A stretch of 39,523 nt of DNA from an uncultured Pelagibacteraceae bacterium. Lineage in GTDB: Bacteria; Pseudomonadota; Alphaproteobacteria; Pelagibacterales; Pelagibacteraceae. Below the pieces are notes generated by a model. It worked only from the letters and a program-made list of their open reading frames with translations. It ran no database searches and was not told the DNA's origin. Location: NCBI GenBank assembly GCA_902582475.1, contig CACHSH010000001.1:75857-115379 (forward strand), given 5' to 3'. Both the position numbers and the translations under genes were made by a program. Each line of letters starts with the position of its first letter. Position 1 is the first letter of the stretch. Shown here in pieces: positions 1-39,523 of the stretch.

Positions 1-549
1 ATTAATATCTTCTTTCTTGAGACTTCTTTTTATGAATTTTGAAGTAGTTTTTCCCCAAAAATATATACCTCCAATAATGTGAAGACCGTGGATTGTTGTA
101 AATAAATAAAAGAAAGCATTTGCTACATTACTAGTTGCATAGTACCCAGTATTGATTAATTGGTACCAAACTATTAGCTGCCCTATTAAAAAAGAATATG
201 CGAGGAAACCAATTAAATATAAACAGTTCTTAGTCTTATCAAAAATTTCTTTTTCAGCATATTTTGTTGTCTGGTGAAAAACTATACTACTCAATATTAA
301 AATTCCTGTATTAAACCATAGAAGCCAAGGTTCTGGCATGTTTCTCCAGTCGTTTACAAGCATTCGATCAGAATAAGCAACTATAAATAATGAAAACAGT
401 ACGGTACTTGCTGCCATTATTGTTCTCAAACCTAGCTTTTGTTTTGTTATATTGACTGTTCTTCCTTCGTGGTCGTTATCAGCTTCTATTTGATCCGTTT
501 CCCAAGGTTTTTCAGTTAGTAATTGAAAAATAGATTTTTTCTTGTTCAC
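1..549 (-). CDS. ctaE: Cytochrome c oxidase subunit III, partial (C-terminus outside window)
   Basis: Reading the minus strand from a GTG at 549-547 gives 183 codons open to the window edge. The GTG overlaps the stop of subunit I as GTGA, so translation is probably coupled. The product has a soluble N-terminus of about 45 residues, then several hydrophobic helices. It contains a HGLHIIGG segment matching the conserved HxxH helix of heme-copper oxidase subunit III. Subunit III carries no redox centre; in A-type oxidases it stabilises subunit I and its proton uptake. Position right after subunits II and I fits. The gene is cut by the window, not broken. Identity is secure to the family level. 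Confidence 0.88.
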   Translation of the reverse strand, partial: MNKKKSIFQLLTEKPWETDQIEADNDHEGRTVNITKQKLGLRTIMAASTVLFSLFIVAYSDRMLVNDWRNMPEPWLLWFNTGILILSSIVFHQTTKYAEKEIFDKTKNCLYLIGFLAYSFLIGQLIVWYQLINTGYYATSNVANAFFYLFTTIHGLHIIGGIYFWGKTTSKFIKRSLKKEDIN

Positions 550-2375
550 GTCTTCTCAACTTTCGCTCCTATAATTTCACTTGGAGGTTGGTTTTGTGGA
601 ATATAATCCTCTTTTGCACCAGGAACACTGAAGTCGTATGGCCATCTATAAACTTTCGGAAGTTCTTTACCCCAATTACCGTGTTCTGGAGGCATTTGTG
701 GAGTTTGCCATTCTAAAGAGTTAGCTTTCCAAGGATTTTTTTCAGATTTTTTTCCAAGTCTGGCGCTTGCAAATAAGTTATATAAAAACAATAACTGAGC
801 AGCTCCTACTATTAGCACTGCGATAGTAATAAATTTATTTAAAAGTAATGTTGATGTGTCGATATACGGGCTATCATAAATTTCAAAATATCTTCTAGGG
901 ACTCCGACGAAGCCTTGATAATGCATTGGGAAATAAATTGCATAAGATCCTAAAAATGTAATCCAAAAATGAATTTTACCCAAAGTTTCGTCCATCATAC
1001 GTCCAGTAATTAATGGGTACCAGTGATAAATAGCTCCGAAGATGACAAGTATAGGAGCAATACCCATAACCATATGAAAATGAGCTACAACAAAGTACGT
1101 ATCTGATAAAGGAACATCAACTGTCACATTTCCTAAAAACAGACCAGTTAACCCTCCGTTTAAGAAAGTTACTATGAAACCAAGTGAAAATAACATTGGA
1201 AGAGATAGTTGTATATTTCCTCTCCACAAAGTTAAAATCCAGTTATAAACTTTTATCGCTGTTGGAACTGCGATTATTAATGTTGTTGTTGCAAAGAAGA
1301 AACCAAACCATGGGTTCATTCCGCTCACATACATGTGGTGAGCCCAAACAAAAAAGCTTAAAGCACCAATCCCGACGATTGCCCAAACCATCATTCTATA
1401 ACCAAAAATAGTTTTTCTTGAGTGGACGGATAGTAAATCTGAGACTATACCAAATGCGGGTAATGCAACAATGTAAACTTCTGGATGACCAAAAAACCAA
1501 AATAGGTGCTGGAAAAGTATTGGGCTTCCACCCTCATGGGTTAACGTTTCTCCTAATGAAACCATTGCCGGCATGAAGAAACTTGTTCCAAGCAAACTAT
1601 CAAGTGTCATCATCAAACAACCAACTAAAAGCGCTGGAAAAGCAAACATTGCTAGGACAGTTGCGGTAAAAATTCCCCAAATCGTTAAAGGCATTCTCAT
1701 AAGTGTCATGCCTCTGGCTCTTAATTGTAAAACTGTAATGATATAATTTAGCCCACCCATTGTAAAACCAGCTACGAATAATATTAGTGAAATTAACATT
1801 AATATTATCCCCCCGTTGTAGCCAGGTGTTCCGGCTGTAATTGCTTGTGGAGGGTAAAGAGTCCACCCTGCTCCGGTGGGACCTCCAGGTACAAAGAAAC
1901 TTGCTAGCAAAACTAAAACAGCAACAACAAATGCCCAGTAGCTGAGCATGTTTACGTATGGAAATGCCATATCTCTGGCTCCACACATTAAAGGTATTAA
2001 TAAATTTCCAAAACCTCCTAGAAACAACGCTGTCAAAAGATATACGACCATGATCATTCCATGCATCGTAACGAACTGATAATAAGAAGATGGTTCAAGC
2101 CAACCAAGTCCTGGGAAAGCCAACTGAATTCTCATTAACCATGATAAAACTAATCCAAGAAGTCCTGTTCCAATAGCTGTTAAGGCGTACTGAATTCCAA
2201 TGTACTTAGCGTCCTGCGAAAACACATACGTAGTCCACCAACTATGCGAGTGATAAAGTTCTTGATCCGGCAATTCAGCTTCTGGAACTGCATCTATATC
2301 AGGTGTAGATACAGATGGTGCATCAGCTACGTAGTCTGATTTGGCTTCTAATTTATGATCGTTTTCGTCTGACAT
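546..2375 (-). CDS. ctaD: Cytochrome c oxidase subunit I (aa3/A1-type)
   Basis: 609 residues; catalytic subunit of a proton-pumping heme-copper oxidase in the inner membrane. By comparison with Paracoccus the visible ligands are H105 and H434 (heme a), H297, H346 and H347 (CuB) and H432 (heme a3). The Tyr of the His-Tyr crosslink is Y301. D-pathway residues N124, D135, N142 and E299 and the K-pathway lysine K375 are present, so this is A1-type. About 45 acidic, soluble residues precede the first helix, and the protein is longer than the usual 520-560. The N-terminal HSHSWW segment and the length recall alternative CoxN-type subunits (inference). It follows subunit II by 21 nt and overlaps subunit III by 4 nt. 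Confidence 0.96.
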   Translation of the reverse strand: MSDENDHKLEAKSDYVADAPSVSTPDIDAVPEAELPDQELYHSHSWWTTYVFSQDAKYIGIQYALTAIGTGLLGLVLSWLMRIQLAFPGLGWLEPSSYYQFVTMHGMIMVVYLLTALFLGGFGNLLIPLMCGARDMAFPYVNMLSYWAFVVAVLVLLASFFVPGGPTGAGWTLYPPQAITAGTPGYNGGIILMLISLILFVAGFTMGGLNYIITVLQLRARGMTLMRMPLTIWGIFTATVLAMFAFPALLVGCLMMTLDSLLGTSFFMPAMVSLGETLTHEGGSPILFQHLFWFFGHPEVYIVALPAFGIVSDLLSVHSRKTIFGYRMMVWAIVGIGALSFFVWAHHMYVSGMNPWFGFFFATTTLIIAVPTAIKVYNWILTLWRGNIQLSLPMLFSLGFIVTFLNGGLTGLFLGNVTVDVPLSDTYFVVAHFHMVMGIAPILVIFGAIYHWYPLITGRMMDETLGKIHFWITFLGSYAIYFPMHYQGFVGVPRRYFEIYDSPYIDTSTLLLNKFITIAVLIVGAAQLLFLYNLFASARLGKKSEKNPWKANSLEWQTPQMPPEHGNWGKELPKVYRWPYDFSVPGAKEDYIPQNQPPSEIIGAKVEKT

Positions 2376-2396
2376 AATTAATTATATTTTTATAGT

Positions 2397-3233
2397 TTAT
2401 TTATCCTTTTTTACTAGTTGCAAATTGTCATTATTTTGACTTTTTGCTAACATTTTCTCAAAAGTTATTTGTTTTGCTTCCCATTTTTTGTAATCTTTTT
2501 CCTCATCTACGATAACTCTGCCCCTCATAGCATAATGGCCTGTTCCACAATACTCAGCACACAAAACTTCAAAGTCCCCTACTCTAGTTGGAGTCAACCA
2601 ATAATAAGTTATAATTCCAGGCACCATGTCCATTTTTCCTCTAAACTGAGGAACATAAAAATTGTGCAAGACATCAATAGTTCTTAACTCAAACTTCACA
2701 GGTCTATCTTTCAGCACATGAAGTTCATCCGCGTCTACTAATAGATCATCTTTACCATTTGGATCTTCTAATATTAATCCGAAAGGATTATCATCATTGA
2801 TATATTTAATATCTGTCTTTCCAAGTATGTTGTCTTTTCCGGGCAGTCTATATTTCCATCCCCATTGGTAGGCGAATACTTCTACTTTGTATGCATTTTC
2901 TGGGACAGTAACATATTGGTTCCAAACAACTAATCCTGGAGCCAAAAGTGCTGCAACTCCAATTGCGGTTGCCCATGTTAATCTGCTTTCTAATTTTTTA
3001 TCCTCTGGTTTATATTCTGCTCTTCTCTCTTTTTTGTAGCTGAATTTCCAAACACAATAAGCAACGAAAAAACAAATGGCTACAAAGACAGCGCCAGTTA
3101 TCCAAAATGTTAAAAGAATTGTATCATCCATGTTGCCCCAATTTGATGCTACTTCAGTCCACCACCAAGGTGACCAAAAGTGGAAAGCTATCGAGCCAAT
3201 GGTTATTAAAAATATACTTAGAGCTACTATCAT
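2397..3233 (-). CDS. ctaC: Cytochrome c oxidase subunit II
   Basis: 278 residues. The periplasmic cupredoxin domain binds the CuA pair that takes electrons from cytochrome c. Ligands are visible as H190, C225, E227, C229, H233 and M236, and the aromatic YQWGW electron-entry segment is at 122-126. Three hydrophobic segments (about 1-20, 38-62 and 86-106) precede the domain, where classical subunit II has two, and no lipobox is seen. There is no fused cytochrome c domain, so a separate donor is needed; the cytochrome c at 33989 is one candidate. The start codon lies one base after the stop of the upstream small gene, indicating one operon. Confidence 0.95.
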   Translation of the reverse strand: MIVALSIFLITIGSIAFHFWSPWWWTEVASNWGNMDDTILLTFWITGAVFVAICFFVAYCVWKFSYKKERRAEYKPEDKKLESRLTWATAIGVAALLAPGLVVWNQYVTVPENAYKVEVFAYQWGWKYRLPGKDNILGKTDIKYINDDNPFGLILEDPNGKDDLLVDADELHVLKDRPVKFELRTIDVLHNFYVPQFRGKMDMVPGIITYYWLTPTRVGDFEVLCAEYCGTGHYAMRGRVIVDEEKDYKKWEAKQITFEKMLAKSQNNDNLQLVKKDK

Positions 3234-3234
3234 T

Positions 3235-3495
3235 TTATGCGTTCGAAATAATAAAAATTCCTATTAGTACAACGCCTGCAATTAAAATATGATTTCCTAA
3301 ATCAATTAAACCAATTTTCTTATTTTTTGGATCAATTAAATCTTTCCATCTAAATGGTACCGATTTTCTTTTTACTGCAATCTCTGCTTCATTTTCGTTT
3401 TTCTCTAATCTTAAAGAGACTGTGAAAAAAACAAAATAAATGAACAGTACTAGAAAAATAACTAGACCAAGTAATAGTGCATAAGCTGTACTCAT
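3235..3495 (-). CDS. Small two-helix membrane protein, first gene of the oxidase operon
   Basis: 86 residues, not recognised. It has an N-terminal hydrophobic helix (about 5-27), a basic, charged middle (28-62) and a second helix (about 66-84). Its stop is separated by one base from the start of subunit II, so it is the first cistron of the oxidase operon. By position it may be a small accessory or assembly subunit of this oxidase, but no copper or heme ligand pattern is present. It does not look like a truncated larger protein. Function is inferred only from context. Confidence 0.75.
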   Translation of the reverse strand: MSTAYALLLGLVIFLVLFIYFVFFTVSLRLEKNENEAEIAVKRKSVPFRWKDLIDPKNKKIGLIDLGNHILIAGVVLIGIFIISNA

Positions 3496-3595
3496 AATTT
3501 AATATCTATTTACTATATATATAAACTATATGCATGTTTAATAAGGTTTTGCGACACTTTTGCAACGTTAAAATCGCTTTAAATTTAGTGGATAT
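3496..3595 (-). promoter_or_regulatory. Probable promoter region of the oxidase operon
   Basis: This 100-base gap is the only space in front of the four-gene oxidase run. On the minus strand a TTGCAA is followed after 16 bases by TATTAA, and a second AT-rich TATATATA stretch lies nearer the start codon. Either could serve as the promoter. I see no clear regulator site or strong terminator for rsmE here. Confidence 0.3.
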
Positions 3596-4315
3596 TTAGT
3601 TGTTTTCCAAGTTGTAATTTAAAATTGTTGTTGATGCAATTGCTGCGGTCTCTGCACGCAAAATATTTTGGGCTAAAGTGATTGATATTACATTTTTATT
3701 ATTAATTATAAATTGCCTTTCTTCTTCTGAAAAATCACCCTCAGGGCCAATTAAAATACAAATTGGATTTTTTTTGGATAAATTATTTTTTAAATCTTTT
3801 GAATTTGAATTAATATCACAAAAGACAATTATTCCTTCGTCAGGGAAATTTTTAACAAAATCATTTAGTTTCTGTAAATCTAAAATTCTTGGCACTGTGA
3901 CTCGATTAGACTGTTCGCAAGCTTCGGTTATAATCTTTCCTGCTCTTTTAGTATTAATTTCTCTTACTATACTTCTTTCACATAATAGTGGAATAAATTT
4001 TTGGATTCCAAGTTCTGTGGTTTTTTGTATCATCAAGTCTTGCGGAACTTTTTTAATTGGTGAAAAAGCTAACCAAATATTTTTTTCTTTCGGAATAGGT
4101 CTTGATAGTTTTTCAATTTTAAATTTGATTAAAGTTTTTTCCTGGTCAAGAATTTTTACATCCCACTCACCATCTTGTGAATTAAAAAGTGAAATTTTAT
4201 CTCCTACTTTCATTCTCATTACATTCTTAATATAATGAGATTGTTTTTCAGAAAGACTAGAAATAATACCTGTTTTTAATTTGTCTGGATAAAAAAGTCT
4301 TGCTTTTGATGCCAT
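3596..4315 (-). CDS. rsmE: 16S rRNA (uracil1498-N3)-methyltransferase RsmE
   Basis: 239 residues of the SPOUT (knotted) methyltransferase class, acting on U1498 of 16S rRNA with S-adenosylmethionine. An N-terminal PUA-like domain covers about 1-70. The catalytic domain shows EACEQSNR (131-138), the GPEGDFSEEE loop (190-199) and ILRAETA (218-224), the usual RsmE landmarks. Length matches the family. It is divergent from the quinone oxidoreductase gene with 21 bases between the start codons, so both 5' regions must be very short or lie within the neighbouring gene. Confidence 0.93.
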   Translation of the reverse strand: MASKARLFYPDKLKTGIISSLSEKQSHYIKNVMRMKVGDKISLFNSQDGEWDVKILDQEKTLIKFKIEKLSRPIPKEKNIWLAFSPIKKVPQDLMIQKTTELGIQKFIPLLCERSIVREINTKRAGKIITEACEQSNRVTVPRILDLQKLNDFVKNFPDEGIIVFCDINSNSKDLKNNLSKKNPICILIGPEGDFSEEERQFIINNKNVISITLAQNILRAETAAIASTTILNYNLENN

Positions 4316-4336
4316 GAAGAATTTATATAAGTTAAG

Positions 4337-5314
4337 ATGGTAAAATCAATTATTATTAGCAAACATGGTGGCCCAGAAGTTTTGGAATTAAAGGACGTAA
4401 AGGTTGGTTCGCCTGGTCCTGAAGAAATTAAAATCAAAAATTTAGCAATTGGTATAAATTTTATTGATACTTACCACAGATCTGGATTGTACAAATTAAA
4501 GTTGCCATCAGGTATTGGAATGGAAGGAGCTGGTATTGTCCAAGAAATTGGCTCTGCAGTAAAATATTTTAACAAGGGAGATAGGGTAACTTACTCACAA
4601 ATGCCTTTAGGATCCTACTCTGAAGAAAGAATTATTCCTGAAAAGATTGCTGTAAAAATACCAGAAGGAGTGAGCGAAAAAGTTGCAGCAAGTATAATGA
4701 CGAAAGGTTTAACTTCACATTATCTTTTATTTAAAACTTATAAAGTAAAAGCTGGTGAGTTAATTTTATTTCATGCTGCTGCAGGCGGAGTTGGACAGGT
4801 TTTTTGCCAGTGGGCAAAAAGTATTGGCTGTAGAATTATTGGAACGGTGGGATCTGATAGTAAAATTGATATTGCAAAAGAAAATGGTTGTGAGTTTGTT
4901 ATTAATTATAATAAGGAGGATTTTGATAAAAAAGTTCTTGAGATAACTAATAATAAAGGTATCGGAGTGGTTTATGATGGTGTTGGGAAAAAAACTTTTG
5001 AAAAATCTATTAATTGTTTAAAACCAATGGGCATGATGATTTCGTTCGGAAACGCGTCAGGAGCTCTCGATCCAATAGATGTAAAAAAATATATAGCTCA
5101 TAAAAGTTTATTCTTTACTAGACCAGGTTTGGCTGATTACGGAGCAGGTAGAGCAGCACTTGAAGAAGGAACAAGTGCACTTTTTGAACAAATTAAATTT
5201 GGTAAAATTAAAATTAAAATTTTTAAAGAATATAAACTATCTGAAGCAAAAAAAGCCCACGAGGATCTTGAGGGAAGAAAAATTTTAGGTCCGGCTGTAT
5301 TAATACCAAATTAA
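4337..5314 (+). CDS. NADPH:quinone oxidoreductase (zeta-crystallin-like MDR family)
   Basis: 325 residues of the zinc-free medium-chain dehydrogenase/reductase family. A GroES-like N-terminal domain is followed by a Rossmann domain whose nucleotide loop AAAGGVG lies at 147-153. The cysteine/histidine set that binds zinc in alcohol dehydrogenases is absent. These soluble enzymes reduce quinones or other activated carbonyls with NADPH; the real substrate cannot be told from sequence. The DUF1289 gene follows 3 bases later on the same strand, so they are likely co-transcribed. A TATATA element 7 bases before the ATG would suit a leaderless transcript. Confidence 0.88.
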   Translation: MVKSIIISKHGGPEVLELKDVKVGSPGPEEIKIKNLAIGINFIDTYHRSGLYKLKLPSGIGMEGAGIVQEIGSAVKYFNKGDRVTYSQMPLGSYSEERIIPEKIAVKIPEGVSEKVAASIMTKGLTSHYLLFKTYKVKAGELILFHAAAGGVGQVFCQWAKSIGCRIIGTVGSDSKIDIAKENGCEFVINYNKEDFDKKVLEITNNKGIGVVYDGVGKKTFEKSINCLKPMGMMISFGNASGALDPIDVKKYIAHKSLFFTRPGLADYGAGRAALEEGTSALFEQIKFGKIKIKIFKEYKLSEAKKAHEDLEGRKILGPAVLIPN

Positions 5315-5317
5315 AGT

Positions 5318-5581
5318 ATGAAATTTATAAGTCCTTGTATCAGTATATGTAAAAGTAATCCAAAAACTGGTTTTTGCTATGGATGTGCAAGAACCGATGA
5401 TGAAAAGAAGATTTGGAAAAATCCAGAGACAACAAATGAGTGGAAAAAGGAAAATTTAAAAATTCTAACTTCAAGAATGAGTGAATCACAATTAAAAACT
5501 TTTAATCAATCATATAATGAGAAGATTAAATTTGGAAAATTAGTCTACTCTAAAAATTTAGAGAAAAAACCAAAGACCTAA
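5318..5581 (+). CDS. DUF1289 family protein (four-cysteine motif)
   Basis: 87 residues. The start has the DUF1289 signature: SPC, then C four residues later (CISIC), then a CYGCAR pair followed by an acidic stretch and a Trp. The four cysteines (7, 11, 20, 23) look able to bind a metal or Fe-S centre, but no function is established. It sits directly after the quinone oxidoreductase, an arrangement suggesting co-transcription. Its last 24 bases overlap, tail to tail, the 3' end of a small minus-strand membrane protein gene. Confidence 0.85.
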   Translation: MKFISPCISICKSNPKTGFCYGCARTDDEKKIWKNPETTNEWKKENLKILTSRMSESQLKTFNQSYNEKIKFGKLVYSKNLEKKPKT

Positions 5582-5749
5582 ACCAACAATTGCGAGAAGG
5601 ATTATTAGAATTCGTATTCCAAATAAATATCTTGTTAGGTTTTTTGACTCTTCAATATCTTTCTTTTTACCTGCACCAAATCTAATAACTAAGTAAAAAA
5701 CTAATAGAAGGGCTAATAGAATAACAAGTATAATTGGTTTTGAAAACAT
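5558..5749 (-). CDS. Small membrane protein with two helices
   Basis: 63 residues, not recognised with certainty. A hydrophobic helix (about 4-24), a basic/acidic linker (GKKKDIEESK) and a second helix (about 42-62) suggest a hairpin membrane protein with a small cytoplasmic loop. It is the last of three closely spaced minus-strand genes; its ATG is two bases after the stop of the 33-residue gene. The 3' end overlaps DUF1289 in antisense by 24 bases, including the stop codons of both. Confidence 0.7.
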   Translation of the reverse strand: MFSKPIILVILLALLLVFYLVIRFGAGKKKDIEESKNLTRYLFGIRILIILLAIVGLGLWFFL

Positions 5750-5751
5750 AA

Positions 5752-5853
5752 CTAGCTTGATACCATTATAATCGGCAAAAACAATCCTAATGCGTATAAA
5801 AGTATTATGACTATTGCTGCAATTATAAAAGCTCGAATAGCATTAATTTTCAT
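5752..5853 (-). CDS. 33-residue single-helix membrane peptide
   Basis: ATG at 5853-5851 and TAG at 5754-5752 enclose 33 codons. The peptide starts MKINAIRAF and is then almost entirely hydrophobic, a single transmembrane helix of about 22 residues after a short basic N-terminus (positive-inside). It lies 5 bases after the stop of the DUF2721 gene and 2 bases before the next ATG, exactly filling the gap between two genes. Without it a 109-base hole would sit in an otherwise gapless operon. No family recognised. Confidence 0.6.
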   Translation of the reverse strand: MKINAIRAFIIAAIVIILLYALGLFLPIIMVSS

Positions 5854-5858
5854 ATTTG

Positions 5859-6263
5859 CTATTTTCCATCAAATTTCATATCTGACAAATGTAATTTTAA
5901 CGCATTTGTAGATAGAAAAATTTCAAATAAAAATAGTATTATTGATACAATCATTGATACACAACATGAGGCGAATATTAATCTAGCAATTATGACTTTA
6001 TCTAGATACAAGCCTAATACGGTCATCATATTAAATAAAAAACCTAATCCCGCGGCTCCAATAGAATATTTTAAATAATTAATCCTTTGACTTAAACTTT
6101 TGAGTTGTTTCTCCCATTCGGGTGGGATGTGTTTCTCAAATACGTGCTCATCATGAAGTTTTCTAATCAGAGCACTTAAAGTATGAAATCTATTACTGTA
6201 AACTGCCATTATTAATGGTATAGCCGGAAACATTAATGCAGTTACTGTATAATCTATATTCAT
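5859..6263 (-). CDS. DUF2721-like membrane protein
   Basis: 134 residues. It has an N-terminal hydrophobic segment followed by an amphipathic, charged stretch (SNRFHTLSALIRKLHDEH) and two long C-terminal helices (about 68-90 and 95-118). This order resembles DUF2721 proteins, an uncharacterised membrane family in proteobacteria. It is the first gene of a three-gene minus-strand run of small membrane proteins and is divergent from ubiA with a 52-base gap. Function unknown; the family call is from pattern only. Confidence 0.65.
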   Translation of the reverse strand: MNIDYTVTALMFPAIPLIMAVYSNRFHTLSALIRKLHDEHVFEKHIPPEWEKQLKSLSQRINYLKYSIGAAGLGFLFNMMTVLGLYLDKVIIARLIFASCCVSMIVSIILFLFEIFLSTNALKLHLSDMKFDGK

Positions 6264-6315
6264 TTCGAATCGAATTGATTATGTATTTAGTGTTTGATAT
6301 TTACAAGAACAATTA

Positions 6316-7182
6316 ATGTCATCTAATTTAACAAATTTCATAGGTATAACAAGGCTCGATAAACCAATTGGTTTTTTATTATTATTTTGGCCATGTTCAT
6401 GGGGTTTGTCATTGGGTCTATATTTTCAAAAAGATTTAAATACTTTTTTTTATTATCTATTTTTATTTTTTTTAGGATCAATTCTTATGAGAAGTGCTGG
6501 ATGTATTGTAAATGACATTGTTGATGAAAAATACGATAAAAAAGTAAAAAGAACCAAGGGTAGACCTATAGCATCTGGGTCATTGAATAAAACTACAGCA
6601 TGGATATATGTATTAATATTATGTTCCTTGGCTTTTCTAGTTTTAATTCAATTTAATTTTTTAACTATATGTCTAGGAATGTTTTCAATGATTTTTGCAT
6701 TTTCTTATCCTTTTATGAAAAGGTTTACTTACTGGCCGCAATTATTTTTGGGCTTTACTTTTAATTGGGGAATAATCATGGCTTGGACTGCAATAACAAA
6801 TGAAATCTCTTATTTGCCAATACTTCTCTATATTGGAGCCATATTTTGGACATTAGGTTATGACACGATTTACGGAATACAAGATATTTCAGATGATGAA
6901 GTAATAGGAGTAAAATCTACAGCAATAAAGTTCAAGAATAACATAAATTCATTTGTAATAGGCTGTTATTCGATGAGCACAATTATAATAATTTTGGTTA
7001 TGGTTAATTTAAACATAAACTATTCTTTAATTTTTTTAGGCTTTTTTGTAATGACTTTATTTTATCAAGTGAAAATCTTTAAAATTAATAATTCATCAAC
7101 TTGTCTTAAAGCATTTAAAATAAATAATTTGTCTGGATTTATGGTATTTTTAAGTTTTTTTTTATTAACAATAAATAATTGA
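6316..7182 (+). CDS. ubiA: 4-hydroxybenzoate polyprenyltransferase UbiA
   Basis: 288 residues, integral membrane prenyltransferase that attaches the polyprenyl tail to 4-hydroxybenzoate in ubiquinone synthesis. The first Asp-rich motif is NDIVDEKYD (66-74), followed by KRTKGRPIASG typical of bacterial UbiA. The second motif, YDTIYGIQDISDD, lies near residues 185-197. About eight or nine hydrophobic helices surround them. The stop overlaps the msbA start as TGATG, so ubiA is the first gene of the lipid A block, although it serves the quinone pathway. Confidence 0.94.
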   Translation: MSSNLTNFIGITRLDKPIGFLLLFWPCSWGLSLGLYFQKDLNTFFYYLFLFFLGSILMRSAGCIVNDIVDEKYDKKVKRTKGRPIASGSLNKTTAWIYVLILCSLAFLVLIQFNFLTICLGMFSMIFAFSYPFMKRFTYWPQLFLGFTFNWGIIMAWTAITNEISYLPILLYIGAIFWTLGYDTIYGIQDISDDEVIGVKSTAIKFKNNINSFVIGCYSMSTIIIILVMVNLNINYSLIFLGFFVMTLFYQVKIFKINNSSTCLKAFKINNLSGFMVFLSFFLLTINN

Positions 7183-8927
7183 TGAAATTAAAAGAAGTTA
7201 TAAAAATTGTAAAAAGACTATACAACGATTACACAAAAAAATATTTAGGAAGAGTAATTGTTGCTCTTCTTCTTTCTGTTGTTGTTGCTGGTTCAACATC
7301 GTCAATTGCTTGGCTTTTAGATCCGGCTGTAAAAAAAATATTTATCGATCAGGATAAAACTTATGCTATTTTTATTCCAATTTTAGTTATTTTTGCATTC
7401 GCTGGAAAAGGAATTTCATTATACTTTGCTAGATTAATTGTAATTGTTTTAGGAAATAGAATTAAACAGGCAATACAAATTAAAATGGCAAGCAATATTT
7501 TGTTCTCGGACTCACAAACTATAGAATCTAAACATACCGGAAAATATATATCTACTTTTTTATATGATGTAGGAATGGTTCAGGAACTAGTTAGTAACGG
7601 AGTATTAAATATAATGAAGGATAGTTTAACTTTAATTACTCTAACATGCTTGATGTTTTATCAAAATTGGAAGTTAGCAATTTTTTCATTAATTATGATG
7701 CCTTTAGCAGCTATTGTTGCAAAATCTTTGGGTAAAAGAATGGGGAAAGCAGCTACAGAAAGTGTAATTTCATCAGGAAATTTCACAACGCTTATTTCAG
7801 AAATATTACGAGGTTCAAAAATTATAAAAATTTACCAAAGAGAGGAATTTGAAAAAAATAGGAGTTCTGATGCCATAAAGCATTTAACTGATACTCAAAT
7901 TAAAATAGGTAAAGTTCAAATTAGAGCAGCTCCTATTATGGAAACACTTACTGGGTTTATGATAGCAGGATTCATTTATTACTCTGGCAGCTTAATTGCA
8001 CAAGGTGAAATTGGTATTAATAATTTCTTCTCTTTTTTAGCTGCAATGATGTTGGCTTATCAACCAGTTAGATCCTTGGCTACAATAAACATGTTAATCT
8101 ACCAAGGCGCAGCAGCAGCTGATAGGTGTTTTAAAATTATTGATAGAGATATTCAAATTAAGCAAGAAGATAAGTTTCCTGAACTAAAAATAAAGCGCTC
8201 TAAAATAAAATTTGAAGATGTAAGCTTTCAGTATAAAACTGGAAAAGAGAGAGCAATAAAAAATATAAACTTAGAGATTGAGGGTGAAAAAATTACTGCT
8301 CTTGTTGGGCATAGTGGTGCAGGAAAGAGTACTATTTTAAATTTAATACCAAGATTTTATGAACCTCAAAATGGAAAAATAATTCTTGATGACCAAGAAA
8401 TTAATAAGGTTTCCCTTAGTTCCTTAAGAAATAACATATCTTTGGTAAGTCAAGACGTTATTCTTTTTGACGATAGTATTGAAAATAATATCAGGTATGC
8501 AAAACAAGATGCTAAAGAAATCGATGTGAAGAATGCATGTAGACTGGCAGCTGCGGATGAGTTTATTGAAAAATTACCAAATAAATATGAAACAGTCATC
8601 GGCGAAAATGGCGTTAGACTCTCGGGTGGGCAAAAACAAAGAATTTCAATTGCAAGAGCAATATTAAAAAACTCTCCAATAATTTTATTAGACGAAGCTA
8701 CATCCTCTTTAGATGCTGACTCTGAAGAAAAGGTTCAGAATGCAATATTTAATCTAACCAAAAATAGAACTACACTGGTTATCGCCCATAGATTATCAAC
8801 AATTAATAAAGCTGATAAAATTATTCTTATGAAAGAAGGAAAGGTTCTTAAGTCTGGAACTCATACTCAATTATTAAAAACTTCAAAAGAATATGAGAGT
8901 CTTTATAAAAAACAAATGATGCATTAG
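7182..8927 (+). CDS. msbA: Lipid A export ABC transporter, MsbA-like (permease-ATPase fusion)
   Basis: About 581 residues: an N-terminal six-helix exporter domain (1-320) and a C-terminal ATPase. The ATPase shows Walker A GHSGAGKST (about 375), the Q-loop, the signature LSGGQKQR (about 480), Walker B ILLDEATSSLD (about 500) and the switch His in IAHRLST. A TTG three bases upstream is possible, but the ATG at 7182, overlapping the ubiA stop, is the better start. The following waaA, lpxK and lpxL genes strongly favour flipping of lipid A-core over other substrates of half-transporters. Confidence 0.9.
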   Translation: MKLKEVIKIVKRLYNDYTKKYLGRVIVALLLSVVVAGSTSSIAWLLDPAVKKIFIDQDKTYAIFIPILVIFAFAGKGISLYFARLIVIVLGNRIKQAIQIKMASNILFSDSQTIESKHTGKYISTFLYDVGMVQELVSNGVLNIMKDSLTLITLTCLMFYQNWKLAIFSLIMMPLAAIVAKSLGKRMGKAATESVISSGNFTTLISEILRGSKIIKIYQREEFEKNRSSDAIKHLTDTQIKIGKVQIRAAPIMETLTGFMIAGFIYYSGSLIAQGEIGINNFFSFLAAMMLAYQPVRSLATINMLIYQGAAAADRCFKIIDRDIQIKQEDKFPELKIKRSKIKFEDVSFQYKTGKERAIKNINLEIEGEKITALVGHSGAGKSTILNLIPRFYEPQNGKIILDDQEINKVSLSSLRNNISLVSQDVILFDDSIENNIRYAKQDAKEIDVKNACRLAAADEFIEKLPNKYETVIGENGVRLSGGQKQRISIARAILKNSPIILLDEATSSLDADSEEKVQNAIFNLTKNRTTLVIAHRLSTINKADKIILMKEGKVLKSGTHTQLLKTSKEYESLYKKQMMH

Positions 8928-8929
8928 AT

Positions 8930-10195
8930 ATGCTAATAATTTTTTATAATTTTTTAATAATAATTTTCTATATACCTTACATTCTAATCATTTATTTTAG
9001 AAAGTTTACTGGAAAAGAACATCCAGATAAATTTATAGAAAAAGTATTTGTAAGTAACTTTAAAAGACCAAAAGGTTTTCTGTTTTGGTTTCATGTCGCT
9101 AGCATAGGTGAATTTAAAAGTATTTTACCAATTATAGATTTTTATTTAAAACAGAATTCAAGTTATAGTTTTCTAATCACAACAGTAACACTAAGTTCTT
9201 TTAACGAATTGAAAAAAAAATATGGCACTAATGATAGAATTAAACATCAATTCTTACCTTATGATTTTAAATTTTTAATAAATAATTTTTTCAATAATTG
9301 GAAACCTAATATTATTGTATTTGTTGATTCTGAAATTTGGCCAAATTATATATTGAAGATAAAGAAGGAAAAGTTACCCCTTATTTTGCTTAATGCAAGA
9401 TTAACAAAAAAAAGTTTCTTAAGATGGAACACTTTTAAAAACTTTTCTAAAGAAATATTCAGCTCTTTTTCAACATGTATTTCCTCAAGTGAGAATACCT
9501 CTAAATATTTAAATGTGTTAGGAGCCCAAAATATTAAATTTTTTGGCAATATAAAATTTTGTTCCTCTATAAGTAAAAAAACGAAAAATAATGAGCAATT
9601 TAAAAATATCACAAATAAAAAAGCCTGGTGCGCTTTAAGTACACATGCAAATGAGGAAGTTATATGTGGAGAAGTTCATGCTATTGCAAAAAAGTCAGTA
9701 AAAAATATTTTAACTATCATAATTCCCAGACATATTCATAGAACTGAAAAGATTTATTCAAACTTGAAAAATTTAGGCTTTACAGTTCAAATAAAAAATG
9801 AAAATGACTGCATTGATGGATCTGTAGATTTTGTATTAGTAAATTATTATGGATCTGTATCAAAATATATAGAATATTTTAAAGAAATATTTATTGGAAA
9901 ATCGATGCTTCAAAAATTTGAAAATAGTGGTGGCCAAAACCCAATAGATGCCGCTAAAATGGGATGTAATATATATCACGGACCATATGTTAATAATTTT
10001 CAAGATGTTTATAGATTTTTAGGTGAGGCTGGATTTTCTAAAGAAACCAAAAATTCCCAAGTTCTGGCTGAAACTTTAATTAAAAATTTTCAAACCGATT
10101 TTAAAACAAAAGATGAAAAAATTAAGAAGATAAATAGTTATAGTTCTACAATTTTTGACAATGTTATTGCTGAGTTTAACAAGTTAATTAAATGA
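8930..10195 (+). CDS. waaA: 3-deoxy-D-manno-octulosonic acid transferase WaaA
   Basis: 421 residues, GT30 family; transfers Kdo from CMP-Kdo to lipid IVA at the inner membrane. A hydrophobic N-terminal anchor covers about 1-22. The HVASIGEF segment (about 54-61) holds the catalytic glutamate, VDSEIWPN lies near 131 and the C-terminal GGQNPIDAAKMG near 333. The start is two bases after the msbA stop, and the end overlaps lpxK as ATGA. The CMP-Kdo it needs is made by KdsB, encoded at 33162-33893. How many Kdo residues it adds cannot be read from sequence. Confidence 0.94.
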   Translation: MLIIFYNFLIIIFYIPYILIIYFRKFTGKEHPDKFIEKVFVSNFKRPKGFLFWFHVASIGEFKSILPIIDFYLKQNSSYSFLITTVTLSSFNELKKKYGTNDRIKHQFLPYDFKFLINNFFNNWKPNIIVFVDSEIWPNYILKIKKEKLPLILLNARLTKKSFLRWNTFKNFSKEIFSSFSTCISSSENTSKYLNVLGAQNIKFFGNIKFCSSISKKTKNNEQFKNITNKKAWCALSTHANEEVICGEVHAIAKKSVKNILTIIIPRHIHRTEKIYSNLKNLGFTVQIKNENDCIDGSVDFVLVNYYGSVSKYIEYFKEIFIGKSMLQKFENSGGQNPIDAAKMGCNIYHGPYVNNFQDVYRFLGEAGFSKETKNSQVLAETLIKNFQTDFKTKDEKIKKINSYSSTIFDNVIAEFNKLIK

Positions 10196-11124
10196 AAATA
10201 TTGAAACCTAAATTCTGGGACCAAAATTACTTCACTTTTTTTTCTGTATTGATGTTTCCTTTTTCATTATTTTACAGAACAATTATTACTTTAAAAAAAA
10301 TACTATCAAAAGAAAATAAATTTCCAATTCCAACAATATGTATTGGAAACATTTATATTGGTGGAACTGGGAAAACACCAATATCGTTAAAAGTTGCTAA
10401 AATTTTAAAAGAGTTTGATCAAAATCCCGTAATTATAAAAAAATATTATAAAAACCATGATGACGAAATATCACTCATAAAAAGATATAGTAAAATTATA
10501 GTTTCAAAAGAAAGAACTGATGCAATTAAAGAAGCTATTGAAAAAAATTTTAATTTTGTAGTACTAGATGATGGATATCAAGATTTAAAAATAAGGAAAA
10601 ATTTAAATATTATTTGTTTTCATAGTAAACAAAAAATAGGAAATGGACTACTTATCCCCGCCGGACCGCTAAGAGATAGCTTAACAGAACTAAAAAATTG
10701 TCAAATTATTTTAGTAAATGGAAAAAAAGATTTTGAATTTGAGCAAAAATTAAAGAAATATAATTCAAAATTAGAATTTTTTTATTACGAATATTCTCTA
10801 AAGAATATAATTAATTTAAAAAATAAAAAACTTATAGCATTTGCTGGTATAGGTAACCCTGTTAATTTTTTTGATTTATTAAAAGAAAATCATTTAAATT
10901 TGATAAAAGAAATAAGTTACCCTGACCATTATAATTATACCGATAAAGATTTAGATGATTTAAACAAACTAGAGGATCAATTTAGAGCTAAACTAATTAC
11001 AACAGAAAAGGATTTTTTAAGAATTAACCCTTATATAAGAAAGAAATTTGATTATATTAAAATTGAATTAAAATTCCAAGACGAAGAAGGCTTTAAAAAA
11101 AGGATCCAAAAAATTATAAAATGA
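10192..11124 (+). CDS. lpxK: Tetraacyldisaccharide 4'-kinase LpxK
   Basis: 310 residues, membrane-associated kinase that phosphorylates the 4' position of the lipid A disaccharide. The P-loop motif GNIYIGGTGKTP is at about 53-64, the DDGYQD motif near 125 and LIPAGPLRDS near 155, all family hallmarks. An N-terminal hydrophobic segment (about 12-30) is the expected membrane anchor. Overlaps both neighbours by four bases (ATGA), so it should be translationally coupled with waaA and the acyltransferase. Confidence 0.94.
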   Translation: MKILKPKFWDQNYFTFFSVLMFPFSLFYRTIITLKKILSKENKFPIPTICIGNIYIGGTGKTPISLKVAKILKEFDQNPVIIKKYYKNHDDEISLIKRYSKIIVSKERTDAIKEAIEKNFNFVVLDDGYQDLKIRKNLNIICFHSKQKIGNGLLIPAGPLRDSLTELKNCQIILVNGKKDFEFEQKLKKYNSKLEFFYYEYSLKNIINLKNKKLIAFAGIGNPVNFFDLLKENHLNLIKEISYPDHYNYTDKDLDDLNKLEDQFRAKLITTEKDFLRINPYIRKKFDYIKIELKFQDEEGFKKRIQKIIK

Positions 11125-11996
11125 AAACTATCAAATATATTTTCGAAGCAATTTTTATATATTTAATTTTTTTATTAATTAAGTTATTTGGTTTAAACTT
11201 TGGGAGAAAAATATCTTCTTACATTTTTATAAAAATAGGTTTCTTCTTTAGATCTAAAAATTTAATAAAAGAAAATATATTTACTGCTTTAGGAAATATT
11301 GACGACTCTAAAGTTGAAACCATAATAAAATCTATGTGGAAAAACTATGGTTTTACTTTTGCAGAATATGTTTATTTGAAAAAATTTCGTTTCAACAAAT
11401 TTCCAAAAACACACATTAGTATTTCTGGAAAAAAAATATTAGAGGAAGTAATAAATTCTTCTAAACCGGTAGTTTTTGTATCCGGTCATTTCGCCAATTT
11501 TGAACTAATGGCAATGGAATTAGAGAAAAATAATATAAATCTAGCTGCAATTTATAGGCCTTTAAATAATTATTTTTTGAATCCATATATGGTTTCTATT
11601 AGGAAAAAATATATTTGTAAAAATCAGATAAAAAAAGGTTTGGCAGGAACTAAAGATGTGATCTCGTATATAAAAAAAAAATATAGCATTGCTTTAATGG
11701 TTGATCAAAGGCTTGGGGAGTCTGAAAGATATCCTTTTTTCAATAAACCAGCACATACGACTACATTACCTGCACAATTAGCATTAAAATTTGATTGTAA
11801 AATTATTCCAATATATTTAGAGAGAAATAAAAGTAATTTTTTTAAAATGGAAATTCAAGATCCAATTAAAATAGATAAAACTGGAGATTTACATAAAGAT
11901 AAAAAAGAAATTACTATTAAAATTAATAAAATAATTGAAAAAATGATAGTGAGGAATCCAGAACAGTGGATTTGGACGCATGGTAGGTGGAAATAA
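11121..11996 (+). CDS. lpxL: Lipid A biosynthesis (Kdo)-lipid IVA acyltransferase, LpxL/HtrB family
   Basis: 291 residues with an N-terminal hydrophobic anchor (about 8-25). The catalytic HX4E motif is SGHFANFE (about 119-126), followed by a YRPLNN block, MVDQRLGE, and the C-terminal PEQWIWTHGRWK typical of LpxL/LpxM enzymes. It transfers a secondary acyl chain onto Kdo-lipid A. Specificity (LpxL versus LpxM) cannot be decided. It is the last gene of the block; its stop TAA directly abuts the stop of the convergent DUF2093 gene, leaving no space for a terminator. Confidence 0.9.
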   Translation: MKTIKYIFEAIFIYLIFLLIKLFGLNFGRKISSYIFIKIGFFFRSKNLIKENIFTALGNIDDSKVETIIKSMWKNYGFTFAEYVYLKKFRFNKFPKTHISISGKKILEEVINSSKPVVFVSGHFANFELMAMELEKNNINLAAIYRPLNNYFLNPYMVSIRKKYICKNQIKKGLAGTKDVISYIKKKYSIALMVDQRLGESERYPFFNKPAHTTTLPAQLALKFDCKIIPIYLERNKSNFFKMEIQDPIKIDKTGDLHKDKKEITIKINKIIEKMIVRNPEQWIWTHGRWK

Positions 11997-12197
11997 TTAT
12001 TTTTTAAATTTTCTTTGTTCAAATCTTATTTTGACTTCTTTAGGCGAGTAATAAGCCTCTTGTAATTCAACATTCCAATAGCAAAGTTCATTCAGTGGTA
12101 TATTTTTTCCTGATACGGCACATTCAACATAATCTCCTTCTTCAATAACCTGAAAAGAATTTGCTTGAAATTTAAGTTTTGCTTTAGTTCCGTTCAT
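11997..12197 (-). CDS. DUF2093 family protein
   Basis: 66 residues, a small family I know from alphaproteobacteria. Visible signature: an acidic GDYVECAVSGKNIPL segment followed by ELCYWNVELQEAYYSP. Two cysteines (26 and 39) are present, but there is no clear metal site. It is divergent from purD with 31 bases between starts and convergent with lpxL at zero distance. Function unknown; the presence of the family supports the alphaproteobacterial assignment. Confidence 0.85.
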   Translation of the reverse strand: MNGTKAKLKFQANSFQVIEEGDYVECAVSGKNIPLNELCYWNVELQEAYYSPKEVKIRFEQRKFKK

Positions 12198-12228
12198 GCT
12201 AACTTAACCATTAATAAATCTATAATAT

Positions 12229-13497
12229 ATGAATTTAGCAGTTATAGGAAGTGGAGGTCGAGAGCATTCGATCTGCTACAGATTAAAAGAATCGGGAAAA
12301 ATCAAAAAATTAATATGTATCCCTGGAAATGCAGGTACAAAAAATATAGCTGAAAATATTAATATAAATATTCTAGATTTTAATGAAGTTTATAAAGCTA
12401 TTAAAAATCATAACATAGACATAGTGATTGTCGGGCCAGAAGAACCTTTGGTAAACGGTATAGTAGATTTCTTAAACAAAAAGGGGATCAGGGTCTTAGG
12501 ACCAAATAAATTTGCATCACAACTAGAGGGATCCAAAGCATTTATGAAAGATTTGTGTAAAAAAAATAATATACCTACTGCAAAATTTGGAATTTTTGGG
12601 AATTTTGATGATGCTATTAATTTTTTAAAAAAAAGCATTATGCCAATTGTGGTTAAAGCAGATGGTTTGGCTGCAGGAAAAGGGGTGGCGATTTGCAATT
12701 CTATTAACGAGGCAAAAGAAAAAATTAAAGAGATTTTAGACGGTAAGTTCAAGTCTTCAAAAAAGGTAATTTTAGAGGAATTCCTTAAAGGTGAAGAATT
12801 AAGTTATTTTGCTTTGGTTGATAAAAATTCTTACCAGTTTTTTGGTTCAGCTCAAGATCACAAAAAAGTTGGTGAAGGAGATACCGGACCTAACACTGGA
12901 GGTATGGGCGCATACTCTCCGTCAAATCTTTTAAATGAAGAACTCGAAATAAAAATAAAAAAAAAAATTATAGATCCGACATTGCAAGCAATGAAAAATT
13001 TAGGGCACCCTTATAGAGGATTTCTTTATGCCGGCTTAATGATTTCTGAAGGAGAACCCTATTTAATTGAGTATAATATTAGAATGGGTGATCCTGAGTG
13101 TCAGGTTTTAATGATGAGGTTAGAAACAGACTTATTAGAAATTATAGATCTCGCAACAAAAGATAGGCTCAATGAAGTTAAAATAGAATGGAGCAAAACT
13201 AATTGTATTACAATTGTTTTATGTGCTAAAGGGTATCCGGATAAATATATAAAAAATAGTGAAATAAAAAATCTTAATTTAATTAAATCTGATAATTCAA
13301 ATCAAATTTTTCATGCTGGAACATATGAAAAAAATAAAAAAATATTTTCAATTGGTGGAAGAGTATTGAATATAACATCTTTAGGTAAAGACCTGATTAA
13401 AGCTAGAAATAATTCTTTATTAAATATTAAAAAGATAAAGTGGAAAGACGGCTTTTATAGAAAAGATATAGGTTGGAGAGCAATTAAAAATAAATGA
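12229..13497 (+). CDS. purD: Phosphoribosylamine-glycine ligase PurD
   Basis: 422 residues, ATP-grasp enzyme joining phosphoribosylamine and glycine, step two of purine synthesis. The N-terminus MNLAVIGSGGREHSI is diagnostic, with GPEEPLVNG near 66, VVKADGLAAGKGVA near 143 and GDTGPNTGGMGAYSP near 220. Length is normal. The chosen ATG gives the canonical N-terminus; a TATAAT ends only two bases before it, so if that is a promoter element the mRNA would start inside the gene, and the real promoter is probably a little further upstream. The end overlaps rsmD as ATGA. Confidence 0.96.
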   Translation: MNLAVIGSGGREHSICYRLKESGKIKKLICIPGNAGTKNIAENININILDFNEVYKAIKNHNIDIVIVGPEEPLVNGIVDFLNKKGIRVLGPNKFASQLEGSKAFMKDLCKKNNIPTAKFGIFGNFDDAINFLKKSIMPIVVKADGLAAGKGVAICNSINEAKEKIKEILDGKFKSSKKVILEEFLKGEELSYFALVDKNSYQFFGSAQDHKKVGEGDTGPNTGGMGAYSPSNLLNEELEIKIKKKIIDPTLQAMKNLGHPYRGFLYAGLMISEGEPYLIEYNIRMGDPECQVLMMRLETDLLEIIDLATKDRLNEVKIEWSKTNCITIVLCAKGYPDKYIKNSEIKNLNLIKSDNSNQIFHAGTYEKNKKIFSIGGRVLNITSLGKDLIKARNNSLLNIKKIKWKDGFYRKDIGWRAIKNK

Positions 13498-14060
13498 GAA
13501 TAATAAGTGGTGAATTTAAAAATAAAAGACTTTTTTTTCCCAAAAACTTTGAAACAAGACCTTTGAAGGATAGTGTAAGAGAAAATATCTTTAATATATT
13601 GGAATACTCAAAAAGTATTAAAATAAAAATAAAAAACTCTTTGATCTTAGATCTATATGCAGGTACAGGTTCATTTGGTCTAGAGTGTATATCAAGAGGG
13701 TCTTCAAAAGTTTTATTTGTAGAAAATAATAATGAGGCTTTAGTAAATTTAAAAAAGAATATTTCAGATTTAAGTCTCTTGCATAAAACAGCCATATATC
13801 CAATTGACGTTTTAAAATTTCTTAAAGATTTTGATTTAAAAAAAAAAATTGAATTAATTTTTTTAGATCCTCCATACAAAGATAAAAATCACATTAAAAT
13901 TATTGAAATTATAAAAGAAAAACAAATTTTGAGTAAAGATCACATATTATTGCTCCATATTGAAAAAGGCAAAAATAACAAAGACTTTACAAAAAAATTA
14001 AATATTATCGATAATAGAGTTTACGGTCGTTCAGAGATTTTATTTTTTAAACTTTTTTAA
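13494..14060 (+). CDS. rsmD: 16S rRNA (guanine966-N2)-methyltransferase RsmD
   Basis: 188 residues, Rossmann-fold S-adenosylmethionine-dependent enzyme. The N-terminus IISGEFKNKRL and the TRPLKDSVRENIFNIL block are typical of RsmD. The SAM motif LDLYAGTGSFG is near 51-61 and the catalytic DPPY near 124-127. Translationally coupled to purD by a four-base overlap. Its last 21 bases overlap the 3' end of pgi on the other strand. Confidence 0.92.
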   Translation: MRIISGEFKNKRLFFPKNFETRPLKDSVRENIFNILEYSKSIKIKIKNSLILDLYAGTGSFGLECISRGSSKVLFVENNNEALVNLKKNISDLSLLHKTAIYPIDVLKFLKDFDLKKKIELIFLDPPYKDKNHIKIIEIIKEKQILSKDHILLLHIEKGKNNKDFTKKLNIIDNRVYGRSEILFFKLF

Positions 14061-15179
14061 ATTTAGAAATTCTCTGGTCAAAATTTTAACCTCTTCGACT
14101 GCCGGCTGATCATAAACATTTACATTCATCATTTTTCCAATAGCGATAGTCTCGAATATTAGCAAGAAAAATAGTTTTCCAATTGTTTTTTCATTTAATT
14201 CTTCAATGAATATCTCTCTAAAGGGAATTTTTTTTCCTTTTAATACTTTTATAAATGCATTTTTTTGACCTAACTTTATTTCACTAAATTTTTTTTTATT
14301 TAAGTGTTGCATATTTTTTTTTAAAAAATCTGCATTATTTTTTATACCATGAGATTTTTTTGAACTAAGGACATAAAAAATTTTATCTTTCGGACCGTCT
14401 AAATATAATTGCAGTAAACTATGATGATCTTTAGGTGCATTAGATACCATGGGCACAAAACCTTTTTTCTTTTTACCTAAACTTTCCGCCAAAAGTTGCT
14501 GAGACCACATCAAAAAATTCTCTAACTCAGGCACATAATTAAAAAAAATTAATATTCTACTGTTTTTAAGATTAAGTCTTTTAATTTCTTTAAGAGAATT
14601 AGATAAAAATTTTTTGTTATTTATTAATCTAGTGAGATCTTTCTTAAAGTTTTCTGGATTTAATCCCATTAGATATACTGGTAGCATTCCTACTTCTGAA
14701 AATACCGAATACCGACCTCCAATCAATGGGTCATGTTTTACGAATGTAAATCCCATATTATTTGCAAAATTTCGAAAAAAATTATTTTTGTTCTCAGATA
14801 AAATTATAGTATTTTTTTTTTTTAAAAAAGGTTTAAAAAAATTTAAATTTACAATTGTTTCATTCGTATTTCCAGATTTTGATATAATTAAGAAAAGACA
14901 TTTTGATAAGTTATTTTTTTTTTTTATTTCTAATAGAAAATTTTCGTCAAGATTATCTATGAAAATGAATTTTTTTTTTATTTTATGTTTTAGGAAATGA
15001 TATATAGCTTTAGAGGCTAGAATAGATCCTCCCATTCCAATAATTATTACTGTTTTGAAGTTTTTGAAATTTTTAAATTTTTCAAATTTTGACCTATCAT
15101 TTGAATTGATAAAAAAAGTTTTAAAAATATTATTTTTTTTTTTACTAAGTTCTTTTATTATTTGATTTGCTGACATCAT
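14040..15179 (-). CDS. pgi: Glucose-6-phosphate isomerase, short form
   Basis: 379 residues with two SIS-type sugar isomerase halves. Visible motifs: GMGGS (48-52), SKSGNTNE (100-107), GGRYSVFS (154-161), a DHHSLLQLYLDGP block near 248 and a C-terminal EEVKILTREFL with the expected late lysine. It interconverts glucose-6-phosphate and fructose-6-phosphate. It is shorter than E. coli Pgi (about 550) and than many short forms (about 410-450). Very Lys/Asn/Phe-rich, with two uninterrupted A12 runs in the coding strand. Last gene of the ribF-ileS-lspA operon; overlaps the lipoprotein gene by 4 bases and convergent rsmD by 21. Confidence 0.88.
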   Translation of the reverse strand: MMSANQIIKELSKKKNNIFKTFFINSNDRSKFEKFKNFKNFKTVIIIGMGGSILASKAIYHFLKHKIKKKFIFIDNLDENFLLEIKKKNNLSKCLFLIISKSGNTNETIVNLNFFKPFLKKKNTIILSENKNNFFRNFANNMGFTFVKHDPLIGGRYSVFSEVGMLPVYLMGLNPENFKKDLTRLINNKKFLSNSLKEIKRLNLKNSRILIFFNYVPELENFLMWSQQLLAESLGKKKKGFVPMVSNAPKDHHSLLQLYLDGPKDKIFYVLSSKKSHGIKNNADFLKKNMQHLNKKKFSEIKLGQKNAFIKVLKGKKIPFREIFIEELNEKTIGKLFFLLIFETIAIGKMMNVNVYDQPAVEEVKILTREFLNLKKFKK

Positions 15180-15490
15180 TTATTTTTTTTTAATTCTTTT
15201 AAAATCATATTCTCTAAATTAGATTTAGTCTTCTGCTCACTACTGCTTTTATATGATCCGAGGGCTGTCTCTACGGAATTTTTATTTCTAGTTTGTGTTT
15301 TATCTCTCGGTAGAGGAAGTTTTTCGTATTCCGGTGGTAACACAAGTGGATCCTTTTTTTTAATCAAAAACTCATCAGTATTTGTTGTTTTTTGACCACT
15401 CATTGTTTTTTTAAAGTCATCAAAGCCAGTACATCCCTTAAAAAAAACTAGGATTAGAAAAATAGAAAAATATTTCAATAGATATTTCAT
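15176..15490 (-). CDS. Small lipoprotein beside lspA (DUF3035-like)
   Basis: 104 residues. A short basic N-terminus and hydrophobic core end at FKGC (Cys20), a slightly unusual lipobox with Lys at -2. The mature part is charged and low in complexity, with a LVLPPEYEKLPLPRDK block that resembles DUF3035 proteins often found next to lspA in alphaproteobacteria. Probably outer-membrane anchored. ATGA overlaps with both lspA and pgi place it in the operon with the signal peptidase that would process it. Function unknown. Confidence 0.7.
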   Translation of the reverse strand: MKYLLKYFSIFLILVFFKGCTGFDDFKKTMSGQKTTNTDEFLIKKKDPLVLPPEYEKLPLPRDKTQTRNKNSVETALGSYKSSSEQKTKSNLENMILKELKKNK

Positions 15491-15978
15491 AAATTTTGTT
15501 TGAAAAAAAGCTCTTTTATTATCATAGAAAAAATTCCTAAAGATATAAAGATATCAGCAACATTAAATGTAAACCAATGATAATTTTCAATATGAATGTC
15601 AATAAAATCAGGAACAGCAAAATAGGTAAGTCTATCAAAAAGATTTCCCACTGCACCACCTATAATCATAGCGATAATAATTTTTCCAGTAGAGTCAGAT
15701 CTAACCATCAAATAAATAAGATATATAATTATTAATAAGATTAATAAAGAAATTAAGTAATAAATTGTTGAGGCATTGAAGCTTAGCAAACCAAAACCTA
15801 TTCCTCTGTTCCAATTTAAAGTGATATTTAGAAAATCGTTAATAAACAATTCTTTTTCATTACTTTCTATCAATTTTATAACATATGTTTTCGAAACTCG
15901 ATCTAAGGCGAATATAACAAGTATTAATATAAAACTATAAATATCAATTTTTTGTATTTTTATTTTATTTTCCAACAT
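15487..15978 (-). CDS. lspA: Lipoprotein signal peptidase (signal peptidase II)
   Basis: 163 residues, four-helix inner-membrane aspartic protease that cleaves prolipoproteins before the lipid-modified Cys. The catalytic aspartates are D115 in GNLFDR and D142 in FNVAD, and the NWNRGIGFG motif lies at 56-63. Helices at about 13-30, 70-92, 98-114 and 138-158. Its start overlaps the end of ileS by 14 bases, a common ileS-lspA arrangement. Confidence 0.95.
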   Translation of the reverse strand: MLENKIKIQKIDIYSFILILVIFALDRVSKTYVIKLIESNEKELFINDFLNITLNWNRGIGFGLLSFNASTIYYLISLLILLIIIYLIYLMVRSDSTGKIIIAMIIGGAVGNLFDRLTYFAVPDFIDIHIENYHWFTFNVADIFISLGIFSMIIKELFFKQNL

Positions 15979-18709
15979 TTTGTAACGGACAAATTTTAGT
16001 TCTTGAACATTTTTTTATATTTGCACCTGGTACTATTTTCCAACATCTTTCACACTTTGTGCCGTCAGCTTTTTTGACTGATATCGATAATTTTTCTTTT
16101 ATATCGTTCTGTACAATTTTTGTGACATTAGATGTAATAAAAAGTTCCTCTGCATCTACGCTATTTAGAATTTCATGATTTTTTTGGGATAGTGAAATTT
16201 TTACATCAGCCTCTAAACTAGAGCCAATTATTTTTTTTGACCTTTTTTCTTCTATAGCAATATTAACTTCCTGTCTAAAAGAGAGTAATTTTTCCCATTT
16301 TTTGAATAAAGTTTCGTTCTGCCATTTTTCTGGTAAATCAGAAAAGGTTTCCTCGTGTATACTTATTTTTTTATTTTTATTTGATAAATCGGTTATTTCC
16401 TCAGTTGTGAACGATAATACTGGTGCATACCACTTTAACAGACACTCGAGGATTACATTAAGTAAGATCACACACGACTTTCTTTTTTGTGAGCTTACTT
16501 CATCACAATATAATGTATCTTTTCTTATATCAAAATAAAATGAAGATAGATCAAGTGTACAAAAATTAAGCAACTCTTTTTGGAGCTTATGGAAATTATA
16601 ATCTTTAAAACTTTTTTTAATTTCTAAACTTAAAAGATAAAGTTTATGCAAAATTACTTGTTCTAATTCTGGTAACTCATTCACTTTAATAGACTTAAAG
16701 TTTTGTGGAGTATAATTGTCTCTTAAATTTCCTAAAATATATCTGAACGTATTTCTTATTTTTCTGTAAGACTCAGCATGTTGTTCTAGTATTGAATGAT
16801 CTATTCTTAAATCTTCCGCATAGTCCGATGAAGCAACCCAAAGTCTAAGTATATCTGCACCATATTTTTTTAAAATATCCTCAGGTGAAATAATATTGCC
16901 GGCAGATTTAGACATTTTCATTCCTTTTCCATCCACTACAAAGCCGTGTGAAAGTATACTTTCGAAAGGAGCTCTGCCTCTAGTTCCGCAAGACTCTAAA
17001 AGAGAGGAGTGAAACCAACCTCTGTGTTGGTCAGAACCCTCTAAATACATTGATGCTGGCCATTTTAAATCTTTTCTTTTTTCTAAAACAAATGAATGTG
17101 TAGATCCGCTATCAAACCAAACCTCTACTATGTCATTTGATTTAATATAATTTTCTTTATTATATTTTTTTCCGAGAAACCTTTGTGGATCATCATGAAA
17201 CCAACAATCAGATCCCTCTTTTTCATAAATTTTTGCTATATTTTCAATTACTTCAGGATCTCTTAAAGGTTCATTGGTTTTCTTGTCAATAAAAATTGGT
17301 AAAGGCACTCCCCAGGAACGCTGTCTTGAGATACACCAGTCTGGCCTTGTCTCAATCATTGATCTAATTCTTGTTTTTCCTTTTTCCGGGTAAAAGGTTG
17401 TTTTGTCGATAGATTCAATTGCTTTTTTTCTAAGCTTGTGACTTTCCATCGATATAAACCATTGAGGTGTAGCTCTGTGTACTAACGGTGCCTTGGATCT
17501 CCAAGAGTGAGGATAACTGTGCATTAAACTACCACTACCTAATAGATTATTTTGCTCTTTTAAATTTTTTGTAATTATTTCATCGGCTTTAAATACATGT
17601 GTCCCCTCAAAAATCGGAATATTCTTTGTATAAAGACCGTCGTTATTAACAGTTTCAATTGCCTTCATTCCATGTTTTAAACATAAATTAAAATCATCTG
17701 GCCCATGGCTAGGTGCACAGTGAACAATTCCAGTGCCTTGGTCTAAAGTTACAAAATTTGCCTCTAACATTGGCACATCATATTCGTAACCTAAATTTTT
17801 AAATGGGTGAGAGCATAAAGTATTATTAAATTCACTGCCCTTAAAAGTATCTAAAACTTCATATTTACCTAGTTCACAACTTTCTATCACTGACTGAATT
17901 AATTTTTCAGCCACAACAATTTTGTTTTTATTAATATCCAAAACCACGTAATTAATATCTTTATTATAAGCTAGTGCTTTATTTGCTGGTATCGTCCAAG
18001 GTGTGGTAGTCCAAATAATAATAGAAGTATCTTTTAAATAATCTTTATCAGTTTTTTTTACTTTGAACGCTGCATAAATAGTGTTTGATTTATGATCTTT
18101 ATACTCCACTTCTGCATCTGCTAAAGCTGTTTTCTCAACCGTAGACCATAAAACAGGTTTGAAACCTCTATAGAGACTTCCTTCCTTCAAAAATTTACCT
18201 AGTTCTCTTACGATCTGAGCTTCAGCACTGAAACTCATGGTGGAATAATAATTTTCCCAATCACCTATTACGCCTAACCTTTTGAATTCTTTTTTGTGAA
18301 TTACTATCCACTTTTCCGCGAATTCTCTACACTCTTTTCTAAAGTCCTTTATGGGTACTTCATCTTTATTTTTTTTTCTTTTTTTATATTGCTCCTCAAT
18401 CTTCCATTCTATCGGTAAACCATGACAGTCCCATCCAGGAACATAAATAGAGTCTTTATTATTCATTTGATGGAATTTAGTAACGATATCCTTCAAAATC
18501 TTATTTAGTGCTGTTCCCATGTGTATATGACCATTGGCATAAGGTGGCCCATCATGAAGAACGAACTTAGTTTTGCCTTCTGATTTTTTTCTTAATCTTT
18601 CATAAAGTTTAATTTTATCCCAGGTTTCCAATATTTTTGGTTCTTTAGAGGGTAAATTTGCTTTCATTGAGAAAGAAGTTTTGGGAAGATTTAAATTATT
18701 TTCCGGCAT
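15965..18709 (-). CDS. ileS: Isoleucyl-tRNA synthetase
   Basis: 914 residues, class I synthetase charging tRNA-Ile. The HIGH-type motif is in PPYANGHIHMG (about 60), the KMSKS loop is in GMKMSKSAGN (about 598), and the editing domain lies between them. The C-terminal cysteines (CERCW, then two more Cys near the end) form the zinc module of bacterial-type IleRS. Length is normal. Downstream of ribF by 5 bases and upstream of lspA with overlap, matching a widely conserved ribF-ileS-lspA order. Confidence 0.97.
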   Translation of the reverse strand: MPENNLNLPKTSFSMKANLPSKEPKILETWDKIKLYERLRKKSEGKTKFVLHDGPPYANGHIHMGTALNKILKDIVTKFHQMNNKDSIYVPGWDCHGLPIEWKIEEQYKKRKKNKDEVPIKDFRKECREFAEKWIVIHKKEFKRLGVIGDWENYYSTMSFSAEAQIVRELGKFLKEGSLYRGFKPVLWSTVEKTALADAEVEYKDHKSNTIYAAFKVKKTDKDYLKDTSIIIWTTTPWTIPANKALAYNKDINYVVLDINKNKIVVAEKLIQSVIESCELGKYEVLDTFKGSEFNNTLCSHPFKNLGYEYDVPMLEANFVTLDQGTGIVHCAPSHGPDDFNLCLKHGMKAIETVNNDGLYTKNIPIFEGTHVFKADEIITKNLKEQNNLLGSGSLMHSYPHSWRSKAPLVHRATPQWFISMESHKLRKKAIESIDKTTFYPEKGKTRIRSMIETRPDWCISRQRSWGVPLPIFIDKKTNEPLRDPEVIENIAKIYEKEGSDCWFHDDPQRFLGKKYNKENYIKSNDIVEVWFDSGSTHSFVLEKRKDLKWPASMYLEGSDQHRGWFHSSLLESCGTRGRAPFESILSHGFVVDGKGMKMSKSAGNIISPEDILKKYGADILRLWVASSDYAEDLRIDHSILEQHAESYRKIRNTFRYILGNLRDNYTPQNFKSIKVNELPELEQVILHKLYLLSLEIKKSFKDYNFHKLQKELLNFCTLDLSSFYFDIRKDTLYCDEVSSQKRKSCVILLNVILECLLKWYAPVLSFTTEEITDLSNKNKKISIHEETFSDLPEKWQNETLFKKWEKLLSFRQEVNIAIEEKRSKKIIGSSLEADVKISLSQKNHEILNSVDAEELFITSNVTKIVQNDIKEKLSISVKKADGTKCERCWKIVPGANIKKCSRTKICPLQNVGK

Positions 18710-18714
18710 AATAT

Positions 18715-19623
18715 TTATTTTGCTTTTTTTGTATCTATTACAATCTGTTTTTTTAATTGCGATATATTTTTAAATTTTTTCTCTTTTCTAATAAATTTTG
18801 TTAACATTATTTTAATACTTTTATCATATAAATTTTTTTTCAAACCAAAAATATGTGCTTCTAATAAGAGCTTATTTTTTCCAAAAGTAGGCTTATAGCC
18901 TATATTTACAATACCTTTTCTTTTAACACTTTTATTTAAAATTATTTTTGATGCATAAACACCAGCTTTTGGAATAACATAATCTCGTAATTCTAAATTA
19001 CATGTAGGAAATCCTATTTTTCTTCCGCGTTTTTCGCCTCTTTTAACAATACCTTCAATAGCCCAAGGTCTTCCAAGCATTTTATTTACAACACCAATTT
19101 TTCCCATAGTTATATATTTTCTAATTAAGGTTGATGAAATGATAGTTTTATTTTTATTAAGTGGTTTTACAGTCTTTGTTTTATATTTAAATAAACTCTC
19201 TTTTTGTTTTAGTAAATTTATATTACCAACCCTATTTTTTCCAAATTTAAAGTTTCGACTAATAAAAATTAATTTAGCATTTAATTTTTTATACAGAATA
19301 AATTTAATGAAATTTTCGGCAGTTGTTTTTGAAAAATTTTTATTAAACTTTTTGATTATCATAAAATCAATACCTAATTTTTTAGATGTCTGAATTTTTT
19401 GACTCAAAGAGTCTATTCTATAGTTTTTTATTTTTTTGTTAAAAAACATTACTGGTAGAGGATGAAAAACTAGCAATCCAAACTTAAGTTTATTTTTTTT
19501 AGCCAAATATTTTCCTGACATAATTACTTTTTGATGTCCTAAATGAAATCCATCAAAATTACCAATTGCAATTGCCGAATTTTTAAATTTTTTTGAAATA
19601 TTAAAATTTTTATAAATTTTCAT
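18715..19623 (-). CDS. ribF: Bifunctional riboflavin kinase/FAD synthetase
   Basis: 302 residues. The N-terminal FMN adenylyltransferase half shows AIGNFDGFHLGHQK (20-33). The C-terminal riboflavin kinase half shows GRKIGFPTCN near 200. Together they convert riboflavin to FMN and then FAD. Very basic and Asn/Lys-rich, as expected for this genome. The start codon directly follows the stop of the HAD gene with no gap, and ileS follows after 5 bases. Confidence 0.94.
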   Translation of the reverse strand: MKIYKNFNISKKFKNSAIAIGNFDGFHLGHQKVIMSGKYLAKKNKLKFGLLVFHPLPVMFFNKKIKNYRIDSLSQKIQTSKKLGIDFMIIKKFNKNFSKTTAENFIKFILYKKLNAKLIFISRNFKFGKNRVGNINLLKQKESLFKYKTKTVKPLNKNKTIISSTLIRKYITMGKIGVVNKMLGRPWAIEGIVKRGEKRGRKIGFPTCNLELRDYVIPKAGVYASKIILNKSVKRKGIVNIGYKPTFGKNKLLLEAHIFGLKKNLYDKSIKIMLTKFIRKEKKFKNISQLKKQIVIDTKKAK

Positions 19624-20436
19624 CTACCAGGTTAATTCTTTTTGAAAGTAGTTAGATGTAACATTGTGTTCATCCAATAATTTTTCCATTAAATTTTCAT
19701 CAATTGTTTTGGATTTGTGCACTCCACTAGTTATAAATACCGAGTCGAGTTTCATATTGTTTGCACCTTTAATATCGGTTTTAAGATTGTCACCAATTAC
19801 TAATGTTTTTTGATTTGTTTTTAAACAGGAAAGATAAACTTCTTTATGAGGTTTTCCAAAATATACTACTTTTCCACCAAGGCTTTCAAAAATTTCAGCT
19901 ATTTTTCCAGCGCAATACTCTTCCTCACCGCCTCTATGAACAACCAAATCTGGGTTAGTACAAATTAATTTTTTATTAGTATAATTTTTTAATAAATCTT
20001 CATAAAATTTCAAATTTTCATACTCTTCATCAAAAAGACCTGTGCAAAGTATAAAGTCACATTCTTGTAAAGTAGTTTTATTTTTTTTAATATTAGAAAA
20101 TAAAGAGTCATCTCTTTGAGGTCCAAGATGGTAGAATTTTTCACCAAATTTATTTTGCTTTAGAGAATTTAGTGCTGCTTCGCCAGATGTTAAAACGTTT
20201 TTTAAAAATCTCTCTTCCATTTTCATTTTTTTTAAAAACTCGACAACCTTCTTTGTAGGGCGAGGAGCATTTGACAAAAAGACAACTCTTTTTCCTTTTG
20301 ACTCTAATTCACTTACTGCATTGACTGCTGATTTATTTAGATACACTCCATTGTGCATTACTCCCCATAAATCAATTATAAATGCATCATATTCTTGAAA
20401 AATTTCAGAAAGATGCTCTAATTTTTTAATTTTCAT
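19624..20436 (-). CDS. HAD-superfamily class IIA hydrolase (TIGR01459-like)
   Basis: 270 residues. HAD motif I is IIDLWGVMHNG (D22), motif II is FLSNAPR (S55 region), the motif III Lys lies in FGKPHKEVY, and motif IV is GDNLKTDIKGAN near 216. The cap position matches class IIA (NagD-like) phosphatases. The replacement of DxDGT by DLWGV is typical of the TIGR01459 subgroup in alphaproteobacteria. Substrate unknown; its place in front of ribF suggests a sugar-phosphate or flavin-related phosphatase, which is only inference. Confidence 0.87.
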   Translation of the reverse strand: MKIKKLEHLSEIFQEYDAFIIDLWGVMHNGVYLNKSAVNAVSELESKGKRVVFLSNAPRPTKKVVEFLKKMKMEERFLKNVLTSGEAALNSLKQNKFGEKFYHLGPQRDDSLFSNIKKNKTTLQECDFILCTGLFDEEYENLKFYEDLLKNYTNKKLICTNPDLVVHRGGEEEYCAGKIAEIFESLGGKVVYFGKPHKEVYLSCLKTNQKTLVIGDNLKTDIKGANNMKLDSVFITSGVHKSKTIDENLMEKLLDEHNVTSNYFQKELTW

Positions 20437-20479
20437 AGGAAATTCAAGCTTTTTTTGACAAATTTTTTATTATCATACT

Positions 20480-20508
20480 CTTGCAAATTTCTAAATACAT
20501 ACCATATT
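20480..20508 (+). promoter_or_regulatory. Candidate sigma-32-type promoter of groESL
   Basis: CTTGCAA (20480-20486) and CCATATT (20502-20508) are separated by 15 bases. This resembles the heat-shock sigma-32 pattern CTTGAAA ... CCCCATnT. It lies 30 bases before groES, and no good sigma-70 pair fits better. A good ribosome site AGGAG sits at 20528-20532, five bases before the ATG. Confidence 0.5.
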
Positions 20509-20537
20509 CCACATTATTATAAATTATAGGAGTTTTC

Positions 20538-20831
20538 ATGAAATTTAGACCGTTACACGATAGAGTACTCATTAAAGTCCTTGATAGTGACGAAAAAACT
20601 AAGGGCGGGATTATTATTCCAGATACTGCAAAGGAAAAGCCTCAAGAAGGTGAAGTTGTTGCGGTAGGAAATGGTGCAAAAACTGATGATGGAAAAATCG
20701 TAAAAATGGATGTTAAAGCCGGTGACCGTGTTTTGTTCGGAAAATGGTCTGGAACAGAAGTTAAAATTGACGGAAAAGAGTATAACATAATGAAAGAGTC
20801 CGACATTATGGGTATTACAAAAAGTAAATAA
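20538..20831 (+). CDS. groES: Co-chaperonin GroES
   Basis: 97 residues; forms the heptameric lid of the GroEL folding chamber in the cytoplasm. The N-terminus [11 protein letters not shown], the mobile-loop region [13 protein letters not shown] (about 18-31) and [15 protein letters not shown] are all typical. Length is normal. Preceded by a clear ribosome binding site and followed after 18 bases by groEL, which has its own AGGAG-type site (AGAAGGAG). Likely heat-induced from the upstream promoter. Confidence 0.97.
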
Positions 20832-20837
20832 ATATAG

Positions 20838-22502
<1,665 letters not shown>

Positions 22503-22508
22503 ACCCAA

Positions 22509-23186
22509 TCACTTTAAAGAATTTAAAAAAGGCTGCAATCTGGCAGCCTTTTTTTTTGAATAAAACAAACAGGCCTGAGATTTCAAAATCAATCCATCTT
22601 TTAAAATTCTAAGATTATTATCTTTCAAAGTTTTCCCAGTTGAAGTTATATCTGTAATTATTTCTGATGAGCCGATAAAGGGATAAGTTTCTGTTGCTCC
22701 GAGGCTGGCAACCAATTTGTACTGTGTAACACCTTTCGAAACTAAAAAATTATTAGTTAAATTTGGGTACTTTGTTGCAACTCTCAATCTAGTATTTTTT
22801 TTATCTCTAAAATCGAAGGATACTTCCTCTAAATCAGCAACAGTTTGAACATCGATCCAATCATTTGGGATAGCAACCACAACATCAGCTGAACCAAAAT
22901 CTAATTTTTTCTTAATTTCAATTTTTTGTTTCAGGTTCGTGGCCGACTCATTCAAAAGATCTAAACCTGAAATTCCTATATCAAGGGTATCATCACCAAT
23001 TCTTTGAATAATCTCTTTAGCGTGTAAATATATAATTTTTATATTTGGATAATTTTCAAATTTTGCAAAATAATTTCTATCTCCCCCATTTGAAGTAAGT
23101 TTAAAATTATTTTTTTCGAAAAATTGGATTGCTCCTTCTCTTAATCTCCCTTTGCTTGGTAATCCTATAGTTATTAAATCTTTCAT
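22509..23186 (-). CDS. hisG: ATP phosphoribosyltransferase catalytic subunit, short form HisG
   Basis: 225 residues; joins ATP and PRPP in the first step of histidine synthesis. The N-terminus ITIGLPSKGRLREGAIQFF, a GDDTLDIGISGLDLL block (about 68-80) and a late ITSTGKTLKDNNLR PRPP-loop motif are typical. It lacks the C-terminal regulatory domain of the long form, so it needs HisZ, which is encoded immediately upstream with an ATGA overlap. The 3' end contains the groEL terminator hairpin. Confidence 0.95.
   Translation of the reverse strand: MKDLITIGLPSKGRLREGAIQFFEKNNFKLTSNGGDRNYFAKFENYPNIKIIYLHAKEIIQRIGDDTLDIGISGLDLLNESATNLKQKIEIKKKLDFGSADVVVAIPNDWIDVQTVADLEEVSFDFRDKKNTRLRVATKYPNLTNNFLVSKGVTQYKLVASLGATETYPFIGSSEIITDITSTGKTLKDNNLRILKDGLILKSQACLFYSKKKAARLQPFLNSLK
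22529..22557 (+). terminator. Intrinsic terminator of groESL, inside the hisG coding end
   Basis: Perfect arms AAGGCTGC (22529-22536) and GCAGCCTT (22543-22550) enclose a six-base loop and run into nine T residues (22549-22557). It is the clearest terminator in the window. It lies within the last codons of hisG on the opposite strand (the AARLQP residues). In the minus direction the same hairpin is followed by six T, so it could also stop his transcription just before the hisG stop codon. Confidence 0.92.
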
Positions 23187-24232
23187 GATTTTAAATTATT
23201 TAAATTAATTGCAGCACCTACTGCTGAAATATTTTTACCAGCTCCGAGACTCTTCAATAAACCATCATACCTACCGCCTCTAGCTATTTCTTTTTTTGAT
23301 GAATTGTATATTTCAAATACTACTCCAGAATAGTACTCGATGTCTCTACCAAAATTAGTAGAAAAGATAATTTTAGAATTTAATCTAGATAAATTTTTCA
23401 AACTTGATAGATCATTAAAAACACTTTTACTTAATTGATTATTACTAATAAAATTATTTAATGTTTTTTCTAATTTATCTAATGGACAATTGATTTTTAA
23501 AAAATCTTTTATAATTTTTACAGTTTTTTTATTTTCTTTGAATGATCTTGGATCTTTAATTTTTCTATCAAACCTAGATATGATTTCTGAAACTTTTCTG
23601 CTTGCAACTTCCTTGTTCTGATCAATATTCTTCATTTCATAAAACTTTTTCTTATCTAATTCCACTGTAGAAGGATCTACGTCGGAATTTGTTTCAAGCC
23701 TATCAAGTAAATCTTCAAAATATTTTGGCCTCCAGAAGTGTCTTTTTAATCTCATTCTCCATCTTTCCGGTATTTTTAAAGAATCGATCAATTGCTTGAA
23801 TAAACTTACATCTCCAACTTTAATTGATATATTTTTAATTTTTATTTTATTAATCGAATTTGTTATTGTTTGTAAAACTTTTAAATCATCCAAAGATTTA
23901 TTTTTAGAACCAAAAATCTCTAAACCTAATTGATAATTAACAACTTTCTTTAAACTTTTCGATCTTCTATAAGCTTGACCTGAATAATATATTTTTGAAT
24001 TTGCTTTAGAGTTATCTTTTAAATATTTAATGCAAGAGGCAACTGTCAAATCTGGTCTTAAACACATGCTTTTCCCATTGTCATCCTCAAAAGTAAGCAT
24101 TATCTTCCTAAAATTCTCTCCAGATCTTTCAATAATATAGTCCGAGTCTAAAAGCACGTCAGGTTCTGATAAAATAAAACCATCTTTCTTAAATACTTTT
24201 ATTATATTTTCAGAATAATTTTTTGATTTCAT
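23183..24232 (-). CDS. hisZ: ATP phosphoribosyltransferase regulatory subunit HisZ
   Basis: 349 residues; a HisRS catalytic-domain paralogue that binds HisG and mediates histidine feedback. Class II fold traces are visible: motif-2-like CLRPDLTVASC, then YSGQAYRR, and the C-terminal REIEYYSGVVFEIY-like and RGGRYDGLLKSLG segments. It lacks the HisRS anticodon-binding domain, which separates it from the true synthetase next door. The start overlaps the hisS end by 23 bases; no better internal start is seen. Confidence 0.9.
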   Translation of the reverse strand: MKSKNYSENIIKVFKKDGFILSEPDVLLDSDYIIERSGENFRKIMLTFEDDNGKSMCLRPDLTVASCIKYLKDNSKANSKIYYSGQAYRRSKSLKKVVNYQLGLEIFGSKNKSLDDLKVLQTITNSINKIKIKNISIKVGDVSLFKQLIDSLKIPERWRMRLKRHFWRPKYFEDLLDRLETNSDVDPSTVELDKKKFYEMKNIDQNKEVASRKVSEIISRFDRKIKDPRSFKENKKTVKIIKDFLKINCPLDKLEKTLNNFISNNQLSKSVFNDLSSLKNLSRLNSKIIFSTNFGRDIEYYSGVVFEIYNSSKKEIARGGRYDGLLKSLGAGKNISAVGAAINLNNLKS

Positions 24233-25544
24233 TTGCTAGTTCCTCAATTTTAATTGAGCTCTCATTTCCACTTTCCAAATTTTTTAAAGTTACTTTTCCT
24301 GATTTTATTTCATTGTCACCATACAAAATAACAGCGGGAGATCCTAACTTATTTGCATATTCCATTTGTTTTTTTAACTTACCCTCTCCTGGATAAATTT
24401 CTGAACTGATGTTTATTGATCTAAGTTTGTTTAGTATATCAACGTATTCCTTAATTTTTTCTTTATCAAAAACACATATAATGATTGGTCGTGTAGATTT
24501 TATTTTGAAATCTTTTTTCTGCATCAAAGCAAAAACAAGTCTGTCAAGACCAATTGATATTCCGGTTGCGGGACAATCTAAATTTCCAAAATTACTAATA
24601 AGATTGTCATACCTTCCTCCTCCGCCTATAGATCCAAATTGAATGATCTGCTCTTTTGAATTTTTTACTTGAAAATTTAAATTAACCTCAAAGATAGGAC
24701 CGGTGTAATATTCCAAGCCCCTAATAACCGATGGATCAAATTTGTAATTCTTAAAATTATAAGCCTCAAATATTTTTATAATTTCTAAAATATCCTCATT
24801 ATCAGGAATTTTTCCCCGCAAGGTAGATTCGATTATTTTGATCTGATCATTACTAAGTTTGGCTCCCTTGGTGTAATCTCCTGATTTATCTTTTCGACCC
24901 TCTCCAAGTAGTTTTTTTGCCTCATCCCAGCCGAGTCTATCGATTTTATCTAGTGCTCGTAGTGTAGTTGAAATTTGATCTCTCGATGTAATTTTCAGTT
25001 TTTCGAATAATTTATCTGTTAATTTTCTAGAAGAAATTTTTACAGTATAATCTTTTTTATCTAAACCACATTTTTCTAAAATCTCAGAAATTAGTACACA
25101 AAGTTCTGCGTCTGCTTGTAAATTTTTTGTTCCTACATAGTCAGCATCGAATTGTAAAAATTCTCTAAACCTTCCTGGTCCAGGTTTCTCATTTCTCCAA
25201 ACAGAACCTAACTGGTAACGTTTAAATGGTTTTGGTATTTCAAGATAATTTTTTGCAACATATCTTGCTAAAGGAGCAGTAAGATCATAACGAAGAGATA
25301 ACCATTTATTTTCATCTTTAAAGGAAAATACACCCGCATCTGGTCGGTCCTTGTCAGGTAAAAATTTTCCAATACTATCCGAATACTCGAAGCTAGGTGT
25401 TTCGAGATATTGAAAACCGTACTTAATCATAACTTCTTTAATATTAGAAATTACAAAATCACGGATTAATAATTCTTTTTCTTTTCTGTCTACAAAACCC
25501 AAAGGTAAATCCTTTGAGGGTTTTGTTTTTTTAACTTTAACCAT
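24210..25544 (-). CDS. hisS: Histidyl-tRNA synthetase (alphaproteobacterial type)
   Basis: 444 residues from the ATG at 25544-25542; a longer frame runs back through the tRNA gene and is rejected. Class II motif 2 appears as GSVWRNEKPGPGRFREFLQFDADYVG, spanning about 118-143. The histidine-binding RGLEYYTGP lies near 273 and motif 3 GISIGLDRL near 330, with an anticodon-binding domain after 345. The motif 2 sequence with FLQFDADYVG differs from the usual bacterial FHQ form and fits enzymes that read A73 without G-1. The ATG is only 4 bases after tRNA-His. Confidence 0.94.
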   Translation of the reverse strand: MVKVKKTKPSKDLPLGFVDRKEKELLIRDFVISNIKEVMIKYGFQYLETPSFEYSDSIGKFLPDKDRPDAGVFSFKDENKWLSLRYDLTAPLARYVAKNYLEIPKPFKRYQLGSVWRNEKPGPGRFREFLQFDADYVGTKNLQADAELCVLISEILEKCGLDKKDYTVKISSRKLTDKLFEKLKITSRDQISTTLRALDKIDRLGWDEAKKLLGEGRKDKSGDYTKGAKLSNDQIKIIESTLRGKIPDNEDILEIIKIFEAYNFKNYKFDPSVIRGLEYYTGPIFEVNLNFQVKNSKEQIIQFGSIGGGGRYDNLISNFGNLDCPATGISIGLDRLVFALMQKKDFKIKSTRPIIICVFDKEKIKEYVDILNKLRSINISSEIYPGEGKLKKQMEYANKLGSPAVILYGDNEIKSGKVTLKNLESGNESSIKIEELANEIKKLF

Positions 25545-25548
25545 TTTT

Positions 25549-25625
25549 TGGTACAGCAGGGTGGATTCGAACCACCGACCCCTAGTTCCACAAACTAGTG
25601 CTCTAACCAACTGAGCTACTGCTGC
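25549..25625 (-). tRNA. tRNA-His (GTG anticodon)
   Basis: 77 bases including an encoded CCA. Acceptor GCAGCAG pairs with CTGCTGT, beginning with a G-U pair at 1-72. The anticodon stem CTAGT/ACTAG holds the loop TTGTGGA with anticodon GTG. The T arm GGTGG/CCACC with TTCGAAT is canonical. The discriminator base is A73 and the base at -1 is T, so the G-1 that marks tRNA-His in most organisms is not encoded; this is the form known from many alphaproteobacteria. Confidence 0.95.
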
Positions 25626-25683
25626 ATAACTCCTTTTTATATTAATTGTTTATAAATTTGTATTTTAAATATGTAGTGATTTA

Positions 25684-25747
25684 GCTAAGCAATAGCCTAG
25701 CGTGCACTCTGTGAGAGTGTGTGTGTGAGATCAAAGTGTTTTTTTTT
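25684..25747 (+). ncRNA. Candidate structured RNA, GC-elevated patch
   Basis: Within an AT-rich 238-base gap this stretch is near 50% GC. Arms GCTAAGC (25684-25690) and GCCTAGC (25695-25701) form one hairpin with a single A-C mismatch. CACTCT (25705-25710) and AGAGTG (25714-25719) form a second, extendable with GU pairs and a C-G. A T9 run (25739-25747) ends the patch on the plus strand. No known family recognised, and the strand is uncertain; it may be a small RNA or leader. Confidence 0.3.
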
Positions 25748-25800
25748 ACTTGCATTATCATTGTATGTAACAAATTAGAATTATTTTTCAACCCTAGATT

Positions 25801-25838
25801 ATTGGGACAAAAACATAAATCTTAGTCTTTGTCCCAAT
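25801..25838. repeat. Perfect 11-bp inverted repeat downstream of csp
   Basis: ATTGGGACAAA (25801-25811) and TTTGTCCCAAT (25828-25838) are exact complements with a 16-base loop. It begins 25 bases beyond the csp stop. It is followed by only a T/G-rich stretch on the plus strand and by no T-run on the minus strand. It may stabilise the 3' end of the cold-shock mRNA or act as a weak terminator. Confidence 0.55.
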
Positions 25839-25863
25839 TGTTTGTTTTGCTGGTAATTAAGAT

Positions 25864-26070
25864 TTAAGATTTCTGTAGATTTACCGCGGCAGGTCCTTTT
25901 TCTCCGTTCTCTACATCAAAAGTAAGCTCATCACCTTCGTTTAAATGTTTTAAACCAGCTGCTCTTACTGCTGAAGAATGAACGAAAACGTCCTTTTCCT
26001 TATCTTCTCTTTCAATAAAACCATATCCTTTAGTTCCATTGAACCACTTAACTTTTCCTTTTAGACTCAT
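25864..26070 (-). CDS. cspA: Cold-shock protein (CspA family)
   Basis: 68 residues, one cold-shock domain: RNA and single-stranded DNA chaperone of the cytoplasm. RNP1 is KGYGFIE (about 14-20) and RNP2 DVFVHSSA (about 27-34), followed by the usual [20 protein letters not shown]. Length is normal. Monocistronic by context: a good SD (AGGAAG) eight bases upstream, a 5' leader with an inverted repeat, and a hairpin after the stop. Paralogues are common, so the exact Csp number is not assigned. Confidence 0.95.
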
Positions 26071-26098
26071 TTTTTCTTCCTTATTTATTAACTTAACA

Positions 26099-26127
26099 TA
26101 GTATTTATAATTAAATTTTAAATACTA
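26099..26127 (-). promoter_or_regulatory. Inverted repeat in the csp 5' leader
   Basis: TAGTATTTA (26099-26107) and TAAATACTA (26119-26127) are perfect complements with an 11-base loop, located between the putative promoter and the SD of csp. In RNA it would form a weak, AT-only stem that could melt or form with temperature. Role is inference. Confidence 0.45.
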
Positions 26128-26137
26128 ATATGGCTCT

Positions 26138-26164
26138 TTAATATACTTAAAGAATAAATGTCAA
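26138..26164 (-). promoter_or_regulatory. Probable csp promoter
   Basis: On the minus strand a perfect TTGACA (26164-26159) is followed after 15 bases by TATTAA (26143-26138). The spacing is short, but this is the only consensus -35 in the csp-accA gap. It predicts a 5' leader of about 60 bases containing the inverted repeat at 26099-26127. Confidence 0.45.
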
Positions 26165-26173
26165 GCTAATGAT

Positions 26174-26205
26174 GGTATTTAAATAAAAAAAATTGACTAA
26201 ATACC
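26174..26205. repeat. Inverted repeat after accA
   Basis: GGTATTTA (26174-26181) and TAAATACC (26198-26205) are exact complements around a 16-base, A/T-only core with A8/T8. It lies 7 bases beyond the accA stop and could act as a weak terminator for accA, separating it from csp. Arms are AT-rich, so the call is tentative. Confidence 0.4.
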
Positions 26206-26211
26206 TAATTG

Positions 26212-27324
26212 TTACACTAATATGTAAAGAATAGTGGCTAGTATTAGAGCCCCTGTTATAGAAATATAAATATTTTTCTTATTTTTTAATAGTCTTAATA
26301 TTTTGTTATATTTAGGCTCAAGGTATCCTAGCCCCGAAAGCATACCGGTGTCTGAAGATTTTTTAAATCCTTGGTCTCTCCCAATTTTTAAGAATCTTGA
26401 TTTTCTTTGATCATATATTTGTTCGCCTGATAAGTTTTCAAAATCTTTTAAATTTTTTATAATTGCACTTTTTATATCAAGGGCAATTTGATCTGCATCT
26501 CTATGGGCTCCGCCTAAAGGCTCAGGTATAACTTCATCAATAATTCTTAACTTTAATAATTCTTCTGACGTTAATTTCATAGCTTCTGCTGCCTCCAAAG
26601 ATTTTGTTGGATCTCTCCATAATATCGAAGCACATCCTTCGGGAGATATAACAGAATATATTGAATGTTCTAACATTATGACTTTATTAGAAGAAGCCAA
26701 AGCAATTGCTCCCCCCGAACCACCTTCGCCTATTATTATCGAAATGTTAGGAACTTTTAACGACATACAACATTCAATAGAATTTGCTATAGCAGTAGCT
26801 TGACCTCTTTGCTCTGCTCCAATACCTGGATAAGCACCAGGAGTATCAATAAATGAAATAACTGGAATTTTAAATCTGTCGGCTAATCTCATAAGTCTAA
26901 TACATTTTCTGTAACCCTCTGGTTTCATCATACCAAAATTTCTTTCAAGCCTTGTGTTCAAACTGTCTCCCTTCTCTTGCCCAAGAACTAAAACTGACTT
27001 TCTATCAATCAATCCAAATCCTGCAATTATTGATTTATCTTCAGCAAATAATCTATCTCCAGATAATAATGTAAAGTTTGTGAAAATCTTATTTATATAA
27101 AATTTAGCTCTTGGTCTGTCTTCGTGACGAGCAACAAGTGTTTTTTGCCAGCTATTAAGTGTAGAATAAGTAGTTTTTAATTTTTCGTTAATTTCATCTT
27201 GAATTTTTTCAATTTTATTTGTGTCTACTTCTGAAATTCCTTCTTTATCAAATGGATTTTTTGAGTTCTCAAGATCTTCTTCGAGAGTTTTTATTTCTTT
27301 TTCAAAATCAAGATAATTTCTCAT
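26212..27324 (-). CDS. accA: Acetyl-CoA carboxylase carboxyltransferase subunit alpha, with C-terminal membrane segment
   Basis: 370 residues. The first 320 match AccA: LDFEKEIKTLEE at the start, RPRAKFYI near 72, PGAYPGIGAEQRGQA near 160 and GEGGSGGAIALA near 200. With AccD it transfers carboxyl from biotin to acetyl-CoA in fatty-acid synthesis. Usual length is about 315-320; here some 50 residues follow, ending in a basic stretch (LLKNKKN) and a hydrophobic helix (about 352-370). The extension is in frame with no sign of frameshift. It may tether the enzyme to the membrane (inference). Confidence 0.94.
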   Translation of the reverse strand: MRNYLDFEKEIKTLEEDLENSKNPFDKEGISEVDTNKIEKIQDEINEKLKTTYSTLNSWQKTLVARHEDRPRAKFYINKIFTNFTLLSGDRLFAEDKSIIAGFGLIDRKSVLVLGQEKGDSLNTRLERNFGMMKPEGYRKCIRLMRLADRFKIPVISFIDTPGAYPGIGAEQRGQATAIANSIECCMSLKVPNISIIIGEGGSGGAIALASSNKVIMLEHSIYSVISPEGCASILWRDPTKSLEAAEAMKLTSEELLKLRIIDEVIPEPLGGAHRDADQIALDIKSAIIKNLKDFENLSGEQIYDQRKSRFLKIGRDQGFKKSSDTGMLSGLGYLEPKYNKILRLLKNKKNIYISITGALILATILYILV

Positions 27325-27410
27325 AAATTATTAAGGAAAAATAATATTATTAATTTAATTAAATTTCAAATGTGTCAATAAAGTGTTGTTAAACTACTTA
27401 ATATTTGATG

Positions 27411-27416
27411 TATTAT
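27411..27416 (+). promoter_or_regulatory. Possible -10 element of glcB
   Basis: TATTAT preceded by TG lies 8 bases before the glcB ATG, with a TTGTTA 19 bases upstream of it. A start 7-9 bases downstream would give a leaderless or nearly leaderless mRNA. No SD precedes the ATG. The whole accA-glcB gap is 100 bases and shows no riboswitch-like conserved core. Confidence 0.3.
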
Positions 27417-27424
27417 TGCCTAAA

Positions 27425-29569
27425 ATGAAAAAAATTAGCTTAAATAATTTGCAGATAAATGAAGATTTATTGCAATTTGTAAATGAAGAAGCCATTCCTG
27501 GAACAAATTTAGATATAAATAATTTTTGGAGAGATTTTGATGCAGCTGTCCATAAATTGGCGCCTATTAACAAAAAGTTATTAAAAAAAAGGGATGAGAT
27601 ACAAAAACAAATAGATGAATGGCACTTGTCTAAAAAAGTATCGGATTTTGAAAAAAAAGAATATATAAATTTTTTAAATTCAATTGGATATATTGCTAAA
27701 AATCAAGGAGACTTTAAAATTGAAACAACTAATGTAGATGAAGAAATCTCATCTATTGCAGGCCCCCAATTAGTCGTACCAGTAGATAATGCAAGATATG
27801 CTTTAAATGCAGCCAATGCTCGTTGGGGAAGTTTATATGATGCGGTCTATGGAACTGATGTAATACCAGGAGAAATAGGAAAAGCTTATAGCGAAGAAAG
27901 AGGAAAAAAAGTTATAAAATATGTTAGAGAATTCCTAGATGATATTTTTAAGATAAATGATGGTAGTTGGAAAGAAGTTACAAAAATTCAAATTAAGAAT
28001 AGTGAATTACAATTTTTAGTAGGAGATAAATTAGTATTCTTAGAAAATAAAAATCATTTTATAGGTTTTAACGGAAAAAAAGAAAGCCCTAGTTCAGTAT
28101 TATTAAAAAATAACAAGTTACATATTGATATCATTATTGATCCTAATAGCAGTGCAGGTAAATCCGATAAAGCAAATATATCAAATGTAATAGTTGAGTC
28201 TGCTGTATCAACAATTGTTGATAACGAAGACTCAGTAGCCGCGGTCGACTCGAGCGATAAAGTGAAGTGCTATAGAAACTGGCTTGGATTAATGAAGGGA
28301 AATTTGGAGGCTGAAGTTATTAAAAATAAGAAGAAATTTATTAGAAAATTAAACTCCGATAGGATTTATCAATCTCCAGATGGATCAAAGATTATTTTGC
28401 ATGGAAGAGCTCTCCTTCTTAACAGAAATGTGGGGCATTTAATGACTAATCCTGCAATAACCTTAAAAGATGGCACGGAAATACCAGAAGGTATAATGGA
28501 TGCTTTTATTTCTACTCTTTGTGCACTTCACGATTTTAAAAACAAAAAAAATTCAAGAACAGGATCAATGTATATTGTAAAGCCTAAGATGCATGGTCCT
28601 GATGAAGTGGGTTTTACTAATGATATTTTCGAAACAGTAGAAAAAGTATTGGGTTTAAAGAAATATTCAATCAAAGTTGGAATTATGGATGAGGAAAGAA
28701 GAACGACTGTTAATCTAAAAGAGTGTATTAGAAAAGTAAAAAATAGAGTTGTATTTATTAATACTGGTTTCTTAGATAGAACTGGTGATGAAATGCATAC
28801 CTCGTTTGAATCTGGTCCTATGATTTTTAAAGGAGAAATGAAAAAATCTACGTGGCTAAATACTTATGAGAACTGGAATGTTGATATTGGTTTAGAGTGT
28901 GGGTTTTCAGGAAAAGCTCAAATAGGAAAAGGAATGTGGGCTATGCCAGACAAAATGGCTGATATGATGGAGCAAAAAATTGGACATCCTAAATCAGGAG
29001 CTAATTGTGCTTGGGTCCCCTCACCAACTGCAGCTACTCTACACGCAACTCATTATCATAAAATCGATGTTTTTAAAAATCAGTCTGAAATAGTTTCTAG
29101 AAAAAAAGCTAAAATAGAAAATATTTTAGAAATTCCAAAAGCTGATAGACCAAACTGGTCAGTAGAAGATATTAATAAAGAATTAGAAAATAATGCACAG
29201 GGAATTTTAGGTTACGTTGTTAGATGGATTGATCAAGGGGTAGGATGTTCCAAGGTGCTTGATATAAAAAATGTTGGTTTAATGGAAGATAGAGCAACAT
29301 TAAGAATATCTTCTCAGCACATGGCTAATTGGTTGCACCATAATATTTGTACAAAAGATCAGGTTATGAAAGTAATGAAAAAAATGGCTGGAATTGTTGA
29401 CAAACAAAATTCTGATGACAAAAATTACAAGCCCATGGCACCAAATTTTGAAAGATCTATTGCTTTTATGACAGCTTGCGATCTAGTATTTAAGGGTCGA
29501 GAGCAACCTTCTGGATATACAGAACCTTTGTTACACAAAAGAAGATTGGAGAAAAAAGCTATTCGCTAG
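27425..29569 (+). CDS. glcB: Malate synthase G
   Basis: 714 residues from the ATG at 27425; an in-frame GTG 42 bases earlier adds residues unlike the family. It condenses glyoxylate and acetyl-CoA to malate. Motifs: [28 protein letters not shown] (start of that block near 119), [15 protein letters not shown], then [11 protein letters not shown] with the active-site Arg, [11 protein letters not shown], and a late [11 protein letters not shown] block. Length matches the G isoform, not the shorter A form. Divergent from accA; its end overlaps recR by 11 bases, tail to tail. Confidence 0.96.
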
Positions 29570-30167
29570 AAACTGGAATTCTATTTTTAAAAGCCGAAAC
29601 TAAAGTTCCATCATCTAGTTGTTCTATTTCGCCTCCTACAGGTAAACCTTGTCCAAGTTTAGAAATTTTAATTTTATCGTTTTTAATAACATCTTCAATA
29701 TAATGAGCGGTTGTTTGACCTTCGACAGTTGCACTAGTTGCAATAATTACTTCTTTTAGATTATTTTTTTTTACTCTATTTATTAGTGAGTCTATTAACA
29801 AATTTTTTTTTTCATATTTTTCATCAGAATTTAATGTGCCACCTAATATATGAAAATGTCCTTTAAAAATATTCGCAGATTCGATAACCCACATATCCGC
29901 TAGGTTTTCTACTACACAAATCTTATCATAATTCTTAGAGTCAGTTTCACATATACATTTTTGACTAACAACTTTAAGATTTCCACAATCATTACATCGA
30001 GAAACATTTTTATAAACATTTGCTAACAATTTAGCTAATGGCTTAATCATATTTTCTTTATTATTGATCAGTTTTAAAATTATTCTCTTTGCAGACTTTG
30101 GTCCAAGACCAGGTAGCTTAGAAAATTTTTTTATTAATTCATCTATTTCAGGTATGTTGTTATTCAT
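29559..30167 (-). CDS. recR: Recombination protein RecR
   Basis: 202 residues; acts with RecF/RecO in loading RecA at gaps. An N-terminal helix-hairpin-helix ([13 protein letters not shown], about 17-29) is followed by a four-Cys zinc finger (CNDC ... CIC) near 57-71, a Toprim domain starting [10 protein letters not shown], and the C-terminal [16 protein letters not shown]. Length is normal. Directly follows ybaB (TAA then ATG), giving the widespread dnaX-ybaB-recR order. Confidence 0.96.
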
Positions 30168-30491
30168 TTAAAATGGCAATTTAAAATCAACAGGCAAATT
30201 TGAAACCCCAGTAGCTTTTAAAAGTTCCTCTGAAGTTTTTTTTTTCAATTTTTCTCTGGCATCGTTATGCGCTGCAATAATTAAATCATTTATAATTTCC
30301 TCTTTTTCGCTTTTTGCCTTTGGATTTATTATTATTGATTTCATTTCATAATCGCCTTTAAGCACTACTTTAACTAAATCACCGCCCGCACTTCCTTCTA
30401 CTTCAATTTTTTTTAAATTATCTTGAACCTCTTTCATTTGTTCTTGCATTTTTTTTGCTTTAGATATCATGTCTGAAAAATCAGTCATCAT
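30168..30491 (-). CDS. ybaB: YbaB/EbfC family nucleoid-associated protein
   Basis: 107 residues; small dimeric DNA-binding protein. N-terminal coiled-coil segment ISKAKKMQEQMKEVQDNLKKI (start about 9), then the conserved VEGSAGGDLVKVVLKGDYEMKSI block. Start at 30491 overlaps the dnaX end by 11 bases; a GAGAGG ribosome site precedes it, and a second ATG directly follows. Between dnaX and recR, as in many bacteria. Confidence 0.93.
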   Translation of the reverse strand: MMTDFSDMISKAKKMQEQMKEVQDNLKKIEVEGSAGGDLVKVVLKGDYEMKSIIINPKAKSEKEEIINDLIIAAHNDAREKLKKKTSEELLKATGVSNLPVDFKLPF

Positions 30492-32163
30492 TACCTCTCA
30501 CATCTGTAAGATCGGCGTCGGGGAATACCTCCAAAATCTCTTTGTAAATCGGGTCTTCTTTCTGACGATCTAATAGTATTTTTTTTGTCTCAATTTTTTT
30601 TTCTTGTAATGTTTTTTCTCCTTTTTCTTTACTGAGAGTGATAATCCATCTTTTATTGGTCCATTTAAATAAGCTTTGTGAAAGCTTCTTAATAAAATCT
30701 TTTTTTAAGTTTTCGTTAAAATTTATGTCAATTTTTCCATATTCAAATCCAACAAGCTTAACGTTTCTTTCTAGATCGTACTTTAATTCCATATCTTTAT
30801 CTTTACCGGCCATAGCAACCAAATCAGAGAAAGATCTAACTTGAAAATCTTTTTTATCATTTAAGTCATTTTCTAAATTCTTGTCTTTAAAAACTTTTAC
30901 TTGTTCTACACTTTTTAACTGTTCTTTAGCAGGAGTTGTTACACTCGACTCCTTATTGTTTTCATCAATTTTTTTTTTATAGCTCATTGGATCACTGATT
31001 GGTGATTGTGGTGAGTTTTTAATTAATTCATTTTCCTCCATATCTTTGATGTGCATGAGTTGAATTAAATACATTTCTAAGGCAACTCTATCACTAGATA
31101 CAGTTTTTAAATCTTCAATAGTTTTAATAGTTAATTGCCAAAATAAACCTAGATCTTGATTGCTTAAACCTTGAACACTTTCTTCAACAAGTTTTAACTC
31201 ATTTTCAGAAATAAATAGATCTTTTTCTATGGCCCCAAGATTTATTCTTCTACTAAATAAATAAATGAGCTCTAAAATATCATTTAAGAATAATTTACCA
31301 TCTAATCCCTCATCAAAAATTTCTTTAAATTTTTTCAAAGCATTCTCTTCGTCACCAGTAAAAACACTTTGTAACAAATAAATTAACTTGGATTTATCGA
31401 CTAGTCCAAGCATTTTCCTAATATCTTTTTCGTCTATAATTTTGTTAATATTCAAAGTTTGAAAAATCAGAGCACGGTCAAGAAGGGAGATTGCATCTCT
31501 AACAGATCCCTCTGATGCTCTAGCCAAAAGATCAATGGCAAGATCAGATATTTTTCCTTCTTCTATTTCAGATATTTTTTTTAAATGATCTGAAATAATT
31601 TTTAAACTAACCCGTCTTAGATCAAATCTTTGGCATCTTGACAAAACTGTTATTGGGATCTTTCTAGCCTCTGTAGTAGCTAATATAAATTTTAGTTTTT
31701 CCGGCGGTTCCTCTAAAGTTTTTAACAAACCATTAAATGCTTGTTTTGATAGCATATGGACTTCATCTATAATAAATATTTTATATTTAGCGCTTGTAGG
31801 ATTATATTTTGAATTCTCAATCAGCTCTCTTACATCATCAATACCGGTTTTAGATGCCGCATCCATTTCAAGTACATCAATATGATTTGAGTTTTCAATT
31901 TCATTGCAATGATTGCAAACATCTTCTTTGTCACACATTTTATCAGTATTACTATTTTTAGAACAGTTTAGAGCTTTTGCAATTAAACGGGCCGTTGTTG
32001 TTTTTCCAACTCCCCTGATGCCTGTTAAAAGATATGCGTTGGGTGTCTTGTTTAATTTAATTGCATTAGAAATAGTTTCGGCCATTACTTCCTGACCAAT
32101 CAACTCTTTGAATGTTCTAGGCCTATATTTTAACGCTAAAATTTTTGATTTATTTTTGTTCAT
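30481..32163 (-). CDS. dnaX: DNA polymerase III subunits tau/gamma
   Basis: 560 residues; clamp-loader ATPase. N-terminus KYRPRTFKELIGQ, Walker A GIRGVGKTT (48-56), a zinc module with C67, C77, C83 and C86, Walker B IIDEVH (131-136) and sensor SRCQRF (175-180). Domain III ends near 365; a low-complexity linker and C-terminal tau part follow. Codons 396-398 lie in an A10 run where one lost or gained base leads to a stop after 407 or 399 residues. The ATG lies 6 bases after the SRP RNA, with no SD. Confidence 0.96.
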   Translation of the reverse strand: MNKNKSKILALKYRPRTFKELIGQEVMAETISNAIKLNKTPNAYLLTGIRGVGKTTTARLIAKALNCSKNSNTDKMCDKEDVCNHCNEIENSNHIDVLEMDAASKTGIDDVRELIENSKYNPTSAKYKIFIIDEVHMLSKQAFNGLLKTLEEPPEKLKFILATTEARKIPITVLSRCQRFDLRRVSLKIISDHLKKISEIEEGKISDLAIDLLARASEGSVRDAISLLDRALIFQTLNINKIIDEKDIRKMLGLVDKSKLIYLLQSVFTGDEENALKKFKEIFDEGLDGKLFLNDILELIYLFSRRINLGAIEKDLFISENELKLVEESVQGLSNQDLGLFWQLTIKTIEDLKTVSSDRVALEMYLIQLMHIKDMEENELIKNSPQSPISDPMSYKKKIDENNKESSVTTPAKEQLKSVEQVKVFKDKNLENDLNDKKDFQVRSFSDLVAMAGKDKDMELKYDLERNVKLVGFEYGKIDINFNENLKKDFIKKLSQSLFKWTNKRWIITLSKEKGEKTLQEKKIETKKILLDRQKEDPIYKEILEVFPDADLTDVRGNDD

Positions 32164-32169
32164 CGCTCA

Positions 32170-32258
32170 GGAGACCAAACAACCCGCTTTCAAAAGTTCG
32201 TGCTGCTGTTTTTACACCCTGACACAATAAACATATCGAAACCGCCTGAATGGCCTCC
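32170..32258 (-). ncRNA. ffs: Signal recognition particle RNA (4.5S, small bacterial type)
   Basis: About 89 bases. The ends GGAGGCCA and TGGTCTCC pair over 8 bp. The apical part has the conserved symmetric-loop sequences GTCAGG and GCAGCA flanking a short hairpin (TGT AAAA ACA), and GTG/CAC closes the loop below. The tip differs from the usual GGAA loop. It binds Ffh to form the SRP for membrane-protein targeting. A perfect TATAAT ends 5 bases before the first G. It precedes dnaX, as in other bacteria. Confidence 0.88.
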
Positions 32259-32263
32259 AAATT

Positions 32264-32294
32264 ATTATATCAATATCAAATTCAATTCTACAAG
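32264..32294 (-). promoter_or_regulatory. Promoter of the SRP RNA (and probably dnaX)
   Basis: On the minus strand a perfect -10 TATAAT (32269-32264) sits so that a start 6 bases later falls on the first G of the SRP RNA helix. A poorer -35 (TTGTAG) lies 18 bases upstream of it. It lies in the 58-base gap after pheA. Confidence 0.6.
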
Positions 32295-32316
32295 TCTGGA
32301 ATCTATGATTTGTGGA

Positions 32317-33162
32317 CTATTTTTTTTGCCTATAGGAAGAAGCCTCATAAACTCCCAGAATATTTAGACTTTGAGTATGAAAACCCAATTCTTCCAGTGC
32401 TTTTTGAACTTTTGGATCCTCAATATGCCCTTCTAGATCTAGATAAAAATTTGTTTGCTCAAATGTATTTTTAACAGAAAAACTTTCTAACTTTGTAAGA
32501 TTTACTTGGTTTGTAGCAAAACCTCCGAGACATTTATAAAGTGCAGCATAAATACTTTTTACCCTAAATATGCAACTGGTAATATATTTTTTATTTTTTT
32601 CATATTCTGGTTGACTAATATTTTTACCCATGATCAAAAATCTTGTAACATTACCAGTGTCATCTTCTATATTTTTTTCTAAAATCTCAAGATCATAAAT
32701 TTTTGCCGAAAGTTTTGACGCAATTGCTGCTATGGAATTATCATTACTTTTCGAAAGTTCTTTAGCTGAACCTGCAGTGTCTGCAGAAATTATTGTTTTG
32801 AATTTATTTTTTATTATAATTTTTTGACACTGATCAATGGCTTGAGCATGACTACGGACATATTTAATTTTTTCCATCTTAGTACCTTTTTTTACTAATA
32901 GATTGTGTTCAACTTTTTGAAAATGTTCCGAGTAAATTTGTAATTTATATTTTGGTAATAAATAATGTATATCTGCAACTCTTCCTGCTAATGAATTTTC
33001 AATAGGAATCATTATTTTATAATCTTGATCTTCATGGGCAGTTTTAAAGGTTTCTTCAAAAGTAGAGCATGTTTTTATTTCTGAACCTGGGAAAATTTCC
33101 TCACATGCCAAGTGCGAGTAAGCACCTTTCTCACCTTGAAATGCAATTTTATTTTTTGGCAT
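32317..33162 (-). CDS. pheA: Prephenate dehydratase
   Basis: 281 residues, monofunctional (no chorismate mutase domain): converts prephenate to phenylpyruvate. The catalytic domain shows AFQGEKGAYSH (7-17), PIENSLAGRV near 53, SADTAGSAKEL near 125 and the NVTRFLIMG TRF motif near 170. A C-terminal ACT domain (about 190-275) should bind phenylalanine; the usual ESRP is changed to ESFS, so feedback may differ. The start shares a base with the kdsB stop (TAATG). Confidence 0.93.
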   Translation of the reverse strand: MPKNKIAFQGEKGAYSHLACEEIFPGSEIKTCSTFEETFKTAHEDQDYKIMIPIENSLAGRVADIHYLLPKYKLQIYSEHFQKVEHNLLVKKGTKMEKIKYVRSHAQAIDQCQKIIIKNKFKTIISADTAGSAKELSKSNDNSIAAIASKLSAKIYDLEILEKNIEDDTGNVTRFLIMGKNISQPEYEKNKKYITSCIFRVKSIYAALYKCLGGFATNQVNLTKLESFSVKNTFEQTNFYLDLEGHIEDPKVQKALEELGFHTQSLNILGVYEASSYRQKK

Positions 33163-33893
33163 TAGTTTTCCATAGCTCGTTTTACTTTAAAAAAATCTTT
33201 TTCAGTATCAATACCAAGTGGATTAGATTTAACATAGCCAACATGGATTATCATATTATTTTCAAGAGCTCTCATTTGTTCTAAATTTCTATCTAACTCT
33301 AATTTACTTCTTTTTAAATTTACATACCTTATAAGAGCTTCATTAGTAAAGCCATAAATACCAATATGATGATAGACAAATTTATTGTTCTTTTTATCTA
33401 ATACTCTTTTAAAGTCTTTAGCTTCAGAAAATCTGGTTTTTTCAATATTATTATTTGTTATAACCTTCACTATATTTTTATCTTCTATTTCATCTTTGTT
33501 TAATGGTGAAGCTAAAGTTGCCACATCACAAGAACCTTTTTTTAGATAATTACTGAGAAATAAAATTGCATTAGGATCTAAATTTGGCATATCCCCTTGC
33601 AGATTTATTATTATAGCAGGTCTAGAAGAATAAAAGTTATTGAAAGCTTCGAAAACTCGGTCAGTACCAGTTTCATGCGATTTTTTTGAAATAAAAGATT
33701 TCCCTCCATTCGATTTGATCAAGTCTGAAATTTCTTTATCAGGTGTTGCAACAACAACTTCTCCCGCGCCTGATTTAACAGCTAAATCATAAACATGTAA
33801 TATTATTGCTTTATTTTTTATAAGCTTTAATGGTTTGTTTGGTAGTCTTTCGGCTTTCAAACGAGATGGAATTATAATAACGGTGCCATTCAT
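33162..33893 (-). CDS. kdsB: 3-deoxy-manno-octulosonate cytidylyltransferase (CMP-Kdo synthetase)
   Basis: 243 residues; activates Kdo with CTP for lipid A glycosylation. N-terminus IIIPSRLKAERLPNKPL, EVVVATPDKEI near 45, the SHETGTDRVFEA block near 72 and NLQGDMPNL near 97 are family hallmarks, with HHIGIYGF near 175. The first gene of a pheA-containing pair; a SAR11-like separation from waaA, lpxK and lpxL, which are 22 kb away. Confidence 0.95.
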   Translation of the reverse strand: MNGTVIIIPSRLKAERLPNKPLKLIKNKAIILHVYDLAVKSGAGEVVVATPDKEISDLIKSNGGKSFISKKSHETGTDRVFEAFNNFYSSRPAIIINLQGDMPNLDPNAILFLSNYLKKGSCDVATLASPLNKDEIEDKNIVKVITNNNIEKTRFSEAKDFKRVLDKKNNKFVYHHIGIYGFTNEALIRYVNLKRSKLELDRNLEQMRALENNMIIHVGYVKSNPLGIDTEKDFFKVKRAMEN

Positions 33894-33931
33894 AAATATT
33901 TGTGCGGCTCAAGGACGCAATAATGATTAAT

Positions 33932-33954
33932 TTAATTAAAGTTTTTTTAATTAA
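33932..33954. repeat. AT-rich inverted repeat between kdsB and cytochrome c
   Basis: TTAATTAAA (33932-33940) and TTTAATTAA (33946-33954) are exact complements around five bases. It lies in the 95-base divergent gap and might be an operator or part of overlapping promoters. Such AT palindromes arise easily in this base composition. Confidence 0.3.
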
Positions 33955-33988
33955 CTCATGATATATCTGGTTATTAATTACCAAATTT

Positions 33989-34519
33989 ATGAACGGTTTT
34001 GAAATAAATAAAATTATAGCAGCAATTATTTTTACGGTATTAGTCGTTTTTGGAATAGATAAGTTCACCGATCTATTATTTCAAGTAGAAAAGCCAAAAG
34101 AAGCTGCATATGTAGTGGAAGCACCAGCTGTAAAAACTGCATCTTCATCGTCTGACTCTGGTAGTTTTAATGTAAAAGATTTCTTAGCTTTAGGTGATAT
34201 TGAACATGGAAAAAATGTATTTAAAAAATGCACTGCTTGCCATGTAGTAGCTAAAGGTGGAAAAAATAAAATTGGGCCTGTTTTATATGGTGTTCTAGGA
34301 AGAAAATCGGGAGCAATATCTGATTATAAATATTCTAAAGCTTTAGCGGCTCATGGAAAAGTATGGTCTTACGAAGAAATGAATGGCTATCTTTTGAAAC
34401 CAACAGCACACATTAAGGGTACAAAAATGGCTTTCGCAGGATTGAAAAAAGAAAAAGATAGAGCTTCAGTTATACTTTATATGAACTCTCAAAGTGATAA
34501 TCCTCTAGCTAAGCCTTAA
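33989..34519 (+). CDS. cycM: Membrane-anchored cytochrome c (CycM/c552-like)
   Basis: 176 residues. An uncleaved N-terminal helix (about 8-30) leads to a Pro/Ala/Ser-rich tether (40-60) and one class I cytochrome c domain facing the periplasm. Heme attachment is CTACH (81-85), and the axial Met is M147 in GTKMAFAG. Such CycM proteins carry electrons from the bc1 complex to aa3 oxidase, so the oxidase at 1-3495 is a natural partner (inference). Convergent with argF, one base between stops. Confidence 0.92.
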   Translation: MNGFEINKIIAAIIFTVLVVFGIDKFTDLLFQVEKPKEAAYVVEAPAVKTASSSSDSGSFNVKDFLALGDIEHGKNVFKKCTACHVVAKGGKNKIGPVLYGVLGRKSGAISDYKYSKALAAHGKVWSYEEMNGYLLKPTAHIKGTKMAFAGLKKEKDRASVILYMNSQSDNPLAKP

Positions 34520-34520
34520 A

Positions 34521-35444
34521 TTATTTTAAACACCATTCGATTATGCTTTTTTGAGCATGAATTCTATTAAAAGCTTGTAACCAAACTACTGATTGTTTTC
34601 CATCCATAACATCGTTAGTAACTTCTTCACCCCTACTTGCTGGAAGACAGTGCATAAATATTGCATCTGTTTTTGCTGAGTTCATTAACTTTTTATTAAC
34701 CTGAAACTTTTTTAAAATTTTCTTTTTTTTCTTTTTGTCGCCTTTATCACTCATAGATATCCATTTATCGGTCATTACACAATCTGCGCCCTCGACAGCT
34801 TCGAAAGGATCTTCGGTAATTAAAAGTTTACAATTGTTTTTTTTTGCTTCACTTACTATTTTTTTATTTGGCTGGTATTTTTTTGGACAAGCAATTTTAA
34901 ACTCAAATTTAAACTTGGTTGCAGCTTCAATAAAAGAATTTGCTACATTATTTCCATCTCCTAGCCACGCAATAGTTTTGCCATTAATATCTCCTTTTGA
35001 TTCTTCAAAAGTTAAAATGTCAGCCATTATTTGGCACGGGTGACTGAGGTCTGTTAGTCCATTTATTATCGGAATATCTAAATGCTTTTGAAATTCATCA
35101 ACATCATTATGAGAGTCTGTTCTTATCATCAAAATATCTGCATATTGTGAAAGAACCTTAGCTGTATCCTTTATTGTTTCATCTCCTTTGCCATAATGAA
35201 TTTCATCTTGGTTTAAAATAATTGATGATCCTCCTAATTGTTTCACTGCAAGATCAAAAGATATTCTTGTTCTTGTAGATGGTTTTCCAAAAAGCATAAT
35301 CATGGTTTTACCTTTTATCGGTAAATCTACATCGGGTTGGGAATTAGGTATTTTTCCTCTTTCAGATTTTCTTTTTTTAGCTCCATCGATAATTGATCTA
35401 AGATCATTTTTCGATAAATCTGAAATATTAATAAAATTTTTCAT
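34521..35444 (-). CDS. argF: Ornithine carbamoyltransferase
   Basis: 307 residues; makes citrulline from ornithine and carbamoyl phosphate in arginine synthesis. The carbamoyl-phosphate motif is KPSTRTRISFD (54-64), HPCQIMADI lies near 136 and the catalytic MHCLPASRGEE near 268. A Lys run (KGDKKKKKKILKK) near 233 is an expansion of a variable loop. Second gene after argD with a two-base gap, the usual alphaproteobacterial argD-argF pair. Confidence 0.96.
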   Translation of the reverse strand: MKNFINISDLSKNDLRSIIDGAKKRKSERGKIPNSQPDVDLPIKGKTMIMLFGKPSTRTRISFDLAVKQLGGSSIILNQDEIHYGKGDETIKDTAKVLSQYADILMIRTDSHNDVDEFQKHLDIPIINGLTDLSHPCQIMADILTFEESKGDINGKTIAWLGDGNNVANSFIEAATKFKFEFKIACPKKYQPNKKIVSEAKKNNCKLLITEDPFEAVEGADCVMTDKWISMSDKGDKKKKKKILKKFQVNKKLMNSAKTDAIFMHCLPASRGEEVTNDVMDGKQSVVWLQAFNRIHAQKSIIEWCLK

Positions 35445-35446
35445 TT

Positions 35447-36613
35447 TTAATTATAATTTTTGCAAACTTTTCTAATTATGTTCACTGCAAGATCTATTTC
35501 TTGTTTTTTAACATTTAAAGGAGGCAAAATTCTGACTACATTTTCTCCTGCTCTTATTGTAAGTAATTTGTTTAATTCTAATTTTTTAATAAAGTTTGAT
35601 TGGTCTTCAAAAAGTTGTAATCCGATCAATAGTCCAATCCCTCTTACCTCTTTGATTATATCTGGGTAATCTTCTTTTATTAGGTTTAATTCATTAATAA
35701 AATATTTTGATAATTTTTGTACATTTTGTAAAAATCCTTTTTTAAACATTTGATCCATAACAGCATTTCCAACGCTCATTGCTAAAGGATTTCCACCGAA
35801 AGTACTTCCATGAGATCCAGCTGTCATCGCGGGTGCCACCTTTTTATTCATTAAAACTGCGCCAATTGGAAAACCACCACCAATACCTTTGGCTATTGGA
35901 ACAATATCAGGCTTTATTTTAGCATGTTCAAATGCGAAGAATTTACCAGATCTACCTACTCCACATTGAACTTCATCGAGAATTAAAAGTATTTTTTTCT
36001 TATTACAGAGTTTTCTTAAACCCTTTAAACACCAATCAGGTATAACTTTTATTCCTGACTCGCCCATCGCAGTTTCACACATTATTGCTGCTGTTTTTTT
36101 TGTAATGGCTTTTTCTAAACCTTTATGATCAGCATAGTCAAAATGATCAAACCCTGGTACTTTTGGCCCGAACCCCTCAGTCATTTTCTTAGATCCGCTT
36201 GCAAAAATTGCAGCTAAAGTTCTACCGTGAAAAGAATTTTTTATACAAAGTATTCTATTTTTTTCAGGTTTCCCTTTTGAGTAAAAATATCTTCTCGCTA
36301 CCTTTACAGCAACTTCAGTGGCTTCAGCACCGCTATTTTGAAAAATAACATAATCTGCAAAAGTTTTTTGTTTTAATCTTCTTGCAAGTTTTTCACCTTC
36401 TGGAATTAAAAATGCATTTGAAACATGCCAAACTTTTTTTGCTTGTTTATTCATCATTTTTGTTAAATAAGGGTTTGCATGACCCAATGAATTAACCGCA
36501 ATACCTTGAACAAAATCTAGGTATTTCTTACCATTTGTAGAATATAGAAAACTTCCCTTACCTCTTTTAAAAGAAATTTTTCTTCTGTTGTAATTTTTAG
36601 CTAATGCAGACAT
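35447..36613 (-). CDS. argD: Acetylornithine aminotransferase
   Basis: 388 residues, class III PLP enzyme. GRTLAAIFASG near 130, LDEVQCGVGRSGKFFAFEH near 213 and the PLP lysine in IAKGIGGGFPIGA near 240 are seen, followed by HGSTFGGNPLA near 269. It converts N-acetylglutamate semialdehyde to acetylornithine; ArgD proteins can also act as succinyl-DAP aminotransferases in lysine synthesis. One base separates it from the upstream permease gene. Confidence 0.95.
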   Translation of the reverse strand: MSALAKNYNRRKISFKRGKGSFLYSTNGKKYLDFVQGIAVNSLGHANPYLTKMMNKQAKKVWHVSNAFLIPEGEKLARRLKQKTFADYVIFQNSGAEATEVAVKVARRYFYSKGKPEKNRILCIKNSFHGRTLAAIFASGSKKMTEGFGPKVPGFDHFDYADHKGLEKAITKKTAAIMCETAMGESGIKVIPDWCLKGLRKLCNKKKILLILDEVQCGVGRSGKFFAFEHAKIKPDIVPIAKGIGGGFPIGAVLMNKKVAPAMTAGSHGSTFGGNPLAMSVGNAVMDQMFKKGFLQNVQKLSKYFINELNLIKEDYPDIIKEVRGIGLLIGLQLFEDQSNFIKKLELNKLLTIRAGENVVRILPPLNVKKQEIDLAVNIIRKVCKNYN

Positions 36614-36614
36614 T

Positions 36615-37430
36615 TTAAGACTTTATTTTATAACCTTTTTTATAAAGCATGTAAGACACAAACCATAGTAAAATTGATAGTCCTACAAGATAGATTGATC
36701 CAACAAAAATTGATCCGTCTGATTTTTCCAAGAAACCGTATCTAAAACCATCAATCATGTAAAAGAAGGGATTACATTTGCTTATTGTTTGTAAAATTAC
36801 GGGTAATCTTTCAATTGAATAAAAGGTTCCTGATAAAAAAGAAAGCGGTATAATTACAAAACTTGTTACTGTAGCCATATGATCAAATTTTTCTGCCCAC
36901 AAGCCTGCTATTACACCAATACAACCAAGTATAATTGATGAAATTAAAGTAAAAAAAATTACTGCATAAATATTTCTAATTTCAATATCTACTAAAAAAT
37001 AAAATATTATTATTGATATGAAGGCAATCATAAAACTTCTAGTTGCAGATGCTAAAACAACTGCCGTTGTAACTTCACCTGGCGAAAGGGGAGCGTATAA
37101 AATATCAACAATGTTTCCTTGAATTTTACCTATCATAAAAGATGAGGAAGAATGTGAAAACGCTTGTTGTATAATCTGCATTGCTATTAGTCCTGGAGCC
37201 AAGAAAGTAATAAAAGGATAACCCAAAACATCTGCTCTTTCGTTTCCTATTGCCAATGCCAAAACTAAAAGAAATAATAAGGACGAAATTATTGGTGATA
37301 AAAGGGTTTGTATCCAAACAATAAGGAATCTTAAAACCTCTTTTTTATAAAGTGTCCACAGCCCAATCCAATTTACTAGGCCAAATGCTACTGTTTTTTT
37401 AAGTTTATATTTTTTACTAATTTCAACCAT
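36615..37430 (-). CDS. ABC-2 type transporter permease
   Basis: About 271 residues from ATG 37430 (MVEISKKYK); a TTG at 37484 would add 18 basic residues but is a weaker start. Six hydrophobic helices with the ABC-2 membrane signature: VWIQTLLSPIISSLLFL, a YPFITFLAPGLIAMQI block, then a PLSFLSGTFYSIERLP motif near the end. It resembles drug/polysaccharide exporter permeases of the YadH/NodJ type. No ATPase gene is in the window. Its start-adjacent coupling to argD seems positional rather than functional. Confidence 0.85.
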   Translation of the reverse strand: MVEISKKYKLKKTVAFGLVNWIGLWTLYKKEVLRFLIVWIQTLLSPIISSLLFLLVLALAIGNERADVLGYPFITFLAPGLIAMQIIQQAFSHSSSSFMIGKIQGNIVDILYAPLSPGEVTTAVVLASATRSFMIAFISIIIFYFLVDIEIRNIYAVIFFTLISSIILGCIGVIAGLWAEKFDHMATVTSFVIIPLSFLSGTFYSIERLPVILQTISKCNPFFYMIDGFRYGFLEKSDGSIFVGSIYLVGLSILLWFVSYMLYKKGYKIKS

Positions 37431-37541
37431 ACGTAGTCTTATAACTTTAAAAAATAATTTTTCTGTGAAAAACTTTTTTTTCAACCAAAATTAAGTCTAT
37501 TTCATTTTAATAGTACTAGATTATGTATTAATTTATAACAT

Positions 37542-37561
37542 GGAAACTAAATATAGTTTCC
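37542..37561. promoter_or_regulatory. Perfect palindrome in front of gcrA
   Basis: GGAAACTA (37542-37549) and TAGTTTCC (37554-37561) are exact complements around AATA, ending 6 bases before the gcrA ATG. TATAAC at 37534-37539 could be a -10, which would put the palindrome at the transcript start. It might be an operator or a hairpin covering the ribosome entry site. Confidence 0.5.
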
Positions 37562-37567
37562 TCACAA

Positions 37568-38065
37568 ATGAGTTGGACACACGAAAAAGAAGAAAAATTA
37601 AAGAAATTGTGGGAAAAAGGACATACTGCAAGCCAAATAGCAGAGATTCTTGGCGACACAACTAGAAACGCTGTAATTGGAAAAGCACATAGACTTAAGC
37701 TTGCGGCAAGAGCTACATCCAAAAGATCACAATCACAAAAAAGAGAAGTAACAACCAGTGAAAATAAAAGTGAGAAACAGATTAGTAGAAAAAGTAAATT
37801 TAAATCTATTCTTTTGGATAAAAACTTCGAGCCTGAAAACCCAAAAAAGTTAGAAGAGCTAGGGGATAAGAACTGTAGATGGCCCATAGGACACCCTGAC
37901 GAAGAGGGTTTTTATTTTTGTGGCAGATCTCCGATCGAAGGATTTTCTTATTGTAAATTACACGTGCTTTATGCATTCCAGCCTAAAAATCCTAAAGAAG
38001 ATCTGATAGATAAAGAGGATGATGTTCCAGCTTTTATAGAAAAGAAAGTTAAAGCTTCTAAGTAA
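37568..38065 (+). CDS. gcrA: GcrA family cell-cycle regulator
   Basis: 165 residues. The N-terminal helix-turn-helix MSWTHEKEEKLKKLWEKGH and RNAVIGKAHRLKL (residues 1-45) are the GcrA signature, followed by a charged low-complexity linker. A conserved C-terminal sigma-interaction part contains CRWPIGHPDEEGFYFCGR and a final YCKLHVLYA. In Caulobacter GcrA activates sigma-70 promoters, many with CcrM-methylated GANTC sites. Monocistronic; a palindrome precedes the ATG. Confidence 0.93.
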   Translation: MSWTHEKEEKLKKLWEKGHTASQIAEILGDTTRNAVIGKAHRLKLAARATSKRSQSQKREVTTSENKSEKQISRKSKFKSILLDKNFEPENPKKLEELGDKNCRWPIGHPDEEGFYFCGRSPIEGFSYCKLHVLYAFQPKNPKEDLIDKEDDVPAFIEKKVKASK

Positions 38066-38095
38066 TCCTTTAATAAAACCTTAACAATACTTTAA

Positions 38096-38110
38096 TATAA
38101 TAATCAGGAG
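38096..38110 (+). promoter_or_regulatory. -10 element and ribosome site of the small membrane gene
   Basis: TATAAT at 38096-38101 and AGGAG at 38106-38110, seven bases before the ATG at 38118. If TATAAT is the -10 the SD would be at the transcript start, so the true promoter may lie slightly upstream. It probably serves the gene run ending with the aquaporin. Confidence 0.35.
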
Positions 38111-38117
38111 AAAAAAT

Positions 38118-38345
38118 ATGAATAAAATAACTATAAAATATCTTAAATGGACAAGTACGTTTTTAACCTTGTTTGGAATATTAGCATTCTATTTAGATTA
38201 CTATCCTTACAGCATGATACCTCACGGACTTGGTATTATTGGATGGACAGTTGTAGGAACCATAACAAAGGATAAACCGTTACTTACAAACTTTGCATTG
38301 CAAATACCTATAATGTTTGCGGGTATAATAAAGTATTCGATATAG
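38118..38345 (+). CDS. Small hypothetical membrane protein
   Basis: 75 residues, not recognised. It has a hydrophobic helix at about 11-28, a second around 35-50 containing a Gly-rich HGLGIIGW segment, and a third short C-terminal one (60-74). Good ribosome site (AGGAG). Four bases separate its stop from the arsC ATG, so it is likely co-transcribed with arsC and the aquaporin. Whether it takes part in arsenic handling is unknown. Confidence 0.7.
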   Translation: MNKITIKYLKWTSTFLTLFGILAFYLDYYPYSMIPHGLGIIGWTVVGTITKDKPLLTNFALQIPIMFAGIIKYSI

Positions 38346-38349
38346 ATTT

Positions 38350-38784
38350 ATGAGGAATATTTTGTTTGTGTGCACAGGCAATTCAGCAAGAAGTATTCTT
38401 GCAGAAGCTTTGGTCAATAAAAATTATAGTTTAAAATTTAAAGCTTTTAGCGCAGGTAGCAATCCTACAGGGAAAATAAACCTTAATATAAAAAAATATT
38501 TAGAAAAAAAAAATTTTGATATATCAAATTATTCTTCAAAGAATTTTGACCAGTTTTTAAAAAATAAAATAAAAATTCATCAAGTTATAACAGTTTGTAA
38601 CAATGCCCATAATGAGGTCTGTCCGGTCTGGCCTGAAAAAAAAGATATAATTCATTGGGATATTGAAGACCCTGTTGAAAAAATTAAATCTGCTACTTCT
38701 GATACAGAGATTGAAAAAGTAATTGATGAAACTTATGAAATATTATCTAATAAGATTAAAGAATGGGTCTCAAATGAAGAATAA
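38350..38784 (+). CDS. arsC: Arsenate reductase, thioredoxin-coupled type
   Basis: 144 residues of the low-molecular-weight phosphatase fold. The P-loop CTGNSARS holds C8 and R14. The redox pair C83 and C91 in CNNAHNEVC matches the resolving cysteines of the S. aureus-type enzyme, and an acidic DIEDP segment follows. It reduces arsenate to arsenite. The 3' end overlaps the aquaporin start by 11 bases, so translation is coupled. Low-molecular-weight tyrosine phosphatase is the alternative, but these usually lack the cysteine pair. Confidence 0.88.
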   Translation: MRNILFVCTGNSARSILAEALVNKNYSLKFKAFSAGSNPTGKINLNIKKYLEKKNFDISNYSSKNFDQFLKNKIKIHQVITVCNNAHNEVCPVWPEKKDIIHWDIEDPVEKIKSATSDTEIEKVIDETYEILSNKIKEWVSNEE

Positions 38785-39427
38785 AATATTTGTTGGTGAA
38801 TTTATAGGAAGTTGTTTTTTAGTCATGATAATTGTTGGCTCAGGTTTAATGGCTGAAAACTTAAGTAATGACGTTGCTGTGATGTTAATTGCAAACACAA
38901 TAGCAACAGGAGCAGGTTTATTTGTGCTTATTACAGTATTTGCTGATGTATCAGGAGCTCACTTTAATCCATTTGTAAGTATTGCCATGACAATAACGGG
39001 AAAATTAAAAAAGAAACTGCTACCCTACTATATCATTGCTCAATTGATTGGTTGCTTGATTGGTGTTGGTTTAGCCAATTTCTTTTTTGAACATGACATT
39101 TATGAATTATCTACTAAATCAAGAGATGGAATTTACATATTCACATCTGAAGTAATAGCAACATTAGGGCTTATAATAATAATTTTTGGCTCTATGAAGT
39201 CAGGAAAAATTGCTGTTGCTGCTAGTGTTGGTCTTTATATTACAGCTGGTTACTGGTTTACTTCGTCTACTTCTTTTGCAAATCCAGCTGTTGCGATTGC
39301 TAGAACTTTTACAGAATCGTTTACTGGTATTAGTTATTTAAACACTCCTTATTATATCTTAGCTGAACTTGTAGGAATGTTAATTGCTGTATTTATTGTT
39401 AAAAAGTTATTTTTAGTGAAAAATTGA
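38774..39427 (+). CDS. aqpS: Aquaporin/MIP-family channel (AqpS-like)
   Basis: 217 residues from the ATG at 38774; an upstream in-frame extension is rejected since it lies within arsC and lacks family similarity. Six helices with two half-helices: the first motif reads SGAHFNPF (N65-P66-F67 in place of NPA) and the second SFANPAVAIART (N169-P170-A171). The coupling to arsC matches Sinorhizobium AqpS, where the channel lets arsenite leave the cell. Substrate here is inferred; general glycerol or water transport is not excluded. Confidence 0.87.
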   Translation: MKNKIFVGEFIGSCFLVMIIVGSGLMAENLSNDVAVMLIANTIATGAGLFVLITVFADVSGAHFNPFVSIAMTITGKLKKKLLPYYIIAQLIGCLIGVGLANFFFEHDIYELSTKSRDGIYIFTSEVIATLGLIIIIFGSMKSGKIAVAASVGLYITAGYWFTSSTSFANPAVAIARTFTESFTGISYLNTPYYILAELVGMLIAVFIVKKLFLVKN

Positions 39428-39523
39428 AAAATACAAAACTTGCCAATCGGATAAGTTTAATTAAAAAATATTAAAAATTTGTAAACTACAGGTTGTATAA
39501 AATTAACTTTTAGATTTATGAAT
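39428..39523 (+). other. Intergenic tail of the window
   Basis: No gene seen. Weak arms AAACTT and AAGTTT around 39440-39460 followed by an A-rich stretch do not make a convincing terminator. An ATG six bases from the edge cannot be assessed. Confidence 0.4.

Follow-up and report, generated by a model that had tools for sequence, protein, structure and literature searches.

Our study identified a run of ten adenines (A10) in the gene for the DNA polymerase III subunit gamma/tau (dnaX) of a SAR11 bacterium. It is probably a slippage-prone sequence that is tolerated since the truncated product would still be gamma-like, that is, a by-product of an A-rich genome and not a dedicated switch. The stretch analyzed here (the window, 39,523 nucleotides) comprises positions 75857-115379 of contig C1 in a 778-kb draft genome of 46 contigs, whose completeness is estimated at 62.7%. 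The best 80 matches to its dnaX are labelled Pelagibacteraceae or Candidatus Pelagibacter (SAR11), with the exception of seven that belong to other alphaproteobacteria. Several unrelated routes to a short form of DnaX are known, and the importance of this short form has long been disputed. If it were true that SAR11, some of the most numerous cells of the ocean, make gamma by means of a run that comes and goes, this would show how such mechanisms begin, with an accident that a linker can tolerate. For now, an A10 at the right place in a low-GC genome is weak evidence, and our study supplies controls for claims of this kind, namely synonymous shuffles, conserved KKK sites, and neighboring genes.

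The features of the locus are collected in Table 1. The ATPase, the lid, domain III, and the tau-specific C-terminal domain were all found in one dnaX ORF by Pfam and NCBIfam, which places the product in the DnaX gamma/tau family; it matches NCBIfam NF006585 with 604.3 bits against a cut-off of 604, and its residues 7-370 are matched by PDB chains named DNA polymerase III subunit tau/gamma. The linker between domain III and DUF3646 is weakly conserved in the conservation profile of DnaX, and the longest stretch of the predicted model with a pLDDT below 50 corresponds to residues 375-439 (the model was built from 27 sequences and its mean pLDDT of 68 is modest). The A10 run falls in this linker, where the plus strand of the window reads T10, so that the preliminary description was right both in its reading of codons 396-398 followed by ATT and in placing the run at the expected gamma/tau boundary, with domain III ending at residue 378 and DUF3646 starting at 443. 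It had also proposed that the loss or the gain of one A leads to products of 407 or 399 residues that lack the tau part but still have the ATPase and collar; the sequence gives precisely these lengths, and the Pfam domain limits agree. The predicted out-of-frame C-terminal residues of the slipped chains are KKKN or KKKLMKTIRSRV, and the stops in the two other frames lie at most 4 and 12 codons from the start of the run. The TGA is met immediately after a gained A because the residues [IF][DE] that follow the lysines are encoded as NTT GAN.

Table 1. Features of the dnaX region and of a second block in the window.
Feature	Position in window	Strand	Basis or remark
dnaX, DNA polymerase III subunit gamma/tau, 560 aa	30481..32163	minus	ORF
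Clamp-loader domain III (collar), residues 244-378	31030..31434	minus	PF12169, E 1e-30
Linker, residues 379-442, predicted disordered, poorly conserved	30838..31029	minus	gap between Pfam matches
A10 run, codons 396-398 (AAA AAA AAA) and first base of codon 399 (ATT)	30969..30978	minus	sequence
TGA met after one A gained or after a -1 ribosomal shift; 399-aa product	30965..30967	minus	derived by hand from sequence
TAA met after one A lost; 407-aa product	30939..30941	minus	derived by hand from sequence
Tau-specific C-terminal domain (DUF3646), residues 443-555	30499..30837	minus	PF12362, E 2.1e-32
ybaB (presumed), downstream of dnaX	30168-30491		
recR (presumed), after ybaB	29559-30167		
Low-molecular-weight phosphatase/arsenate reductase-like gene	38350-38784		PF01451
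Aquaporin-family gene	38726-39427		PF00230

The geometry of this site resembles that of Thermus thermophilus, whose dnaX undergoes transcriptional slippage on an A9 run as described in PMC1088944 and PMC5009743. Both genes are single ORFs with a sense-strand A run of at least nine, which in SAR11 lies between domain III and the tau-specific part, and both have nearby stops in the two other frames and a truncation that spares the clamp-loader part. A programmed slippage of the Thermus type, in which, among those members of the genus that keep the run, the RNA polymerase would slip on A10-A11 at a high rate and translation of indel mRNAs would supply gamma and tau in a useful proportion, agrees with the right place, the right length class, and the closeness of both stops, but on balance we consider it unlikely. 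Unlike in Thermus, the genome here has about 30% GC and A>=10 in a tenth of its genes, and the run is not conserved through the genus; in addition, the run lies about 70% into the SAR11 gene, compared with "seven-eighths" in Thermus (PMC1088944).

It is important to consider how common such runs are in these genomes. Our control genes were uncurated picks of ORFs no shorter than 100 aa, taken from parts of four genomes of the genus and grouped into families by reciprocal best hits. A sense-strand A>=10 is present in 39 of 382 genes of the window's genome, about half of which was sampled, and in 40/385, 42/339, and 19/390 genes of the other three, that is, in about 10% of the genes in three genomes and 5% in the fourth. 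When overlapping matches and both strands are counted, A10 occurs 146 times in the whole assembly, which bears out the earlier caution that long A runs are common here and that chance is possible, and AAA makes up about 86% of the lysine codons in the window's genome. Compared with synonymous shuffles within genes, A9 runs are in excess in the four genomes (116 vs. 104.7; 137 vs. 110.6; 117 vs. 104.8; 140 vs. 123.5) and runs of at least 11 are depleted (13 vs. 24.3; 12 vs. 22.5; 9 vs. 19.0; 7 vs. 30.9); therefore, A10 is not rare, and selection against A runs begins at about 10-11 A. In the window's genome, A9 is not avoided and A10 hardly so (34 vs. 37.5), which suggests weak slippage near such a length and argues against programming; the reasoning from unavoided A9 is that of PMC1088944, and its extension to A10 is ours. 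The positions of the stops are equally ordinary: both out-of-frame stops occur within 12 codons in 51.6% of 155 runs of A>=10 (four same-genus genomes, dnaX excluded) and in 48.7% of 636 runs of A>=9 outside dnaX. Both run length as the sole evidence for programming and the nearness of the two stops were dropped as arguments, since A10 is common and such stops are usual for these genomes, and the A10 run of the window, taken alone, is unremarkable.

One of the four genomes, G015 (stretches L121 and L191-L210), avoids A>=10 far more than its three congeners, with 21 runs observed against 72.1 expected, compared with 44-48 against 62-66; this suggests species differences in slippage or repair. 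The dnaX of G015 nonetheless has A11, and its other runs of A>=11 occur in genes that, judging by their translations, seem to encode ordinary enzymes and factors.

A search of the genus gave a match in 29 of 31 genomes, in two of these solely to a weak, shorter homologue, and the comparison at the site is based on the 26 same-genus dnaX genes that reach the linker. The run is A>=10 in 10 of them (A10 in G000 and G023, A11 in seven, and A14 in G020), a presence that speaks for programmed slippage; against it, 12 genes have A8 or less (A8 in two, fewer in ten), and A9 is found in the remaining four. Conservation of the run in relatives, which the preliminary description had proposed as a check, extends to the 14 of 26 genes with A>=9. 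That description had also named interruption by AAG in close relatives as evidence against slippage, which we observed in part: one KKK relative, G022, spells AAA AAG AAA, and in the remaining run-less genes the run has disappeared through changed residues, not through AAG. In a tree of DnaX residues 1-374, the sequences with A>=10 are spread over the two main branches of the genus, of which one has weak support (82/69), a distribution that would fit an old KKK lost repeatedly. The site ranges from A4 to A9 in 20 genes of the sister genus (g4), with A9 in one and A>=10 in none. The protein thus often retains two lysines irrespective of their DNA spelling, with G-K-K read in 10 of these 20 genes.

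Each of the 40 dnaX genes retrieved from other genera consists of one ORF, 556-567 codons long; one dnaX pair in the identity comparison stood at 0.30. The longest linker run among 130 dnaX genes of the family is at least 9 in 53 and at least 10 in 22, and 77 have none of A9 or more; this set no longer contains six rows whose cores were identical, the seven rows from outside SAR11, or partial genes other than L027 and L043, and it still includes close relatives. The run is therefore not maintained in relatives in the manner of a Thermus-type site, and a modest excess of A>=11 persists in the genus.

This excess was measured by synonymous shuffling of the linker. In a genus set of 16 sequences, from which near-copies had been removed by hand and G020 excluded, runs of at least 10 numbered 9 against 5.77 in the shuffles (P 0.026) and runs of at least 11 numbered 6 against 2.25 (P 0.003), the latter a point in favor of programmed slippage. 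Without dereplication, the values were 11 vs. 8.2 (P 0.085) and 7 vs. 2.9 (P 0.005), respectively, and for the whole dnaX of 15 genomes the excess was weaker (8 vs. 6.7 and 5 vs. 2.6 (P 0.08)). For the rest of the family (104 rows), linker runs of at least 9 numbered 48 against 35.9, with none of 200 shuffles as high; those of at least 10 numbered 17 against 14.74, and the lack of a clear excess at this length counts against programming. The A9 excess is also genome-wide, and A8 runs are in excess in the first 374 residues of DnaX as well, so the excess of short runs is not peculiar to the linker. These results provide a hint of retention in a genus linker that has not been purged of long runs, and positive retention of long runs there may have taken place.

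The second set of controls used seven KKK sites common to at least six genomes, in families around dnaX. All three codons are AAA in 8 of 9 cases in dnaX (a count that includes two near-copies), in 10 of 16 in ybaB, and in 8 of 76 at the other five sites together. The proportion in dnaX is near the expectation from codon usage without avoidance, about 0.63 per site (the cube of the AAA fraction), and a Fisher test of 9/10 in dnaX (G011 and G020 added, G012 left out) against 10/16 in ybaB gave P 0.19. Among nine dnaX KKK lineages, eight have a run of at least 10, compared with 0.415 of 142 other KKK[IF] sites (P 0.005), and six have one of at least 11, compared with 0.113 (P 0.0001); the closer context [TSVQ]KKK[IF], with 29 sites, gave P 0.009 and 0.001, respectively. 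These longer runs also speak for programmed slippage, although the binomial tests treat partly related lineages as independent at a site picked post hoc and are indications only. At 35 KKK sites of small families (at least three genomes each), all-AAA spelling was found in 45 of 122 cases, and two of the sites have at least 10 A in all their genomes (3/3 and 5/5, the latter with near-identical DNA). A gene that looks like ppx/gppA (L120:18385-19890 in G019) has A11-12 in 5 of 5 genomes, with near-identical DNA around the run.

The genes downstream of dnaX, presumably ybaB and recR to judge from the usual order dnaX-ybaB-recR and the translations of the window, carry comparable runs. Among 21 genomes of the genus, A>=10 is present in 10 ybaB (A10-11), 5 recR (A10), and 8 dnaX genes, and the ybaB runs equal the shuffle expectation (7 vs. 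6.9). The A10 runs kept by these neighbors stand against programming in dnaX. Run conservation was dropped as a proof, given that ybaB and recR also keep such runs and that many dnaX genes lost theirs. We also observed that the KKK near the C-terminus of ybaB is spelled all-AAA, unlike every other deeply sampled KKK site except that of dnaX. Long runs are thus not avoided evenly, and the presence of one in a flexible linker does not call for a dedicated function.

Relaxed avoidance is the simplest reading that fits both sets of controls. Under the tolerance that we favor, the run is how a short lysine-rich linker motif (KKK, then I/F and D/E) comes to be encoded in this genome. AAG usually breaks such a run at the other deeply sampled KKK sites, ybaB excepted, and does not do so in dnaX, where the run has most likely been left unbroken because slippage there is cheap, the short product being gamma-like. 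An indel transcript would give a protein of 399 or 407 residues that retains the whole ATPase and collar, with tau expected as the main product and the gamma-like chains from slipped transcripts forming a variable, unregulated minority. The sequences show the run, its place, the two products that it would give, its patchy conservation, and the lack of avoidance; we infer that slippage occurs at the run, that dedicated regulation is absent, and that the short chain is stable and does no harm. Against tolerance we count the linker excess of A>=10 and A>=11 in the genus, that of A>=9 in the rest of the family (qualified by the genome-wide A9 excess), the run in both branches, and the A11 of G015, and dedicated programming in part of the genus is possible.

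Special attention was given to routes that do not involve the RNA polymerase. An E. coli-type -1 ribosomal frameshift would take place at A_AAA_AAA, and as in E. coli dnaX the shifted frame would stop at once, here at the TGA that yields a 399-residue gamma. The register of the heptamer A AAA AAA suits such a shift; unlike E. coli, however, the run (AAA AAA AAA ATT) lacks the A_AAA_AAG slippery site, and no stimulators of frameshifting were found, neither an element resembling a Shine-Dalgarno sequence within 36 bases upstream (absent from the window and from 24 of 26 rows) nor a structure in the 109 nt downstream, whose fold (z -0.38) is no better than shuffles. Considering as well that, according to PMC5009743, A_AAA_AAA shifts far less readily in E. 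coli than A_AAA_AAG does, we find this mechanism highly improbable.

Like SAR11, Caulobacter belongs to the alphaproteobacteria, and its DnaX has the PF12362 C-terminal domain that is also matched in the DnaX of the window. Any short SAR11 DnaX might be tau trimmed by ClpXP, as in Caulobacter, with no part played by the run. ClpXP produces the short forms gamma1 and gamma2 in that organism (PMC5422525; short forms made by ClpXP are also described in PMC5009743 and PMC7566177); therefore, a SAR11 gamma, if any, need not stem from the run, and run-less relatives would retain a route to it. This processing is post-translational, and nothing about it can be read from the DNA of the window. No reports of SAR11 DnaX processing were found in the literature searched, and we judge trimming to be rather improbable. 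Titles and abstract openings in a partial collection likewise yielded no published work on a dnaX run in SAR11 or Pelagibacter.

A special case is G020 (L027, G020:C34), whose A14 run starts at locus base 2678 and whose ORF ends soon after; the DNA beyond reads as tau linker in another frame, and the contig stops 138 bases past the A14. If the A14 is real, gamma would be the in-frame product and tau would need slippage. As a homopolymer near the end of a draft contig in one assembly, it is weak evidence. The architecture is that of the two-ORF class described in the GeneTack survey (PMC3711429), where tau requires a frame change in 17 dnaX genes, nine of them with A10; the dnaX of the window is, unlike these, in frame. 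Blochmannia, with a reduced low-GC genome too, has a dnaX frameshifted in a homopolymer, and slippage-dependent tau has been proposed for it (PMC3017870). It is conceivable, and in our judgment decidedly improbable, that part of the genus makes gamma by slippage at a linker run that turns over between species and that G020 has flipped to the reverse architecture, which would amount to repeated switching between dnaX architectures within one genus.

Two other parts of the window were also considered. Positions 32164-32316 separate dnaX from a pheA-like gene; in Pelagibacter ubique HTCC1062, a table in PMC2704228 places the SRP RNA between pheA and dnaX. An Rfam scan of the window at gathering scores returned only tRNA and no SRP RNA, and the SRP RNA of this genome may be elsewhere, diverged, or missed by the scan. 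The Rfam scan of dnaX gave a single miRNA match, discarded as chance level (E 0.93). At about 38030-39523, up to the contig end, we identified a block that includes the phosphatase and aquaporin genes of Table 1 and whose DNA is about 99% identical in nine other same-genus genomes, some of them near-copies; three more genomes share it up to 38813 only and three its first 260-310 bases only, and the neighboring genes are about 71-91% identical. An A10 run present in 13/13 genomes in the phosphatase gene was rejected as a control because the comparison is unfair, this gene being 98-99% identical between genomes. The pattern suggests a recent genus-wide sweep or transfer of the block, and arsenic as the reason for its spread is a guess.
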